DNA of 64,000 bases from Aestuariivivens marinum (lineage in GTDB: Bacteria; Bacteroidota; Bacteroidia; Flavobacteriales; Flavobacteriaceae), in the NCBI RefSeq assembly GCF_022662175.1, contig NZ_JAKMCR010000001.1:992001-1056000 (forward strand), read 5' to 3'. Positions 1 to 64,000 of this stretch are shown in pieces. Every line of letters starts with the position of its first letter. Within the stretch, counting starts at the first letter, position 1. The position numbers were made by a program, and so were the translations under genes. Under the pieces are notes generated by a model, which saw only the letters and a program-made list of their open reading frames with translations, did not search any database and had not been told where the DNA came from.

Positions 1-256
1 CGTGCGTATGCTTTGCATTAAAATGTTGTTGAATGGTTTTGCGAGCCTGTTCGTATTTGTCTGTGGCCTCCTGGCTTAAGCTATGGACACCGCGATGAAT
101 ATTGGCGTTGTAATTGGAATAATAGTCTACAATACAATCGATAACCTGCTGAGGGGTTTGTGAGGTAGCCGCATTATCAAAATATACCAAAGGATTACCG
201 TTTACTTTTCGAGATAGTATTGGAAAATCTTTTCGGATGTTTTCTATATTGTACAT
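1..256 (-). CDS. sufS: SufS-type cysteine desulfurase, N-terminal part (cut by window edge)
   Basis: Class V PLP-dependent cysteine desulfurase that supplies persulfide sulfur for Fe-S cluster assembly in the cytoplasm. Only the first 85 residues are in the window: the start MYNIENIRKDFPIL, then VYFDNAATSQTP and NANIHRGVHSLS, the typical SufS/CsdA N-terminus. The catalytic lysine and cysteine lie outside. The ATG at 256 is the only start that keeps this conserved beginning. It is the last visible gene of the minus-strand suf operon, 119 bases after sufD. Function is secure; completeness cannot be judged. Confidence 0.93.
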   Translation of the reverse strand, partial: MYNIENIRKDFPILSRKVNGNPLVYFDNAATSQTPQQVIDCIVDYYSNYNANIHRGVHSLSQEATDKYEQARKTIQQHFNAKHTH

Positions 257-375
257 TATTAGTGTATAACTTAGATTAAGGCGAGTATTAATGTTTTTTA
301 TATTTCTTGACTTATAAACTCTTTGTTCTTAAAAATGATAAGTGACTAATTAGTATGGAAAACACTTCAAATATT

Positions 376-1689
376 TTATAAGTCAAACCCAATGTTTACT
401 CCTAATTTATTGGCAATAATTTTAGTTATACGTTGTTTAAGCTCAGGTATTTTAACCGAGCTCAATACATTATTGCTAAAGGCAAACATTAATAGAGCTT
501 TAGCTTCTTTTTCGGGAATACCACGGGAACGTAGATAAAATAATGCGCTTTCGTCCAACTGTCCTATAGTACAACCATGTGAGCATTTTACATCATCAGC
601 AAAAATTTCCAGCTGGGGTTTGGTATTGATAGTCGCTTTATCGTTCACCAAAATGTTATTGTTGGCTTGGAATGCATTGGTCTTTTGGGCTTCTTTTTCC
701 ACTATAACCTTACCGTTAAAAACGCCCGTTGAATTATCGGCAAAAATACCTTTGTAGTCCTGATGACTTTCACAATTTGGTTCAATGTGATGAACCAATG
801 TATTGTGGTCTACGTGCTGCTTGTCACCAATTATGGTCACCCCTTTAAGGGTAGAATCAATACGCTCGCCTTCTTGGTAGAAATTAAGGTTGTTTCGGGT
901 TAAGTTTCCACCAAATGAAAAGGTGTGTATTGAGACTATACTTTCCTGTTTTTGCTTGATGTAGGTGTTGTCAATTAACGATGCTTTTAGGTTATCGTTT
1001 TGAATTTTGTAATAATCAACAATTGCCCGTTTACTTGCAAAAATTTCTGTAAGGCTATTAGTTAGAACAGGGTTGCTAGTTAGACTTTGATGACGTTCAA
1101 TAATTTGTACATGCGAATTCTCTCCAACAACTACTAGGTTTCTTGGTTGAAGCATTAAAGCCGATTCATTTCCTGTAGAAAAATGAATGATTTGAATAGG
1201 CTTTTCTACCAGTTTGTTTTTAGGAATATAAATATATGCGCCCTCACTTGAGAAAGCTGTGTTTAAAGAAGCTAAACTGTCATTGTTTGCTGCTTTATTA
1301 AAATAGTTTTCAATAACCAATCTGTATTTAGGCTTCGAAAATGCAGCAGACATAAGGCAAACATCCATGCCTTCATGTGTGGTTTGAGACAAATGTGAGG
1401 AGTACTTACCATCTATAAATACAATTTTATAAGTATCTATATCGTGAATGAAATATTTTTTAACCTCACTATATTCCAAAGCATTCTCCTGTTTTGGAAA
1501 AACACTATAATCCTCTTTTAATACTTTATTTAAAGACGTATACTTCCATGCCTCATCTTTTTTTGATGGGAAGCCTTTTTCTTCGAATGTTTTTATGGCA
1601 TCATTCCTTACATCGTGAACATAGGTATTGGTATCTACCCTGTCCTCGAAAACCATAAATGATGATAATAACTTTTCTTTTAAATCCAT
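376..1689 (-). CDS. sufD: Fe-S cluster assembly protein SufD
   Basis: SufD, the partner of SufB in the SufBC2D scaffold complex that builds Fe-S clusters in the cytoplasm. The 437 residues match usual SufD length. The N-terminal helical part carries the typical KKDEAWKYTSL motif near residue 43, and the beta-helix core ends in the SufBD signature around residues 360-400 (DDVKCSHGCTIGQLDE, then LRSRGIPEKEAKALL). It lies 68 bases downstream of sufC and before sufS on the same strand, so it belongs to the suf operon. Nothing unusual was noticed. Confidence 0.96.
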   Translation of the reverse strand: MDLKEKLLSSFMVFEDRVDTNTYVHDVRNDAIKTFEEKGFPSKKDEAWKYTSLNKVLKEDYSVFPKQENALEYSEVKKYFIHDIDTYKIVFIDGKYSSHLSQTTHEGMDVCLMSAAFSKPKYRLVIENYFNKAANNDSLASLNTAFSSEGAYIYIPKNKLVEKPIQIIHFSTGNESALMLQPRNLVVVGENSHVQIIERHQSLTSNPVLTNSLTEIFASKRAIVDYYKIQNDNLKASLIDNTYIKQKQESIVSIHTFSFGGNLTRNNLNFYQEGERIDSTLKGVTIIGDKQHVDHNTLVHHIEPNCESHQDYKGIFADNSTGVFNGKVIVEKEAQKTNAFQANNNILVNDKATINTKPQLEIFADDVKCSHGCTIGQLDESALFYLRSRGIPEKEAKALLMFAFSNNVLSSVKIPELKQRITKIIANKLGVNIGFDL

Positions 1690-1757
1690 ATTTTCAAGTG
1701 TTCAGTATGCAGGAGTTTGTGGACTGCTTATTATATAATGATAACTGGTTACAAGTA

Positions 1758-2510
1758 TTAAGCTCCAATTTCTTGTTTTATCCAATCGTATCCTTTTTCT
1801 TCAAGTTCAAGTGCTAACTCTTTAGTCCCCGATTTTACAATTTTACCATTATGCAATACATGTACATAGTCTGGCACGATATAATCTAAAAGACGCTGAT
1901 AGTGTGTAATAACAATTACAGCATTGTCCTTGTTTTTTAATTTATTAACACCATTGGCAACTATACGAAGGGCATCAATGTCCAATCCAGAATCGGTTTC
2001 ATCTAAAATAGCTAATTTGGGATCTAACATAGCCATTTGAAAGATTTCATTTCGTTTTTTTTCACCACCAGAAAATCCTTCATTTAATGAACGAGACAGG
2101 AACTTTCTATCGATTTCCAATAAATCGGCTTTTTCACGGATGAGTTTCAGCATATCCTTAGCGGGCATTTCTTCCAAACCTTGTGCTTTACGGGATTCGT
2201 TAATAGCTGTCTTGATGAAATTGGTGACTGATACTCCAGGGATCTCAACGGGATATTGAAAAGACAAAAACACGCCTTTGTGTGCACGTTCCTCGGCATC
2301 CAATTCCTCAATATCCTCACCATTAAACGTGATGCTACCTTTGGTAACCTCATACTCTTCTTTGCCAGCTATAACAGAAGCTAATGTGCTTTTTCCAGAA
2401 CCGTTTGGTCCCATAATGGCATGGATTTCGCCTGATTTAACTTCAAGATTAATACCTTGTAAGATGCTTTTGTCTTCAACACTTGCGTGTAAATTGTCTA
2501 TTTTTAACAT
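1758..2510 (-). CDS. sufC: Fe-S cluster assembly ATPase SufC
   Basis: SufC, the ABC-type ATPase that drives conformational change in SufBC2D. Of its 250 residues, the Walker A GPNGSGKST is near residue 34, the ABC signature FSGGEKKR near residue 147, and Walker B LAILDETDSGLD near residue 166. The D-loop (SGLD) and switch histidine (VITHYQRLL) are present. It sits between a small lipoprotein gene and sufD on the same strand. Length and motifs are normal for the family. Confidence 0.97.
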   Translation of the reverse strand: MLKIDNLHASVEDKSILQGINLEVKSGEIHAIMGPNGSGKSTLASVIAGKEEYEVTKGSITFNGEDIEELDAEERAHKGVFLSFQYPVEIPGVSVTNFIKTAINESRKAQGLEEMPAKDMLKLIREKADLLEIDRKFLSRSLNEGFSGGEKKRNEIFQMAMLDPKLAILDETDSGLDIDALRIVANGVNKLKNKDNAVIVITHYQRLLDYIVPDYVHVLHNGKIVKSGTKELALELEEKGYDWIKQEIGA

Positions 2511-2533
2511 ATACTTATTTTAAGTCTCATTAA

Positions 2534-2953
2534 TTAGCTTCCTAGTTCTATAACGTCGTTATTTTCTTTTTTGGGTTCAAAAACATTAAGGATTTCCTTA
2601 ATTTCTACTTTTTGTTCCCAAAGGATTACATCATCTTCTTTATCTGTAATTTTTCCACGTATTTCTACGGGAATCATATCTGTAGGGACCTTTTTATATG
2701 GTTGGACAAGTTTGTTCAATTCGTGCATTTTATCAGTAACAAAAACACCATAAATGTTCGCATGGGTCTGTAATACAGCAGCGCCATCGAAATACACAAA
2801 ATCACCCTTTAAAAGGGTAAGACCATCACTTTGTTTAGCGGTACGCTCTGGACCATCTGTAACAACATCTTTGTCTACCTCCTTTGATCTAGCCTCATTT
2901 TTACAACTTAAAAACGCAAATAAAACTACTGAGACAAAAAATAAATTTTTCAT
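2534..2953 (-). CDS. Lipoprotein of unknown function inside the suf operon
   Basis: A 139-residue predicted lipoprotein. It has a hydrophobic start (MKNLFFVSVVLFAFLSC) with lipobox FLSC, then a charged linker. The C-terminal half (about 50-130) contains GDFVYFDGAAVLQ and PVEIRGKITDKEDDVILWEQ, a strand-rich pattern that resembles the OB-like end of NlpE-type lipoproteins; this likeness is weak. It lies 12 bases after sufB and 23 bases before sufC, so it should be co-transcribed with cytoplasmic Fe-S assembly genes although the product is exported. I do not recognise a characterised family and its function is unknown. Confidence 0.8.
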   Translation of the reverse strand: MKNLFFVSVVLFAFLSCKNEARSKEVDKDVVTDGPERTAKQSDGLTLLKGDFVYFDGAAVLQTHANIYGVFVTDKMHELNKLVQPYKKVPTDMIPVEIRGKITDKEDDVILWEQKVEIKEILNVFEPKKENNDVIELGS

Positions 2954-2965
2954 TGATGATAATTT

Positions 2966-4417
2966 TTAACCTACAGATCCTTCTAAGCTTATTTCCAATA
3001 ATTTTTGAGCTTCAACTGCAAACTCCATAGGAAGTTTATTTAATACTTCTTTACTAAAACCATTTACAATTAATGCAATAGCTTTTTCGGTATCGATACC
3101 TCTTTGGTTACAGTAGAAAATTTGGTCCTCACCAATTTTACTGGTTGTAGCCTCGTGTTCTATTTTAGCCGATTTATTTTTTGCTTCAATATATGGGAAG
3201 GTATGGGCCCCACATTCGTTACCCATAAGTAAACTATCACATTGCGAAAAGTTACGCGCGTTTTCTGCTCTGGAATTTATTTGAACCAATCCACGATAGC
3301 TATTTTGCGATTTTCCTGCAGATATACCTTTTGAAATAATGGTAGACTTGGTGTTTTTCCCCAAGTGGATCATTTTAGTTCCCGTATCGGCCTGTTGAAA
3401 ATTATTGGTAACAGCAATGGAATAAAATTCTCCAACTGAATTGTCTCCTTTTAGCACACAACTAGGATATTTCCATGTCACTGCAGAACCTGTTTCAACT
3501 TGAGTCCATGAAATCTTTGCATTGGTTTCACATAGGCCTCTTTTGGTCACAAAATTATAAACGCCTCCTTTTCCTTCAGCATTTCCAGGATACCAGTTCT
3601 GTACGGTACTGTATTTTATTTCAGCATTGTCCAAGGCAATAAGCTCTACAACGGCGGCATGTAATTGGTTTTCGTCTCTACTTGGTGCTGTACAACCTTC
3701 AAGGTAGCTTACATAACTGCCCTCATCAGCGATGACTAATGTACGCTCGAACTGTCCAGTTCCTGCTTGATTAATTCTAAAGTAAGTTGACAATTCCATA
3801 GGACATTTTACACCTTTAGGGATATAACAGAAGCTACCATCGCTAAATACGGCACTATTTAAAGCGGCATAAAAATTATCTTTTTTAGGGACAACCGTTC
3901 CTATATATTTTTTTACTAAATCGGGATGCTCTTTAATAGCTTCGGAAATACTCATAAAAATAATGCCTTGTTCGGCCAAGGTTTTTTTAAAAGTAGTCGC
4001 TACTGAAACTGAATCAACAACAACATCCATGGCAACACCAGCCAATTTCTTTTGCTCGTCTAATGAAATCCCTAGCTTTTCGAATGTAGCTAATAATTCA
4101 GGATCTACTTCGTCTAAACTATTATATTTTGGTTTTTTATTAGGTGCTGAATAGTAAGAGATGCCTTGAAAATTTGGTTTTTCGTAATTAACATTGGCCC
4201 ATTCAGGCTCAATCATGTCTTTCCAAATACGAAAAGCTTCCAAGCGCCATTCAGTCATCCATTCAGGTTCTTCTTTCTTTTTGGAAATAGCTTTAACAAT
4301 ATCTTCGTTTAACCCATTAGGAAACGTATCCGATTCAATATCAGTATAAAAACCATATTCGTATTCTTTGGTCTTCAGTTCTTCTCTTAAATCGTCTTCT
4401 GTATATTTATTACTCAT
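2966..4417 (-). CDS. sufB: Fe-S cluster assembly scaffold protein SufB
   Basis: SufB, the scaffold subunit of SufBC2D on which the nascent cluster forms. The 483 residues fit the family. The N-terminus ([23 protein letters not shown]) leads into the conserved [12 protein letters not shown] region. The beta-helix core contains [20 protein letters not shown], and the C-terminal SufBD motif reads [20 protein letters not shown] followed by [13 protein letters not shown]. It is the second gene of the operon, 49 bases downstream of the IscA-like gene. Nothing unusual was seen. Confidence 0.97.
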
Positions 4418-4465
4418 TTGTCGAGTTTAATTTTCAATATCTTTTTGTATGGGGTATAAATTGAA

Positions 4466-4795
4466 TTACAATGAGAATGATTCTCCACATCCGCATGTTC
4501 TGTTGGCATTAGGGTTGTTGAAAACGAATCCAGTACCGTTTAATCCTCCAGAGTATTCAAGCGTAGTTCCAATTAAGTATAAAAAGCTTTTCTTATCAAC
4601 AATAATTTTAACTCCATTATCCTCAAACACTTTGTCATCTTCCTGTTGTTCTTTGTCAAATTTTAAGTCGTAAGATAGACCGGAACATCCGCCACTTTTA
4701 ACACCAACACGAATGTAATCTGAGGATGGATTATATCCGTCTTCAGTCATAAGCTCAATGACTTTTTTCTTAGCTGTTTCAGAAACTTTTATCAT
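4466..4795 (-). CDS. IscA/SufA/ErpA-type Fe-S carrier
   Basis: A-type carrier that receives Fe-S clusters from the Suf scaffold and passes them to apo-proteins. I take the ATG at 4795 (MIKVSETAKKKVIEL, 109 residues), because the 14 residues available upstream at 4837 do not resemble the family. The three cluster-binding cysteines are present: C37 in SGGCSGLSY and C101/C103 in the terminal TCGCGESF. It heads the minus-strand suf operon ahead of sufB. Whether it should be called sufA or iscA cannot be told from sequence alone. Confidence 0.94.
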   Translation of the reverse strand: MIKVSETAKKKVIELMTEDGYNPSSDYIRVGVKSGGCSGLSYDLKFDKEQQEDDKVFEDNGVKIIVDKKSFLYLIGTTLEYSGGLNGTGFVFNNPNANRTCGCGESFSL

Positions 4796-4899
4796 AGCCT
4801 TAATTAGATTTCGTCTAAATAGAGTGCAAATATACAATATAAGTCCTGCAAAACCATATAACCTAACATTATATTGATATATGGTTTAATAGTTTTTTA

Positions 4900-5967
4900 T
4901 TATTGATTTTTGAAGTTGGGATTATTAACGAATTCGTAATCAGATAGAGATAAAAGAAAGGATTTTAAATCGGCCTTATCTTCATTAGATAGTTGTACCC
5001 CTCCCTGCGCCACTTTTTTCATTAAAGGATCAATGGTAGAAGAATGTTTTAAGCCTTCACTATAGTGGTTAATCACTTCTTCTAAAGTGGCAAATCTTCC
5101 ATCATGCATATAAGGCGCCGTAAATGCTAGATTTCGGAGTGAGGGTGTTTTGAATTTGCCATTGTCCGCAGGATCTCCAGTAAATTTTCCTAATCCTAAG
5201 TCAGTAAACGTAGCGTCTAAACCATTGTTATGAAATAGATTATCTGTCCAAAGCGGATTATTGTCACTACCGTGGCAATGGAAACAATCACCTTTGGTTT
5301 CATCCATAAATACATTAAAGCCGTTTTGTTCTTCTGCGGTTAGTGTCGCTTTGCCTAAAAGAAAATTGTCGAATTTTGAATTTGAAGAAATTAAAGTGCG
5401 TTCAAATTGTGCAATAGCTTTAGTGACCAATATTGAGTCTATGGAGCGTGATCCAAAAGCTTGTTGAAATAAGCTAGGGTAGTCGGGGTGTTCTTGCAGT
5501 TTTTGAGTAACTTGATTCCAAGTACTTTTCATTTCGGTAGGATCGGTAACAGGTCTAAAGGCTTGATGCTCCAAACTAAACACACGTCCGTCCCAAAAGA
5601 ACTTTTCATCATAATTCCAAGCTAAGTTAAAAATGGGCATGGAATTTCGTTTTCCAATAGAGCCATCAATACCTTTACTAAACCTATCAATGTCGGTAAA
5701 AGCATTTTCTGGGGTATGGCAATCGGCACAAGCTTGAGTATTATCGCCAGAAAGTATCGGATCGAAGAATAACTTTTTGCCCAAAGCAATGCCTTCAATA
5801 GTTTGGGGGTTGTTGGGAGGAAGTATGGGGTTTAGAATTTTATCTTGAAAAAGCTGAGGAATCCTTAAAGGATTTGGTGTTGGGCTATAACGATCCACAC
5901 TTTCATTGGAGCAGGACCATATAATAAAAGTGGAAATTAACATAAAATATTTAAGCCACAGTTTCAA
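4900..5967 (-). CDS. MbnH/MauG-like diheme cytochrome c peroxidase, lipoprotein
   Basis: A 355-residue diheme c-type cytochrome of the bacterial cytochrome c peroxidase/MauG superfamily. It is exported, with a lipobox ending at C19 (IIWSC). The two haem sites are CADCH (C80, C83, H84) and CFHCH (C228, C231, H232), and PYMHDGRF at about 285-292 is the conserved distal segment. It follows the MbnP-like gene by 6 bases, the same pairing as methanobactin-locus mbnP/mbnH, where MbnH oxidises a tryptophan of MbnP to kynurenine. That role is inferred here from the pairing; a plain H2O2-reducing peroxidase is the alternative. Confidence 0.88.
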   Translation of the reverse strand: MKLWLKYFMLISTFIIWSCSNESVDRYSPTPNPLRIPQLFQDKILNPILPPNNPQTIEGIALGKKLFFDPILSGDNTQACADCHTPENAFTDIDRFSKGIDGSIGKRNSMPIFNLAWNYDEKFFWDGRVFSLEHQAFRPVTDPTEMKSTWNQVTQKLQEHPDYPSLFQQAFGSRSIDSILVTKAIAQFERTLISSNSKFDNFLLGKATLTAEEQNGFNVFMDETKGDCFHCHGSDNNPLWTDNLFHNNGLDATFTDLGLGKFTGDPADNGKFKTPSLRNLAFTAPYMHDGRFATLEEVINHYSEGLKHSSTIDPLMKKVAQGGVQLSNEDKADLKSFLLSLSDYEFVNNPNFKNQ

Positions 5968-5973
5968 AATTTA

Positions 5974-6744
5974 TTATTCTATTGATTTTAGACTGAATGC
6001 ATTTTGACCGTTTTCAAACATCATAATTTGTGCTGTGGTATTTGGCATTAGCATTTGGTTATAGGTGTTTAAATCCCAAGTATTAGGATTTTTAAACCAC
6101 TCGGCAATGTTCATTTCAATATTAAATGTGCTGTCATTGCTTATAGTGACTGGCCCTAGATTAACAATGATAAATGTGTCTTGAGGAAATATTGGTTCGC
6201 TTCCCGAGGTGTCTACAGCTCTAATGGCATGATAGTTAAATCCTTGTTCAATACTGCTACTGTTTATAAACTTGCCGTCAAATTGCATATAATGATAACC
6301 GCCACCAAGCATCGCAGGGACAAACCATGACGCTATGTTTAAATCTTGGTAGACAGCATCAGTATTTTTTTCATTTTTAAAGCCGAAGGTAAATGATACT
6401 TTTGAATATATCCCACTTGGGATAATCATGGTTGGTGTAAATGTTAAATTTTCGCCATTGGTGACATCTACCAAATTATAGTCATTGGTTTTCAAAACTT
6501 CTCCTGATTGCTTTGTAAAGGTTATGTCAGAAATAAGATAACGTAAACGTTCAATGCTTAGTTGCTCTCCATTTTCATTCGTAAATTTAATAACATTGAA
6601 ATCTTGATTCGTAACTGGTGTTCCGTCCCAATGATGTGAAAAATTAAAACTTACAGTTGTATTATTAGCTTTATCATCATTGTCTGTATGACATGATAAA
6701 AAGATAGTAAAAAACAATACTACTATTGAAACTGTTTTATTCAT
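5974..6744 (-). CDS. MbnP-like copper-binding family lipoprotein
   Basis: A 256-residue lipoprotein (lipobox FLSC, C18). It resembles the MbnP family: an early strand VSFNFSHHWDGTP, then LRYLISDITF near residue 67, GIYSKVSFTFGF near 111, and GYHYMQFDGKF near 149. Studied MbnP proteins bind copper after a tryptophan is converted to kynurenine by MbnH. Tryptophans here are W39, W140, W216 and W223. It overlaps the upstream propeller gene by 8 bases if that gene ends at 6737, and lies 6 bases before the diheme gene, so co-translation is likely. Family call is moderately sure; copper binding is inference. Confidence 0.8.
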   Translation of the reverse strand: MNKTVSIVVLFFTIFLSCHTDNDDKANNTTVSFNFSHHWDGTPVTNQDFNVIKFTNENGEQLSIERLRYLISDITFTKQSGEVLKTNDYNLVDVTNGENLTFTPTMIIPSGIYSKVSFTFGFKNEKNTDAVYQDLNIASWFVPAMLGGGYHYMQFDGKFINSSSIEQGFNYHAIRAVDTSGSEPIFPQDTFIIVNLGPVTISNDSTFNIEMNIAEWFKNPNTWDLNTYNQMLMPNTTAQIMMFENGQNAFSLKSIE

Positions 6745-8077
6745 TTATTTGAATAATTAGTAAATCGGTAAAACCTTGATTTTTGACAATATCCTGGTTT
6801 GACGAATTGGATTCTCCAACTGCTATAATGCTATTGTTGTTTAGCTCAACTGCATCATAAACCAAGTCGATGCCCGAGCCTCCAATTGTTTTTTGCCATA
6901 TAATATTAGCATTAGCATCAATTTTTATAACCCATGCATCATTTTGGCCTTTATTTTCTTTTAAATCACCATCAGTGCTACGGGAGTTTCCAGATATGAT
7001 AAAACCATTATCTTGGGTTTTTGAAACAGAACGACCAGCATCAAAACTACTCCCCCCTAAAACTTTTTCCCAAACAATATCACCGTTATCATTTATTTTA
7101 ATGAGCCATAAATCGGAAGCTCCTTTGTTTAGTGAAACGTCTTTGTCATTACTTCTAGTATTGCCAACGATGAGATAATTTCCATTCCCTGAATTAATAA
7201 TATCCCAAGCTTCGTCTATTTCACTCCCGCCATAAGATCTTTCCCAAATCAAGTTGCCCAACTCTGAAATTTTAACAGCCCAAAAATCATAGCTTCCTTT
7301 GTTATTTGAGATATCTACATCGCTGCTGTCTGAAAAGCCTATAATGATATAGCCATTATCTTGTGTTTGAACAATACCGCTTGGCGTATCAGTAAACGTG
7401 CCACCATAGTACTTGCTCCATTGTTTTACTCCCAAAGCATCTAGTTTAATAACCCAAAAATCCCCTCCAGCATGTCGCTTTGCTGAAAAAGATTTACTAT
7501 TGCCTTCGCCACCTGAAGCTGTGACATCTATAATACCTATTAATAAAAAACCATCATCATTAGTTTGAATACATGAAATACCCGTATCTACTCCGGAAAA
7601 ACCAAACGATTTTTCCCATATGACCTTTCCTGTTATATCAAGCTTTGTAAACCAAAAATCGGTTAGGCCATTGTTTGCAGAGACATCACTGTCAGCACTT
7701 TTACTAAAGCCTAAAATAGCAAATCCGCCATCATTGGTTTGAATGATATCGTTGCCTCTATCTTCATCGCTTCCGCCATAGGTTTTCTGCCATTCCAACT
7801 GGTGGGTTGCACTAAATTTTAAAAGCCAATAATCAAAAGAGGTATTTTGTTTATTGGTAATATCTCCATCCATGCTTTGGGTGTACCCTAAAATAGCATA
7901 ACCGCCATCGGAAGTTTTTACTATGGATTTTCCGCTTTCATTACCTGCGCCACCTAAGGTTGTAATTGTTGCTGTTGGTTCCTGTTTTGTAGGATTTCCA
8001 GAATCATCAGAACTACAATTGAATGCAATAAAGATTAGAAAAGATAAAAGATAATATTGGGGCTTAATAAAAAGCAT
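6737..8077 (-). CDS. Seven-repeat beta-propeller lipoprotein
   Basis: Predicted surface lipoprotein of 446 residues from the ATG at 8077. That start gives a clean signal peptide (MLFIKPQYYLLSFLIFIAFNC) and a 7-base gap after the previous gene; an upstream ATG at 8110 would overlap it. C-S-S-D-D after the lipobox resembles the acidic surface-export signal of Bacteroidota lipoproteins. The mature protein is seven repeats of about 55-60 residues, each running YGGS..D..  ..IQTNDGGFAILGFS, D(F/L)W..KID and W.K, expected to form a seven-bladed propeller. No enzymatic motif is visible. It precedes the mbnP/mbnH-like pair in one operon. Confidence 0.86.
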   Translation of the reverse strand: MLFIKPQYYLLSFLIFIAFNCSSDDSGNPTKQEPTATITTLGGAGNESGKSIVKTSDGGYAILGYTQSMDGDITNKQNTSFDYWLLKFSATHQLEWQKTYGGSDEDRGNDIIQTNDGGFAILGFSKSADSDVSANNGLTDFWFTKLDITGKVIWEKSFGFSGVDTGISCIQTNDDGFLLIGIIDVTASGGEGNSKSFSAKRHAGGDFWVIKLDALGVKQWSKYYGGTFTDTPSGIVQTQDNGYIIIGFSDSSDVDISNNKGSYDFWAVKISELGNLIWERSYGGSEIDEAWDIINSGNGNYLIVGNTRSNDKDVSLNKGASDLWLIKINDNGDIVWEKVLGGSSFDAGRSVSKTQDNGFIISGNSRSTDGDLKENKGQNDAWVIKIDANANIIWQKTIGGSGIDLVYDAVELNNNSIIAVGESNSSNQDIVKNQGFTDLLIIQINE

Positions 8078-8084
8078 CTCAGTG

Positions 8085-9338
8085 TTATAAGTCACTTCTT
8101 TTAACAACAAATAAACCTCTATTTATGTCGCTTATAATAATATTGCCACTTTCAAAGAATGGGTATATACTCCACACTCCGTCATAGCTAGCATTATTAT
8201 GTTCGGGATAGGTGTCGAAAAATCCAATTTCGGTCATGGCATTGCTTGACGCTTCAATATTGCTTATATCAAGCACTCTTAGTCCTGCTGTATAATTGGC
8301 CAAATAGAACGTGTTGCCTTTCACATAACCGTTATGGTCTATGGCTAAGGTTGGGCCATGATAGGTTGACGATAGTACTGGGGAATCCAAATCGGTAAAA
8401 TCGAAAACAAAGGTTGCTGTATTGTTTCCAAAGAACTGCTCATCCAATTCATCACCGAATATAAAATGTGACATATCGTCTGTAAACCATCCTTGATGGG
8501 CGTAGCCTGGATTAGGGTAGCTAACATCTGAGATAAGTTGCGGATTGGATTTATCTGTTACATCTATAATGACTACTGTATTGGATCCAAGGTAATTCCC
8601 GTTGCTACCTATAAAAAGTTGTTTGCCAATATGCTCGGTGTCTGGGCCATTATAGGTCACTACTTGCGCGTCATGAGTATAACCAGAGCCAGCATAACCG
8701 CCTGCGCTTACCGGATTAATGGGGTTTGAAATATCAACAAAAACAACACCTCCATTATATAAATTACACCCTACTAAATATGCCATATCTTCATTTTCAT
8801 TAATGACGACATTATGACAACTTCCAACATCGGTATAAACCATATCTGGAGTAAATATTTCAGGTGGATTAGTAACATTTCGTAAACGTGTTAAATCAAA
8901 AATTTGCATGCCATGATTGTCAGCATTATCGGCAACTATGTAAGCATAGTTGTTGTGAACTTTAATATCGCGCCAATCGTTACTAGTGGTTTGGGTAGGG
9001 AGCTTACCTAGATAAACAAGTTCTTCAGGAGTTGTAATGTCAATAAAGGCAGTGCCGTTATCCAAGCCCATAAGTGCATATTCCCTACCATTGACAGGGT
9101 CTGTCCAACCCCAAGAATCATTTCCCGAATTGGCATTGAATGTCGATAATGGTATTTGGGCCATTAGGTCATAACCATTACAAGGATAAATATCAGCGAA
9201 ACCATTTTCACATTCGAATAAGGCACCAGAAGAAACATCAAGAGAATCAACAGGTTCGTTACTGCAATATTGGAAGCTGATCAATATAAAAACGCATAAA
9301 ATAAAAGTTGATAAAATTTTATTGAGGTTAAATTTCAT
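8085..9338 (-). CDS. Choice-of-anchor B (LVIVD-repeat) family lipoprotein
   Basis: A 417-residue predicted lipoprotein (lipobox FQYC near residue 25). Repeated segments such as AFIDITTPEELVYLGKLP, MQIFDLTRLRN, VVFVDISNPINPVSAGGYA, VVIIDVTDKSNP and LRVLDISNIE are LVIVD-type repeats of a beta-propeller. GSCHNVVINENEDMAYLVGCN and DHNGYVKGNTFYLANY match the choice-of-anchor B family, whose members usually carry a lipid or sorting-signal anchor. It is the first gene of the four-lipoprotein run ending in the MbnH-like cytochrome. A minus-7 box lies just upstream. Its biochemical role is unknown. Confidence 0.85.
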   Translation of the reverse strand: MKFNLNKILSTFILCVFILISFQYCSNEPVDSLDVSSGALFECENGFADIYPCNGYDLMAQIPLSTFNANSGNDSWGWTDPVNGREYALMGLDNGTAFIDITTPEELVYLGKLPTQTTSNDWRDIKVHNNYAYIVADNADNHGMQIFDLTRLRNVTNPPEIFTPDMVYTDVGSCHNVVINENEDMAYLVGCNLYNGGVVFVDISNPINPVSAGGYAGSGYTHDAQVVTYNGPDTEHIGKQLFIGSNGNYLGSNTVVIIDVTDKSNPQLISDVSYPNPGYAHQGWFTDDMSHFIFGDELDEQFFGNNTATFVFDFTDLDSPVLSSTYHGPTLAIDHNGYVKGNTFYLANYTAGLRVLDISNIEASSNAMTEIGFFDTYPEHNNASYDGVWSIYPFFESGNIIISDINRGLFVVKRSDL

Positions 9339-9354
9339 AGGAGGAGTTTTATGT

Positions 9355-9362
9355 CAAATTTA
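9355..9362 (-). promoter_or_regulatory. Candidate minus-7 box for the four-lipoprotein operon
   Basis: On the minus strand the bases read TAAATTTG, a perfect match to the Bacteroidota TAnnTTTG element, 17 bases before the ATG at 9338. No TTG is found at the expected distance upstream, so the call is tentative. It would give a leader of only about ten bases. Confidence 0.45.
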
Positions 9363-9491
9363 ATTGATAATTAGTTATTGACCTTAAAGGATATCAATTT
9401 TAACTAAAAAAAATGCTTAAATATATTCAGTAATGGTTGTAATGTTGGTTAATATCATACTAGAAATAGGTGTTTTATACAAATAGCTTAT

Positions 9492-9499
9492 TATTTTTG
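9492..9499 (+). promoter_or_regulatory. Minus-7 box of thiL, nearly leaderless
   Basis: TATTTTTG matches TAnnTTTG and ends only 4 bases before the thiL ATG at 9504. Transcription would start at or within a few bases of the start codon, so the mRNA would be leaderless or almost so. The upstream partner element is not clear. Confidence 0.45.
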
Positions 9500-9503
9500 C
9501 AGC

Positions 9504-10550
9504 ATGATAGAAGATAAGAACCAAGAAAGGACATCATTAAGTGAGTTGGGTGAGTTTGGTCTGATAGACCATCTTACCAAACATTTCGAAATTAAACAAA
9601 AATCGACCATTAAAAGTATTGGGGATGATGCGGCAGTTTTAAATTTTGAAAACAAAAATGTTGTTGTTACAACCGATTTGCTAGTTGAAGGGGTGCATTT
9701 CGATTTAAGCTATATGCCATTGAAACACTTAGGGTATAAGGCAGTAATGGTTAATTTATCCGATGTTTATGCCATGAATGCTTCTGCTACCCAGATAACG
9801 GTTTCGATTGCAGTGTCCAACAGATTTCCATTGGAAGCCTTAGAAGAATTATATAGAGGTATAGAAACCGCAGCAAGATTGTATAATATTGATGTAGTTG
9901 GTGGCGACACCACTTCTTCCAATACTGGATTGCTAATATCTGTAACAGCTTTTGGTGAATTAAAAAATGATAAAGTGGTTTATAGATCTGGAGCAAAACC
10001 AAATGATTTGTTGATAGTAACAGGAGATTTAGGTGGGGCTTATATGGGATTACAAGTTTTAGAACGAGAAAAAGAAGTTTATAAGGTGAACCCCAACAGT
10101 CAACCCGATTTACAGCCATATACTTATATTGTTGAAAGACAATTGAAGCCCGAAGCTAGAAAAGATATTGTTAATTTGTTTGATGATTTAGATTTAAAAC
10201 CTACAGCAATGATTGATATTAGTGATGGGTTGTCATCTGAAATATTACACATATGCAAGCAAAGTAATGTGGGCTGTGATTTATATGAAAATAAAATTCC
10301 ACTAGATCCTCAAGTAATTTCAGTATGTGAAGAGTTTAATATAGATAGTACAACAGTGGCCTTAAATGGGGGAGAGGATTACGAACTTTTATTTACCATT
10401 TCTCAGGATGATTATCCTAAAATTAAAGCAAACCCTAATTTTACGGTGATTGGTTTTATCACTGAACAAGAAAAAGGGGTGCATTTGGTTACTAGAGCAG
10501 ACACTAAAATTGCTCTAAAAGCTCAAGGGTGGAAAAACTTTAATGCCTAA
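9504..10550 (+). CDS. thiL: Thiamine-monophosphate kinase
   Basis: ThiL phosphorylates thiamine monophosphate to thiamine pyrophosphate, the last step of cofactor synthesis. The 348 residues show the family's metal and nucleotide motifs: GDDAAV near residue 41, TDLLVEGVHFDL near 57, VNLSDVYAMNA near 83, VVGGDTTSS near 130 and MIDISDGLSSE near 236. The N-terminus LSELGEFGLIDHL is also typical. Its last 11 bases overlap convergently with the small zinc-ribbon gene on the other strand. It links to the TPP-riboswitch receptor at 48.9 kb only by pathway. Confidence 0.97.
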   Translation: MIEDKNQERTSLSELGEFGLIDHLTKHFEIKQKSTIKSIGDDAAVLNFENKNVVVTTDLLVEGVHFDLSYMPLKHLGYKAVMVNLSDVYAMNASATQITVSIAVSNRFPLEALEELYRGIETAARLYNIDVVGGDTTSSNTGLLISVTAFGELKNDKVVYRSGAKPNDLLIVTGDLGGAYMGLQVLEREKEVYKVNPNSQPDLQPYTYIVERQLKPEARKDIVNLFDDLDLKPTAMIDISDGLSSEILHICKQSNVGCDLYENKIPLDPQVISVCEEFNIDSTTVALNGGEDYELLFTISQDDYPKIKANPNFTVIGFITEQEKGVHLVTRADTKIALKAQGWKNFNA

Positions 10551-10782
10551 AAACCAATAATTCAGGATGCTGTTTTTGACGCTTTAAAAGACGTTTACAA
10601 TGAATATCCTCTAAAAGAGCATTTATCTCTCTAAGGTTTGGGGTTAGTTCAGTTATATTTCCTGATTGATCAGTAGTAAATTGTTTATTACAGTTTATGC
10701 ATTTAAACTCTTTTACGTGGCGTGTAACATGCTTGGTTATTTTGAACTCATGTCCAAATAACGAGCAGTAAAATTTTTTCAT
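10540..10782 (-). CDS. Small zinc-ribbon-like protein (DUF1660-like), paralog A
   Basis: An 80-residue protein starting MKKFYCSLFGHEFKITKHV, then TRHVKEFKCINCNKQFTTD and a basic helical tail. The CINC pair plus the Cys and His of YCSLFGH could form one zinc site. The order FGH, V(T)RHVKE(F/Y)KC, C and TT resembles small phage-type DUF1660 proteins; I hold that loosely. It is 75 bases downstream of a clear paralog on the same strand and overlaps the 3' end of thiL by 11 bases. Function is unknown; nucleic-acid binding is a guess. Confidence 0.72.
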   Translation of the reverse strand: MKKFYCSLFGHEFKITKHVTRHVKEFKCINCNKQFTTDQSGNITELTPNLREINALLEDIHCKRLLKRQKQHPELLVFRH

Positions 10783-10857
10783 ATTTTTATGTGCTATTAA
10801 CTCTTTCTTTGAAAGGGAGTTAAAGGTAAAAAAAAATGTGTGATTTACAAAAGCAAT

Positions 10858-11124
10858 TTAAGCAGCGCTAGTGTTGTATGTTTTTTGTCTAATCTTGCTC
10901 AATTTTCTACTGTACATTAACTCTAATACAGCATTAATTTCTTTAAAAGTAGAGGTGAGTTCAGTGAGCTTGCCATTGCTATTGGTTGTTAATTCCTTCT
11001 TGCAATGGCAACATTTGTATTCTTTAACATGCCGGGTAACCTTTTTGGATACTTGATAATCATGCCCAAAAAAGCTGCAGTACATTTTTGAAAAAAAAGT
11101 AGGTTTATTAGTAGTTTTTTTCAT
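10858..11124 (-). CDS. Small zinc-ribbon-like protein (DUF1660-like), paralog B
   Basis: An 88-residue paralog of the neighbouring gene. Shared blocks are YCS(L/F)FGH, K.VTRHVKE(F/Y)KC..C.K, TT(D/N)..G..TELT and (R/K)EINA(L/V)LE. It has 12 extra residues at the start (MKKTTNKPTFFSK) and a KCCHCKK metal-binding centre. The tandem arrangement points to a local duplication followed by strong divergence outside the core. No partner gene suggests a role. Confidence 0.72.
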   Translation of the reverse strand: MKKTTNKPTFFSKMYCSFFGHDYQVSKKVTRHVKEYKCCHCKKELTTNSNGKLTELTSTFKEINAVLELMYSRKLSKIRQKTYNTSAA

Positions 11125-11185
11125 GGCGTTAAATTTAAGGCACTATAAACATAGAAAAAAAAAACATATTTTCGTTAAAATGCAA

Positions 11186-11962
11186 TTATTTTTCGATGAA
11201 ATGCATAAAATTTTGAAAGAAACTAACTTCATTTTCAATAAAACTCATGTGACCATCTGGGAATTCTACAACTTCTATGTTTACTGTACGGGCTTCCTTA
11301 AATAAGGAATTATAATCTAATACAGGATCTTTTATGCTAATAAACATTGCTTTTTTATGTTGAAATTGACTAAGAGTTTTGTTTCTATTTTTCCTTATTT
11401 TCATACCTTCAAGGGCGGCAACTATTCCTTGTAAAGGTGTTTTTAATGCTTCTATAGTTATTTGTTCAATAGTATTAGCGTGTTTGGATTTAGTTTCAGG
11501 ATTAAACAAATTGGCAATCGCAATTCGAATAAATGTTTTATGGTCATGCTTAACGGCAGTTATGGCCCTGTCCCTATTTTGTTTACGTTCTTCACTATCT
11601 GATTGGGAAGTTGAGTTCACCAGTAATAGTCCGTCAACATATTCTGGATATTTTTCAGCCAAAGCCAAAGCGACATAGCCTCCCATAGAATGTCCTGCAA
11701 CGGTATATGTTTTAATATTAAGTTTACTTATAACAGCATTTACAGCTTCGGCCATCTGTTCCATAGTATGGATATAACCCATGCATTCTGTTTGTCCGTG
11801 GCCTAATAAATCAATACAAATAATCCTGTTTTGATTTTTTAGTACATTTATAAGCGGATACCATATTGTTGAATTTTCTAAAAAGCCATGTAGCAAAACA
11901 ATAGTTTTGCCTATGCCATCATCAGTATAAAAAACAGAAGTGTTTTTGTACTTTAAAATCAC
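11186..11962 (-). CDS. Alpha/beta hydrolase
   Basis: A 258-residue alpha/beta-hydrolase fold enzyme with no signal peptide. The oxyanion segment LLHGFLENSTIW is at residues 23-34 and DLLGHGQTE at 51-59. The nucleophile elbow GHSMGG puts Ser92 in place, and the terminal GHMSF gives the catalytic His. The nucleophile motif and length resemble esterase or MenH-like members, but substrate cannot be assigned. It overlaps the upstream ACT-like gene by 4 bases (ATGA type), so the two are probably translationally coupled. Confidence 0.9.
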   Translation of the reverse strand: MILKYKNTSVFYTDDGIGKTIVLLHGFLENSTIWYPLINVLKNQNRIICIDLLGHGQTECMGYIHTMEQMAEAVNAVISKLNIKTYTVAGHSMGGYVALALAEKYPEYVDGLLLVNSTSQSDSEERKQNRDRAITAVKHDHKTFIRIAIANLFNPETKSKHANTIEQITIEALKTPLQGIVAALEGMKIRKNRNKTLSQFQHKKAMFISIKDPVLDYNSLFKEARTVNIEVVEFPDGHMSFIENEVSFFQNFMHFIEK

Positions 11963-12615
11963 GATTTCACTTTCTTAATAGCTGTAAACGCTTTATCAAC
12001 ATAATCATCCTCTACCAAAATAGTAAACTCGTTGGTTGTAGAAAGTACCTCGTAAAGGACAACGCCCTCCCAAGCCAAGCGTTTAAAAAAATGATAATAT
12101 AAGCCTGCAATTTTTGAGTTGTCCTCTGGTAAGTTTATGCTAATGGCAGTGAGCCCATCTTGAATAGCTAAAAACAATTCTTTTTTGAAATGTTCTAAAA
12201 CAAAGTCTTTTAAACTACTGGAAATAATAATATTGCTTTCATGGATACCGCGCGTAAAAGTATAGAATAGCTTAGATTCCTGATTAATGCGATTCAAAAC
12301 CTTGGCATGGCTATCTATAAGAGTGTCTGAATTTTTTACTGTAAAATCTGTTAGGTTAGATCTTACTGTTATATCACCCAAATTTTGAATGACACGTTTC
12401 ATTTTAACCGAATTGGACAACGCAGGCGGTGGGCTATAGCGTCTAAGCGCCATCATAATAGCTCCAGGTTTCACATCTTTTTTAAGCATTTTACTAATAG
12501 GTTCTGTCAATTCAATAGCTAAAGCACTAAAGTTGATAATGTTTCTTGACAATGCTTCCTCTAGATAAGGTTGCGAAATAATAATATCTTCAACGCAGTT
12601 AGATACAGTTTTCAT
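11959..12615 (-). CDS. ACT-domain-like protein of unknown function, divergent from lysC
   Basis: A 218-residue soluble protein. The N-terminal part (about 1-70) is helical with LKKDVKPGAIMMALRRYSP. The C-terminal half has two segments, SNIIISSSLKDFVLEHFKK and GLTAISINLPEDNSKIAGLYYHFFKRLAWEG followed by STTNEFTILVEDDYVDKAF. The latter resembles an aspartokinase ACT pair (TAIxI, GFL, SE, tail). It is transcribed divergently from lysC, 112 bases away, and coupled to an alpha/beta hydrolase. A regulatory amino-acid-sensing role is inference from fold-like pattern and context. Confidence 0.72.
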   Translation of the reverse strand: MKTVSNCVEDIIISQPYLEEALSRNIINFSALAIELTEPISKMLKKDVKPGAIMMALRRYSPPPALSNSVKMKRVIQNLGDITVRSNLTDFTVKNSDTLIDSHAKVLNRINQESKLFYTFTRGIHESNIIISSSLKDFVLEHFKKELFLAIQDGLTAISINLPEDNSKIAGLYYHFFKRLAWEGVVLYEVLSTTNEFTILVEDDYVDKAFTAIKKVKS

Positions 12616-12682
12616 AAGGCATTTATAATATGTTAACTATTTAACATTATGTGTAAATGTAAACTTTTTTTTTAATAAATAG

Positions 12683-12711
12683 TTGCTATGTGAATTTGGA
12701 TTTTAATTTTG
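12683..12711 (+). promoter_or_regulatory. Promoter of lysC
   Basis: TTG at 12683-12685, an 18-base spacer, then TAATTTTG at 12704-12711 match the Bacteroidota promoter form. The expected start lies about 10 bases before the lysC ATG at 12728. A short inverted repeat (TGTTAA / TTAACA) lies further upstream at about 12632-12647, between the divergent genes. Confidence 0.65.
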
Positions 12712-12727
12712 TTTCAAATTTTTAATA

Positions 12728-14050
12728 ATGAAAGTATTAAAGTTTGGGGGAACATCTGTAGGTACTGTTAAGAATATGCAGCATGTTAAGGATATTATTA
12801 CAGATGGCACGAAGAAAATTGTGGTGTTGTCTGCAATGTCTGGTACTACAAATACATTGGTTTCTATTGCTAGTGATATTTTGAATAAAACACCTAACCA
12901 AGCTGTAGACACAATTAATAAGATGCATGAGTCTTATTTTATTGTAATAGATGAACTACTAATAGATGTTTCATTTAATAGTGATGCAAAAAATTATGCT
13001 ACCGAAATTTTTAATTTTTTATTGGAAGCTACTTATTTAGAGTATTCTAAAAATTTAGAAAATAAAATTTTAGCACAAGGTGAGTTACTTTCAACTTATA
13101 TGTTTAATGCATATTTAAAGCAAGAGGGAATAAGTTCTTCGTTGTTACCGGCATTGGATTTTATGAGAATTAATAGTGCCAAAGAACCAGATTTGGTCTC
13201 AATAAAAGAAAAATTTGGAAGAGTGTTAGAAACTACTCCAGAATCAGATATATATATTACACAAGGGTTTATTTGTTTAGATGAAAATGATGATGTATCC
13301 AATCTACAGCGTGGCGGGAGTGATTATACAGCTACTATTATTGGTGCGGTGATTCATGCTGAAGAGGTACAGATCTGGACGGATATTGATGGAATGCATA
13401 ATAACGATCCAAGATTTGTTGAAAATACCCATCCTATTTCAAACCTGTCCTTTGATGAAGCTGCCGAATTAGCCTATTTTGGAGCAAAAATATTGCATCC
13501 GCAAACAGTGTTGCCCGTTAGGGAAGATAGTATACCCGTGCGTTTAAAAAATACTATGGATCCTGCTGCCGATGGCACGTTGATTTCTAGCGATACCTCG
13601 GAAAATGGAATCAAGGCTATAGCTGCAAAAGATAATATTACAGCCATAAAAATTAAATCTGGACGCATGCTTCAAGCCTATGGATTTTTAAAGAAAGTCT
13701 TTGAAGTTTTCGAGACTTATGAGACCTCCATAGATATGATTACTACATCAGAAGTGGCAGTATCATTAACAATTGATGATGATAAAAACTTAGATAGAAT
13801 TGTTTCAGAACTCGAAAAGATTGCATCTATTGAAGTGGATAAGAACCAAACTATTGTGTGTTTGGTAGGACATTCCATTGTTAGCCATGACAGTACCTTT
13901 AAGCTATTTCAAATATTACAGGATGTAAAAATTAGAATGATCTCCTACGGAGGTAGCAGAAATAATATTTCTTTGCTTATAAATTCTAATGATAAGATTA
14001 CTACGCTGAACAAACTAAACGATTATTTATTTGAATTAGTCACTCTTTAA
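12728..14050 (+). CDS. lysC: Aspartate kinase (monofunctional)
   Basis: Phosphorylates aspartate, the first step toward lysine, threonine and methionine. The 440-residue protein has the N-terminal kinase motif MKVLKFGGTSVG, RGGSDYTATIIG near residue 194, EVQIWTDIDGMHNNDPR near 213 and AYFGAKILHPQT near 250. Two ACT domains follow at about 300-440 (ITAIKIKSGRMLQAYGFL, then TIVCLVGHSIV). There is no homoserine dehydrogenase domain. A strong promoter and a downstream bidirectional terminator make it a single-gene unit. Feedback control through the ACT domains is expected. Confidence 0.95.
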   Translation: MKVLKFGGTSVGTVKNMQHVKDIITDGTKKIVVLSAMSGTTNTLVSIASDILNKTPNQAVDTINKMHESYFIVIDELLIDVSFNSDAKNYATEIFNFLLEATYLEYSKNLENKILAQGELLSTYMFNAYLKQEGISSSLLPALDFMRINSAKEPDLVSIKEKFGRVLETTPESDIYITQGFICLDENDDVSNLQRGGSDYTATIIGAVIHAEEVQIWTDIDGMHNNDPRFVENTHPISNLSFDEAAELAYFGAKILHPQTVLPVREDSIPVRLKNTMDPAADGTLISSDTSENGIKAIAAKDNITAIKIKSGRMLQAYGFLKKVFEVFETYETSIDMITTSEVAVSLTIDDDKNLDRIVSELEKIASIEVDKNQTIVCLVGHSIVSHDSTFKLFQILQDVKIRMISYGGSRNNISLLINSNDKITTLNKLNDYLFELVTL

Positions 14051-14078
14051 ATACCCGAAAATTAGTTTTGTTCCGATA

Positions 14079-14104
14079 AAAAGGGGTGCTTAAGCACCCC
14101 TTTT
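14079..14104. terminator. Bidirectional terminator between lysC and pepP-like gene
   Basis: A perfect 26-base palindrome: AAAAGGGGTGC then TTAA at the centre, mirrored to GCACCCCTTTT, with T runs on both strands. It separates two convergent genes and should stop transcription both ways. Confidence 0.9.
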
Positions 14105-14111
14105 ATATTTT

Positions 14112-15404
14112 TTAAGAATTCATAAGGTCTTCAATCTCGTCGGCTTCAATAGGAATGTTACGCATCAAGTTAAAGGGCTCGCCATGTTCTTGAATAACCA
14201 CATCGTCCTCTAGACGTATACCGAAACCTTCATCTGGAATGTATATAGCAGGTTCTACAGTAAAAACCATATTTGGTTGCATGGGTTCGGTTAAGATACC
14301 GTAGTCATGTGTGTCTAGTCCCATATGATGGCTGGTACCATGCATAAAATATGTTTTATAAGCTGGCCAATCGGGATTTTCGTTTTGCACATCGGCTTTG
14401 TCCAATAAGCCTAAAAGAAGTAATTCGCTGGTCATTAATTTACCAACTTCAACATGGTAAGCTGCCCAATCGGTTCCTGGGATTAACATTTTGGTAGCTT
14501 CGATTTTAATCCTATTTACTGCGTTATAGACGGCTTTTTGTCTTTTATTAAAACGACCAGAAACAGGTATGGTTCGGGTCATATCACTAGAATAATTAGC
14601 ATATTCGGCACCTATATCCATTAAAATTAAATCGCCTGCTTTACATTGTTGGTTGTTTTCTATATAGTGTAACACATTTGCATTATTACCAGAAGCAACT
14701 ATTGGTGTATAAGCGAATTTTTTAGAGCGGTTGTTTAAAAATTCATGTATGAACTCTGCTTCAATTTCAAATTCCCAGACATTGGGTTTTACAAAATTTA
14801 AAACACGCCTAAACCCTTTTTCGGTAATGTCACATGCTTTTTGAATCAAATCAATTTCTATAGGATCTTTAACCGATCTTAAGCGTTGTAAAATAGGCGC
14901 GCTTTTGGCGACGCTATGGGCTGGATATTTTTCTTTTAACCACTTGGTGTATCGGTCTTCTCTAGTTTCGGTTTCAACATTAGCACGATAGTGTTCGTTG
15001 GTGTTTATGTATACTGTGTCGCATTGTGTCATGAGTTCGAACATGATTTTTTCCATGTCTTGTAACCAATACACTGTTTTTATACCGCTAACCTGAAAAG
15101 CTTTATCCTTAGTTAGTTTTTCACCCTCCCAGATGGCAATATGCTCATTGGTTTCTCTTAGAAACAATATTTCACGATGTTTTTCTTTAGGACAATCTGG
15201 AAATAAAACTAATATACTTTCTTCTTGGTCTACTCCGCTTAAATAAAAGATATCGCGATGTTGTTCAAAAGGCATGGTGCTATCGGCACTAATAGGATAG
15301 ATATCGTTCGAGTTAAAAACGGCCAAGCTATTAGGCTTCATTTTTGCCGTAAAGTTTTTGCGGTTTTTAATAAATAACTGATTGTTTATAGGGTAATATT
15401 TCAT
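14112..15404 (-). CDS. Aminopeptidase P family protein (Xaa-Pro aminopeptidase)
   Basis: M24B metallopeptidase that removes an N-terminal residue preceding proline. The 430 residues comprise an N-terminal creatinase-like domain (1-165) and a pita-bread catalytic domain. Dimetal ligands are visible: Asp in LMDIGAEYANYSSDMTR (two Asp), His in HGTSHHMGLDTHD, Glu in FTVEPAIYIP and Glu in GIRLEDDVV. There is no signal peptide, so it acts in the cytoplasm, probably in peptide turnover. Length is close to bacterial PepP. It is a single gene bounded by the shared terminator. Confidence 0.93.
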   Translation of the reverse strand: MKYYPINNQLFIKNRKNFTAKMKPNSLAVFNSNDIYPISADSTMPFEQHRDIFYLSGVDQEESILVLFPDCPKEKHREILFLRETNEHIAIWEGEKLTKDKAFQVSGIKTVYWLQDMEKIMFELMTQCDTVYINTNEHYRANVETETREDRYTKWLKEKYPAHSVAKSAPILQRLRSVKDPIEIDLIQKACDITEKGFRRVLNFVKPNVWEFEIEAEFIHEFLNNRSKKFAYTPIVASGNNANVLHYIENNQQCKAGDLILMDIGAEYANYSSDMTRTIPVSGRFNKRQKAVYNAVNRIKIEATKMLIPGTDWAAYHVEVGKLMTSELLLLGLLDKADVQNENPDWPAYKTYFMHGTSHHMGLDTHDYGILTEPMQPNMVFTVEPAIYIPDEGFGIRLEDDVVIQEHGEPFNLMRNIPIEADEIEDLMNS

Positions 15405-15589
15405 CTGTTTTAAAAATTTTAATTATTTCGGTGGTTAAAAAAATTAAATTTATTTATGTTCATATCATTATGATATCAGCTTATTAGAGTCTAAAATTAA
15501 GCAAACTCATGGTACTAAAGTAAAATTCTTGGGATTTCTTAATAATTATTTAAGAATCATTCTAAATAGCAAAAACATGACATACGTAA

Positions 15590-15621
15590 TTTGTCTATAA
15601 ATGTGGTCATAACTACATTTG
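15590..15621 (+). promoter_or_regulatory. Promoter of the sdhCAB operon
   Basis: TTTG at 15590-15593, a 20-base spacer and TACATTTG at 15614-15621 fit the Bacteroidota promoter consensus. The predicted start is about 20 bases before the sdhC ATG at 15650. The remaining 245-base gap between pepP-like and sdhC shows no other clear element. Confidence 0.7.
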
Positions 15622-15649
15622 TAGATCTTTAAAAACTAACTTTAAAATA

Positions 15650-16309
15650 ATGAGCGGATTTTTTAAATCTTCGATTGGAAGAAAGGTAGCTATGGCGCTT
15701 TCTGCATTCTTCCTAATGTTTTTCTTAATTATTCATTTAGCGGTAAATATTACTTCTTTGTTTAGTGAAAATTTGTTCAACGAACTATCGCATTTTATGG
15801 GAACAAATCCTTTAGTGCAATTGGTTTTACAGCCAGTTTTAATTTTTGGTGTTGTTTTCCATTTTGTAATGGGCTTTATTTTAGAATTAAAAAATAAAAA
15901 GGCCCAAGGTGTAGCTTATGCCAGGAACAATGGAGCAGCTAATTCTACTTGGATGAGTCGAAATATGATTTACAGTGGACTAGTAATTTTAGCTTTTTTG
16001 GTAGTCCATTTTGCAGATTTTTGGGTTCATGAAATCAATGTAAAATATATTAATGTTCAACCTGAAGACCCTTCGCGGTATTATCATGAATTGGTCGAAA
16101 AGTTTTTGCCTATGTGGAGAGTGACTGCTTATGTAGTAGCATTTATTCTTTTAGGACTGCACTTAGCCCACGGTTTTACTTCGGCATTTCAATCTATGGG
16201 TTCAACTGCTGGTAGAAAAGCAACATTGCAAAAACTTGGTAAAGTATATTCTATTGTCATTCCATTAGGATTTATAGTTATTGCTTTATTTCATCATTTT
16301 AACCATTAA
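15650..16309 (+). CDS. sdhC: Succinate dehydrogenase cytochrome b subunit
   Basis: Membrane anchor of a type B succinate:menaquinone oxidoreductase. The 219 residues form about five transmembrane helices (near 10-33, 58-78, 105-125, 155-175, 195-215). Histidines within or beside the helices, such as [25 protein letters not shown] and GLHLAHGF, are positioned to ligate two b haems. It is first in the sdhCAB operon, 11 bases ahead of sdhA. A single fused cytochrome b subunit of this kind is normal for Bacteroidota. Confidence 0.95.
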
Positions 16310-16320
16310 TCTTAATAAAA

Positions 16321-18333
16321 ATGGCTTTAGATTCAAAAGTACCAAAAGGTCCAATTAAAGATAAATGGACAGATTATAAAAATAAAATCAACCTTGTAAA
16401 CCCAGCAAATAAGCGTCATATAGACGTAATTGTTGTAGGTACAGGTTTAGCAGGAGGTTCAGCTGCTGCAACCTTGGCAGAATTAGGTTATAATGTAAAG
16501 GCATTTGCTTATCAAGACTCACCGCGCAGGGCACACTCTATCGCTGCTCAAGGCGGTATTAACGCTGCTAAAAATTATCAAGGAGATGGTGATTCCACTT
16601 ACCGATTATTTTACGATACTGTAAAGGGGGGGGATTACCGTTCACGTGAGGCAAATGTTTATCGTTTGGCTGAGGTGTCTGCAAATATTATAGACCAATG
16701 TGTAGCACAAGGGGTCCCTTTCGCTCGTGATTATGGTGGGTTATTGGATAACCGTTCGTTTGGTGGGGTTTTAGTTTCTAGAACTTTTTACGCAAAAGGG
16801 CAAACGGGTCAGCAGTTATTATTAGGAGCTTATTCTGCAATGAATCGTCAGATTGCTCGTGGTAAGATTGAAATGTTTAATCGTCACGAAATGTTAGATG
16901 TTGTAATTGTTGATGGTAAAGCAAGAGGTATTATTGCTCGAAATTTAATAACTGGTGAAATTGAGCGTCATTCGGCACATGCAGTTGTTATTGCTTCTGG
17001 CGGATATGGAAATGTTTATTTCTTATCAACTAACGCTATGGGTTCTAATGCAACGGCAGCATGGAAAATTCACAAGAAAGGAGCATTTTTTGCCAACCCT
17101 TGTTACACGCAAATTCATCCAACTTGTATTCCGCGTTCTGGAGATTATCAGTCTAAATTAACGTTAATGTCCGAGTCATTGCGTAACGATGGCCGTATTT
17201 GGGTGCCTAAAAACATAGAGGATGTTAAGGCCATTCGTGAAGGTCGTAAAAAACCAACCGATTTGTCTGAAGACGAACGCGATTATTATTTAGAGCGTCG
17301 TTACCCTGCATTTGGTAACTTGGTGCCACGTGACGTAGCATCTCGAGCTGCAAAAGAGCGTTGCGATGCGGGTTACGGTGTAAATGCTACTGGTGAAGCG
17401 GTGTATTTAGATTTTGCTTCAGCTATCGAGCGTTACGGAAAAGAGCAGGCAAAGATTCATAATATACAAAACCCTTCCAAAGAAAAAATTACCCAACTGG
17501 GTGAGAAAATAGTGGAAGCTAAGTATGGTAATTTATTCCAAATGTATGAGAAAATTGTTGACGAGAACCCATACAAAACCCCAATGATGATTTACCCGGC
17601 AACACACTATACAATGGGTGGTGTTTGGGTAGATTATAACTTAATGACAACCATTCCTGGATGTTACTGTATTGGTGAGGCTAACTTCTCAGATCACGGT
17701 GCTAATAGACTTGGGGCTTCTGCTTTAATGCAAGGTCTGGCAGATGGTTATTTTGTGTTGCCTTATACAATTGGTGATTATTTAGCCGATGATATTCGTA
17801 CAGGTAAAATTCCAACGGATTCAAAAGAATTTGATGAAGCTGAAAAAGCAGTAAAAGATAGGATTGAATTCTTCATTAATAATAAAGGTTCTAAATCTGT
17901 GGATTATTTCCATAAACGTCTAGGAAAAGTAATGTGGGATAAGGTAGGGATGGCTCGTAATGAAAAAGGGTTGAAAGAAGCCATGACTGAAATTAAACAA
18001 ATTCGTGAAGAGTTCTGGAAAGAAGTAAAAGTGCCTGGAAGTGCAAACGAAATGAATCCAGAGTTAGAGAAGGCTGGTCGAGTGGCTGATTTTCTTGAAT
18101 TAGGTGAACTATTTGCTAAAGATGCTTTAATGAGGGAAGAATCTTGTGGAGGTCACTTTAGGGAAGAATCGGTTGAAGAAAGCGGTGAGCAAAAAGGAGA
18201 AGCAAAACGTAACGATAAAGAATTTGCATTTGTTGCTGCTTGGGAGTACAAAGGAGAGCCTGCAGACGCAGTATTACATAAAGAAGAGTTAGAATTTAAA
18301 GATATTGAACTAAAACAACGTTCATACAAATAA
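16321..18333 (+). CDS. sdhA: Succinate dehydrogenase / fumarate reductase flavoprotein subunit
   Basis: Catalytic FAD subunit oxidising succinate to fumarate. The 670 residues begin with the dinucleotide-binding motif [19 protein letters not shown] near residue 38. The flavin-attachment segment [17 protein letters not shown] is near residue 74, and the active-site region contains [13 protein letters not shown] near 421. The helical and C-terminal domains are complete, ending [10 protein letters not shown]. Codons 103-105 run through eight consecutive G bases (16626-16633), unusual in this AT-rich genome, but the frame is intact. It is the middle gene of sdhCAB. Confidence 0.97.
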
Positions 18334-18343
18334 GATTGACACT

Positions 18344-19084
18344 ATGAATTTAACACTTAAAATTTGGAGACAGAAAGACTCAAATGTGAGGGGTCAAATG
18401 GTCGAATATAAAGTAACTGATATTTCAGAACATATGTCTTTCTTAGAAATGATGGATGTTTTGAATGAACAATTAGTTAATGCTGGAGATGAGCCTGTAG
18501 CTTTTGATCACGATTGTAGAGAAGGAATTTGCGGCATGTGTTCTATGTATATTAATGGTGAGGCACATGGTCCGGATAGAGGCGTTACAACGTGTCAGTT
18601 ACATATGCGTATGTTTAACGATGGTGATACCATTACTATTGAACCATTTAGAGCGGCGGCTTTCCCTGTGATTAAAGATTTAGTTGTAGATAGAACAGCT
18701 TTCGAACGTATACAACAAGCAGGTGGGTATATTTCTGTAAATACTTCTGGAAATACACAGGATGCGAATGCTATTCCTATTTCTAAACATGCAGCCGATG
18801 AGGCTATGGATGCTGCTACTTGTATTGGTTGTGGCGCATGTGTGGCGACCTGTAAAAACTCGTCTGCTATGTTATTTGTTGGAGCTAAGGTGAGCCAATA
18901 TGCATTATTGCCACAAGGACAGATTGAGGCTGCAGATCGAGTTAGGAATATGGTTGCTCAAATGGATCTTGAAGGCTTTGGTAATTGTACCAACACAGGT
19001 GCATGTGAAATTGAATGTCCAAAAGGTATTTCTTTAGATAATATCGCTAGAATGAATCGGGAATTGATGAAGGCAAGTTTTTAG
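18344..19084 (+). CDS. sdhB: Succinate dehydrogenase iron-sulfur subunit
   Basis: Carries electrons from the flavin to the quinone site. In its 246 residues, the [2Fe-2S] ligands lie in CREGICGMC and TTCQ (about 58-85). The ferredoxin part has [11 protein letters not shown] near residue 160 and [12 protein letters not shown] near 217, giving the [4Fe-4S] and [3Fe-4S] ligands. It lies 10 bases after sdhA and is followed by a terminator. Type B enzymes carry this set, so it pairs with the single cytochrome b subunit upstream. Confidence 0.97.
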
Positions 19085-19107
19085 TCAAAAAACTTTAAAA
19101 TAATATA

Positions 19108-19143
19108 AAAAAAGACCTATAACAGAAGTTGTGGGTCTTTTTT
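19108..19143 (+). terminator. Terminator of sdhCAB
   Basis: AAAAAAGACC and GGTCTTTTTT flank a 16-base loop and end in a T run, 24 bases after the sdhB stop. This is a standard intrinsic terminator. Confidence 0.85.
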
Positions 19144-19255
19144 GTTAGGTTATTTTAAACAAGAAAAGGCATAATCACAAATAAACTCCCATTTAAATAA
19201 TGAGAATTAACAAATGAAAAAATTCATGTACTTTTGGTGCTGACCAATTCAAATC

Positions 19256-20176
19256 ATGAAAAAATATATTTTCGTTTTAACTTCATTTTGCCTTATACTA
19301 TGTGTTAATGTTTTTCCACAGGCCCCAGAGCTAAAAGATGACTTGTTTGATGGAGAAGCATTATTGATGCATGTAAAAAACTTATCGTCTGATGCTTTTG
19401 AAGGCAGACGAACGGGAACCAAAGGAGCCGTTAAAGCCAGAAAGTATATTATTAATGCATTCTGTAAACTACAAGTTAAGCCTTTGAGAAAGAGTTATGA
19501 GCAATCTTTTATGTTTATAAAAAACAAAAAGGAATATAAAGGGGTTAATATTTTAGGTTTGATTAAAGGCACCTATAAACCCAATAAATATATTGTTGTC
19601 AGTGCACATTATGACCATGAAGGCATAAAAAATGGACAGATTTACAATGGAGCAGATGATAATGCCTCTGGAGTATGTGCATTATTTAGTTTTGCTGAAT
19701 ATTTTAAAGTACACCCACCAAAGCACTCCGTTATTTTAGTGGCTTTTGATGCTGAAGAATTGGGACTTAGAGGTTCTAGACATTATGTGAACAATACTGT
19801 TGTACCTTCTAAAAACATCCTTTTAAATATTAATATGGACATGATTAGCAGAAGTGGCAATAAGGAGCTATTTGTAGTTGGAGTAGAAACTCATCAGCAT
19901 TTTAAGCAGCTTTTTTCTAGTAAAGAATTTAAAACAGAAGATATAAAAATTTTAGTGGGACATGATGGTTATGATGAAAAGGATAATTGGACCTATTCTT
20001 CAGATCATGCCAATTTTTACAAGAAAGGGATTCCTTTCTTGTATTTTGGGGTTGAAGATCACGAAGATTATCACGAACCCACAGATGATTTTGAAAATAT
20101 CCATCCCGAGTTTTATTGCAAGGCAGTAAAACAAATCATTACTGTTTTTAAGCAAATTGATTTATTATCTTTTTAA
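19256..20176 (+). CDS. Secreted M28-family zinc peptidase
   Basis: A 306-residue exported aminopeptidase-type enzyme with signal peptide MKKYIFVLTSFCLILCVNVFPQ. The M28 co-catalytic zinc ligands are visible: SAHYDHEG near residue 120, NGADDNASGV near 135, DAEELGLRGSRHY near 168, NMDMISR near 195 and the late SSDHANF near 250. ENIHPEFY closes the domain. It probably trims peptides in the periplasm or outside the cell. Its last four bases overlap the end of the convergent 1141-residue gene. Confidence 0.93.
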   Translation: MKKYIFVLTSFCLILCVNVFPQAPELKDDLFDGEALLMHVKNLSSDAFEGRRTGTKGAVKARKYIINAFCKLQVKPLRKSYEQSFMFIKNKKEYKGVNILGLIKGTYKPNKYIVVSAHYDHEGIKNGQIYNGADDNASGVCALFSFAEYFKVHPPKHSVILVAFDAEELGLRGSRHYVNNTVVPSKNILLNINMDMISRSGNKELFVVGVETHQHFKQLFSSKEFKTEDIKILVGHDGYDEKDNWTYSSDHANFYKKGIPFLYFGVEDHEDYHEPTDDFENIHPEFYCKAVKQIITVFKQIDLLSF

Positions 20177-23100
20177 AAATAAGCCTTTAACTGCACACTG
20201 CCCGTGTGTATGGTTTTACTGGTTTCGGTTTTTCGGCCAAAATAACTCAAGTTGAGGTCTAAAAAATTGGTAAGTTTCTTTTGCGCCAATAAAGTCCAGG
20301 TAAAATTGGTGCCTGGTTGCAATCCTTCTAGCATTTGGTAGGCAACAGGCGTATTTGCATTTCCAGTGAAGCTGTTGGAAAAGTAATTGAATTCTCCATT
20401 TATAGCCCCTTTTTCATTTTTGGTTAAGCTAAAGGACAGGCCATATTTTTGCTGTTGTAAGGTTTCCTTATTACCAATGGTATTGTCTTTATTGGCGTAT
20501 TGATAAAACACATCAAATCTGGAATTATCCCCAAGGAGGTAAGACAGTTTTGGATTGAATCGGGATTCATCGAAATTGTAGTTTTTACTCGTAAAGTTTT
20601 CGCTTATGCTTTCGATATTGTCAAAAGCCGAGATTAATGTAATAAGCCAACTCTCTTTTATCTTATGAGTGAAATTAAATTGATGGCTCTTTATATTGTT
20701 TTCAATAAATCCAATGGATAAAATATTTCTAGATTTGTTGGAGAGATATGTGTATGAGGTGGTATAATATTGTTTTCCGCGATTGAAAAAGAATACATTT
20801 CTAAAATTTAACTGCAAACCTAACGGATTGCCATCTTTTGTTTCAAAAGGATTTAGATTAAAAGTATAATTATCTCGTTTAGTTTTACGATCTATTAAAT
20901 AGCTGGCCTGATTATAAAAGTGCGACCAGATTTTTTTTGAATTATTCTCCGAAATAGTCCATTGTGACGGATTAATGATTAAGGTTTGGCTGAATCGGTT
21001 TTGATGTGTCTTTATAAAAACACGATTGGGTAATAATACTCTTATATATTTACCTTGATCTTGAAATTGAGCAATTTCAAATTCCTCAAGTTCCTGTATG
21101 CCATTGTTATTGTAGTCAATCCAAGTATATCTGCCTTGCCCTGGTTCTACTTCAATATAGGTAAAATCTTGTTGTGGTAAAGTGCCAGAGGTAGTTTCAA
21201 AAATGGTATTCCATTGTATTAATTGTTTAAACAACTTTTGATTGTATTGTAGACGTGAGTTTAAAGATTGTTCATCTTTTTCAGTGTCTTCTACATCTTT
21301 TAAGATTCTGTAATTAGCATACAGTGACAAATTGGTGTTTTTGTTTTGTACAAGCCTAGAGTCTAGGTAAAACGTGTTAGAGGTATTGACACGTTTTAAT
21401 TGATTGTTTCTAATGCTATCGTTTATGCGATATTTATAACCGATTTCAGCAAAAACTTTGGTGCTATCACCAACACCTGTAAACATTTCATAGGATTTAA
21501 ATCTTTGGCTCAACAGTGTAAGATCTCTGGAGGAAACCTCACGTTGCTCATTATCTTCAATAGCCAGTTTGGTGCCTAACCAGCCTTTTTTTAAGCTATA
21601 TGTTATGCGGTTGTATGATCTAAAAAACGTTGAGGTGCTAATCAATGCATTTGCATTTAAAATACTTGAATGTGAAGTTATAAGTAATTTATTTAACAGT
21701 AAGTGAGTATTAAAAACATGACGATTACCATTAAAGCCTTCCGAAAAATTCAAATGCTCAAATTGATAGTCTATAAATCCCTTTTTAAGATGATGCGTGC
21801 GAAATCCAGAATAAATAAGTTTTTGGTTGCCTAAGTTGCTCACTATGTTATTACCTGTTGGTTGCCCTAAATTCCAATCACGGTTAAATTCGGCTTTATA
21901 CAAACGTTGAATGGTACGGTAATTGGCATCAATAAAGTCCACATTAACAAAGGCATCAACAGCCCATGAGCTGTCGCGTTTTATTAAAGTTTGTTCGGCT
22001 TTGAATTTTCCAGCAAAGCCGTCATTATTAGCATCATCGGTATTGGAAAACAAGTTCAAATCGTTTTTGCTTCCCGAAGCTTCAAAGCGAATATTTGTTT
22101 TTTCACTAGGTTGGTAAATGCCATTTATAACTGCTATTTGCAGTTTGATAGGGGCAATAAGTTCTATCACAGGAGCATAATTGCCCAAACCTATACCTGC
22201 ATATTCATAAATATTGTTAATGGCCTTGGTGCTGCTTAAAATATAATCGCCTTGGTTGTCACCAACCAAACTAAAGGTGACACGGTAGAGTTCGTCTTCA
22301 GGATTATTAGAAAACACAAAGGCTTCAACGCCATTTATCAATTCTTTTTTATAAAGAATTCTATTGTCGCTATAGGGTTCTGGAACTTCTGAAGGAGCCA
22401 CCATTAAATTACGATCATCCCCAGCATTGGATAATATTTGTACTTGTTCCTCCGATAAATTTTGTTGTAATGGCTGGTTTTTAGCATCGTTTTCAGAATA
22501 AACCGACACACCAATTTTCAACTTTTTACTTTCGTAATTTCCACCACCAAAAGTCACTAAGCGCGAATAATTTCGCTCAGAAAATTGATAATCGACCGTA
22601 ATGCGCATTTCGGAAGTAATAGGGAAGGTGGAATTGAAAATGATTTCCCCAGCATTATAATCAATGATATAATCTTGGTCTTCACCACGTTTTACAGCTA
22701 CTCCATTTACGTAAACTGTTTCACTTCCCGATACAATGAGTACAAACAATTCCCCATTGGGACCTTGTAGCTTATAAGGGCCTTGATTGCCTTCTTGAGC
22801 TGTAAACTGACTAGTTGTAAACTGGCCCCTTACCAACGCGCCTGATGCGAAGAGATTGGTTTGTTGGTCGTTTTCACCCAAATTGAGATTAACCAATAAG
22901 CCTTGTACCCGTTTGGAAAAATTAGCAAAGTAGGAGTTTGTATTTAGTAAATCGATATCTCCTGCACGAATGTTCCACGTATCGCTAAACAATTCAATAA
23001 ACACTTGATCGAATTCATCTAAACGTTGCGAATAACCACTTTCCTGTAGTGGAATGTTGGCATCTTGTATTGATGCCCTTAGTGAGACCTTGTCGTTTAG

Positions 23101-23598
23101 TTTTCCCGTAATCTGCAAATCGAGCTCACTGTTCAATACTGAATTTTGATTGTTTCCAATGGTAACGCCCCTTGAAATACTCCCTGATGTGGTCAATCCA
23201 TCAAAAGGGATGAAATTGTTATCTCTGTTAGATTCTGATAATTTATAAAGCTTTTGTAGGGTGCTAGTATTTTCAACAATAATGTTTTCATCAAGCTGTC
23301 TGTAGGTTCTGGTTAAAAACTCAGGAAATTTCAAAAAATTAATAATAACGGAATCGGTTGCAATTGGTTTTTTAAAGGTTACAATGGCCTTAGGAAAATC
23401 AACTTGGTAAAAAGAAGAATCAATAACGGAACTATCTTTTGTTTTAATGGAAAACCAATGGGGGTTAATACTAACACTGTCAATACGAATGGTGTCTAGT
23501 AAAGCCACTTTTATAGTTCTATAATTGGATGTTCGGTCTTGCGAATACCCAAAAATACCAATACAGAAAATGATAAAACAGAATAGATACTTCATCAA
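20173..23598 (-). CDS. Large predicted outer-membrane protein of unknown function
   Basis: A 1141-residue exported protein with signal peptide ending at FGYSQ. After a strand-rich N-terminal region (about 20-150) comes SRGVTIGNNQNSVLNSELDL and a long series of amphipathic strands with aromatic ends, for example LNLSYFGRKTETSKTIHTGS near the C-terminus. The last residues (GSVQLKAYF) end in Phe as outer-membrane barrels do. An insert carries YTWIDYNNNGIQELEEFEIA, a Ca-binding-like acidic loop. I know of similar hypothetical proteins in Bacteroidota but no assigned role. It stands alone between a peptidase and exonuclease III. Confidence 0.85.
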   Translation of the reverse strand: MMKYLFCFIIFCIGIFGYSQDRTSNYRTIKVALLDTIRIDSVSINPHWFSIKTKDSSVIDSSFYQVDFPKAIVTFKKPIATDSVIINFLKFPEFLTRTYRQLDENIIVENTSTLQKLYKLSESNRDNNFIPFDGLTTSGSISRGVTIGNNQNSVLNSELDLQITGKLNDKVSLRASIQDANIPLQESGYSQRLDEFDQVFIELFSDTWNIRAGDIDLLNTNSYFANFSKRVQGLLVNLNLGENDQQTNLFASGALVRGQFTTSQFTAQEGNQGPYKLQGPNGELFVLIVSGSETVYVNGVAVKRGEDQDYIIDYNAGEIIFNSTFPITSEMRITVDYQFSERNYSRLVTFGGGNYESKKLKIGVSVYSENDAKNQPLQQNLSEEQVQILSNAGDDRNLMVAPSEVPEPYSDNRILYKKELINGVEAFVFSNNPEDELYRVTFSLVGDNQGDYILSSTKAINNIYEYAGIGLGNYAPVIELIAPIKLQIAVINGIYQPSEKTNIRFEASGSKNDLNLFSNTDDANNDGFAGKFKAEQTLIKRDSSWAVDAFVNVDFIDANYRTIQRLYKAEFNRDWNLGQPTGNNIVSNLGNQKLIYSGFRTHHLKKGFIDYQFEHLNFSEGFNGNRHVFNTHLLLNKLLITSHSSILNANALISTSTFFRSYNRITYSLKKGWLGTKLAIEDNEQREVSSRDLTLLSQRFKSYEMFTGVGDSTKVFAEIGYKYRINDSIRNNQLKRVNTSNTFYLDSRLVQNKNTNLSLYANYRILKDVEDTEKDEQSLNSRLQYNQKLFKQLIQWNTIFETTSGTLPQQDFTYIEVEPGQGRYTWIDYNNNGIQELEEFEIAQFQDQGKYIRVLLPNRVFIKTHQNRFSQTLIINPSQWTISENNSKKIWSHFYNQASYLIDRKTKRDNYTFNLNPFETKDGNPLGLQLNFRNVFFFNRGKQYYTTSYTYLSNKSRNILSIGFIENNIKSHQFNFTHKIKESWLITLISAFDNIESISENFTSKNYNFDESRFNPKLSYLLGDNSRFDVFYQYANKDNTIGNKETLQQQKYGLSFSLTKNEKGAINGEFNYFSNSFTGNANTPVAYQMLEGLQPGTNFTWTLLAQKKLTNFLDLNLSYFGRKTETSKTIHTGSVQLKAYF

Positions 23599-23838
23599 AT
23601 ATTAAAACAGCGGGTTTGAACTATTATTGTTGATACTTTTTCTTAAAACTCCTTAGCTTATCCATAGTGTAAAAGTAACGTATTATTTATTTTAGCAGAC
23701 ATTAGCTTATTTGATAAATGAGAGTTCATATAGCTTAGAAGCTTAAATATTTTAATATGCTATGAATAATAGTTATTTTTAAAATTAAACCTGAAAATGA
23801 TACAGTCTTGAATTCGTGGCAATAAATAAAATTAATAC

Positions 23839-24627
23839 ATGAAAATTATATCATACAACGTAAACGGCATTCGTGCAGCTCTTAATAAGGGCTTTATAGA
23901 TTGGTTAAAATCGGCCAGTCCAGATGTGATTTGTTTACAGGAAATAAAGGCCTTAAAGGAACAATTGGATTTAGATATTTTTAACGCAGCAGGTTATGTA
24001 CACCAATATTGGTTTAGTGCCCAAAAGAAAGGTTATAGCGGCGTTGCCATTTTAAGTAAAATAAAACCGAATCATGTCGAGTATGGCACAGGAATTGAGT
24101 CAATGGATACCGAAGGTAGAAACCTACGTGCCGATTTCAATGGTCTATCGGTGATGAGCTTATACCTGCCTTCAGGAACCAATGATGCACGATTAGACCA
24201 TAAACTGGAATATATGGCCATGTTTCAAGATTATATTAATACTATAAAGCAAGACATCCCAAATCTTATCATTTGTGGAGATTACAACATTTGCCACGAA
24301 GAAATAGACATTCACAACCCCAAAGGCTTGAAAAATGTTTCAGGTTTTTTACCAGTTGAGCGGGAGTGGATTGGTAATTTTATAGCTAACGGATTTATAG
24401 ATTCGTTCCGTTATTTAAACCCCGAAAAACAACAATATAGCTGGTGGAGTTATCGTGCCAATGCCCGAGCCAATAACAAAGGTTGGCGGTTGGATTACGC
24501 CATGGTTGCCCAAGCATTACAAGAAAATATAAAAAGAGCCGTTATACTTTCGGATGCAGTGCATAGTGACCACTGTCCTGTTTTAGTGGAAATAGATAAA
24601 TATTTTAGTAAAAAAACAATTTTTTGA
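23839..24627 (+). CDS. xth: Exodeoxyribonuclease III (AP endonuclease family)
   Basis: Exonuclease III/AP endonuclease that cuts DNA at abasic sites in base-excision repair. Of the 262 residues, MKIISYNVNGIRAAL, CLQEIKA near residue 35, CGDYNICHEEIDIHNP near 145, WRLDYAMV near 217 and HSDHCPV near 241 hold the metal-binding and catalytic residues. It is 10 bases ahead of the OmpA lipoprotein gene, so the two are probably co-transcribed, although their functions are unrelated. Confidence 0.96.
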   Translation: MKIISYNVNGIRAALNKGFIDWLKSASPDVICLQEIKALKEQLDLDIFNAAGYVHQYWFSAQKKGYSGVAILSKIKPNHVEYGTGIESMDTEGRNLRADFNGLSVMSLYLPSGTNDARLDHKLEYMAMFQDYINTIKQDIPNLIICGDYNICHEEIDIHNPKGLKNVSGFLPVEREWIGNFIANGFIDSFRYLNPEKQQYSWWSYRANARANNKGWRLDYAMVAQALQENIKRAVILSDAVHSDHCPVLVEIDKYFSKKTIF

Positions 24628-24637
24628 ACCTTTAAAA

Positions 24638-25597
24638 ATGATAAAAAAAACTTTATTAACCGTTTTAACTCTAGCTTTGGTAACTAGCTGTGTGTCTCCC
24701 AAAGTCTATAAAGATTTAGAAGCTAAATACGATAATTTAAAAAAGGAAAACCGTAAGCTTTCAGATGAAAATGAGCTGTTGAATAGTGGAAAGATTGCAG
24801 CTGAAAATGAATTGAAACAGCTTAAAGCCGCTTATAAAGAAGCCGTTGCTCAACGCGATAAATTACAAGCCGATTATAATGCTACAAAGGCCAATTATGA
24901 AGCATTAAAAGATTCTTATGATGCTTTAGAGAAAAACAGTTCGGCAGCTATAGCTGCTAATTCCCAAAAGAACCGGGAGCTGTTGGCACAATTGGAAGCA
25001 AAGGAACAGGCTTTGGCTGCTGAAAATGCCCGTTTAGAAAAATTGAAACGGGAATTGGAAGATCGTTCAAACCGTGTGGCCGAGTTGGAAAGTGTTATAG
25101 CGGCTAAAGATGAAGCCATGTCAGCATTAAAAGATGCTATTTCAAGAGCATTAACCGACTTTGAAGGTAAGGGACTTACTGTTGAACAGCGTGATGGAAA
25201 AGTTTACGTGTCAATGGAAAATAAACTATTGTTTGAATCTGGTAGCTGGGCAGTAGGAACAGAAGGACGTCGTGCTGTTATGCAGTTGGGAACTGTACTT
25301 GCAGATAACCCTGATATTGCTGTGCTTATTGAAGGTCATACCGATAATGTGCCATACCAAGGCTCGGGGGCGTTAAAAGGAAACTGGGATTTGTCTACCA
25401 AACGTGCTACGGCCATTGTTGATATTTTGAGTGAAAATGGAAATATAAATGCAGAAAACCTTACAGCAGCCGGTCGAGGTGAGCATTCACCAATAGCTAC
25501 CAACGACACCCCTGAAGGGAGAGCCAAAAACAGACGTATTGAAGTTATTTTAACACCTAAATTAGATGAGCTGTCTAGGTTGTTAAGTGATAATTAG
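24638..25597 (+). CDS. OmpA-family peptidoglycan-associated lipoprotein
   Basis: A 319-residue lipoprotein (lipobox VTSC near residue 17). Residues about 25-165 are a long heptad-rich coiled coil (KLSDENELL, ENARLEKLKRELEDR). The C-terminal OmpA domain (about 190-300) contains LLFESGSWAVG, IEGHTDNVPY, LSTKRATAIVDIL and NRRIEVIL, which bind peptidoglycan. It likely links outer membrane and cell wall. A strong terminator follows at 25671. Confidence 0.94.
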   Translation: MIKKTLLTVLTLALVTSCVSPKVYKDLEAKYDNLKKENRKLSDENELLNSGKIAAENELKQLKAAYKEAVAQRDKLQADYNATKANYEALKDSYDALEKNSSAAIAANSQKNRELLAQLEAKEQALAAENARLEKLKRELEDRSNRVAELESVIAAKDEAMSALKDAISRALTDFEGKGLTVEQRDGKVYVSMENKLLFESGSWAVGTEGRRAVMQLGTVLADNPDIAVLIEGHTDNVPYQGSGALKGNWDLSTKRATAIVDILSENGNINAENLTAAGRGEHSPIATNDTPEGRAKNRRIEVILTPKLDELSRLLSDN

Positions 25598-25670
25598 AGT
25601 TAGCCTGATAATGTAGCTTTGATAGCTGAGCCTTTATAAGCTACCAAAAAAAATGTATAATAAACTAAAT

Positions 25671-25710
25671 AAAAAACCTTTAAAGTATGACGACTTTTAA
25701 AGGTTTTTTA
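25671..25710 (+). terminator. Terminator after the OmpA lipoprotein gene
   Basis: AAAAAACCTTTAAAGT pairs with ACTTTTAAAGGTTTTTT (one bulged T) around a short loop, about 73 bases after the stop codon. Confidence 0.85.
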
Positions 25711-25763
25711 TCTTTAAGGTTCAGTCTAAAAATCATAAGTTTTGAAAATAAAAGAAGTTAACC

Positions 25764-26804
25764 ATGAAATTTACTAACCTACCGCATACCAACATTAAAG
25801 TGAGTAAGATATGTTTGGGAACTATGACATGGGGTCGCCAGAATACTGAATCTGAAGGCCATGAGCAGTTGGATTATGCGTTTAACGAAGGCATTAATTT
25901 TATAGATACGGCAGAGTTATACCCTGTACCAGCCACACCTGAGACCAGTGGTCGAACTAGTGAGATTATAGGAACCTGGCTAAAAAAAACAGGCAATAGG
26001 GATAAGGTGGTTATTGCCAGTAAAGTTATAGGTCGAACCAGTGATTATGTAGCGCATATTAGAACAACAGGATTCAGCCCATTATCTATACAAGACGCTA
26101 TTGTAAAAGAACTGAAACGTTTACAAACCGATTATATTGATTTGTACCAGTTGCATTGGCCAGAGCGATTGACCAATACCTTTGGAAAGCTAGATTACAA
26201 GCATGACCCAAATGATACATGGCAGGATAATTTTAACGAGGTACTTCATGAATTAGATAAGCATATTAAAGCTGGCAAAATTAGGTATGTGGGTTTGTCC
26301 AATGAAAAGGCATGGGGAGCCATGCGCTATCTGGAAGAGCATAAAATGAATAATCTACCCAGAATGATTACCATACAAAATGCCTATTCGTTATTAAACA
26401 GGACCTTTGAAGGTGATTTGGCAGAAGTGTCCATACGGGAAGGCATTGGTTTATTGGCCTATTCCACCTTGGCTTTTGGTATGCTCACAGGAAAATATAC
26501 TAATGGTACCGCTGACTCTAATTCTAGGTTAAACCGTTTTCCTCAATTAAAGCGTTATAGTGGGGAACGCACTAGAAAAGCCACCGAAAAATATGTACAA
26601 TTGGCGAAAGATTATAACATAAGCCCAGCGCAAATGGCTTTGGCCTTTGTAAATCAACAACCTTTTTTAACCAGTAATATTATAGGGGCTACTAATTTAA
26701 AACAGCTTAAGGAGAATATTGATAGTGTTCATATTAATTTAAGTGAGGCATTACTATCTGAAATTAACACAATACATCAAACCACCCCCAATCCGGCGCC
26801 ATAG
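25764..26804 (+). CDS. Aldo/keto reductase (Tas-like)
   Basis: NAD(P)H-dependent oxidoreductase of 346 residues. Catalytic-site segments are NFIDTAELYPVPATPE near residue 48 (Asp, Tyr), VVIASKV near 82 (Lys) and YQLHWPER near 124 (His). The long insert after ELYP and the C-terminal FVNQQPFLTSNIIGATNL match the Tas/YghZ-like subgroup. Substrate is unknown. It appears to be a single-gene unit between the OmpA terminator and the carbonic anhydrase promoter. Confidence 0.93.
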   Translation: MKFTNLPHTNIKVSKICLGTMTWGRQNTESEGHEQLDYAFNEGINFIDTAELYPVPATPETSGRTSEIIGTWLKKTGNRDKVVIASKVIGRTSDYVAHIRTTGFSPLSIQDAIVKELKRLQTDYIDLYQLHWPERLTNTFGKLDYKHDPNDTWQDNFNEVLHELDKHIKAGKIRYVGLSNEKAWGAMRYLEEHKMNNLPRMITIQNAYSLLNRTFEGDLAEVSIREGIGLLAYSTLAFGMLTGKYTNGTADSNSRLNRFPQLKRYSGERTRKATEKYVQLAKDYNISPAQMALAFVNQQPFLTSNIIGATNLKQLKENIDSVHINLSEALLSEINTIHQTTPNPAP

Positions 26805-26924
26805 TATTTTTTCTATTTGAAAAGCAATTTTAACAATAAATATTTTGTAAAAGAAATAGAAAAAAATTATTCTATAAAAACACAAAAGCTGACAAAAGTA
26901 AGTTTTTAATGCAACTACTATCAG

Positions 26925-26932
26925 TAACTTTG
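26925..26932 (+). promoter_or_regulatory. Minus-7 box for the carbonic anhydrase gene
   Basis: TAACTTTG matches TAnnTTTG, 27 bases ahead of the ATG at 26960. The upstream region is a run of T (AGTTTTT) rather than a clear TTTG. Confidence 0.45.
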
Positions 26933-26959
26933 TAGTATAAAAATATTTTTCTATTTATT

Positions 26960-27745
26960 ATGACAGTTAAAAATATACTTTTAGGCTGTTCGATTTTGTG
27001 TGCTATAGTGTCTTGCAATAACACAAAAAAACCATCACAGTTAAATCTTGAAAATAAAGAGTCACATTGGAGTTACTCCGGCGAAACATCTCCAGAACAC
27101 TGGGTGGATATAGAAAAAAACTCAGATTGTGGAGGTAAACACCAATCGCCTATTAACATTTTACACAAAGATGTTGATTCTGTACAAAAGAAAGGCGATT
27201 TAAAAATATTATATACGCCAAGTACATTAATAAGCAATGTTGATAATAATGGGCACTCCATTCAATTTAATTTTGAGGAAGGTGATTCAATAAATTATAA
27301 TAATAAGACGTATTGTTTAAAGCAAATCCATTTTCACGAACCCTCAGAACATAAAATCAATGGGGTTATTTATCCCATAGAGATGCACTTGGTACATGTT
27401 GGCCGAACAGGAGAAATAACTGTATTGGGTATTTTTGGAGAAGAAGGAGACCAAAGTCAATTGTTTGAATTTTTTGAAAGTTTTTTGCCTTTGCAAAATG
27501 GAGAGTCAAAAGAAATACATCAAAAAATTGATTTATCGAGTCTTTTTTTAAAGGATAAGCATTACTATTCATACAATGGTTCTTTAACAACTCCACCTTG
27601 TACTGAGAATGTGAATTGGATTGTTTTTAAAGAGCCTATTATTTTGTCTGAATTAGAAGTGTTGAAACTTAAAGAAACTATGCCTCTTAATAATTACAGG
27701 AATGAGCAGGCCTTAAATGGAAGGGTTGTGCGTTATAATTATTAG
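26960..27745 (+). CDS. Alpha-class carbonic anhydrase, lipoprotein
   Basis: Hydrates CO2 to bicarbonate outside the inner membrane. The 261-residue precursor has a lipobox ending at C19 (AIVSC). The mature domain has HWSYSGETSPEHW, GKHQSPINI near residue 59, and the three zinc ligands H124, H126 (QIHFHEPSEH) and H143 (EMHLVHVG). YNGSLTTPPCTENVNW near 200 is the conserved active-site wall; its Cys may pair with C57. Length is normal. A terminator identical to the one after rng follows, part of a duplicated segment. Confidence 0.95.
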   Translation: MTVKNILLGCSILCAIVSCNNTKKPSQLNLENKESHWSYSGETSPEHWVDIEKNSDCGGKHQSPINILHKDVDSVQKKGDLKILYTPSTLISNVDNNGHSIQFNFEEGDSINYNNKTYCLKQIHFHEPSEHKINGVIYPIEMHLVHVGRTGEITVLGIFGEEGDQSQLFEFFESFLPLQNGESKEIHQKIDLSSLFLKDKHYYSYNGSLTTPPCTENVNWIVFKEPIILSELEVLKLKETMPLNNYRNEQALNGRVVRYNY

Positions 27746-27766
27746 ATATATTTGTTATATGAAAGC

Positions 27767-27877
27767 AAAAAACCCTTTACTTAGATAAGTAAAGGGTTTT
27801 TATTATTTAATCTGTTTACCATCTTTATCAAAAAAGTGGTATTCTAGATATGTGTAAACATCTCTTGGTAAAATTTT
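27767..27877. repeat. Direct-repeat copy 1: terminator plus 3' end of rng
   Basis: These 111 bases match 30644-30754 at 108 positions by my count. They contain the hairpin AAAACCCTTTACTTA / TAAGTAAAGGGTTTT (27767-27803) and, on the minus strand, the last 24 codons plus stop of rng (27803-27877). The three differences lie in the coding part: two are silent and one changes Ala to Val, and the frame is kept. The hairpin now ends the carbonic anhydrase transcript. Copy 2 is the real rng end; the 2.77 kb between the copies hold a regulator and a lipoprotein. Confidence 0.92.
27803..27877 (-). pseudogene. Isolated 3' fragment of rng (ribonuclease G)
   Basis: Read on the minus strand this encodes KILPRDVYTYLEYHFFDKDG then KQIK and stop, identical to the RNase G C-terminus except Val for Ala. 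It has no start and no upstream remainder, so it is a fragment left by duplication or integration. Its differences from the intact gene are of a coding-conserving type, suggesting that it once evolved as part of a functional allele. Confidence 0.85.
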
Positions 27878-27925
27878 GCCTTTAATCTTAACTCATTTAA
27901 TGTATTAAATTGTTTTCGTTATCAT

Positions 27926-29773
27926 CTAAAAATTCATTTTATGTAATAGAGCAGTAAATCTAGGGTCATTTCTAATAGCTTCAAAATCAATACTGTGTTT
28001 TATTCTTGGAAGATGGGTTTCACGAGCTTCATAACTTCTTTCCAGATAGTCAAGTGCTTTTTGGTAGTAGCCAACTAAACATAAGAAAGCAGCCGAATTG
28101 TAGTACTGATCCTTTACCGAAAAAGATAAATCGTCTATGCAACAATTAAGAACGCCTTTTATACCATCTTCTTCAAACACTCTATCTATTTTAGCTTCGT
28201 CTTTAATACCATTCCTTGCTAGAATTAGTTTCAACTGTTTGTATGCTAAACTTTCTTCTCCTAATCTCATAAAATTCTTGAAATAATATGCATACCAAGG
28301 CTCATCACTAATTTCAACGGATTTATTAAGATGATTTAGAGATTTTGTAAAATCTCTACTATTGTAAAATATGATGCCACTAATGTTAAACATGATGCCC
28401 GAATTTGGATTGAATTTTACTGCCAAATCTATTTGCTCCCTGGCTTCTTCCTTTCTACCTAAAATATCAAGCAATATTGCATAATACAAATGTGCTGTTG
28501 CATAATTGGGCGCTAAATCTATGGCTTTTTTAATTTCTTTTTCGGCATAAACCCAATTCCATTCATACCAAAAGGCTGTTGCTCCCAAGGTGGCATGCGC
28601 CGCTGCAATATTGTCGTCAATTGAGAGTGCTTTCATGGCATATTCTTTTCCTTTTCTAAAGCTTTCCTCTTTATCGTACCATCCAAAAACAGCCATGATA
28701 TAATATGCATCCGCCAATCCAGCATAAGCCAAGGCATAATTTGGCTCAAGATCAATTGCTTGCTCAAAATATCTAATACTCTTTTTTAAGTCTTCTTCCT
28801 TTCTCCTTTGCCAAAAAAACCGCCCTTTAAGATATAGGTTGTAAGCCTCTACATTTTCTGCGGGGGCTTCATCTAACTTTGCAAGGTTGGAAACCGTAAG
28901 TTTCCTTTCGAGTTGTTTGGCTACTTCTCTGGCTATATCACTCTGTAGCTCAAAAACATCCTGATAATCCCGCTCATAACTCTCTGCCCAAAGGTGTTTG
29001 TCTAAATTGGCGTCTATCAATTGTATCACAATCCTTACTCTTTTGCCATGTCTTTGAACACTGGCCTCCAATAGATGGGTAATATTTAACCCTTTCGCCA
29101 ATTCAGGAACTGTTTTAGTTTCTCTAGGGTAATTCTCCATGGTTGTCCTAGATAAAACATTGAGATTGTCCAAACTTGACAAATGGTTAAGGATTTCCTC
29201 CATAATCCCATCGGCGAAGTATTGATTGGACACATCTTCGGTTAAATTTTTAAAAGGGAGCACTCCTATCGTAACTAAATCCTGATTTTTGCTTGTACTG
29301 CCAGCTAAAGTTATGGTAAACAAAGCAAGTATGACCAAGGCTAAAACTGCTCCAATTAAAGTCCACTTTCCTATGGACGTCTTTGATTTGGATGAAACTG
29401 AGGCATGCACTAAAAGCTCCAACTTTTCGGACACCTCTTTTTGTTTAGCTTTACCTGGTGAACATTTATAGTGATCTTGAAAACACTTGGAAAAGTATGA
29501 TGGACTACTAAACCCAACGGCATAAGCAATTTCGGAAACAGATGACACATCGTCTTTCAATAAGTTATAAGCTTTTTCCAGTCTAAATAACTTTATGAAT
29601 TCACTAGTGCTTGTATTTTTTATTTGATGAAGCTTTCTATGGAGTTGTGATCGGCTAACCCCCATGGCCAAAGAAAGTTCAGTCACTCCAAAGTTTTCGT
29701 TATGGTAGTTTGCGTCCAATATACCGTTAAGCTTTGCTATAAATGTGCATTCCTTTGAAAAGGTTCGATCCAT
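27926..29773 (-). CDS. Membrane-anchored AraC-type regulator with TolB/FlgO-like and TPR domains
   Basis: A 615-residue fusion. Residues about 15-112 are an AraC-type helix-turn-helix pair (LSLAMGVSRSQLHRKLHQ and EIAYAVGFSSPSYFSKCFQD). One membrane helix spans about 137-158. Residues about 166-290 resemble the FlgO/TolB-N-like domain seen with adenylate-cyclase-type regulators (IGVLPFKNLTEDVSNQYFAD, then LLEASVQRHGKRVRIVIQLI). TPR repeats fill 310-600. The DNA-binding end would face the cytoplasm and the TPRs the periplasm. It is divergent from a lipoprotein gene, with paired AraC-like half-sites between them, and lies in the rng-repeat-bounded segment. Confidence 0.88.
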   Translation of the reverse strand: MDRTFSKECTFIAKLNGILDANYHNENFGVTELSLAMGVSRSQLHRKLHQIKNTSTSEFIKLFRLEKAYNLLKDDVSSVSEIAYAVGFSSPSYFSKCFQDHYKCSPGKAKQKEVSEKLELLVHASVSSKSKTSIGKWTLIGAVLALVILALFTITLAGSTSKNQDLVTIGVLPFKNLTEDVSNQYFADGIMEEILNHLSSLDNLNVLSRTTMENYPRETKTVPELAKGLNITHLLEASVQRHGKRVRIVIQLIDANLDKHLWAESYERDYQDVFELQSDIAREVAKQLERKLTVSNLAKLDEAPAENVEAYNLYLKGRFFWQRRKEEDLKKSIRYFEQAIDLEPNYALAYAGLADAYYIMAVFGWYDKEESFRKGKEYAMKALSIDDNIAAAHATLGATAFWYEWNWVYAEKEIKKAIDLAPNYATAHLYYAILLDILGRKEEAREQIDLAVKFNPNSGIMFNISGIIFYNSRDFTKSLNHLNKSVEISDEPWYAYYFKNFMRLGEESLAYKQLKLILARNGIKDEAKIDRVFEEDGIKGVLNCCIDDLSFSVKDQYYNSAAFLCLVGYYQKALDYLERSYEARETHLPRIKHSIDFEAIRNDPRFTALLHKMNF

Positions 29774-29883
29774 GGTTTATAAAAATATGAATCATGAATT
29801 TACATAATAAAATTATTCGGACAAAAATATGCAGTCAAGAATCCTAATTTCAAGATGTTTTACTATCAACAACATAATTAAAA

Positions 29884-29918
29884 GGATTTGCAACATATGT
29901 AACAGGTATTGCAACATA
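29884..29918. promoter_or_regulatory. Candidate AraC-type operator: two half-sites 21 bases apart
   Basis: GG(A/T)(T/A)TTGCAACATA occurs at 29884-29897 and again at 29905-29918. Twelve of fourteen bases are identical and the repeat distance is exactly 21 bases, two helical turns, the layout typical of AraC-family direct-repeat sites. It lies in the 233-base gap between the divergent regulator and lipoprotein genes. Binding by the neighbouring regulator is inference. Confidence 0.55.
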
Positions 29919-30006
29919 GATAAATTATCCTATGTATTTAAAGAAATAACTTAGATGAAGCTATTAAATGAGCTATAGTTAAGTTGTTAAATTAAAATGA
30001 AACAAA

Positions 30007-30609
30007 ATGAAAACATTAAGATTACTATTAGTGATTAGCGGTGTACTTTTTTTAATCACTGCTTGCGAATTGAATGAAGACCCCATTATTGAAGATAACT
30101 TCATTGAATCGAACTTTCAATCTAAAACAGCAAAGCAAAAAGAGCTGCCATATAAGGCCAAAATGTTTACAAGACCAGCTGAAGGAACTCCAACTGGAGA
30201 TTGCCCCTCCGCCAACTCACCAACCAATTTTTGGAGACCAGAGCATCAAGTAGGCAATGGCAACGCAACGCATTTAGGGAACTTTACAACAGATTTAAAA
30301 TTTTGCTTCCACATTGTTTTAAATGAGCAAGGTATGCCTGATTTTGCCAATGGTATGGGTGAGTTTACAGGTGGAGCCAGTGCTATAGAAGCCAATAATG
30401 GTGACCTATTATATACAAAGGGAAGAGGCAGTCAGGTAATGCCCATCCAAGATGACATATATATCTTAGAATTTTTTCATGTAGTTGATATTACTGGTGG
30501 TACTGGACGGTTTGAAAATGCCTCAGGTCAATTTGTTAACCATGGTATGGTAAGAGCTGATGGTACCGGAACCGATCATACCCAGGAAGGTATTATTATT
30601 TTGAAATGA
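30007..30609 (+). CDS. Lipoprotein of unknown function, divergent from the AraC/TPR regulator
   Basis: A 200-residue lipoprotein (lipobox LITAC, near residue 20) with acidic residues following (ELNEDP). The mature part has a low-complexity linker to about residue 65. A compact strand-rich domain follows: GNATHLGNFTTDLKFC, GEFTGGASAIEANNG, YILEFFHVVDITGGTGRFENASG and HTQEGIIILK. The GGTGRFENASG motif recurs in secreted barrel-like domains (allene-oxide-cyclase-like or calycin-like patterns). No enzyme residues are evident. Its likely regulator is the adjacent AraC/TPR protein. Confidence 0.8.
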   Translation: MKTLRLLLVISGVLFLITACELNEDPIIEDNFIESNFQSKTAKQKELPYKAKMFTRPAEGTPTGDCPSANSPTNFWRPEHQVGNGNATHLGNFTTDLKFCFHIVLNEQGMPDFANGMGEFTGGASAIEANNGDLLYTKGRGSQVMPIQDDIYILEFFHVVDITGGTGRFENASGQFVNHGMVRADGTGTDHTQEGIIILK

Positions 30610-30643
30610 TGCAAAAACGGAATTAGAAAAATGTTTTAAACCA

Positions 30644-30754
30644 AAAAAACCCTTTACTTAGATAAGTAAAGGGTTTTTATTATTTAATCTGTTTACCATC
30701 TTTATCAAAAAAGTGGTACTCTAGATAAGTGTAAGCATCTCTTGGTAAAATTTT
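30644..30754. repeat. Direct-repeat copy 2: terminator plus 3' end of intact rng
   Basis: Partner of the repeat at 27767-27877, in the same orientation, differing at three positions. The hairpin at 30644-30680 is a bidirectional terminator serving both the lipoprotein gene and rng. The coding part is the natural C-terminus of RNase G. Confidence 0.92.
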
Positions 30755-32224
30755 AACCCATTTTTTGTGTTCAAAAAACCATTTTGAACGTACAGATGGA
30801 AAACCTTTTGTTAAAAAGGCTGCTATAAAAGGATGTGTGTTTAAGGTCAGCTTTTTATAGTCTTTCTTAAATAGTCGTTCAAGATCATGCGTTATTTTTT
30901 GTACAATACCAATAGGAGCTTCAACCTCCGAACCATTAATGCTGTTAGGGTTTTCCTCACGGGTTTTAATGTTCATTTCTGGGCGCACACGCTGTCTTGT
31001 TATTTGTATCAAACCAAATTTACTTGGCGGCAATATTTTGTGTTTTGCCCTATCATCCTTCATTTCATCACGAAGATGGTTAAATAGGTTTTGCCTATTT
31101 TCGGCATTGGTCATGTCTATAAAATCAACCACTATAATACCACCCATATCACGTAATCGTAACTGTCGGGCAATTTCGGTGGCTGCAATTAAATTAACTT
31201 CCAGTGCTGTTTCCTCTTGGTTATTGGCTTTGTTAGATCTGTTACCGCTGTTTACGTCTATAACATGCAGGGCTTCGGTGTGTTCTATCACTAAATAAGC
31301 ACCTTTTGCCATAGAAACGGTTTTGCCAAAGGAAGTTTTAATTTGCCGTTCTATTCCAAATTTTTCGAAAATGGGAACGGTGGATTGATACAATTTAACT
31401 ATTGATTCTTTTTTTGGTGCAATTTCCTGCACGTAATCTTTAATTTGATAGTAAAGCTCTTCATCATCAACAGTAATGCCAGTAAAGGTGTCGTTGAATA
31501 TGTCTCGTAAAATAGACGAGGCTTTATTCATTTCACCTAAAACTTTACTGGGATGATGGGCTTTGTGTAGCTTTTTACACATTGCTGTCCAACGACTAAG
31601 CAAACGTTGTAAGTCTTGATCTAGTTCAGCTACTTTTTTGCCTTCTGCTACCGTACGAACTATAATGCCAAACCCTGATGGTGTTATACTTTTAACCAGT
31701 CGTTTTAATCGATCTTTTTCATCCTTATCTTCTATTTTTTGAGAAATAGAAATACGGTTGGAAAAAGGAACCAAAACAATATATCTACCAGCAATAGAAA
31801 GCTCTGAGCTTATTCTTGGCCCTTTTGTAGATATAGGTTCTTTTACTATTTGTACTAATAGCGATTGATTTGATTTTAAGACATCGGTAATTTTACCGTC
31901 TTTATCAATATCTTTTTCAAATGGGAAATTTTTTAAAGAAAAATCTTTTAGTTTACCTGTGCTTACACGTTTTGTGAACTTCAAAAGAGAAGGTAGTTTT
32001 GGCCCTAAATCGTGATAGTGCAAAAATGCATCTTTCTCATAACCTACATTAACAAATGCGGCATTTAGTCCAGGAACAGCTTTTCTTATTTTGGCTATAA
32101 ACACATCGCCAACAGAGAAGTTGTTACCATCTTCATCTTTCTGTAATTCAATTAGTTTTCCATCTTTAAGTAAGGCAAAATCAACTTCTTCGGAACTAGA
32201 TCTAATAATCAATTCTTTATCCAT
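30680..32224 (-). CDS. rng: Ribonuclease E/G family protein (RNase G type)
   Basis: Endoribonuclease for rRNA maturation and mRNA decay. The 514-residue protein has an S1-like RNA-binding region (about 35-130, with GDVFIAKIRKAVPGLNAAFV). A 5'-sensor and DNase I-like catalytic core follow, where VIDVNSGNRSNK near residue 323 and GGIIVVDFIDM near 363 hold the metal-binding Asp residues. A long C-terminal scaffold as in RNase E is absent, so RNase G is the better name. The 3' end and terminator are duplicated at 27.8 kb. Confidence 0.95.
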   Translation of the reverse strand: MDKELIIRSSSEEVDFALLKDGKLIELQKDEDGNNFSVGDVFIAKIRKAVPGLNAAFVNVGYEKDAFLHYHDLGPKLPSLLKFTKRVSTGKLKDFSLKNFPFEKDIDKDGKITDVLKSNQSLLVQIVKEPISTKGPRISSELSIAGRYIVLVPFSNRISISQKIEDKDEKDRLKRLVKSITPSGFGIIVRTVAEGKKVAELDQDLQRLLSRWTAMCKKLHKAHHPSKVLGEMNKASSILRDIFNDTFTGITVDDEELYYQIKDYVQEIAPKKESIVKLYQSTVPIFEKFGIERQIKTSFGKTVSMAKGAYLVIEHTEALHVIDVNSGNRSNKANNQEETALEVNLIAATEIARQLRLRDMGGIIVVDFIDMTNAENRQNLFNHLRDEMKDDRAKHKILPPSKFGLIQITRQRVRPEMNIKTREENPNSINGSEVEAPIGIVQKITHDLERLFKKDYKKLTLNTHPFIAAFLTKGFPSVRSKWFFEHKKWVKILPRDAYTYLEYHFFDKDGKQIK

Positions 32225-32436
32225 TTAGTTAATTTTAATCCACCACAAACACATGTGACAGATGGATTATACAATATCTTTTCTGATGGAGAGAAATGGT
32301 ATTCAATCATCAGTTATCATCTTTTTAGTTTTATGATACAAAATCAAAGTTGTAATAAGATGATATTTCACAGGATTTTTTTAAATCCATGGAGCTTAGT
32401 ATAGTAAGCTCATTTCAAAGAACGTTTTGTGTTTTA

Positions 32437-32474
32437 AAACTAAAAAAGTAGTTAGCCAACTACTTTTTTAGTTT
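32437..32474. terminator. Hairpin terminator overlapping the end of the small basic protein gene
   Basis: A 17-base perfect inverted repeat (AAACTAAAAAAGTAGTT and its mirror) around AGCC. On the minus strand it ends in a T-rich stretch and its first bases include the stop codon of the gene at 32473. The rest of the rng upstream gap (32225-32436) holds two small palindromes (GGATTT/AAATCC at 32373-32388, GAGCTTA/TAAGCTC at 32392-32411) and no gene. Confidence 0.8.
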
Positions 32475-32565
32475 ATTTTTTCTTTTTGTGACGGTTAGCG
32501 CGTCTACGTTTTTTACGTTTATGCGTCGCTACCTTATGTCTTTTGCGTTTTTTACCACTTGGCAT
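32473..32565 (-). CDS. 30-residue basic ribosomal-type protein (AURKAIP1/COX24-like)
   Basis: ATG at 32565 opens a 30-codon frame beginning MPSGKKRKRHKVATHKRKKR and ending HKKKK, almost wholly Lys, Arg and His. It matches the tiny AURKAIP1/COX24-domain proteins annotated across Bacteroidota, related to small-subunit ribosomal proteins bS22/mS38. It would bind 16S rRNA in the ribosome. It sits between the HU gene and rng, with a strong terminator immediately after it. The size hides it from most gene finders. Family call by sequence likeness only. Confidence 0.85.
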   Translation of the reverse strand: MPSGKKRKRHKVATHKRKKRRRANRHKKKK

Positions 32566-32605
32566 AAATAGTGTCTTTTAAATTAATGATTCTTTTTAAG
32601 GCTAA

Positions 32606-32623
32606 TCCCGACAACTATCGGGA
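32606..32623. repeat. Short palindrome TCCCGA/TCGGGA between HU and the small basic gene
   Basis: TCCCGA, six loop bases and TCGGGA lie in the 71-base gap just downstream of the HU stop (minus strand). It could act as a weak terminator or processing hairpin. Similar CCCGA-nnnnnn-TCGGG units recur as dispersed intergenic repeats in flavobacteria, but copy number cannot be checked here. Confidence 0.5.
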
Positions 32624-32636
32624 CAGCATATTACTT

Positions 32637-32927
32637 TTACTTGACTTCTACATTAGTTTTAACGCCTTCAACAAAAACTTTTGCAGGCTTAAATGCAGGA
32701 ATATTATGAGCTGGTATTTTAATAGTTGTGTTTTTGGAAATGTTTCTTCCAGTTTTTTCAGCTCTTGTTTTAATAATAAAGCTTCCAAAACCTCTTAAGT
32801 AAACATTGTCACCACTTTCTAATGATGTTTTTACTTCTTCCATGAATGTTTCAACAGTTGCTTGAACATCTCCTTTTTCAATTCCTAATTTTTCAGAAAT
32901 TTTTGCTACTAAATCAGCCTTAGTCAT
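32637..32927 (-). CDS. HU-family DNA-binding protein
   Basis: Histone-like nucleoid protein of 96 residues, starting MTKADLVAKISEKLGIEKGD. The body has the DNA-arm region GFGSFIIKTRAEKTGRNISK and the proline motif NIPAFKPAKVF, which intercalates DNA. Length is typical. Its position next to mutY and ssb is a DNA-maintenance context. It is probably highly expressed and co-transcribed with the small basic ribosomal-type gene. Confidence 0.95.
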   Translation of the reverse strand: MTKADLVAKISEKLGIEKGDVQATVETFMEEVKTSLESGDNVYLRGFGSFIIKTRAEKTGRNISKNTTIKIPAHNIPAFKPAKVFVEGVKTNVEVK

Positions 32928-33068
32928 TTTTATTTTTTATTTTTTAGTTACTATTATCGTTTTTAAAGGGATGCAAATATAGGAATTAAATATTCAATAT
33001 TTCAAACCTAATTCATTAAAATTTAAGATTATAAACGTTTATTTTAGCACTTTGTTTAAATCGTATAC

Positions 33069-34109
33069 ATGCAATTTCCTAAAATTTTAATGCGCTGGTA
33101 TTCAGTTAATAAAAGGAGTTTGCCTTGGAGGGAGACAACCAACCCTTATCATATCTGGCTATCGGAAATTATTTTGCAGCAAACGCAAGTGACCCAGGGG
33201 CTGCCGTATTACGAAGCATTTTTGGAGCAGTATCCTACGGTTTTCGATCTTGCTGAAGCTAAGGAAAGTGCAGTGTTAAAATTATGGCAGGGGTTGGGTT
33301 ATTATTCCAGAGCTAGAAACTTGCATACTACCGCTAAATATATTGTTAATGAACTTAATGGGGTTTTTCCAAATAACTATAAGGACCTATTAAAGTTAAA
33401 AGGTGTTGGTGATTATACGGCAAGTGCCATAGCTTCCATTTGCTTTAATAATGTTACTGCAGTGGTTGATGGGAATGTATATAGAGTATTATCCAGATAT
33501 TTTGCTATTGAAACACCCATTAATACAACTATTGGGGCTAAAGAATTTAAAGCTTTAGCACAAGAATTAATTGATAATGATAATCCTGCTTTGTTTAACC
33601 AAGCCATTATGGAGTTTGGTGCTCGTCAATGCCGACCTAAAAATCCAGATTGTTCGGTTTGTCCGTTGCAGGAGGGGTGTTTAGCATTGGGCACAAATAA
33701 AATAGACATGTTACCCGTAAAACTTAAAGCAGCAAAAGTTAAGAAAAAGCATTTCAATTTTTTGGTGTTTATTTCAAATGATGGTAAAACAGTATTAGAA
33801 CAACGTAAGGATAAAGGGATATGGCAAAACCTATATCAATTCCCCCTAATAGAGACGGTTAAAGCTATTAATGTTCCACAACTAAAAGTTTTATTGAATA
33901 CTCATGATCTATTAAAAAACAAAACCTTTGATATTGCCTTATATAATAAAGATACAATAGTTCATAAGCTATCTCATCAGCATTTATATACAAAGTTTTG
34001 GATTGTGAAAGTTGATGATTTAGGAAGTAAAGGCATTTTTACAAAGGATATTCACCAATATGCGGTTCCTGTTTTAATAGGAAATTTCATTGAGGCGTTT
34101 AATTTCTAA
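33069..34109 (+). CDS. mutY: A/G-specific adenine DNA glycosylase
   Basis: Removes adenine mispaired with 8-oxoguanine. The 346 residues show the catalytic Glu33 in WLSEIILQQTQV, helix-hairpin-helix LLKLKGVGDYTASAIAS near residue 106 and catalytic Asp in AVVDGNVYRVLSR near 134. The [4Fe-4S] loop is C-X6-C-X2-C-X5-C (CRPKNPDCSVCPLQEGC, near 192). The NUDIX-like C-terminal domain (about 225-345) for 8-oxoG recognition is complete. It precedes ssb, gldE and gldD on the same strand. Confidence 0.96.
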   Translation: MQFPKILMRWYSVNKRSLPWRETTNPYHIWLSEIILQQTQVTQGLPYYEAFLEQYPTVFDLAEAKESAVLKLWQGLGYYSRARNLHTTAKYIVNELNGVFPNNYKDLLKLKGVGDYTASAIASICFNNVTAVVDGNVYRVLSRYFAIETPINTTIGAKEFKALAQELIDNDNPALFNQAIMEFGARQCRPKNPDCSVCPLQEGCLALGTNKIDMLPVKLKAAKVKKKHFNFLVFISNDGKTVLEQRKDKGIWQNLYQFPLIETVKAINVPQLKVLLNTHDLLKNKTFDIALYNKDTIVHKLSHQHLYTKFWIVKVDDLGSKGIFTKDIHQYAVPVLIGNFIEAFNF

Positions 34110-34197
34110 AACAATAGTTAAGCAATCACATTTTTTTATTAATTTTAAAAAAATGCAAAGCAAATGACTAATTTTGCTTTTTAAAATAAAGAAAACC

Positions 34198-34653
34198 ATG
34201 TCAGGAACATTGAATAAAGTAATGCTAATAGGGCATTTAGGGGATGAGGTAAAAATGCATTATTTTGAAGGCGGAGGTTGTGTAGGGCGTTTTCCATTGG
34301 CTACCAACGAAACCTATACAAATAAGCAAACCAATGAACGGGTTACCAGTACAGAATGGCATAATATAGTAGTGCGAAATAAAGGTGCTGAAATTTGTGA
34401 AAAGTATTTAAGTAAAGGAGATAAGGTTTATATTGAAGGCCGTTTAAAAACAAGAAAATGGCAGGATGAAAAAGGGAATGACAGGTATTCTACCGAAATA
34501 CAGTGTACCGATTTCACCTTTTTAACAACCAAAGCCGAAAGTGAGGTTAATGCAAATTCAAATAATAATCAAAATGCGCAGCCAAAAGAAAATACTTTTC
34601 CTGAACCTAGTATTGAACCAATTGGTGATGAAGATGATGATCTACCTTTTTAA
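34198..34653 (+). CDS. ssb: Single-stranded DNA-binding protein
   Basis: Protects ssDNA and recruits repair and replication proteins. From the ATG at 34198 (MSGTLNKVMLIGHLGDEVKM) it is 151 residues; an earlier in-frame ATG at 34174 adds eight residues foreign to the family and lies at the probable promoter box TAATTTTG (34169-34176). The OB fold ends near residue 107, a Gln/Asn-rich linker follows, and the acidic tip reads DEDDDLPF, the standard partner-binding tail. Confidence 0.96.
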   Translation: MSGTLNKVMLIGHLGDEVKMHYFEGGGCVGRFPLATNETYTNKQTNERVTSTEWHNIVVRNKGAEICEKYLSKGDKVYIEGRLKTRKWQDEKGNDRYSTEIQCTDFTFLTTKAESEVNANSNNNQNAQPKENTFPEPSIEPIGDEDDDLPF

Positions 34654-34699
34654 CCAGTAAGGTGGAACGTTTTTTATTGTTTAACTAATATCTTATTAT

Positions 34700-36004
34700 T
34701 TGGATCCCGACCCTTCGAGTTATATACTATTATCTTTAGCTGTTGATTTTTCAATAGTGGGCGGTTTTGTATTACTAGTATTGTTATTAATTTGTTCTGC
34801 ATTAATCTCTGGGGCTGAAGTGGCTTTGTTTTCCCTTAGCAGAACAGATATTGATGCTGAAATGGAGCAAAACCCTAAACGCATCCAAATTATTTTCAAT
34901 CTCTTAGAGCGTCCTAAAAAACTGTTGGCTACCATTTTAGTAGCAAACAATTTTATAAATATTGCCATTGTTATCCTGTTTGCCTATTTGGGCAATTCTA
35001 TTTTTAATAGCATTATATCACAGGTTTTTCGTTTTATATTGGAAGTGGTAATCGTTACCTTTTTAATTTTGCTCTTTGGTGAGATTTTACCAAAAATTTA
35101 TGCCAGTAGAAACAAACTTAAATTTGCATCCTTTATGGCTTACCCACTAAAAGTATTGGATGTTGTTCTGTCCCCAATTAGTTTGCCCATGCGAAGTGTA
35201 ACCCTTTCTATCCATAACAAATTTGGAAAAAAGAAATCCAATTTAAGTGTCGATCAACTATCACAGGCTTTGGAACTTACCAGTGAAGAGGATACTACTA
35301 AGGAAGAACAAAAAATTTTACAAGGTATTGTATCCTTCGGGAATACAGACACCAAACAAGTTATGCGTCCGCGCATTGATATATTTGCATTAAATATCGA
35401 GGCTAAGTACATCGATATTATGCCCGAAATCATTGAAAATGGTTATTCGCGTATTCCTGTTTATCAAGATAACATCGATACTATAAAAGGTATATTGTAT
35501 GTAAAGGATTTATTACCATATATTGATAGAAAACAATTTGATTGGACTAAGTTGATACGCGAACCTTTTTTTGTACCAGAGAATAAAAAGCTGGACGATC
35601 TTATGGCAGAGTTTCAAGAGAAAAAGGTACATCTGGCTGTGGTTGTTGACGAGTATGGTGGGACTTCTGGATTAATCTCTTTGGAAGATATAATTGAGGA
35701 AATTGTTGGTGATATTAGTGATGAGTTTGACGATGAGGATTTAACTTATTCTAAGCTTGATGATAATAATTATGTTTTTGAAGGCAAAACAGCTTTAAAG
35801 GATTTCTATAAGGTTATTAAGGTTGATGATGAATCGGTTTTTGAGGCTAATAAAGGCGAAGCTGAAACTATTGCTGGTTTTGTGTTGGAAATTTCAGGAA
35901 GTTTTCCAAAACTCAACAGTAAAATAAATTTTGAAAATTACGTTTTCACGATAGAAGCTTTAGACAAAAAGCGTATTAAACTTTTAAAGTTTACCATTTC
36001 TTAA
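34700..36004 (+). CDS. gldE: Gliding motility-associated protein GldE (CorC/HlyC-type)
   Basis: Membrane protein of 434 residues found next to gldD in gliding Bacteroidota. It needs a TTG start at 34700. Three to four membrane helices (about 15-150, beginning in SLAVDFSIVGGFVLLVLLLI) form a CNNM-type domain. CBS domains (about 210-330, with RIPVYQDNIDTIKGILYVKD and VVVDEYGGTSGLISLEDI) and a C-terminal CorC/HlyC domain follow. It supports GldD function or cation balance; the mechanism is unsettled. It lies 32 bases before gldD, in operon. Confidence 0.92.
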   Translation: MDPDPSSYILLSLAVDFSIVGGFVLLVLLLICSALISGAEVALFSLSRTDIDAEMEQNPKRIQIIFNLLERPKKLLATILVANNFINIAIVILFAYLGNSIFNSIISQVFRFILEVVIVTFLILLFGEILPKIYASRNKLKFASFMAYPLKVLDVVLSPISLPMRSVTLSIHNKFGKKKSNLSVDQLSQALELTSEEDTTKEEQKILQGIVSFGNTDTKQVMRPRIDIFALNIEAKYIDIMPEIIENGYSRIPVYQDNIDTIKGILYVKDLLPYIDRKQFDWTKLIREPFFVPENKKLDDLMAEFQEKKVHLAVVVDEYGGTSGLISLEDIIEEIVGDISDEFDDEDLTYSKLDDNNYVFEGKTALKDFYKVIKVDDESVFEANKGEAETIAGFVLEISGSFPKLNSKINFENYVFTIEALDKKRIKLLKFTIS

Positions 36005-36036
36005 ACAAAAGAACTGAAAACAGAAACAAAATTTCT

Positions 36037-36642
36037 ATGCTTGTTAAAATAAAGTTCAATATTTTTTTAAGATGTTTTTTGATAGTGACTGGTTTGGGTA
36101 TTTTATCTTGTAGTGAAAATGTAGTGCCAAAACCGAGAGCCTATTTGCGATTAGATTATCCTAAAGCAAAATATAATAAAGTGCAAATAGCTTTGCCTTT
36201 CTCTTTTGAAAAAAACAATTTGGCTACAAATTTAATAATAAGGCCAGTTGAAGGCACTACAAGTAGTTATGGTGTGAATTTGGAATACCCAACCATGAAA
36301 GGTACTATTTATTTAACCTATAAAGCTGTTGAAGGTAGTGAAAAGAATTTAGTGGATTTTTTGCGAGATGCCCAAAATTTCACTCAAAAGCATACTGTTA
36401 AAGCAGATGGCATTTTAGAAGAACGTTATGAAGACAGTGATAAAAAGGTGTATGGGATGTTCTATAAAGTTGGAGGGAATGCAGCATCTCAATCACAATT
36501 TTACGTAACCGACAGTATCAATCATTTCTTAACAGGGTCACTTTACTTTAGCGTAAAACCCAATTATGATTCCATTTTACCCGCAGCCTATTATTTGCAA
36601 AAAGATATTAAGCATATTATAGAAACCGTTAAGTGGGAATAA
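36037..36642 (+). CDS. gldD: Gliding motility lipoprotein GldD
   Basis: A lipoprotein of 201 residues required for gliding and T9SS function in Flavobacterium. The lipobox is ILSC near residue 29. The conserved mature start PKPRAYLRLDYPKAKYNKV and the middle GMFYKVGGNAASQSQFYVTDS then HFLTGSLYFSVKPNYDS identify the family. It is preceded by gldE. The rest of the gliding machinery is outside the window. Confidence 0.94.
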   Translation: MLVKIKFNIFLRCFLIVTGLGILSCSENVVPKPRAYLRLDYPKAKYNKVQIALPFSFEKNNLATNLIIRPVEGTTSSYGVNLEYPTMKGTIYLTYKAVEGSEKNLVDFLRDAQNFTQKHTVKADGILEERYEDSDKKVYGMFYKVGGNAASQSQFYVTDSINHFLTGSLYFSVKPNYDSILPAAYYLQKDIKHIIETVKWE

Positions 36643-36724
36643 AAACTTTTAAAGTTTAATATAATAGGTTTGAACTAAGTTTCAAATTAACTAAAAAGCC
36701 TAAACTTAAATTTATTACAGAAAG

Positions 36725-37105
36725 TTATTTTGTTGAAAAAGTATCAACAGTTTTCATGTCGGTTACTTTATAAGTATCGGTAATGCTAGTTACTGTTTTT
36801 TCCAATAATGTATGATTTACTTTGGCTTTATTGTATTCAACCATAGCTAGCTTTCTGTCAAAATCTACCTTAGCGTATTTTACCCCCTCCATTTTAGTTA
36901 TCCTTTTTTCAATGCTAGCGGCACACCCTATAGCACAAGTCATACCTTCAACAGTAAATTCTGCCTTAGCAAATGTAACATTGGGGTCTACTTCTTTAGT
37001 TATTTCTACTTTAACTGTTTTTATTTCGGGCTTGATTTCATTTTTACAACCCGTAAGAAGCATTGCTATTATGAATAAACTTAAAATATATTTTATTGTT
37101 TCCAT
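36725..37105 (-). CDS. HMA-domain lipoprotein with C-X3-C metal motif
   Basis: From the ATG at 37105 this is a 126-residue lipoprotein (lipobox LLTGC, C20); the upstream ATG at 37135 would spoil the signal peptide. Residues about 46-120 form a heavy-metal-associated ferredoxin-like fold (AKAEFTVEGMTCAIGCAASI, then MEGVKYAKVDFDRKLAMVEY). The metal motif is C57-A-I-G-C61, one residue longer than the usual C-X2-C of copper chaperones. A periplasmic copper or other metal chaperone role is likely. No transporter gene is adjacent. Confidence 0.87.
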   Translation of the reverse strand: METIKYILSLFIIAMLLTGCKNEIKPEIKTVKVEITKEVDPNVTFAKAEFTVEGMTCAIGCAASIEKRITKMEGVKYAKVDFDRKLAMVEYNKAKVNHTLLEKTVTSITDTYKVTDMKTVDTFSTK

Positions 37106-37359
37106 AAAAATTTTGTTTTTACTTTTAGTAAACAAATTTAATCAATATTGAAGTTTATTGAGTAATAATAAACCCAATTTTCTAATTCTATAAATTAGAT
37201 TTAATGATATTTTTTATAGAATGATTAATTTGAATAAGTTTTCCAAGATTTGATTGTAAAATATCTATTAAGAAAATCTTGTTTTATTTTAACACTTTAT
37301 TGTGAGGGGTTATTGCATTTTTAGCGTCTATTAATATTGTAAAAATAAAATCATAATAT

Positions 37360-39090
37360 ATGAGTGTCACTTTAAAAAAAAGACATTTGATACTATTAAT
37401 ATCTTGTCTGTCTATCTGCTTTTTTTTCACAACAAAGTCAAATACTTTAGAGAAGTATGTTTCAGATAATACCCAAATAAGGTATTGTACTGTTAATGCT
37501 AATGATAGAGTTTTAAATGATAAAAAAAGAGTTGCGGAAATACAGCAAAGAATTTTTGAAATACATGATAAGTTATCACAAAGTATGGTAAAGGTTGAAA
37601 CCGGAAACTCTTTTGCTAGTGGTGTTATGATTTCTGAAGATGGGTATATACTTACTGCTGCACATGTTATAGATGCAGTTGAAAAAAACTTCAAGGTTAG
37701 ATTACATGATGGTTCACAGTATTTAGCAGTTTGTTTAGGAAAAGATTACACAGCGGATTATGGATTAATGAAAATAGAACCTCTAAAAAAACTTGTGTTT
37801 TCTCAATTAGGTGATGCTTCAAATTTAGCCAAAGATGAAGCTTGTTTAATGATTGGTTATCCGGGATCCTCAGAAAAAGATCCACAGGCTATTACTAGGA
37901 TAGGTTTTTATAAAGGTATAACAGCTAATGATTATTTAAAAACATCATGTATTATGAAGCCTGGAGATTCAGGAGGACCTTTATTTAATTTAAATGGTGA
38001 AGTTGTTGGTGTTTGCAGTTATATTAATAAAGAAATTGATGGAAATTTTTATTCTTCTGTAGAAAATGTAAAGAAAAATTGGAAAAGACTGATTTCAGGA
38101 GAGACAATAAATCATAAAAAAGTGAATTATGATGATAGTATTACTCAAGCTCCAAATACCGTTAATCCATTTGTATTGAAGGGAGGGAAAAAAACTTTAG
38201 TAAAAGTGTTGAGTGAGAAAAACAAAACAATTTATAAAGCTGTTGTTGAAATAAGAAGTATTCATGATTCTATAGAGAAAATTACGCTAGGATCTATTTT
38301 TAGCAAAGATGGATATATTGTTGCAAAATCTTCTGAAATTGGAGAAGCTCAAATATATTGTACATTATATAATGGTAGTATGTGTCAGGCCAGTCTTATT
38401 GGAAGAGATAAGGATAATGATTTAGCAGTATTAAAAATAAAAACAAAAGAGAAAGTAAATAGTATTGATATCACAACTAAGCAATCAGTTTATGTTGGAG
38501 AGATATTAGGTACTGTCCTAAATAACGAGCGTGTTGGATGGTCTGGAATTGTAGGCTTAGAAGCAGATATTATATCTACTAGAAATATAGGGTATTTAGG
38601 TGTCGATTTTAAACAAAGTGGTGAAGCAACTATAAAAAGTGTCTCTGACGGGCAAGCAGCAAATAAAGCTGGGTTGTTATCAGATGATAAAATTATAGAA
38701 TTTAATTTAGTTTCTATAGGTGATTTTGAAGATTTGATAAAAGCACTTTCAGACACAAAACCAGGGCAAAAAGTAGTAATTACAATCTTAAGAGATGATG
38801 CTGTAATGAATATTGATGTTGTGCTAGGAGAGCGAGATTTTAGTGAGCATAAGCATCACATAGCAGATAATGTGATAACCAATAGAGTTAAAGACGGATT
38901 TCCTTATGCTTATACTCATGATATGCCATTAAATATAGATCAATGTGGTACGCCATTAATTAATTTAGATGGTAAAGTTGTAGGGCTTAATATATCTAGA
39001 AGAAATAGAGTGAGCTCATTAGCTATTCCTTTAGAACATTTAGAAAAAGTTTTAAGTCAAATATTAAGAACAGCAGAAAACGATATTTAA
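37360..39090 (+). CDS. Trypsin-like protease fused to a pseudoprotease split by a PDZ domain
   Basis: A 576-residue exported protein with an N-terminal hydrophobic anchor (8-25). Domain 1 (about 70-245) is a DegP-like serine protease with intact triad H102 (TAAHVID), D133 and S204 (GDSGGPLF). Domain 2 (about 285-405) resembles it: GSIFSKDGYIVAKSS replaces the His by S325, and Asp (D354) is kept. A PDZ domain (about 410-492) interrupts it. Then QCGTPLINLDGKVVGLN aligns with the Ser loop but has C529. It stands alone. Substrate is unknown; periplasmic quality control is likely. Confidence 0.87.
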   Translation: MSVTLKKRHLILLISCLSICFFFTTKSNTLEKYVSDNTQIRYCTVNANDRVLNDKKRVAEIQQRIFEIHDKLSQSMVKVETGNSFASGVMISEDGYILTAAHVIDAVEKNFKVRLHDGSQYLAVCLGKDYTADYGLMKIEPLKKLVFSQLGDASNLAKDEACLMIGYPGSSEKDPQAITRIGFYKGITANDYLKTSCIMKPGDSGGPLFNLNGEVVGVCSYINKEIDGNFYSSVENVKKNWKRLISGETINHKKVNYDDSITQAPNTVNPFVLKGGKKTLVKVLSEKNKTIYKAVVEIRSIHDSIEKITLGSIFSKDGYIVAKSSEIGEAQIYCTLYNGSMCQASLIGRDKDNDLAVLKIKTKEKVNSIDITTKQSVYVGEILGTVLNNERVGWSGIVGLEADIISTRNIGYLGVDFKQSGEATIKSVSDGQAANKAGLLSDDKIIEFNLVSIGDFEDLIKALSDTKPGQKVVITILRDDAVMNIDVVLGERDFSEHKHHIADNVITNRVKDGFPYAYTHDMPLNIDQCGTPLINLDGKVVGLNISRRNRVSSLAIPLEHLEKVLSQILRTAENDI

Positions 39091-39423
39091 CAAAGTAGTT
39101 ATACTTTTAATTTTCGGTTTATTCTTTAATGCTGATATTCTTCCTAAGTTATTATTTATATAATTAGTGAATAGAATTTAGAGGTGTCCTACAAAAGGTG
39201 TAGTCTACATAGCTTTATTTTAAATTTTTTAATTCGAAATTATTTTAAATCAATTTTTTTCGCGAAATTTAAAAAACCTTTTTAGTAATGTTTCTAGCTA
39301 CAACAAGAAAATATCTATTTTAAAGTCACTTATAATAGTGCAGGGTAGAGATTTAAAAAAACATAAATTTTCACTTAAACCCTCATTTTTTAGCAGGCTT
39401 TTATAATTAAAAGATTTGATTAA
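39091..39423. other. 333-base intergenic stretch without a gene
   Basis: Very AT-rich, with poly-T and poly-A tracts and no convincing reading frame on either strand. A short imperfect palindrome around TTCGAAAT / TTTCGCGAA (about 39233-39270) is the only structure I see; no promoter matching TAnnTTTG is obvious for the DUF4199 gene that follows. Confidence 0.5.
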
Positions 39424-39861
39424 ATGAAAACAATATCTCTTCCTATTCGGTTTGGTCTCGTTACAAGCACTGTTTTAATAGCTTATTTTTTATTGCTGTC
39501 GCTATTTCATAAACACATTAATCCAGTCTTTAGTTTTTTTAATGCAGTTATTACTGCTTTTGGTATTTATGAAGCTATAAGAGTTTATAAATTACAGTAT
39601 TTAGAGATGTTTTCATATGGTGAGGGTTTTAAAACAGGCTTAATAACAGGGTCAATTGCCACCATTTTATTCACCGCTTTTTTTCTATTATATGCTACTG
39701 AGCTTAATGCCGATTTTATTTCACAATTGTTAGCCACTATAAAAGGCGGTTTCGACACTAATGTGGGCATGATAACTGCTGTGGTTGCTATTATGGGTTT
39801 TGCCACTACGGTTATTTGTACCCTTACTGTTATGCAGCTCTTTAAAAAAGAATCAAAATAA
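39424..39861 (+). CDS. DUF4199-like four-helix membrane protein
   Basis: A 145-residue integral membrane protein with about four hydrophobic helices (8-27, 32-48, 70-90, 112-138). The motif FSYGEGFKTGLITGSIAT between helices 2 and 3 matches the DUF4199 pattern common in Bacteroidota. No catalytic residues are evident and function is unknown. It precedes the ribosomal protein operon but has its own unit, because a strong promoter for rplU lies between. Confidence 0.8.
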   Translation: MKTISLPIRFGLVTSTVLIAYFLLLSLFHKHINPVFSFFNAVITAFGIYEAIRVYKLQYLEMFSYGEGFKTGLITGSIATILFTAFFLLYATELNADFISQLLATIKGGFDTNVGMITAVVAIMGFATTVICTLTVMQLFKKESK

Positions 39862-39881
39862 TCTTCAAAATAAATAAAACG

Positions 39882-39912
39882 TTTGTAGTTTAATTAATTA
39901 GCAGTATATTTG
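39882..39912 (+). promoter_or_regulatory. Promoter of rplU-rpmA
   Basis: TTTG at 39882-39885, 19 bases, then TATATTTG at 39905-39912: a textbook match to the Bacteroidota housekeeping promoter. Transcription should start near 39919, giving a leader of about 58 bases that carries a hairpin. Confidence 0.8.
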
Positions 39913-39916
39913 CACC

Positions 39917-39947
39917 CGCCTTACGAGAGGTAGGCTCATTTTTTTGA
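39917..39947 (+). promoter_or_regulatory. Leader hairpin plus T-run upstream of rplU
   Basis: GCCTTAC, GAGA, GGTAGGC form an imperfect stem at the very 5' end of the rplU leader, followed by CTCATTTTTTT. It looks like a small attenuator or ribosomal-protein binding site. No alignment was made to any known leader family. Confidence 0.4.
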
Positions 39948-39976
39948 TAAAAATTAATTAATAAAAACGTTACGCT

Positions 39977-40486
39977 ATGTACGCAATTGTAGAGATAGCA
40001 GGGCAACAATTTAAAGTTGAAAAAGACCAAAAAGTTTTTGTTAATCGTTTACAAACAGAAGAAGGTAAGAAAGTAGCTTTCGATAATGTTCTTTTAGTAG
40101 GCGATGGTGACAATGTAACTGTAGGCGCCCCAGCTATAGACGGAGCACAAGTAAGTGCAAAAGTCTTAAAGCACCTAAAAGGTGATAAGGTTATAGTTTT
40201 CAAAAAGAAAAGACGTAAAGGTTACCGTGTAAAAAATGGTCATCGTCAAGCTTTAACCGAAATAGTAATTGAAGGTATTGCTGCTTCAGGAGCTAAGAAA
40301 GCTGCTCCAGCTAAAGCAACTTCAACCAAAGCAGAACCAAAAGCAGAAGCTGCTGCTCCAAAGGCAGAAGCTACTCAAGATTTAAGCAAGTTAACTGTTG
40401 CTGAATTAAAGGAGATGGCAAAAGCAAAAGGTATTGAAGGTATTTCTTCTATGAAGAAAGCTGATTTAATCGCTGCTTTAAGTTAA
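39977..40486 (+). CDS. rplU: 50S ribosomal protein L21 with C-terminal extension
   Basis: bL21 of the large ribosomal subunit. Residues 1-103 are the normal protein ([18 protein letters not shown], then [15 protein letters not shown]). An Ala/Lys/Pro-rich linker (about 104-135) and a 34-residue tail follow, with [18 protein letters not shown] then [11 protein letters not shown]. The tail resembles a SAP or Rho-N helix-extended-loop motif, which binds nucleic acid. Total length is 169 against about 103 for standard L21. It is followed by rpmA 25 bases later. Confidence 0.96.
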
Positions 40487-40511
40487 TATTAAAATATAAA
40501 ATCGAAATACA

Positions 40512-40772
40512 ATGGCACATAAAAAAGGAGTCGGAAGTTCGAAAAACGGTAGAGAATCAGAATCGAAACGCTTAGGGGTTAAGATTTTTGGTGGTCAAGC
40601 TGCCATAGCAGGAAACATTATCGTAAGACAAAGAGGAAATACACATCACCCAGGTGAAAATGTATATGCTGGTAAAGACCATACATTACACGCCCAAGTA
40701 GATGGTATTGTAAAGTTTACTAAGAAAAAAGATAATAAATCTTATGTTTCTATCGAGCCTTTTCAGGCTTAA
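40512..40772 (+). CDS. rpmA: 50S ribosomal protein L27
   Basis: bL27, at the peptidyl-transferase centre of the large subunit. The 86 residues [48 protein letters not shown] and [12 protein letters not shown] are canonical. There is no Firmicute-type N-terminal cleavage extension. It ends the rplU-rpmA operon, with a terminator 24 bases downstream. Confidence 0.97.
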
Positions 40773-40796
40773 GAAATAGGTTTCTTATAGTTATAC

Positions 40797-40828
40797 AAAG
40801 CCCTTTCTGAATAGAAGGGGCTTTTTTT
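40797..40828 (+). terminator. Terminator of rplU-rpmA
   Basis: AAAGCCCTTTCT, loop GAAT, AGAAGGGGCTTT (one G-T pair), then a T run. It reads only 30 bases before the conserved N-terminus of the next gene. Confidence 0.9.
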
Positions 40829-40892
40829 ATTTTATATTTATTGTAAAAATAATAATCAGGAAGGTTATTCAGGAACACCATTTGCAAAGAAA

Positions 40893-41270
40893 TTGGGTAT
40901 AAAAAGTAGATTCAAAATAGTATTGGTAAATCAACCAAAACAGTATAAATCACTTTTTGCAGATTTTCATGAAGATGTTTTGGAAGTATCAGAACCTAAA
41001 TCCGAATCTGTAGATTTTATCCATATATTTTGTACGGCACTGAAAGACCTGAAAATCCAAATAGTAAAACAAAAACCTTATTTGAAAAAGGATGGTTTAA
41101 TTTGGGTAAGATGGTCAAAAGAGACTTCAAAAATGGCAACAGATTTAAACCGTGACCTTATAAGGGATTATATACTTTCTGAAATAAAGTTAGTTGATGT
41201 AAAAGTAGCGGCCATAAATGCCGATTGGAGCGGATTGAAATTTGTTTGCCGAAAAGAAGATAGGAACTGA
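40893..41270 (+). CDS. DUF3052-like protein with unclear start
   Basis: From the TTG at 40893 this gives 125 residues (GIKSRFKIVLVNQP, SVDFIHIFCTALKDLK, KKDGLIWVRWSKETSK, DVKVAAINADWSGLKFV). This matches the small DUF3052 family, function unknown. The usual family start (x-GYSGTPFAKKLGIK) is present in frame upstream from about 40863, but no ATG, GTG or TTG opens it. ATT at 40836 is the nearest candidate. Either a rare start is used or the gene has lost its initiation codon. The rpmA terminator lies just upstream. Confidence 0.75.
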   Translation: MGIKSRFKIVLVNQPKQYKSLFADFHEDVLEVSEPKSESVDFIHIFCTALKDLKIQIVKQKPYLKKDGLIWVRWSKETSKMATDLNRDLIRDYILSEIKLVDVKVAAINADWSGLKFVCRKEDRN

Positions 41271-41282
41271 ATTTTCTGCTAG

Positions 41283-41741
41283 TTAATTTTCAAGTATATC
41301 CCTAACTATTTTTAAATGGTGTTTGGTGTGCATTTCCAAAAACCGTAGAGTCTGTTTTTTTGTTAATACTCCAAAAATGAAATGTTTGAAATAAGCATGA
41401 TTGGGCAGTGTTTTTAAAACGTCAGTGTGGTTTTTAGCGATTTCTAATTGAGCTTTTAAGTTTTCTTTTGTAATCACCTCTGGAGGCAACACTAATTTAG
41501 GGGCTTTGGCTTTACCTCTTGGTATATAACCTAACGGAAATAATAAGATACGCCAATAATTGAATTGTTTTTTATAGTCTTTAGGGTTCGAATTTTTTAG
41601 AGTCAAACTCACCGTATTGAAAACTTTTAAAGTGTGGTCGAGTTGCCAACCAACGGTAGCTTTAGAAACTAATAAATTCTCTTGGTCTTTATAAGGAATA
41701 TAACTTTCAACTTGGGCCAATAAGCGATTTAATATTTTCAT
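41283..41741 (-). CDS. DUF1569 (DinB-like) protein
   Basis: A helical protein of 152 residues from the ATG at 41741 (MKILNRLLAQVESYIPYKDQ); an upstream ATG at 41756 adds five residues. The pattern WQLDHTLKVF near residue 33, PKLVLPPEVITKENLKAQL in the middle and MHTKHHLKIVRDIL at the end fits DUF1569 of the DinB superfamily, with His residues for a metal site. Substrate is unknown; DinB relatives include thiol-dependent transferases. It lies 46 bases downstream of the Vsr gene on the same strand. Confidence 0.82.
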   Translation of the reverse strand: MKILNRLLAQVESYIPYKDQENLLVSKATVGWQLDHTLKVFNTVSLTLKNSNPKDYKKQFNYWRILLFPLGYIPRGKAKAPKLVLPPEVITKENLKAQLEIAKNHTDVLKTLPNHAYFKHFIFGVLTKKQTLRFLEMHTKHHLKIVRDILEN

Positions 41742-41787
41742 CCGTACTTGATACACTTAATTAAGTTTTTTATAGGTTTCTTACTGT

Positions 41788-42258
41788 TTAATTGGTTTCC
41801 CCCATACGGATAAAGACTAAGACATCATTAATACAACGATCTAAGTCTTCAATAATATCCTTGCTCCAAAATCGAAAAACGATAAAACCTAAATCCGTTA
41901 GTTGTTGGTTTACTTCTTTGTCGCGTTGCATATTGCGCTCTATTTTTGGAATCCAAAACCGTCGGTTGCTTTTAATGGTATTTTTACGCTCGTTCCAATT
42001 GTAGCCATGCCAAAACTCGCCATCTATAAAAACAGCCAAGCCATATTTTTTAATGGAAATATCGGGTTTTCCAGGAAGTGATTTGTTGTCTATACGGTAA
42101 CGGACATTATGATTCCAAAGCGCCTTCCGAAAGAGCAATTCGGGTTTGGTGTTTTTACCCCGTATGTTGCTCATTATTTTCGAGCGTTTTTTGGTGGTGT
42201 AAAAACCAGAAGCCTCATTAAAGCGTGGGACTTTTATTATGGGTTCTTCATAAACCAT
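41788..42258 (-). CDS. vsr: Very-short-patch-repair (Vsr) family endonuclease
   Basis: A 156-residue nuclease of the Vsr type, which nicks DNA beside T:G mismatches from deaminated 5-methylcytosine. Motifs: RSKIMSNIRGKNTKPELLFR near residue 25, PGKPDISI with catalytic Asp66, and LAVFIDGEFWHGYNW near residue 74. KSNRRFWIPKIERNMQRD follows. The zinc-binding cysteines of E. coli Vsr are not seen (GEFWHG instead of GCFWH). No cytosine methyltransferase is in the window. General nuclease roles are possible. Confidence 0.88.
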   Translation of the reverse strand: MVYEEPIIKVPRFNEASGFYTTKKRSKIMSNIRGKNTKPELLFRKALWNHNVRYRIDNKSLPGKPDISIKKYGLAVFIDGEFWHGYNWNERKNTIKSNRRFWIPKIERNMQRDKEVNQQLTDLGFIVFRFWSKDIIEDLDRCINDVLVFIRMGETN

Positions 42259-42277
42259 AGTGATTTAAAAATACAAA

Positions 42278-42303
42278 AAACCCTCGCATGATTGCAAGGG
42301 TTT
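42278..42303. terminator. Terminator between ahcY and vsr
   Basis: AAACCCTCGCA, loop TGAT, TGCAAGGGTTT with one central mismatch. On the minus strand it is followed by a T run, so it terminates ahcY. Confidence 0.8.
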
Positions 42304-42332
42304 CTCAATATTTAAGAGTTTAATAATCTAAA

Positions 42333-43649
42333 CTAGTATCTATAATACTCAGGTTTAAAAGGACCTTTAACCTGTACGCCTATATATTCAGCTTGGTCTT
42401 CCCTAAGTTCAGTTAATTCAACGCCTATTTTAGCCAAATGTAATTTGGCTACTTTTTCGTCAAGATGCTTGGGTAGCATATAGACTTTGTTTTCATAGGC
42501 TTCACTGTTGTTCCAAAGCTCAATTTGCGCCAAGGTTTGATTGGTAAACGAGTTGCTCATTACAAAACTGGGATGCCCCGTAGCACAACCTAGGTTTACC
42601 AAACGCCCTTCAGCAAGAATAATGATGTCTTTTCCATTAATGGTGTACTTGTCTACCTGTGGCTTAATGGTATTTTTGGTATTGCCATAGTTTTTATTAA
42701 GCCAAGCCATATCAATTTCGTTATCGAAATGGCCAATGTTGCATACAATGGCTTTATCTTTTAACGCTTCAAAATGCTCGCCACGAACAATGTCTTTATT
42801 TCCTGTAGTGGTAATAACAATATCTGTATTACTAATAACGGTTTCCAATTTTTTAACTTCAAAACCATCCATAGCGGCCTGTAAAGCACAAATAGGGTCA
42901 ATCTCGGTAACGGTAACAATGCTACCGGCTCCTTTAAACGAAGCAGCTGTGCCCTTACCCACATCGCCATAGCCACAAACGGTAACGCGTTTGCCTGCCA
43001 ACATTACATCGGTAGCTCTACGAATGGCGTCTACGGCACTTTCTCTACAGCCATATTTGTTATCGAATTTACTTTTGGTCACACTGTCGTTTACGTTTAT
43101 TGCAGGCATAGGTAATGTTCCTTTTTTAACACGCTCGTAAAGCCTGTGAACTCCCGTGGTGGTTTCTTCACTTAAGCCTTTTATACCAGCAGTTAACTCA
43201 GGATATTTATCCAAAACCATATTAGTTAGGTCGCCACCATCATCTAAAATCATGTTAAGGGGCTTACGGTCTTCACCAAAAAATAAGGTTTGCTCAATAC
43301 ACCAATCGAATTCTTCTTCGGTCATGTTTTTCCAGGCATAAACAGAAGTGCCTGCAGCGGCAATTGCAGCGGCAGCTTGATCTTGTGTAGAGAATATATT
43401 GCATGAGCTCCATGTCACTTCGGCACCCAAAGCTTGAAGGGTTTCAATAAGTACAGCTGTTTGAATAGTCATATGCAAACAACCGGCAATTCTTGCACCT
43501 TTCAACGGTTGTGAATCTTTATATTCTTCACGTAGGGTGATAAGTCCGGGCATTTCTGCTTCAGCCAATTCAATCTCTTTTCTTCCCCATTCTGCAAGCG
43601 ATATATCCTTTACCTTATGCGCTACATACGGAATTGTTTTCGTATCCAT
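42333..43649 (-). CDS. ahcY: Adenosylhomocysteinase
   Basis: Splits S-adenosylhomocysteine to adenosine and homocysteine, clearing the by-product of methylation. The 438-residue enzyme has [20 protein letters not shown] near residue 48, the NAD site [14 protein letters not shown] near 218, [20 protein letters not shown] and the end [11 protein letters not shown]. It is the typical NAD-binding tetrameric enzyme. Its leader of about 90 bases has nested hairpins, so control at the RNA level is possible. Confidence 0.97.
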
Positions 43650-43682
43650 ATTTCTAATTTCTCTATTTTAAAAATGTTACTT

Positions 43683-43757
43683 GCCTTTGGGTTTAAACGG
43701 TAAATAGTTAACTTCGCTAAGTTAAAAACCAAATGCGCCAAAGGCGCTGCAAAGATA
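43683..43757 (-). promoter_or_regulatory. Structured leader and promoter of ahcY
   Basis: On the minus strand TATCTTTG (43750-43757) fits TAnnTTTG. Just downstream come hairpin GCGCC-TTT-GGCGC (43735-43747) and hairpin TTAACTT-AGCG-AAGTTAA (43708-43725), then CCAAAGGC (43683-43690). The last is fully complementary to GCCTTTGG (43738-43745) inside the first hairpin. Two mutually exclusive folds are therefore possible around a shared middle stem. Whether it senses SAH, SAM or a protein, or nothing, is unknown. Confidence 0.5.
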
Positions 43758-43780
43758 ACCAATAACTTTCAGATTATTAA

Positions 43781-44413
43781 ATGCCGCTATTTAAAACTAT
43801 TGATGTAAACTCACAAACTACTGTTAAAATCTGGAAGATTACCGAGTCTTTTAATGTTTTAAAGCGTGAGGTAAGCTTAAAGCCAGAAAATGAAACGCGA
43901 GTTTTGGGGATGAAAAGTGAAATCCATCAATGTGGTTTTTTAAGTGTTAGGTGTTTGCTTAAGGAATTTGGATATAAGGATTTCGATTTGTTTTATGATG
44001 TCAACGGAAAGCCGCATTTAAAGGACGGTAAGCATATTTCAATAAGTCATTCATTTATTTTTTCAGCAGTTATAATTAGTAATGAGCCAGTAGGTATTGA
44101 TATTGAAAAGCAACGCGATAAAATCGCTGTAATAAAACACAAGTTTTTAGATTATGAATGTGATTATTTGAATGAAAATGATACTGACTATATAAAACAA
44201 CTTACGGTATTATGGTGCATTAAAGAAAGCCTGTATAAGCTTTATGCAACGCCTGGCTTAAGTTTTAAGAACCATTGTTTGGTGATTCCATTTTCGAGTA
44301 ATGAAGATGTAACAACTGCTTGGATAGACTATAATGATGTAAAAAGCAAATACAGTGCGCATTGTTTAGAGTTTGAAGGGTTTGCTTGTGCCTATGCCTT
44401 GAAAAGCCAATAA
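43781..44413 (+). CDS. 4'-Phosphopantetheinyl transferase superfamily protein
   Basis: Transfers phosphopantetheine from CoA to a carrier protein. The 210 residues show KPHLKDGKHISISHSF near residue 78, the Mg-binding VGIDIEKQRDKI (D107, E109) and LWCIKESLYKLY near 146, the three core motifs of the Sfp/AcpT superfamily. Target carrier is unknown; fatty-acid ACP or a polyketide carrier is possible. The stop lies 17 bases before the preferred start of the next gene. Confidence 0.92.
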   Translation: MPLFKTIDVNSQTTVKIWKITESFNVLKREVSLKPENETRVLGMKSEIHQCGFLSVRCLLKEFGYKDFDLFYDVNGKPHLKDGKHISISHSFIFSAVIISNEPVGIDIEKQRDKIAVIKHKFLDYECDYLNENDTDYIKQLTVLWCIKESLYKLYATPGLSFKNHCLVIPFSSNEDVTTAWIDYNDVKSKYSAHCLEFEGFACAYALKSQ

Positions 44414-44430
44414 AAAATATTAGTGAATTT

Positions 44431-45168
44431 GTGGCTGTTAAACAATCCATTTATCAAAATATATTAAAATCAATAACTGCAAATAAGCAGCTTTTAGCGG
44501 TTTTGATTGACCCAGATAAATTTTCTGTTGAAAATACGGAAGCCTTTATTGAAAGAATAAACCAATCAGTAGCAACACATATTTTTGTTGGAGGAAGTTT
44601 TGTTGAAGAACATGCCACATCAAATTTGGTTGAGACTATAAAGATGCATACGAGTTTACCAGTTGTGCTTTTTCCTGGCGATGTAACACAGATTTGTGAG
44701 AATGCCGATGCCCTATTGTTTTTATCCCTAATCTCAGGTAGAAACCCAGACTATTTAATAGGGAAGCATGTCGAGGCCGTTTCTGCATTACGAAAGAAAG
44801 AACTTGAGGTGATTTCAACAGGTTATATTCTAATTGAAAATGGAAAAACAACGGCTGTTGAACGGGTTACGAAAACCAAGCCAATGTCAAGAAAAGACAT
44901 TCAAAATATAGTAGATACTGCTAAGGCAGGAGAATATTTGGGGATGAAATTAATGTATCTTGAAGCAGGTAGTGGCGCTAAGCATCCTGTAACACCTAAA
45001 ATTATACAAGCGGTAAAAAAAGAATTAAACCTACCTTTAATAGTAGGGGGAGGTATTAGAGCCAAGCAACAATTGGAAATAGCGTACAGTGCAGGAGCCA
45101 ATATGGTCGTTATTGGTACAGCTTTTGAGGATGACGAGTCATTTTTTGACGAATTAAAATACGAATAA
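44431..45168 (+). CDS. Geranylgeranylglyceryl / heptaprenylglyceryl phosphate synthase
   Basis: Joins a polyprenyl diphosphate to sn-glycerol-1-phosphate, as in archaeal lipids. I prefer the GTG at 44431 (246 residues, VAVKQSIYQNILK...), because an ATG at 44386 would overlap the preceding gene by 28 bases with unrelated residues. Motifs: LLAVLIDPDKFS near residue 22, HIFVGGSFVEE, LFPGDVTQI, MKLMYLEAGSGAKHPVT and IVGGGIRAKQQLE near 200, the PcrB/GGGPS TIM barrel. Its product in Bacteroidota is little known. Confidence 0.92.
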   Translation: MAVKQSIYQNILKSITANKQLLAVLIDPDKFSVENTEAFIERINQSVATHIFVGGSFVEEHATSNLVETIKMHTSLPVVLFPGDVTQICENADALLFLSLISGRNPDYLIGKHVEAVSALRKKELEVISTGYILIENGKTTAVERVTKTKPMSRKDIQNIVDTAKAGEYLGMKLMYLEAGSGAKHPVTPKIIQAVKKELNLPLIVGGGIRAKQQLEIAYSAGANMVVIGTAFEDDESFFDELKYE

Positions 45169-45176
45169 AGAAACAA

Positions 45177-45216
45177 GAGAATGGAACAAAGACTCTTTTC
45201 TCTTTATTCTATTCTC
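45177..45216. repeat. Long imperfect inverted repeat of AGAGAATxGAA units
   Basis: GAGAATGGAACAAAGA and TCTTTATTCTATTCTC form a 16-base stem with one G-T pair and one mismatch around CTCTTTTC, filling the gap between the GGGPS-type gene and the DUF77 gene. It may act as a processing hairpin; the sequence looks like a dispersed simple-sequence intergenic unit. Confidence 0.55.
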
Positions 45217-45232
45217 TATTATCTGAAGACTT

Positions 45233-45493
45233 ATGAAAATATCAGTAGAATTAACATTAACCCCATTGCAGGACGATTTTGAGCCTGCCATTATTCATTT
45301 CATAAAAAAATTAAGGAGTTCTAATTTGAAAGTATTAGAGAATCCGTTAAGCACACAGGTTTATGGCGATTACGATGAGTTGATGCAATTACTAAATGCA
45401 GAAATTAAAGAAACATTTCAATTAATTGACAAAGGCTTACTTTATATGAAGATTGTAAAATCCGACAGATACGATTATGAGCCCCATTTTTGA
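45233..45493 (+). CDS. Thiamine-binding-like DUF77 protein
   Basis: A small protein of 86 residues, MKISVELTLTPLQDDFEPAI, FIKKLRSSNLKVLENPLSTQ and VYGDYDELMQLLNAEIKETF. It has the beta-alpha-beta pattern of MTH1187/YkoF (DUF77) proteins, some of which bind thiamine or related hydroxymethylpyrimidine. It overlaps pnuC by 17 bases, so the products are translationally coupled. A vitamin-handling role with that transporter is likely. Confidence 0.78.
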   Translation: MKISVELTLTPLQDDFEPAIIHFIKKLRSSNLKVLENPLSTQVYGDYDELMQLLNAEIKETFQLIDKGLLYMKIVKSDRYDYEPHF

Positions 45494-46109
45494 TTTTTTT
45501 CTTGAGCCTTATTACAATAGGCCAATCTATTTAATTGTGTTGGAAGCCATTGCTTTTGTCTTTGGTATAGCCAGTGTGGTCTATGCCCAAAAGACAAATA
45601 TCTTAGTGTACCCTACGGGTCTCGTTGCCACGGTAATTACGGTTTATATTTTTCTTAAAGATGAGTTGATTGGTGATATGATGATGAATTTTTATTACTC
45701 GGTAATGAGCATCTATGGTTGGTGGAATTGGTCCAGGAAAAAAGAAAACAAATATGTGGTGCCAATTTCGATAACCAATACAAAAGAAAAGATTATTGGG
45801 TTTGGAATGTTTTTGTTAACCATGGTAGTTACTTATGTGGTTTATAAAGCTTATGGTACTGAAATAACGACATCGAATTACATTGATATTTTTACTTCAG
45901 GAATATTTTTTACGGCCATGTGGTTTATGGCCAATAAAAAATTGGAGAATTGGACACTCTGGATATTTGCAGACATTATAACCGTGCCACTTTATGCATA
46001 CAGAGGCTGGGGTATGTTATCTTTGCAGTATCTTATCTTTACTATTTTAGCAATTCAAGGCTATTTTGCATGGAAGAAAAGCTTAAACAACAACGAGCAA
46101 ATTGCTTAA
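45477..46109 (+). CDS. PnuC/PnuT-family vitamin transporter
   Basis: An integral membrane protein of 210 residues with about seven helices, of the PnuC family, which carries nicotinamide riboside, thiamine (PnuT) or riboflavin by facilitated diffusion. Family segments are ASVVYAQKTNILVYPTGL, YGWWNWSRKKEN and WIFADIITVPLYAYRGWG. Substrate is open: the DUF77 neighbour and the TPP-controlled receptor 3 kb away suggest thiamine, while the overlapping NadR-like kinase suggests nicotinamide riboside. It overlaps both neighbours (17 and 40 bases). Confidence 0.9.
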   Translation: MSPIFDFFLEPYYNRPIYLIVLEAIAFVFGIASVVYAQKTNILVYPTGLVATVITVYIFLKDELIGDMMMNFYYSVMSIYGWWNWSRKKENKYVVPISITNTKEKIIGFGMFLLTMVVTYVVYKAYGTEITTSNYIDIFTSGIFFTAMWFMANKKLENWTLWIFADIITVPLYAYRGWGMLSLQYLIFTILAIQGYFAWKKSLNNNEQIA

Positions 46110-46654
46110 AGGTCGTTTTGTTTGGTCCAGAATCTACTGGGAAAACAACCTTGTCTAGACAATTAGCAAGGTATTATAACTCGGTTTGGGTGCCTGAGTA
46201 CGCACGCGAGTACCTTCAAAATAAATGGAATAATGAACGTAAAACTTGTGAACCAAAGGATTTGTTACCCATTGCTGAAGGGCAGATGCGGGTAGAAAAT
46301 GAACTGGCTCAAAATACAGATACCATATTGATTTGTGACACCGATTTGTTGGAAACCAAAGTCTATTCCGAGACCTATTATTTGGGAAGTTGCGATCCAT
46401 TACTTGAAAAATATGCGTTGGAAAATACTTACGATTTGTATTTTTTAACTTATATTGACACTCCTTGGGAAGCTGACGATTTAAGGGATAAACCTAACCA
46501 TAGAATTGAAATGTTTCTAGCTTTTCAAAATGAATTGATAAAACAAAAAAGACCTTATGTTTTGTTGAAGGGTGATGAAAAATTGCGGTTCAAAGAAGCA
46601 GTAAAACATATAGATAAATTGTTAAAAAGAAAAGACATTGAATTTCACCAATAA
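46070..46654 (+). CDS. NadR-like P-loop kinase (nicotinamide riboside kinase type)
   Basis: From the ATG at 46070 (MEEKLKQQRANCLKVVLFG) it is 194 residues; the longer frame upstream only shadows pnuC. Walker A GPESTGKTTLS is near residue 20, VWVPEYAREYLQ near 39, ICDTDLLETKVYSE near 88 and LRDKPNHRIEMF near 140 match the NR-kinase domain of NadR. It phosphorylates an imported vitamin, trapping it; NR is the usual substrate, thiamine not excluded. The start overlaps pnuC by 40 bases, indicating coupling. Confidence 0.85.
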   Translation: MEEKLKQQRANCLKVVLFGPESTGKTTLSRQLARYYNSVWVPEYAREYLQNKWNNERKTCEPKDLLPIAEGQMRVENELAQNTDTILICDTDLLETKVYSETYYLGSCDPLLEKYALENTYDLYFLTYIDTPWEADDLRDKPNHRIEMFLAFQNELIKQKRPYVLLKGDEKLRFKEAVKHIDKLLKRKDIEFHQ

Positions 46655-48191
46655 AGATATAATACAAATACAGAACAACGATTTAACCCTAGAAAAGGTT
46701 AATCATCAGATTGAGCGAATTAAAAGAGGGACATCTTATACCCACTTGGTAGAGGCAGCTACCGTTGGCAATGGTATTTTAAAGTTAACAGCAGAAGAGC
46801 AAAACCAATATGTTAAAACGTTTGAAAATCATCGTAATGTGTTGTCTTTAGTAAAGTTTGTACCAGCATCAGGCGCAGCAACTAGAATGTTTAAATTTTT
46901 GTTTCAGTTTTTAAAAGCTTTCGATATTGAAAAGGATACCATTAATGGGTATATCAACAGACATAAAAACTCAGGTTTAGCTGTTTTTTTTGCTGGGTTG
47001 GAGAAGTTACCTTTTTTTGAAGAAGTAGTCCATAAGTTGCATGAAATCATTCCTAATTTTAATGATCTGTCTTACGACCAAAAGCGCTTAGAGTTTATAA
47101 AAACCATGCTCGATGAAGACCGATTAAATTACAGTGCTTATCCAAAGGGTCTATTGCCTTTTCATAGATATAAACAACATGTTTCTTCAGCTTTCGAGGA
47201 GCATTTATTTGAAGCCGCATTATATGCCTCATCAAATAAGAAAGCAAATGTGCATTTCACTATTTCTCCAAATCATAATAAAGGATTTGAAGATGAATTT
47301 AAGTTTATAGAAGAAGATGTTGAAGAGGAAACTGGAACTTACTTTGATATTTCATTTTCAAATCAAAAAAAATCTACTGATACTATTGCATTAACCGTAG
47401 ATAATGAAATTTATAGAGAACCAAATGGTAAATTATTGTTTAGGGCTTCTGGACATGGTGCCTTGTTGGAAAATTTAAATGCATTGAATCATGACATTAT
47501 TTTTATTAAAAACATAGACAATGTTACGGTATCGAGCCATCATGAAGAGTTGGCAAAATATAAAAAAATGTTGGCTGGTCTTTTGATAGACACCCAAGAG
47601 CAGGCTTTTAAATATTTGCATACATTAGATAATGAAGCGGTTAATGAGAAGTTATGTGATGATATATTAGAATTTTTAATATCCAAGTTTAATCAAAGGA
47701 TAGAGGAAGATTTTTTTAAGCTTTCGCAAACCAATAAAGTAGCTTTTTTAAAGAATAAATTAAATCGTCCAATTCGTGTTGGGGGCATTGTAAAAAACGA
47801 AAGAGAACCTGGAGGAGGACCGTTTTGGGTTAAGGATAAGAATGGGAATGTCTCTTTGCAAATTGTTGAGTTTGCACAAATCGATATCAAAAACAAAGAC
47901 CAAAAGGAAATCGTAAAAAATGCAACACATTTTAATCCAACAGATTTTGTTTGCGGCATAAAAAACTATAAAGGTGAAGTTTTTAACCTTAATGAATTTG
48001 TAGATAATGATGCTTATTTTGTCACCGTTAAATCAAGATTGGATACCGAAATTAAGGCATTGGAACGCCCCGGACTTTGGAACGGAAGTATGGCTTATTG
48101 GAACTCTATTTTTGTTGAAGTGCCTCTAGTTACATTTAATCCAGTAAAGGCCGCAAACGATTTGTTAAAAGCACCACACCAGTATTTATAA
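46638..48191 (+). CDS. DUF4301 family protein
   Basis: A 517-residue cytoplasmic protein with a TTG start at 46638, overlapping the NadR-like gene by 17 bases. Landmark segments are KFVPASGAATRMFKFLF near residue 74, LFRASGHGALLENLNAL near 267, NEREPGGGPFWVKDKNG near 390 and ATHFNPTDFVCGIKNYKG near 430. The glycine-rich loops recall nucleotidyltransferase-type sugar enzymes, but no activity is known to me. Its location after the vitamin genes is of uncertain meaning. Confidence 0.85.
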   Translation: MNFTNKDIIQIQNNDLTLEKVNHQIERIKRGTSYTHLVEAATVGNGILKLTAEEQNQYVKTFENHRNVLSLVKFVPASGAATRMFKFLFQFLKAFDIEKDTINGYINRHKNSGLAVFFAGLEKLPFFEEVVHKLHEIIPNFNDLSYDQKRLEFIKTMLDEDRLNYSAYPKGLLPFHRYKQHVSSAFEEHLFEAALYASSNKKANVHFTISPNHNKGFEDEFKFIEEDVEEETGTYFDISFSNQKKSTDTIALTVDNEIYREPNGKLLFRASGHGALLENLNALNHDIIFIKNIDNVTVSSHHEELAKYKKMLAGLLIDTQEQAFKYLHTLDNEAVNEKLCDDILEFLISKFNQRIEEDFFKLSQTNKVAFLKNKLNRPIRVGGIVKNEREPGGGPFWVKDKNGNVSLQIVEFAQIDIKNKDQKEIVKNATHFNPTDFVCGIKNYKGEVFNLNEFVDNDAYFVTVKSRLDTEIKALERPGLWNGSMAYWNSIFVEVPLVTFNPVKAANDLLKAPHQYL

Positions 48192-48598
48192 TGTTTAACC
48201 AAGAGACTTTACTGCAAGAATTAACTTTTAAGGCTATTAGAAGTTCTGGTAGTGGTGGGCAACATGTCAATAAGGTTGCTTCAAAAGTAGAGCTAAGTTT
48301 TAATGTAAAGGACTCTTTAGGGTTTAGCGATGAACAGAAAACACATCTATTGGAGAAGCTTCAAAATCGCTTAACTAAAGATGGGTTTTTACTGATGCAA
48401 TGTGACGAAAGTCGAAGTCAGCATAAAAATAAAGAACTGGTGATAAAACGGTTTTTGGAGTTGATCAGAGCTTCATTGGTGAAACCCAAAAAACGAATCC
48501 TTACCAAAATACCAAAGGCAGTTATCAAGAAACGGTTAAAAAGTAAGCGTCATCTTTCTGATAAAAAAGCAAATAGAAAGCCACCTGGGCTTCTATAG
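48191..48598 (+). CDS. arfB: Alternative ribosome-rescue hydrolase ArfB
   Basis: A 135-residue class-I release-factor-like peptidyl-tRNA hydrolase that frees stalled ribosomes. The GGQ motif GSGGQHVNKVASKVEL lies at about residues 20-35. The basic tail (KPKKRILTKIPKAVIKKRLK and the end KKANRKPP) enters the mRNA channel. The start codon overlaps the DUF4301 stop by one base. A TPP riboswitch unit begins about 55 bases after its stop. Confidence 0.94.
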   Translation: MFNQETLLQELTFKAIRSSGSGGQHVNKVASKVELSFNVKDSLGFSDEQKTHLLEKLQNRLTKDGFLLMQCDESRSQHKNKELVIKRFLELIRASLVKPKKRILTKIPKAVIKKRLKSKRHLSDKKANRKPPGLL

Positions 48599-48617
48599 AA
48601 TATTTTTCAATTATCCA

Positions 48618-48647
48618 TTGTAAATTGTACATTGTTAATTAATTTTA
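48618..48647 (+). promoter_or_regulatory. Promoter of the TPP-regulated receptor gene
   Basis: TTG at 48618-48620, 19 bases, then TAATTTTA at 48640-48647 (last base A instead of G). The expected start is about 48654, exactly where the riboswitch P1 stem begins. Confidence 0.5.
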
Positions 48648-48654
48648 CAGCGTT

Positions 48655-48802
48655 CTCAAAAAGGGGTGCTTTTTGATTGATGATTGATGATTGATAATTT
48701 CTATTTTTTAACTTTAGAAATTTGATATCTAATCTCTAAAATCATTCAGGCTGAGATCATACCCATTGAACCTGAGCAGGTAATGCTGCTAAGGAATGTG
48801 AG
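48655..48802 (+). ncRNA. TPP riboswitch
   Basis: The THI-element core is read directly: GGGGTGCT (48663-48670), GGCTGAGATCATACCC, GAACCTGAGCAGG, TAATGCTGCTAAGGAA. CTCA (48655) pairs with TGAG (48799) as P1. The part between GGGGTGCT and GGCTGAGA is about 79 bases, much longer than in a minimal riboswitch, and holds TGATTGA repeats and AT-rich sequence, probably an extended P3 arm. It precedes a TonB-dependent receptor by 140 bases. In the 48599-48942 gap nothing else is evident apart from a promoter. Confidence 0.93.
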
Positions 48803-48942
48803 TTTATATTGTTATTGTGAGGAGTTTCTATTGCTATCGAAACAACGAACCAATCTTTTCAATATGAATTCTTAAATTCAATTAATAACAAACAAAGAAT
48901 AATAACCTCTTTTTATTCGATTTAAATTTTATTTATTTCGAG

Positions 48943-51090
48943 ATGAAAAACAATTTTCTTTTTTTAACATTTTTTTTGTTATCAATTTGTATTAGCGCAC
49001 AACAAAATCAAGTGAAACAAGATTCAACAAAAACAGAAACTTTGGACGAAGTTCTAGTTAAAGCTGTTCGCGTTAATGCCAATTCACCCATCACCCATTC
49101 CAATATTTCAAAAAAGGAATTAGAAAAGCGAAATTTAGGGCAAGACATTCCGGTTTTATTAAATTATTTACCATCGGTTGTAACCACGAGCGATGCGGGA
49201 GCGGGGATAGGTTATACAGGTATTCGTGTACGCGGTACCGATGCCACTCGTGTAAATGTCACTATTAATGGGATACAATATAACGATCCAGAAAGTCAAG
49301 GGACGTTTTGGGTGAATTTAGGGGACTTTGCTTCATCGACACAGAATATGCAATTGCAACGTGGTGTTGGAACATCAACCAATGGCTCAGGGGCTTTTGG
49401 AGCAAGTTTAAATCTGTTGACCGATGCATCTTCTTATGTGCCTTATGGCGAAATATCTAATAGTTTTGGAAGTTACAATACACGTAAACATACGATTAAA
49501 TTAAGTACAGGAGATATTTTGGATGCTGAACAAGGACAAAGCATTGAGTTTTCAGGACGGTTTTCTAAAATTTACTCCGATGGTTATGTAGATCGTGCTT
49601 TTACCGACTTAAAATCTTATTTTCTACAAGGAGTTTATAAAGATGACAATACTTTAATCAAGGCTTTAACTTTTGGTAATAAAGAACGAACCTATCAATC
49701 CTGGTATGGCTTAACAGCTGAAGAACTACAGGAAGACCGTCGTCAAAACCCGTATACTTATGAGAATGAAACCGATAACTATTGGCAGGACCATTACCAA
49801 TTGCATTGGAATGAGCGATTGGATAACTATTGGTCAATCAATATTGGCTTGAATTATACTAAAGGCAAGGGCTATTTTGAGCAATATAAAACAGAAGAAT
49901 ACGCTGAGAATTTTAATAATTTAATTGAAGAAGGATCTGATGTGATTGTACGCCGTTGGCTCGATAATAATTTTTATGTTGCCAATGGCAACATCTCCTA
50001 TAAAAATAGAGGTTTGGAAGTTATTTCAGGATTGTCCTATAGCAATTACACGGGTGATCATTTTGGGGAAGTGATTTGGGGAAGTGATTTGGCTTCAAAT
50101 ACCAATATTAGGGACCGTTACTATAATGGAGATGCCAATAAAAATGATTTTAGTGTTTTCTCAAAGGCTACATTTAAGTTTGATGAAAAATTTATGGGCT
50201 TCGTGGATTTACAAGGCCGATTTGTAAGCTATAAGACTAATGGATTAAATTCTGATAGGGTAAATTTTGTAACCGATGCATCATTTGACTTTTTCAATCC
50301 CAAAGTAGGGCTAACCTATAGGCATTGTGATATTAACAGTTTTTATGTCTCATACGCAAGAGCTAACCGTGAGCCTAATCGTGATGATTTTGAAAACGGT
50401 GTTGCCGACAACGAAACCTTAAATGACATTGAATTGGGTTGGCGTTATAATACTAAAAGGGTAGCTGTGAACACCAATTTGTATTATATGTTTTATCAAA
50501 ACCAATTGGTGTTAACCGGTGCGCTAGATGATGTTGGAAGTCCCTTAAGAGCTACTAGCGGAAAAAGTTTTAGGCTTGGGCTTGAAATAGATGCTAATAT
50601 TACATTTTGCGACGCATTTAATACGTCTACTAATATAGCTGTAAGCAATAATAAAAATAAGGATTTTAAGGCATCTATAAATGGGGAATTGTTAAGCTTA
50701 GGAAATACTAATATTTCATTTTCGCCAGATCTAGTAATAGGTAATGTATTTAATTTCCTGCCTATAAAAGCATTGCAAATATCGTTTTTAAGTAAATATG
50801 TTGGAGAACAGTATATGGGTAATATCGACTCTAAAGTGTCAAAGCTTAGTAGTTATTTCATTAACGATTTAAATATATCATTCGAAATTGAATCAAATTC
50901 CTTGTTTAAATCTATAGTATTAACAGGTTTGGTAAATAATATTTTTAACAGGAAATATGTTTCCAATGGATATTATTATACTTATGATGATACTTGGACA
51001 GATGCTAATCAAGTTACCACTATTGAAGGTACAGGATATTACCCACAAGCTACCACCAACTTTTTGGTAGGGGCTACATTGAAATTTTAG
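48943..51090 (+). CDS. TonB-dependent receptor, TPP-riboswitch controlled (probable thiamine receptor)
   Basis: An outer-membrane barrel of 715 residues with signal peptide ending ISAQQ. The plug domain (about 45-155) has NLGQDIPVLLNYLPSV, GYTGIRVRGTDATRVNVTIN and QGTFWVNLGDF. The barrel ends TTNFLVGATLKF. The upstream TPP riboswitch implies that it is repressed when thiamine pyrophosphate is plentiful, so it should import thiamine or a precursor. PnuC, DUF77 and NadR-like genes 3 kb upstream may continue the pathway. It has no CarboxypepD N-terminal domain as SusC has. Confidence 0.93.
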   Translation: MKNNFLFLTFFLLSICISAQQNQVKQDSTKTETLDEVLVKAVRVNANSPITHSNISKKELEKRNLGQDIPVLLNYLPSVVTTSDAGAGIGYTGIRVRGTDATRVNVTINGIQYNDPESQGTFWVNLGDFASSTQNMQLQRGVGTSTNGSGAFGASLNLLTDASSYVPYGEISNSFGSYNTRKHTIKLSTGDILDAEQGQSIEFSGRFSKIYSDGYVDRAFTDLKSYFLQGVYKDDNTLIKALTFGNKERTYQSWYGLTAEELQEDRRQNPYTYENETDNYWQDHYQLHWNERLDNYWSINIGLNYTKGKGYFEQYKTEEYAENFNNLIEEGSDVIVRRWLDNNFYVANGNISYKNRGLEVISGLSYSNYTGDHFGEVIWGSDLASNTNIRDRYYNGDANKNDFSVFSKATFKFDEKFMGFVDLQGRFVSYKTNGLNSDRVNFVTDASFDFFNPKVGLTYRHCDINSFYVSYARANREPNRDDFENGVADNETLNDIELGWRYNTKRVAVNTNLYYMFYQNQLVLTGALDDVGSPLRATSGKSFRLGLEIDANITFCDAFNTSTNIAVSNNKNKDFKASINGELLSLGNTNISFSPDLVIGNVFNFLPIKALQISFLSKYVGEQYMGNIDSKVSKLSSYFINDLNISFEIESNSLFKSIVLTGLVNNIFNRKYVSNGYYYTYDDTWTDANQVTTIEGTGYYPQATTNFLVGATLKF

Positions 51091-51112
51091 TTAATAACCT
51101 TAAAAGATTAAG

Positions 51113-51143
51113 CCTCTCCTCCTTAAACAAGGATGAGAGGTTT
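51113..51143 (+). terminator. Terminator after the TonB-dependent receptor
   Basis: CCTCTCCTCCTT, AAAC, AAGGATGAGAGG with one mismatch, then TTT, 22 bases after the stop codon. Confidence 0.75.
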
Positions 51144-51208
51144 CAATTAATTAATAAATTGAAATTGAGGTGGTTGAATTAAAATAAAAATAATTTTTTA
51201 TTCTGGCT

Positions 51209-51634
51209 TCAATTATATATTCTAAGTGTATTGCCACTTTTCTCTACACGATAGTTACGTAAACCACACATTAGGGACCTATTGTTTAAGGGTTGACCAT
51301 TAACCAAGCTATATTCATTTTTATCATCACATCCACAAGTAGCATTTAATCCCGAATTAATAAGCACCGAACAGGAGCTTTGTGTATGGTTGGGGTCGGC
51401 AGCATCCCAGGCAAAGAAATCTGCTCCGGTGCTCGCCACAATTATTCCGCCATTACCCTGATTGGAAATATAAACCGAATTTCCTGTAAATTGTAATTGA
51501 CTGTATTCTGGTAGGCTTAGGTTGATGCTAACGTTAACACCTATATTCAAAAGAAATTTACAGTTTTCATTTTCTTGTGAACTGCTACAACTTAATATTG
51601 TTAAAAGGCCTAATAGCGAAATCAATACCTTCAT
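51209..51634 (-). CDS. Degenerate Rieske-like lipoprotein
   Basis: A 141-residue lipoprotein (lipobox ILSC). The mature part, GGIIVASTGADFFAWDAADP, then ATCGCDDKNEYSLVNGQPL and YRVEKSGNTLRIYN, follows the Rieske fold order. The metal ligands are altered: CPH is DPNH and the CPCHGS site is CGCDDK, so one histidine at least is lost. Cysteines remain (CK, CS, CGC, CG). A [2Fe-2S] cluster is doubtful. It is convergent with the receptor and divergent from greA. Confidence 0.75.
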   Translation of the reverse strand: MKVLISLLGLLTILSCSSSQENENCKFLLNIGVNVSINLSLPEYSQLQFTGNSVYISNQGNGGIIVASTGADFFAWDAADPNHTQSSCSVLINSGLNATCGCDDKNEYSLVNGQPLNNRSLMCGLRNYRVEKSGNTLRIYN

Positions 51635-51708
51635 AAAATCAATAAATTTTTAAATGTGCAATCAATAATAAAACGCAAATTACCGTAAATATTTTGTATA
51701 TTTGTATA

Positions 51709-51780
51709 CAATCTCGTGTAAGCGGGATTTTTTTATTTGCTGAACCCCTTTGCTTGTTAAAGTTTGAGTAGGTTTCAGCA
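51709..51780 (+). promoter_or_regulatory. Leader of greA with two hairpins
   Basis: A minus-7-like TATATTTG lies at 51697-51704. Downstream, ATCTCG pairs with CGGGAT and is followed by seven T (an early terminator-like hairpin), then TGCTGAACC pairs with GGTTTCAGCA at 51738-51780. Together this suggests attenuation before greA. It is a sequence pattern only and no known family was matched. Confidence 0.4.
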
Positions 51781-51807
51781 TCTTTTATTAAATAAATCAA
51801 TGAAGTT

Positions 51808-52281
51808 ATGAGTAAAGTATCGTATTACACAGCCGAAGGACTAAAAAAATTAAGAAATGAATTGAACCATCTTAAAGACGTTGAACGCCCAAAAGCATCA
51901 CAGGCCATTGCAGAAGCACGTGATAAAGGCGATTTAAGTGAAAATGCAGAATACGATGCAGCCAAAGAGGCACAAGGACTTTTGGAAATGAAAATTTCTA
52001 AATTGGAAGAAACTTTATCTAATGCCCGTTTAATTGATGAATCGCAATTAGACACTTCAAAGGTATTGGTGTTGTCTAAAGTGAAGATAAAGAACCAAAC
52101 CAATGGCATGGAAATGGTTTATACATTGGTGGCTGAAAGTGAAGCCAATTTGGCTGCGGGAAAAATATCGGTAAACTCACCTATAGGAAAAGGATTGTTA
52201 GGGAAATCAGTTGGTGATGTGGCCGAGATTCAAGTGCCCAATGGCGTTATGAAATTTGATATTTTAGAAATATCAAGATAA
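51808..52281 (+). CDS. greA: Transcription elongation factor GreA
   Basis: Rescues backtracked RNA polymerase by stimulating transcript cleavage. Of the 157 residues the N-terminal coiled coil is about 1-75, with the acidic tip EARDKGDLSENAEYDAAKEA near residue 36, followed by the FKBP-like domain (VYTLVAESEANLAAGKISV, SPIGKGLLGKSVGD). It has its own leader with two hairpins and a downstream terminator at 52309. Confidence 0.96.
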   Translation: MSKVSYYTAEGLKKLRNELNHLKDVERPKASQAIAEARDKGDLSENAEYDAAKEAQGLLEMKISKLEETLSNARLIDESQLDTSKVLVLSKVKIKNQTNGMEMVYTLVAESEANLAAGKISVNSPIGKGLLGKSVGDVAEIQVPNGVMKFDILEISR

Positions 52282-52308
52282 TAAAAGTCATTTTAAAAGA
52301 ATAATATT

Positions 52309-52359
52309 AGATTCCTAGTTTAGCTGAAAATCGATTCAGTTTTAATTAGGAATCTTTTT
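52309..52359 (+). terminator. Terminator of greA
   Basis: AGATTCCTA pairs with TAGGAATCT and encloses an inner stem CTGAA/TTCAG, followed by a T run. Confidence 0.85.
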
Positions 52360-52391
52360 ATATTTACATATCACTTAAAAATCTTTCATAT

Positions 52392-52781
52392 ATGGCTTCA
52401 ATCTTTACTAAAATCATCAAAGGTGAAATACCCTGTTATAAAATTGCCGAAACCGATCGGTTTTTTGCTTTTTTGGATATCAATCCCAATAGTAAAGGAC
52501 ATACCTTATGTGTCCCAAAAAAGGAAGTTGATAAAATATTCGATTTAGATGAAGAAACTTATAATGGATTAATGTCATTTTCCAGATATGTAGCCAAGGC
52601 CATTGAAAAAGCCATTCCCTGTAAGCGTGTCGGGATAACTGTTATTGGTTTGGAAGTGCCTCATACCCACGTGCATTTAATACCATTGCATTCCATGGAA
52701 GATGCCCAATTTATAAGCAAAAAAAAATTAACTTCAGAAGAATTTCAGGATGTAGCTAATGCCATAAAAGCACACTTATAA
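52392..52781 (+). CDS. HIT-family nucleotide-binding protein
   Basis: A 129-residue histidine-triad protein that hydrolyses nucleotide phosphoramidates or related nucleotides. It starts MASIFTKIIKGEIPCYKIAE and the triad HTHVHLIPL has H91, H93 and H95. FLDINPNSKGHTLCVPKKE is the typical nucleotide-binding region. Length is normal. It forms a unit of its own between greA and convergent genes. Confidence 0.94.
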   Translation: MASIFTKIIKGEIPCYKIAETDRFFAFLDINPNSKGHTLCVPKKEVDKIFDLDEETYNGLMSFSRYVAKAIEKAIPCKRVGITVIGLEVPHTHVHLIPLHSMEDAQFISKKKLTSEEFQDVANAIKAHL

Positions 52782-53126
52782 TTATTGATAAATTGTTAAA
52801 GAAACTATTGCGGTTAGCGTTAAAAGTAATACTGCCATTAGGATCCAAGAAACCGTCTTTAATTTAAAAGTTGTTTTTTTAGGAGTAAAGGCTTTTTTAT
52901 GATATTCGAAGACTTGTTCGATGTCGTCTGTCCATAATACGGGATAAATTGGACTATTGCAATTTTTACAGTCCAATTTATGTTTAATCTCTGAAGTAAT
53001 AGATTTATACAGTTGAGTGTCTACTATACGCTGTTTAAAACTTAAGTGTAGTCCTTCATTGCTATAACAAATTGGGCAGTTGTTTTTTAAGGCGACTTCT
53101 TTAATATGTATAAAATAACCCTGCAT
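52782..53126 (-). CDS. Small zinc-ribbon membrane protein
   Basis: A 114-residue protein with NNCPICYSNEGLHLSFKQR near residue 15 and DCKNCNSPIYPVLWTDD near 52, two C-X2-C pairs that can build a zinc ribbon. A single hydrophobic helix at about 91-112 follows. No signal peptide is present, so the ribbon should face the cytoplasm. It follows the histidine kinase gene by one base and may modulate it. Function unknown. Confidence 0.8.
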   Translation of the reverse strand: MQGYFIHIKEVALKNNCPICYSNEGLHLSFKQRIVDTQLYKSITSEIKHKLDCKNCNSPIYPVLWTDDIEQVFEYHKKAFTPKKTTFKLKTVSWILMAVLLLTLTAIVSLTIYQ

Positions 53127-53127
53127 A

Positions 53128-54288
53128 TTAAGCGCGTTTTAGGACAATCTGTATGGTAGTGCCTTTGTCAATTTCAGAATATAGTACCTTGATTTTGCCA
53201 TTATGAAAATCTTCAATAATACGTCTAGTAAGTGATAACCCCAAGCCCCAACCTCTTTTTTTTGTGGTATATCCAGGCTCAAAAATTTTCTTAAAATCCT
53301 TTTTTAAAATCCCTTTTCCTGTATCTGTCACACTTACTTTTATATTGTTTTCCAATTGTGAAATTTCTATAGTAAGCTTACCGCGGCCTTTCATGGCATC
53401 TATGGCATTCTTTACTAAGTTTTCAATAGCCCAACTAAAAAGCTCTTTGTTTAAATATACAGAAATATTGCCATCAGGGACTCTCATTTCAAAATCGATA
53501 AGATTTGAAGATCTAGCTTTTAAATAATCAAAAGAATTGGAGGTTTCTTCAATAATATCTGCTATTTCAAGTTTTGGAACCGACCCTATTTTACTAAAAC
53601 GTTCTGTAATTGTTTTTAAGCGATCGACATCCTTTTCAATTTCAGCAATGTAATTGGGGTCAACCTGTTCGGTTTTCAAAATCTCGGTCCAACCAATTAA
53701 AGAGGATAAGGGGGTGCCTATTTGGTGTGCTGTTTCCTTGGCCATGCCAGACCATAGCTTGTTTTGACTAGCATTTTTATTACTGCTATAAAAGAGAAAA
53801 ATAACGGTTCCGAATAATACAATAATAAGTATTAATGCAGAAGGATAATATTTTAGTTTGTTTAAAAGTGGTGAGTTGCCGTAATAAAGGGTAGTTGATT
53901 CAGAATTTTCTATATTAATTTCAATAGGGGAGTTTTCTTTTTCTAACTTTAATTTTGTTTTCTCAAAATATTTAGGATTTAGTAGCTTTAAGCTGTCAAG
54001 GTTCCTGAAAGTTCTTATTTGGTTATTATTGTCAACTAATAGCATTGGGGCGGTAACAGTAGAGTCTATAATAATAAATTCAGCCAACTTGTTGGTTTTA
54101 TTTACATTGTATAGGTCTTTTGCGATCTCTTTATAAGCAAAGGTCCAAGTTTCCATTTTAATACGTTGGTCTTGCTTAAAGTTCTGAAAAAACATATAGG
54201 TATTCCAAAGAATAAGTGACACTAAAAAAAACGAAATGACAATAATTAGCCAACGAAATGTATTTCTATATTCGGTAAAAAGCATCAA
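53128..54288 (-). CDS. Sensor histidine kinase
   Basis: A 386-residue membrane kinase. Two helices (about 13-34 and 149-168) bracket a small periplasmic sensor region (35-148) with no domain I recognise. The phospho-acceptor is H188 in KETAHQIGTPLSSLIGW. N box NLVKNAIDAMKGRG, G1 DTGKGILKKD and G2 GWGLGLSLT follow. There is no HAMP domain evident and no response-regulator gene nearby, so it is an orphan here. The stop is adjacent to the zinc-ribbon gene. Confidence 0.93.
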   Translation of the reverse strand: MMLFTEYRNTFRWLIIVISFFLVSLILWNTYMFFQNFKQDQRIKMETWTFAYKEIAKDLYNVNKTNKLAEFIIIDSTVTAPMLLVDNNNQIRTFRNLDSLKLLNPKYFEKTKLKLEKENSPIEINIENSESTTLYYGNSPLLNKLKYYPSALILIIVLFGTVIFLFYSSNKNASQNKLWSGMAKETAHQIGTPLSSLIGWTEILKTEQVDPNYIAEIEKDVDRLKTITERFSKIGSVPKLEIADIIEETSNSFDYLKARSSNLIDFEMRVPDGNISVYLNKELFSWAIENLVKNAIDAMKGRGKLTIEISQLENNIKVSVTDTGKGILKKDFKKIFEPGYTTKKRGWGLGLSLTRRIIEDFHNGKIKVLYSEIDKGTTIQIVLKRA

Positions 54289-54378
54289 TAATAATTTAAT
54301 ACGTAATATAATGCAAATCTGTTAATATTATTGTGCAAGTTGTTAGTAAATCTGTTTTTAGTTGAATGGGAGATTGGT

Positions 54379-54386
54379 TACTTTTG
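54379..54386 (+). promoter_or_regulatory. Minus-7 box for the flavin reductase gene
   Basis: TACTTTTG matches TAnnTTTG, 17 bases before the TTG start codon at 54403. It supports the non-ATG start by leaving about ten bases of leader. Confidence 0.4.
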
Positions 54387-54402
54387 TTGAAATTCAAAAC
54401 GA

Positions 54403-55275
54403 TTGACAACAACTTTCGATCCAAAACTATTAGAAACCAGTACATTGCAAAGTTACTTGCAATCTGCTGTAGCCCCTAGGCCTATTGCCTTTGCTAGTAC
54501 AGTTGATTTAGAAGGTAATCCTAATTTGTCTCCTTTTAGTTTTTTTAATGTATTTAGTGCTAACCCACCAATTATGGTGTTTTCGCCCTCACGTCGTGTA
54601 AGGGATAATACGGTAAAGCACACTTTGTTAAACATTGAAGATACGAATGAAGTAGTTATAAATGTGGTAAATTATAATATTGTCTACCAAATGTCCTTAA
54701 GTAGTACAGAGTATGGTAAAGGAATAAATGAATTTAAAAAGGCAGGATTAACGATGTTAAAGTCAGATGTTGTTAAACCTTATAGAGTAGCCGAATCCCC
54801 CGTGCAGTTTGAATGTAAAGTAAACGATATTATTAAATTAGGAAAGCAAGGTGGTGCCGGAAACTTAATTATATGTGAGGTAGTCAAGTTCCATATTCAT
54901 AATAATGTGCTAAATGAAGATATTAGCATTAATCAAGAAAAATTAGATTTAGTAGCTAGAGCTGGAGGAAGTTATTACAGTAGGTTGAAAAATGGTTTTT
55001 TTGAAATACCAAAACCACTTAAAACTTTGGGAATTGGGGTCGATAATTTACCAGATGTAATTAGAAAAAGTAGTGTTTTAACAGGAAACAATTTGGGTAT
55101 GTTGGCCAATGTTGAAAGCTTGCCAACAAAGGCTGATGTTGAAGCTTTTATTGAGGGTAAACTAAGTCGTTATCCAAACTTTAAAACGATTACTTTAGAA
55201 GAGAAACATCAATTGGCACAAAACTATTTAAGTTATGGTGATGTAGAAAGCGCTTGGTACATATTGTTGAGTTGA
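54403..55275 (+). CDS. Flavin reductase-like FMN-binding protein
   Basis: A 290-residue protein read from a TTG start at 54403. Residues about 15-190 show the flavin reductase/FMN-binding split barrel: SAVAPRPIAFASTVDLEGNP, SPFSFFNVFSANPPIMVFSP and EFKKAGLTMLKSDVVKPYRV, then VQFECKVNDIIKLG. The C-terminal helical part (about 195-290) is typical of the long Bacteroidota form. It uses NAD(P)H to reduce flavin or a small substrate. Its partner oxygenase is not here. Confidence 0.9.
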   Translation: MTTTFDPKLLETSTLQSYLQSAVAPRPIAFASTVDLEGNPNLSPFSFFNVFSANPPIMVFSPSRRVRDNTVKHTLLNIEDTNEVVINVVNYNIVYQMSLSSTEYGKGINEFKKAGLTMLKSDVVKPYRVAESPVQFECKVNDIIKLGKQGGAGNLIICEVVKFHIHNNVLNEDISINQEKLDLVARAGGSYYSRLKNGFFEIPKPLKTLGIGVDNLPDVIRKSSVLTGNNLGMLANVESLPTKADVEAFIEGKLSRYPNFKTITLEEKHQLAQNYLSYGDVESAWYILLS

Positions 55276-55308
55276 AAATAAGTAAATAACATATATAATT
55301 TATAACTA

Positions 55309-55686
55309 ATGGAAGTTCAAGGAAGAATTAAAATGATTGGCGAGACCCAAACGTTTGGTGCTAATGGATTTAGAAAAAGGGAAATAGTAGTAACTACTGA
55401 AGAGCAGTACCCTCAGCATATTTTGGTGGAGTTTGTGCAGGACAAAACGGATTTGTTAAGCAACTATCAAGTTGGGCAACAGGTAAGAATCAATATTAAT
55501 TTACGTGGCAGGGAATGGGTGAACCCACAAGGGGAAACCAAATATTTTAATTCCATTCAAGGATGGCGTATAGAAGCTTTGCAGCAAGAATCAATGGGGG
55601 ATAATTTACCGCCCGTACCACCGGCAGATGCCTTTGAACCTGCTGAAGATTTAAACGATGACGACCATGATGATCTACCTTTTTAA
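55309..55686 (+). CDS. DUF3127 OB-fold-like protein with SSB-type acidic tail
   Basis: A 125-residue protein: MEVQGRIKMIGETQTFGANG, FRKREIVVTTEEQYPQHILV, QVRININLRGREWVNPQGET, then FNSIQGWRIE. The strands fit an OB-like fold. A Pro/Ala/Glu linker (about 95-112) leads to DDHDDLPF, near-identical to the SSB tail DEDDDLPF at 34.6 kb; the last 18 bases are identical. It could bind single strands and use the SSB partner-binding tip. It follows the flavin reductase gene by 33 bases. Confidence 0.85.
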   Translation: MEVQGRIKMIGETQTFGANGFRKREIVVTTEEQYPQHILVEFVQDKTDLLSNYQVGQQVRININLRGREWVNPQGETKYFNSIQGWRIEALQQESMGDNLPPVPPADAFEPAEDLNDDDHDDLPF

Positions 55687-55730
55687 ATGTTTTTCATCTT
55701 GAATCAAAACCAAAATCACATTATAATTAT

Positions 55731-55763
55731 AAAACCTTTCAGAATTGTTTGGAAGGTTTTTTT
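55731..55763 (+). terminator. Terminator after the DUF3127 gene
   Basis: AAAACCTTTC and GGAAGGTTTT flank a ten-base loop and end in a T run, 45 bases after the stop. Confidence 0.8.
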
Positions 55764-55774
55764 AATTTAATGCA

Positions 55775-56398
55775 ATGTATTTCTTAACAGAAAAGCTATG
55801 GTTTCCTTCAGTTGATAAGGCAACGCCTGAAGGCTTGTTAGCTGTTGGGGGTGATTTATCTGCAGAACGTCTATTGTTAGCCTATAAATTGGGGATATTC
55901 CCTTGGTTTGAAATTGGAGAACCTATACTGTGGTGGTCACCAGACCCAAGGTTTGTTTTATTTCCAGAAAAACTAAAAGTCTCAAAAAGTATGAAACAGG
56001 TATTGAGAAATACCAACTATAAAGTTACGGTTAACAAAGCATTTAAGGAAGTAATTACTAGATGTGCTGTGATAAGGCGAAACGGACAAACAGGGACTTG
56101 GATAACAGAAGACATGATTGAGGCTTATGTAAAACTTCAGGAATTGAATTATGCCAAGTCAGTTGAGGTATGGCAAGACAATACCTTGGTGGGTGGTTTT
56201 TACGGTGTCGATTTAAACAATGGAGTATTTTGTGGAGAGAGTATGTTTTCTACAGTAAGTAATGCGAGTAAAATAGGATTTATTACTTTTTTACAACACA
56301 CCAATTATAAACTTATAGATTGTCAAGTGTATACCAATCATCTCAAAAATCTTGGAGCTGAGGAAATTTCAAGGGATATTTTTTTAAGGTATTTCTAG
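55775..56398 (+). CDS. aat: Leucyl/phenylalanyl-tRNA--protein transferase
   Basis: Adds Leu or Phe to N-termini, marking proteins for ClpAP degradation. The 207 residues have FPSVDKATPEGLLAVGGDLS, LGIFPWFEIGEPILWWSPDP near residue 51, RRNGQTGTWITEDMIEAY near 110, VGGFYGVDLNNGVFCGESMF near 150 and QVYTNHLKNLGAEEISR at the end. All are typical. A terminator lies just upstream, so it has its own unit. Confidence 0.96.
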   Translation: MYFLTEKLWFPSVDKATPEGLLAVGGDLSAERLLLAYKLGIFPWFEIGEPILWWSPDPRFVLFPEKLKVSKSMKQVLRNTNYKVTVNKAFKEVITRCAVIRRNGQTGTWITEDMIEAYVKLQELNYAKSVEVWQDNTLVGGFYGVDLNNGVFCGESMFSTVSNASKIGFITFLQHTNYKLIDCQVYTNHLKNLGAEEISRDIFLRYF

Positions 56399-56571
56399 CG
56401 CATAAGCATTAATACGAATTATTATTGTGTTAAATTTGGATACTATTTTTTAAAATAATTTTTTAGACTTTTTAGGATCATTTAATATTCATTAAAAGAA
56501 ATTTCAAATAGAACCGTGTGCACATCTCATAAATATTCTAATAAAAATTAAAACAAAGCTATGCCATAGTC

Positions 56572-57138
56572 TTATACTTCCTCGAATCTAAAACAACCAA
56601 TTTCATGATCGTTTACCATACCAGTAGCCTGCATATGGGCATAAACCACAGTAGATCCTACAAACTTAAATCCACGGTTTTTTAAATCTTTGCTAATTGT
56701 ATCACTTAAAGGTGTATTAGCTGGTGCATCTTTATAGGTTTTTAATTTATTCTTAATCGGTATACCGTCAACAAAACCCCAGATGTACTTGCTAAAACTT
56801 CCAAATTCTTTTTGAACCTTTATAAACGCTTGAGCATTTGTAACAGCAGCCTTTACTTTTAATGTATTTCTTATAATACCGCTATCTTGTAATAGACTGT
56901 CAATTTTGGGTTGTTTATAACTGGCTATTTTTATATAGTCAAATCCATCAAATGCTTTTCTAAAATTGTCCCGTTTACGTAAAACAGTAATCCAGCTTAG
57001 CCCTGCCTGAAAGGTTTCTAAGGTCAAAAATTCAAATAATGTGGCATCATCATAAACGGGGACTCCCCATTCATTATCATGATAGGCTTCATATAATGGG
57101 TCTCCAACACACCAGCCGCATTTGTGTTTTGTACTCAT
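56572..57138 (-). CDS. tag: DNA-3-methyladenine glycosylase I
   Basis: Removes 3-methyladenine from alkylated DNA. The 188-residue protein starts KHKCGWCVGDPLYEAYHDNE with the zinc-binding Cys and His. WGVPVYDDATLFEFLTLETFQ, AGLSWITVLRKRDNFR with the catalytic Glu region and MVNDHEIGCFRFEE with zinc His/Cys complete the family. Length is normal. The 173-base gap after aat is AT-rich and contains no other feature I can support. Confidence 0.95.
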   Translation of the reverse strand: MSTKHKCGWCVGDPLYEAYHDNEWGVPVYDDATLFEFLTLETFQAGLSWITVLRKRDNFRKAFDGFDYIKIASYKQPKIDSLLQDSGIIRNTLKVKAAVTNAQAFIKVQKEFGSFSKYIWGFVDGIPIKNKLKTYKDAPANTPLSDTISKDLKNRGFKFVGSTVVYAHMQATGMVNDHEIGCFRFEEV

Positions 57139-57230
57139 GAGACTTGTTATTTTAAAGGTTAAAGCATGACAAAAGTCATCTTATAAGTAAGGGCAAGATA
57201 TTAATTTTGTTCGTATTAATTTGAGAAAAT

Positions 57231-57848
57231 ATGAATGCAGTATTAGCAAATAGCCTTGAAAAAAGTATGTCTTATGCTGAATATAGTGAGCTAGTAGCTC
57301 AATTAGCACAAGATAATTCTACATCTGGAGATCTTAAAACCGAAGCCAATATAAATTTCACCAAATTAAATAATAGGCGAATGAAACGTTGGGATAAGAC
57401 CATTAAGCTATCAAGAGAGGCTTTAAAACGCATTCGTGCTTTTAAGGAAAAAGTCACTTGGTTGGTAATAAGTGAAAGTTGGTGCGGTGATTCTGCTCAT
57501 ATTACTCCAGTTTTAAATAAATTAGCTGAAAGCAATGACAATATTAATTTGAGGTTAGTACTGAGGGATGAGCACCCAGAACTAATGGATGCATTCCTTA
57601 CCTTTGGAGCAAGATCTATTCCTAAAGTTATTATGATTGAAGATGCTTCTGGAGAAGTAATAAATACCTATGGCCCTAGACCAAGCGAAGCAACCTATTA
57701 TGTTAATCGATTTAAAGCTATGCATGGTACCTTAACCCCAGAGTTTAAGGAAGATTTACAGCATTGGTATAACGATAACAAAGGGCAAAATATAATTGAC
57801 GATTTAACCGAAAAGCTTTGTGAATTAGCACCTAGTGTTTGCCAATAA
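57231..57848 (+). CDS. Thioredoxin-family protein with W-C-G-D-S site
   Basis: A 205-residue cytoplasmic thioredoxin-fold protein. The active site is SWCGDSAHITP (C85) with only one cysteine, so it is not a classical CXXC oxidoreductase. ARSIPKVIMI near residue 131 holds the cis-Pro loop. C-terminal helices follow and the end is ELAPSVCQ. It belongs to the family annotated thioredoxin-like in Bacteroidota; a role with low-molecular-weight thiols is plausible but unproven. A TAATTTTG box is at 57202-57209. The last 17 bases overlap the convergent gene. Confidence 0.88.
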   Translation: MNAVLANSLEKSMSYAEYSELVAQLAQDNSTSGDLKTEANINFTKLNNRRMKRWDKTIKLSREALKRIRAFKEKVTWLVISESWCGDSAHITPVLNKLAESNDNINLRLVLRDEHPELMDAFLTFGARSIPKVIMIEDASGEVINTYGPRPSEATYYVNRFKAMHGTLTPEFKEDLQHWYNDNKGQNIIDDLTEKLCELAPSVCQ

Positions 57849-58548
57849 AGTAAAAGGTTATCGATCCAATTTGCGATACTTTGTTTGGGTCGGCACTAAA
57901 AAGGGATTGTTTGGCGTATTCCAAGGCATGTTCTTTTAAACATTCGTTAGATGAGTTGGAGCTAGTATTAATATAGGCATCTATAACCTTTCCTTGAGAA
58001 TTAACCGTAATATTTACTACAATTTTACCATCTACTTCACAAAGGTAAACAGGAATTGGAATGTAAACTTTGTTACGATCTTTTAATGAAAAACTAATGG
58101 TGCTTTTCGCGTTATTGCCATCATCTTTTTGTTGCTCTAAAAGGTCTTTTACTTTACTGAATTTTGAAAGTTCCTCGTCTTTTAACTTTGCGTCTTCTGT
58201 ATCTTCATAACTTTTTGCAGCTGTATTGGGACCGTCAAAATTACTGCTTTGTTTGGGCACATAATCTTCGGGAGGAGCAATAGGTTTATAGGCCTGAGCA
58301 AACTGTTTACTTTGTTGGGTTTCGTTAAAAGCCTGATTGGTCTCAGCCTTTGAAGCGTTTAATCGTTCCAAGGCTTCTAAAATCTTAATTTCCTCTTCGG
58401 TGAGCTCTTCTTCGGGTTCAACCATATAATAACTCTCAGAAATAAATTCACTCTGTTTTTTTAGACTGAAATTAAATACTGAAAGGACAACGGTTCCCGA
58501 AATAAGGAACGTGATAAGTAGGGCTTTATGTTGATCTGTTAGGTGCAA
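57832..58548 (-). CDS. TonB-like C-terminal domain protein
   Basis: A 238-residue protein with one membrane helix near the N-terminus (about 9-28), an acidic spacer (EPEEELTEEEIKILEALERL), a low-complexity middle and a C-terminal domain about 155-235. The latter contains YLCEVDGKIVVNITVNSQGK and VIDAYINTSSN, resembling the TonB energy-transducer end. The TonB-box binding features are not certain. It is the last gene of the ftsX/DUF3098/uppP/truB order. An envelope-spanning transducer is the best guess. Confidence 0.8.
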   Translation of the reverse strand: MHLTDQHKALLITFLISGTVVLSVFNFSLKKQSEFISESYYMVEPEEELTEEEIKILEALERLNASKAETNQAFNETQQSKQFAQAYKPIAPPEDYVPKQSSNFDGPNTAAKSYEDTEDAKLKDEELSKFSKVKDLLEQQKDDGNNAKSTISFSLKDRNKVYIPIPVYLCEVDGKIVVNITVNSQGKVIDAYINTSSNSSNECLKEHALEYAKQSLFSADPNKVSQIGSITFYFIGKH

Positions 58549-58601
58549 ATCGTGATAAATTTATAGCATTTGGTAAAACAATATACGTAAAAATATGCAA
58601 T

Positions 58602-59294
58602 CTAGCTCTTTAAGCTGTTTATAAAGCCGTCAATTGAGGTAGCGTCAGCAATATTAAAATCACCTATTTTCGTGCGTCGTAATGCCGATAAATGTGCCCC
58701 AGATTGCAAGGCTTTACCAAAATCGTTAGCTAAGGAACGAATATATGTACCTTTACTGCACACAACTCTAAAATCGGCTTGCATACCGGTAATTTTAGTG
58801 ATTTCAAAAGCTGAAATGCTAACTGTACGCGGTTTGATATTTACACTTTCTCCAGCTCTAGCAAATTCATACAAGCGCTTGCCGTCTTTTTTAATGGCCG
58901 AAAACACAGGCGGCAATTGTTGGATATCTCCAATAAATTGTTCTGTTGTTTTATGGATTAATGTTTCAGTGATGTGCTCGGTGGGAAATGTGTTGTCGAT
59001 TTCGGTTTCTAAATCGAAAGAAGGGGTTGTACTCCCAAGCGTAATGGTTCCAGTATATTCCTTGGTCTGGGCTTGGAATGTGTCAATTTGTTTTGTCATT
59101 TTACCCGTGCAGATTACCAAAAGCCCTGTGGCCAATGGGTCTAAAGTTCCAGCATGACCTACCTTTATTTTCTTTATTTTAAAGGCACGCCTAATTTCCC
59201 AACGCAGTTTGTTAACCACTTGAAACGAGGTCCAATTAAGAGGCTTGTCGATAAGCAATACTTGTCCTGAAAGGTAATCGTCTTTACTGAGCAT
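58602..59294 (-). CDS. truB: tRNA pseudouridine-55 synthase TruB
   Basis: Makes pseudouridine 55 in the T-loop of tRNAs. Of the 230 residues, VGHAGTLDPLATGLLVICTG near residue 46 contains the catalytic Asp; LIDKPLNWTSFQVVNKLR, PPVFSAIKKDGKRLYEFAR near 132 and CSKGTYIRSLANDFG near 180 are the other motifs. It is 13 bases downstream of uppP. No PUA domain is seen, as in other short TruB forms. Confidence 0.95.
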   Translation of the reverse strand: MLSKDDYLSGQVLLIDKPLNWTSFQVVNKLRWEIRRAFKIKKIKVGHAGTLDPLATGLLVICTGKMTKQIDTFQAQTKEYTGTITLGSTTPSFDLETEIDNTFPTEHITETLIHKTTEQFIGDIQQLPPVFSAIKKDGKRLYEFARAGESVNIKPRTVSISAFEITKITGMQADFRVVCSKGTYIRSLANDFGKALQSGAHLSALRRTKIGDFNIADATSIDGFINSLKS

Positions 59295-59307
59295 AGTGGT
59301 GAGGTGT

Positions 59308-60108
59308 CTAATTCAAAAGAGAAAACCCAATAGCAATAAGGCCCACAATAGCACAGTAAACAGCAAAGTAGGTTAGTTTACTTTTTTTAACTAAAGCAAT
59401 CATCCAAGTACAGGCAAACAAACCAGCTATAAAAGCAGCTGCAAATCCAATGGATAAAGCCGTAAAATTCTGATTTTCGGTAGAAATGTCTCCGCTTAAA
59501 ATATCCTTGCCTATTTTTCCAAAAATAAGCGGCACAACCATTAAAAATGAAAAGCGTGCTGCTTTGGTTTTATCGTTGCCCAATAATACCGATGTGGATA
59601 TGGTTGCTCCAGACCTAGAAATACCAGGAAGCATGGCAATGGCCTGTGAAATACCAATGACAAAAGCATTTTTAAACGACACTGACCTGTTCGTGTTTTT
59701 AGCCTTGTCAGCTAAAAAAAGAAGTAAAGCAGTTATGATAAGCATGCATCCAACCAATAGGATGTTACTGGTAAAAAGTTGTTCCAATTGTTTTTCAAAG
59801 AAAAGGCCAATAATAATAGCAGGAACCATAGAAACAGCAATTTTTAAAATGAATTGTAAATTGTCATCCCATTGAAATTTCAGTGCCCCTTTTATTATTT
59901 CCAGAATATCTTTTCTAAATACCACTATGGTACTTAATGCCGTTGCGAAATGAAGCGCAACAGTAAACAGTAAACTTTCTTTAGGAACTGATTGATCACC
60001 TAAAATAGCCTTTCCCAATTCTAAATGGCCACTCGATGATACTGGTAAAAATTCAGTTAGCCCCTGAATAATACCAAGAATGATAGAATCTATAATATCC
60101 ATGGGCAC
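59308..60108 (-). CDS. uppP: Undecaprenyl-diphosphate phosphatase
   Basis: Dephosphorylates undecaprenyl pyrophosphate to recycle the cell-wall lipid carrier; known also as BacA. The 266-residue protein has about eight membrane helices. LGIIQGLTEFLPVSSSGHLE near residue 12 and IGISQAIAMLPGISRSGATI near 148 hold the catalytic Glu and Ser/Arg. The first ATG is at 60108 and a second at 60102 (MDIIDSII) is equally possible. It is co-directional with truB and separated from DUF3098 by a glycerate kinase gene on the other strand. Confidence 0.96.
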   Translation of the reverse strand: MPMDIIDSIILGIIQGLTEFLPVSSSGHLELGKAILGDQSVPKESLLFTVALHFATALSTIVVFRKDILEIIKGALKFQWDDNLQFILKIAVSMVPAIIIGLFFEKQLEQLFTSNILLVGCMLIITALLLFLADKAKNTNRSVSFKNAFVIGISQAIAMLPGISRSGATISTSVLLGNDKTKAARFSFLMVVPLIFGKIGKDILSGDISTENQNFTALSIGFAAAFIAGLFACTWMIALVKKSKLTYFAVYCAIVGLIAIGFSLLN

Positions 60109-60209
60109 AAAAGTATTAAAATAGATATATAATTAAATGTTAATCAAATGAAACTTTAGCGTGTTGGATTGAAAATTGGTAAATTGCTAAGAGGTTTACC
60201 TAGACTGAA

Positions 60210-61334
60210 ATGAAGATTGTTTTGGCACCCGATAAGTTTAAAGGTTCTCTAACAGCATTGCAATTTTGCAATGCTGTAGAGGAAGGGTTTCTTGTTCTTA
60301 ATTCAGATGTTGAGATTATAAAATTACCTCTTGCAGATGGAGGTGATGGTACTATTCAGATTATTGATTATTATTTAAAAGGTAAACCAATTAGAATTCG
60401 AGTTTGCAACCCCTTTTTTCAAATAATAACAGCAACATATTTGTATTTTGAAGCATCTCGAATAGCTTATATAGAAATGGCCGAAGCTTCGGGGATCAAA
60501 TTGCTAAAGGATAAACAGTTAGATTGTAAAAATGCAACTACATTTGGAACAGGGCAATTAATACTAGATGCTATTGAACGTGGAGCAAAACAAGTAATAT
60601 TGGGGATTGGAGGAAGTGCAACAAACGATTGTGGTATGGGAATGGCTGCTGCTTTGGGATATCGATTTTTAGATAATGAAAATCAAGAAGTAAATCCTAT
60701 TGGTTTAAATTTAATACATGTTAGAACCATTGATTCTTCAAAGGTTCATCCAAGATTAAAAGATATCTGTTTTAAGGTGGCCTGCGATGTCTCCAATCCC
60801 TTATATGGCAGTAATGGAACTGCACACGTGTATGCCAAACAAAAAGGCGCAAGTTTAGCAGATGTAAAACTATTGGATGAAGGTTTGGAGCATTTTTCAA
60901 AGGTGTTGAAAAAGAAATTTAAAATAGATGCCCAAACGGTTATTGGTGCTGGTGCAGCTGGTGGTATGGGAATTGCAACAAAAGTATTCCTAAAAGGGGA
61001 TTTACAAACTGGGGTAGAATTAATAATGGCCTTGGCTAATTTTGAAGAACATATTGTTGAAGCCGAATGGATTATTACAGGTGAAGGCAAGCTGGATAGG
61101 CAAACCCTTTCTGGGAAGACCATTGATGGAGTTTTAGTTTCAGCTAAAGCAAAAAACATAAAAATTGCCGCTTTATGCGGTGCAATAGTGTTAAATGAAG
61201 AACAACTGAAAGAATATGGAATTGATTATAGTGACGCTGTTATAAAACATGCAAAAACTGAAAAGGATGCCATGCAAAATAGTTATGAATACGTTAGGAA
61301 AATGGCAAAGATTTTTGCGAAAAAATTAATGTAA
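60210..61334 (+). CDS. Glycerate kinase
   Basis: Phosphorylates glycerate to 2- or 3-phosphoglycerate. The 374-residue family member has MKIVLAPDKFKGSLTALQFC, LPLADGGDGTIQII near residue 40, ILGIGGSATNDCGMGMAAAL near 129, VIGAGAAGGMGIATKVFL near 244 and WIITGEGKLDRQTLSGKT near 282. Length is normal. It runs opposite to the cell-envelope genes on both sides and separates DUF3098 from uppP, which usually follow each other, so it may be an insertion into that order. Confidence 0.94.
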   Translation: MKIVLAPDKFKGSLTALQFCNAVEEGFLVLNSDVEIIKLPLADGGDGTIQIIDYYLKGKPIRIRVCNPFFQIITATYLYFEASRIAYIEMAEASGIKLLKDKQLDCKNATTFGTGQLILDAIERGAKQVILGIGGSATNDCGMGMAAALGYRFLDNENQEVNPIGLNLIHVRTIDSSKVHPRLKDICFKVACDVSNPLYGSNGTAHVYAKQKGASLADVKLLDEGLEHFSKVLKKKFKIDAQTVIGAGAAGGMGIATKVFLKGDLQTGVELIMALANFEEHIVEAEWIITGEGKLDRQTLSGKTIDGVLVSAKAKNIKIAALCGAIVLNEEQLKEYGIDYSDAVIKHAKTEKDAMQNSYEYVRKMAKIFAKKLM

Positions 61335-61350
61335 ATATATATTTGAAATG

Positions 61351-61374
61351 TCATTCCTGCGAAGGCAGGAACCC
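61351..61374. repeat. Palindromic intergenic repeat TTCCTGC-GAAG-GCAGGAA
   Basis: TCATTCCTGCGAAGGCAGGA and a few bases more, with a perfect 7-base stem and GAAG loop, lie 17 bases after the glycerate kinase stop. The sequence is a familiar type of dispersed intergenic palindrome; it may also serve as the end hairpin of the transcript, though no T run follows. Confidence 0.6.
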
Positions 61375-61430
61375 ATTTGAAAACAACAAAATACTAACGT
61401 GGGGTTTATTTATATAGAAATAACGCTGAG

Positions 61431-61685
61431 TTATTTTTTGTCAGGATTCAAAAGAATGGCATACACCTGAATGCCAAACCCAATGAGTACTAATGTAGGC
61501 GCCAAACGAATACGTCTCCAATTAAAAATTTCGGGATTAAACATATTAGGATCGTCACTGCCACCACCAGACATTAAAATAAAGCCAAGGGCAATACAGG
61601 CTAAACCAATAAACATAAACTTATAGTTTTTTTTACCAAATACAAACGCTGGTTTTGAATTTTCTTTTCGTTTTTGTTCTCCCAT
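61431..61685 (-). CDS. DUF3098 membrane protein
   Basis: A small protein of 84 residues with a basic N-terminus (MGEQKRKENSKPAFVFGKKN) and two membrane helices (about 25-43 and 63-79) separated by a short loop SGGGSDDPNMFNPEIFNWRR. The pattern matches DUF3098, which is regularly encoded next to ftsX in Bacteroidota. Its role is unknown; the place suggests cell division or envelope function. It lies 112 bases after ftsX. Confidence 0.88.
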   Translation of the reverse strand: MGEQKRKENSKPAFVFGKKNYKFMFIGLACIALGFILMSGGGSDDPNMFNPEIFNWRRIRLAPTLVLIGFGIQVYAILLNPDKK

Positions 61686-61797
61686 AAAGTTTAGACTAGT
61701 AGTGCAAAATAACAGATTTATTTAAAATAGAACTGTTAATGTCTATATAATATTTTAAAAGTGTGTTATAAAGTAATTGGATATTCAACTTAACAAC

Positions 61798-62676
61798 TTA
61801 ATAATAAAGCTCATCTGTTTTTAAGTTCAAAAAACGCTGTGTTGCAAAGTGGGTACTTATCCACGTAATAATGATGCCTAAAACGAAGATCAATATAAAA
61901 AGTAACCCTATTAATAATGGTTTGTTTAATAGACCCAATTCGGTAAATGTTTTATTTAAATAGTAAAGTACAATGGTCATGCCTATCAAGGCTAATAAGG
62001 CTCCAATAATACCTAAGCGTACACTCTTCCAAACAAACGGACGACGAATAAATTGCTTGGTGGCTCCGACCATTTGCATGGTTTTAATAGTAAAACGTTT
62101 GGAGTATACAGCCAATCGAATAGAACTATTGATCAATAATACTGCAATCAATGTAAAAATACAGCTTATGACTAATACCCAAAAGCTAATCTTCTTAACA
62201 TTATTGTTCATAAGGTTTACCAAATCATTATCATAAGACACCTCATCCACAAAATTTTTGTTTAGGGCTTCAGTTGAAATTTTTTCAAGATGTTCTGTCG
62301 TTACAAAATCTGCTTTTAAATGCACGTCAATAGAATTCTGTAACGGATTGTAACCCACAAAATCCATAAAATCCTCACCATTTTGCACTTTCATAAATTC
62401 GGCAGCTTCTTCTTTGGATACATATTCGGTCGATTTCACATAATCGGCCATCGCCAAACTTTTTTCCAGCTGATTGATTTCAACTTCCTTGGCCGAATCC
62501 TTAAGATAAATGGTCAAAACCACCTGTTCTTTAAAATGATCAGAAACTTTTTTGGCATTAAGTACTAGCATTCCCAATAAACCTAATAAAAATAGTACTA
62601 AAGCAATACTTAGCACTACCGAAAAATAGGAAGAAATAAGCCTGCGTTTTTGATGTTTTTCAAAGGATGAACTCAT
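61798..62676 (-). CDS. ftsX: Cell division protein FtsX
   Basis: Permease-like partner of FtsE in the divisome, which activates peptidoglycan hydrolases. The 292 residues have a basic start (MSSSFEKHQKRRLISSYFSV), a first helix at about 18-42, a periplasmic loop (43-165), and three further helices (about 168-190, 222-242, 255-275). FTIKTMQMVGATKQFIRRPF precedes helix 3, the FtsX signature. ftsE is not in the window. It starts the ftsX-DUF3098-uppP-truB row. Confidence 0.94.
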   Translation of the reverse strand: MSSSFEKHQKRRLISSYFSVVLSIALVLFLLGLLGMLVLNAKKVSDHFKEQVVLTIYLKDSAKEVEINQLEKSLAMADYVKSTEYVSKEEAAEFMKVQNGEDFMDFVGYNPLQNSIDVHLKADFVTTEHLEKISTEALNKNFVDEVSYDNDLVNLMNNNVKKISFWVLVISCIFTLIAVLLINSSIRLAVYSKRFTIKTMQMVGATKQFIRRPFVWKSVRLGIIGALLALIGMTIVLYYLNKTFTELGLLNKPLLIGLLFILIFVLGIIITWISTHFATQRFLNLKTDELYY

Positions 62677-62768
62677 GCCACGATAAATTTAAGACGTAAA
62701 AATAATAAAGTATATTCAATCTCTTTTTATATAAACTAAAACATATCAACTTTAGTGCATAGCACTTT

Positions 62769-63139
62769 TTATTTTAAATGTTTACTTATAAGATACACCC
62801 CAAAAACTACAAGAAGAAAACTTAAAACTTTTATAGCATCTATTTCCTCTTGGTATTGGGTGTGGTTTAGCACGAAAACATAAATACTAACCAATATCAA
62901 ATTAATACCATAAAAGAATAATAACTGATTGGTTGTAGCACCCAAGAGTCCGAAAAGAATCAATCTCAGGCAATCCTTCTTATCTATTTTTCTTTAAAGA
63001 AAGTCACTTTTTTAACAACCCCAAAAACTAAAGTCCTTAATATATGGGGCATAATGCCCTTTGCAACAATATAGTTGAAGCCATATATAAGATTGGCGCT
63101 CAAAAAGGCTAAATAGGCTCTTAAAATGTTACTCTTCAA
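62769..63139 (-). pseudogene. Eroded EamA-type drug/metabolite transporter
   Basis: Remnant of an EamA membrane transporter. The N-terminal helix LRAYLAFLSANLIYGFNYIV (from about 63122), then AKGIMPHI, is intact. A small deletion and then a frame break in an A-run near 62983-62989 separate it from IDKKDCLRLILFGLLGATTN in another frame. After QLLFFYGINL a large deletion joins the C-terminal end IDAIKVLSFLLVVFGVYLIS (to 62769). A normal EamA protein has about 290 residues; about 110 remain. The ATG-equivalent of the start is a TTG at 63139. It lies between ftsX and leuS. Confidence 0.82.
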
Positions 63140-63266
63140 GGTTATGTTTTGTTGTCGTTTAAAAAGTTTGTTAAAAGTAAATCTATTATTACACAAAATG
63201 AATTTTAAACAAAGAAGTTGAGGTACTTAAATATAACCAAAGGTTTTACAGTTGGTTAATAAACCG

Positions 63267-63274
63267 TAAATTTG
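63267..63274 (+). promoter_or_regulatory. Minus-7 box upstream of leuS
   Basis: TAAATTTG, a perfect TAnnTTTG box, lies 13 bases before the palindromic repeat that fills the leuS leader. If used, the mRNA would carry a leader of about 100 bases containing that repeat. The upstream partner element is not clear. Confidence 0.45.
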
Positions 63275-63286
63275 CGACTTGAAAAT

Positions 63287-63360
63287 CGTCATTACAGGGA
63301 GTGAAATCACGAGGTAATCTTTTTAAAATAGCAGATTGCTCCACTTTGTTTGCAATGACG
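63287..63360. repeat. Dispersed palindromic element in the leuS leader
   Basis: A 74-base unit beginning CGTCATT and ending AATGACG, with inner complementary arms GAGGTAATCT and AGATTGCTCC. This CGTCATTGCGAGG...GCAATGACG architecture is a common dispersed intergenic repeat type in several bacteria. It ends 19 bases before the leuS ATG, so the leuS mRNA would begin with a long hairpin. Confidence 0.7.
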
Positions 63361-63379
63361 TTAATATGTTTAGAGTAAA

Positions 63380-64000
63380 ATGAAATACGATTTTAATACA
63401 ATCGAAAAAAAGTGGCAAGAGTATTGGGCCAAAAACCAAACTTTTAAAGCCGAAAACCAATCAGATAAACCTAAATATTATGTATTGGATATGTTTCCAT
63501 ACCCATCGGGTGCAGGGCTGCACGTAGGACATCCACTAGGGTATATAGCTTCCGATATTTATGCACGTTATAAACGCCACCAAGGTTTTAATGTGTTACA
63601 TCCACAAGGTTACGATAGTTTTGGTTTACCTGCCGAGCAGTATGCTATTCAAACGGGACAACATCCTGCTGTTACGACTGAAGAGAATATTAAAACTTAT
63701 CGCCGTCAGTTAGACCAAATAGGTTTTTCGTTTGATTGGTCGCGTGAAGTGCGTACTAGTGATCCTAAATATTACAAATGGACACAGTGGATTTTTATTC
63801 AACTCTTCAACTCCTGGTATAATAATAGTGCTAATAAAGCTGAAGACATTTCAGAATTAATAAAAATATTTGAAACTGAAGGTAACATCAATGTCAATGC
63901 CGCTTGCGATGATGATATTGAGTTGTTTATGGCTGAAGATTGGAACAGATTCTCTTCAGAAAGGCAACAACAAATTCTGTTACAATACAGATTAACTTAT
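63380..64000 (+). CDS. leuS: Leucine--tRNA ligase, N-terminal part (cut by window end)
   Basis: Charges tRNA-Leu. The first 207 codons are in the window and the frame is open to the last base. The start [20 protein letters not shown] is typical, and [18 protein letters not shown] holds the HIGH-type class I signature (HVGHP) near residues 48-52. [20 protein letters not shown] and [20 protein letters not shown] follow. The KMSKS motif and editing domain lie beyond the window. Confidence 0.96.

Follow-up and report, generated by a model that had tools for sequence, protein, structure and literature searches.

The window analysed here, a 64,000-nucleotide stretch of the Aestuariivivens marinum genome, carries at positions 55309 to 55686 (+ strand) an ATG-initiated gene for a 125-residue member of the family DUF3127 (PF11325), a putative SSB-like protein with a docking tip that also matches the phage family PHROG 4932. 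The PF11325 match (E = 3.2e-30; 104.6 bits) lies well over the gathering score of 27; weak Pfam matches to DUF3221 and IF3_C fall below cut-off. A genome search finds no DUF3127 gene other than this one. The protein divides into an OB-fold domain (residues 1-91; 55309-55581, + strand), a proline-rich acidic linker that varies across the family, is modeled with low confidence (block pLDDT 55-65) and is probably disordered (residues 92-116; 55582-55656, + strand), and an SSB-type C-terminal docking tip, DDDHDDLPF (55657-55683, + strand), the translation ending NDDDHDDLPF. Near the gene, the 80 named Flavobacteriaceae loci show a histidine kinase (80/80), a flavin-reductase-like protein (72/80) and Aat (78/80), which are found at 9, 18 and 18 of the remaining loci, respectively. 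No gene is common to the DUF3127 neighborhoods at ten chromosomal loci from other families, and the cellular gene neighborhood, having no conserved DNA-repair member, was dropped as a functional clue.

A tailed SSB lies in the same window at 34198-34653 (+ strand; PF00436 E = 9.3e-31; TIGR00621 139 bits), with its likely ATG start at 34198 in an ORF that extends from a TTG at 34174, its tip DEDDDLPF encoded at 34627-34650 (+ strand), and flanking ORFs that we take to be MutY-like and GldE-like. It is one of two PF00436 SSBs in the genome; the other, at C5:501036, is tailless, ends ELLMLGK, and adjoins a zinc-ribbon-like protein that recurs beside the tailless SSB in several other families. A sequence-only reading of the window had remarked that the DUF3127 end, DDHDDLPF, mirrors the SSB tip, as both ORFs do read, and that the last 18 bases of the two genes are the same. 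The identity in fact covers the final 20 nt, stop codon included (55667-55686, + strand), and a 21-nt tail pattern, with at most 3 mismatches tolerated, has two occurrences in the window and none in 100 shuffles. Not one of 22 other genomes matches all 18 final bases (common suffix 0-15 nt). The DNA identity is peculiar to this genome, and the real signal is the protein tip.

PF11325 is present in 218 of 392 Bacteroidota genomes and in 87 of 179 genera; DUF3127 is not universal, since the other 174 genomes give no match. Tips were counted in a non-random sample made up of the 30 best-scoring genomes, two chosen sets of 30 and 22, and 24 genomes fetched for missing genera. The survey loci contain 112 DUF3127 ORFs, from which five fragment or duplicate rows (L191 and L196, two each, and L192) and six paralogues (L193, L194, L195, L197, L199, L200) were removed to leave 101. 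Some of the rows removed describe unusual genomes: G077, where the assembly divides DUF3127 over two reading frames (L191/L196), and G373, where three short, tailless paralogues of 102-105 residues (L197, L199, L200) accompany a tailed copy.

The survey of C-termini proposed by the sequence-only reading finds the tail conserved in the family: 96 of the 101 genes end in [LIVM]PF, three in some other xPF, and two without Pro-Phe, while every one of 80 named close relatives ends in DDLPF. Counted back from the end, the last five positions are F (0.98), P (0.98), L (0.78), D (0.83) and D (0.80), and in the linker, 13-25 residues before the C-terminus, no single residue exceeds 0.35 (n = 101 for both). 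From these end counts and frequencies it follows that the tip is kept while the linker drifts. The two genes without Pro-Phe come from genomes of a single family (f13) and end in acidic residues; the SSB of these genomes retains DDDLPF. The third-last residue was tallied by eye in 23 of 26 genomes, taking the first tailed SSB where there are two and leaving out G001 and G006 (no DUF3127 tip) and G012 (no SSB tip). Where DUF3127 has a residue other than Leu there (8 genomes), SSB does so too in 5, versus 0 of 15 where DUF3127 keeps Leu, a co-drift that is only suggestive, as the Fisher test (p = 0.0017) takes genomes as independent of kinship.

The OB-like fold proposed from the sequence alone is borne out by a high-confidence prediction that, among solved structures, lies closest to SSBs and PriB. 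An AlphaFold2 model built from a 62-sequence alignment has a pLDDT of 85.8 overall and 92-97 over residues 1-90, the tail being of low confidence. Foldseek returns 131 matches to this model at E <= 0.001, and among the matches listed, 50 of 50 are SSBs. VIA-align places the Salinibacter ruber SSB first (5odn; Z 11.9, rmsd 2.8 over 90 residues), with the PriB structures 1woc (Z 11.5) and 1txy (Z 11.1) so close behind that SSBs and PriBs are tied within 1. A family profile searched against PDB matches 22 sequences (best E = 1.2e-9), and since all are SSBs, the sequence search turned up no structure of DUF3127 itself. Compared by hhalign with 30 Bacteroidota SSBs, DUF3127 matches at 97.4% (E = 1.6e-11), a score to which the tip may contribute in part. 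The protein does not reach the PF00436 cut-off (14.5 vs. 26 bits), no NCBIfam SSB model scores above cut-off, and TIGR00621 is absent at E <= 1; membership in the PF00436 family itself is ruled out by these Pfam and NCBIfam scores. We regard the domain as a confidently predicted OB fold of the SSB type.

An OB fold does not by itself imply ssDNA binding, since OB folds serve many ligands. In E. coli SSB, the aromatic residues W40, W54, F60 and W88 stack on ssDNA. Columns 21, 34, 70, 79, 80 and 86 of the DUF3127 alignment hold an aromatic residue in 55-62 of the 62 sequences; these include W70, aligned with W88 (57 aromatic), and Y34, near W54 (59), and F42, aligned with F60, is aromatic in just 11. 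The median net charge of the OB domain is 0.

PHROG 4932, "single strand DNA binding protein," aligns to residues 1-125 over positions 1-117 of its 117-position profile (E = 4.3e-46), and PHROG 44 bears the same name. Relatives of DUF3127 occur in 116 phage records, and both RefSeq and PHROGs use this name, RefSeq applying it to phages of Flavobacterium, Cellulophaga, Nonlabens and Tenacibaculum. It is a computed name for the phage proteins, and the chromosomal family is still DUF3127 in Pfam. The one open-licence paper found to name DUF3127 places it inside the SSB of Pantoea phage AAS23 (PMC8004638). On 80 viral contigs the homologue ends in [LIVM]PF in 70 cases, in another xPF in one and in neither in eight, with one end open. 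A replication or recombination gene from our own query set lies within 4 kb of the viral homologue at 47 of the 80 loci; four non-replication control queries drawn from the same phages give no matches near it. In five of six phage stretches the neighbors include, variously, Erf with a YqaJ exonuclease, RecT, NinG, a helicase with a primase, and a RusA resolvase with a replication initiator; in the sixth, sparsely annotated, nothing of this kind lies close by apart from a putative polymerase III epsilon chain. Recombination genes accompany the phage copies no less often than helicases do. The reading's suggestion of a second, putative ssDNA-binding protein thus finds good support in sequence and predicted structure, because the tail is conserved, the OB fold is predicted to be SSB-like, and the phage homologues are catalogued as SSBs and adjoin ssDNA-annealing, exonuclease, helicase or primase genes. 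DUF3127 may or may not be a competitor of SSB, the alternative that the reading offered.

One family (f2) in the same order as A. marinum, which we guess to be Weeksellaceae, shows a distinct arrangement. Searched with a Bacteroidota SSB profile, its eight genomes from three genera all have a main SSB that is tailless (L406-L413), ending LLLGGK or a close variant. A representative (L406) is identical to the tailless SSB of A. marinum at 68 of 107 positions versus 47 of 107 for the tailed one, so on sequence the f2 main SSB is the counterpart of the former; a zinc-ribbon-like neighbor adjoins it at five of the eight loci. The profile search finds no tailed SSB in six of the eight genomes, where an assembly gap could hide one, and a distant tailed SSB-like protein in the other two (G095 and G277). 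In five genomes this search even reached DUF3127 itself by way of the tail, a measure of its sensitivity. The DUF3127 tips read in six of the eight (G012, G281, G325, G308, G095, G277) are all DDDLPF. In the six genomes with no tailed SSB found, DUF3127, its tip read in four, is the only SSB-like candidate tip carrier found, and in f2 it may be the tip's main carrier. With a tipless main SSB, DUF3127 would there supply most or all of the docking borne by OB-fold proteins.

What is observed for DUF3127 is a gene, a predicted fold, homology to SSB, a conserved tip, a phage context and the tailless SSB of f2; its ssDNA binding, its partner docking and its pathway are what we infer. DUF3127 is probably an accessory ssDNA-binding protein bearing SSB's docking tip, a second, diverged type of SSB found in Bacteroidota and their phages. 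Its short OB-fold domain would most likely bind ssDNA, with a flexible acidic, proline-rich linker leading to the tip, whose terminal Pro-Phe probably enters the pockets of SSB-interacting enzymes such as PriA, RecO, RecQ and RecG. As the tip equals that of SSB, the same partners would therefore reach ssDNA by way of DUF3127, which could act as an accessory hub when DNA is recombined or repaired or a fork is restarted. In a typical tip-binding site, the terminal Phe enters a hydrophobic pocket, its carboxylate meets a basic lip, and the Asp residues lie along a basic ridge (PMC10164576); the DDLPF end of DUF3127 would offer one group apiece to pocket, lip and ridge. An artificial chimera of PriB with an SSB tail is reported to bind ssDNA more tightly than PriB and to stimulate PriA 22-fold, compared with 15-fold for PriB and 4-fold for SSB (PMC8509808). 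DUF3127 resembles a naturally occurring version of this design, and PriA is present in the A. marinum genome. The accessory hub is favored because the tip would fit the docking sites, the design resembles the PriB-tail chimera, and PriA is at hand.

The main rival to such a hub is a PriB-like restart factor, an offshoot of SSB that serves mainly in PriA-directed reloading of DnaB and keeps the tip to hold PriA. PriB structures score like SSBs against our model, the genome encodes PriA, its own DnaB carries a related tip, and the chimera outdoes PriB on ssDNA and both PriB and SSB on PriA (PMC8509808). PriB itself is described there without a tip, however; no conserved neighborhood ties the DUF3127 gene to the primosome, and helicases are no commoner than recombination genes around the phage copies. 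This reading is possible and rather unlikely. Less likely by a good way is a decoy or regulator, whose OB domain would take protein or RNA in place of ssDNA and whose tip would vie with SSB for partners. The range of ligands served by OB folds in general, the neutral net charge, and the mostly non-aromatic column equivalent to F60 (aromatic in 11/62) would suit it, but all of the closest structures and profiles belong to SSBs that bind ssDNA or to PriB, aromatic residues persist in six other columns, and phage copies occur within replication and recombination blocks. That the tip arose by chance or by gene conversion from SSB in the same genome, as the 20 identical final bases might hint, is hardly credible, since the survey refutes it, with the tip phylum-wide in 96 of 101 genes in different codons and the 18-base identity in 0 of 22 other genomes.

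The tip may reach beyond the OB-fold proteins. The pattern [DE][FLIMV]PF-stop has 30 matches in the whole-genome DNA of A. marinum (19 for the reversed pattern), and only three end in-frame ORFs of more than 100 residues: SSB, DUF3127 and a DnaB-type replicative helicase. This 505-residue helicase, encoded outside the window (C8, near 224655), ends DEEDEVPF. A genome of another family (G275) gives 19 matches, which yield SSB, DUF3127, DnaB and two further ORFs, one thioesterase-like and one of doubtful coding status; an additional long frame reads through a TGG and hence has no true end. Read by eye, the best DnaB in each of 30 chosen Bacteroidota genomes is Phe-terminal in all 30 and ends in Pro-Phe in 22. 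Five of the 30 genomes have no DUF3127, and the SSB-like DnaB tip occurs there too. The DnaB of E. coli ends GPQYDDE and has no such tip. Bacteriophage T7 offers a precedent by analogy for the DnaB tip as a helicase tail: the acidic C-terminal tails of its helicase, gp4, dock on T7 polymerase (PMC12593628), and the C-terminal Phe of its SSB, gp2.5, is called essential in the title of a paper cited by PMC9917605.

We tentatively propose a fork docking code in Bacteroidota, a reading that is possible but less than evenly likely. One type of tip, acidic residues followed by x-Pro-Phe, would let three replication proteins, SSB, DUF3127 and DnaB, engage the same pockets; in f2 the housekeeping SSB would have shed its tip and the hub would have moved to DUF3127 (plus DnaB). 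If true, f2 would be a case in which nature has parted the coating of ssDNA from the recruiting of partners. The tip is usually regarded as a docking handle that belongs to SSB; another tip bearer across the phylum, together with a like-tipped helicase, would alter the view of partner recruitment in Bacteroidota, a major phylum of gut and marine environments. Family f2, with its main SSB tailless and the tip on another protein, provides a natural test, and a domain of unknown function, DUF3127, gains a testable one. Among the open-licence papers listed by our searches we found no report of an SSB-like tip on Bacteroidota DnaB, nor of a tailless SSB in Chryseobacterium or of Bacteroidetes SSB paralogues. 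A study of the Flavobacterium psychrophilum SSB (PMC3991886) mentions an additional gene that resembles the ssDNA-binding domain and has a product of unknown function; this gene may or may not be DUF3127.

Several known systems invite comparison with DUF3127. T7 gp2.5 and gp4 resemble the SSB and DnaB described here in that the SSB and helicase of one replisome both have acidic tails, but the tail sequences are unrelated, and the parallel holds for SSB and DnaB rather than for DUF3127. SsbB-type tailless paralogues, including the tailless SSB of A. marinum, are likewise second OB-fold ssDNA-binding proteins beside a main SSB; unlike DUF3127, they lack the tip. PriB (primosomal replication protein N) shares an SSB-derived OB fold and a similar structural score, whereas DUF3127 has a linker and tip that PriB does not. 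Bacterial SSBs (PF00436, TIGR00621; e.g. 5odn of Salinibacter ruber) have the same plan of OB fold, disordered linker and acidic Pro-Phe tip; DUF3127, in contrast, is shorter, has diverged so far that it falls under the Pfam and NCBIfam cut-offs, and is accompanied by a PF00436 SSB in each of the 26 genomes searched for both. The phage SSBs of PHROG 4932 match DUF3127 over its full length, tail included.
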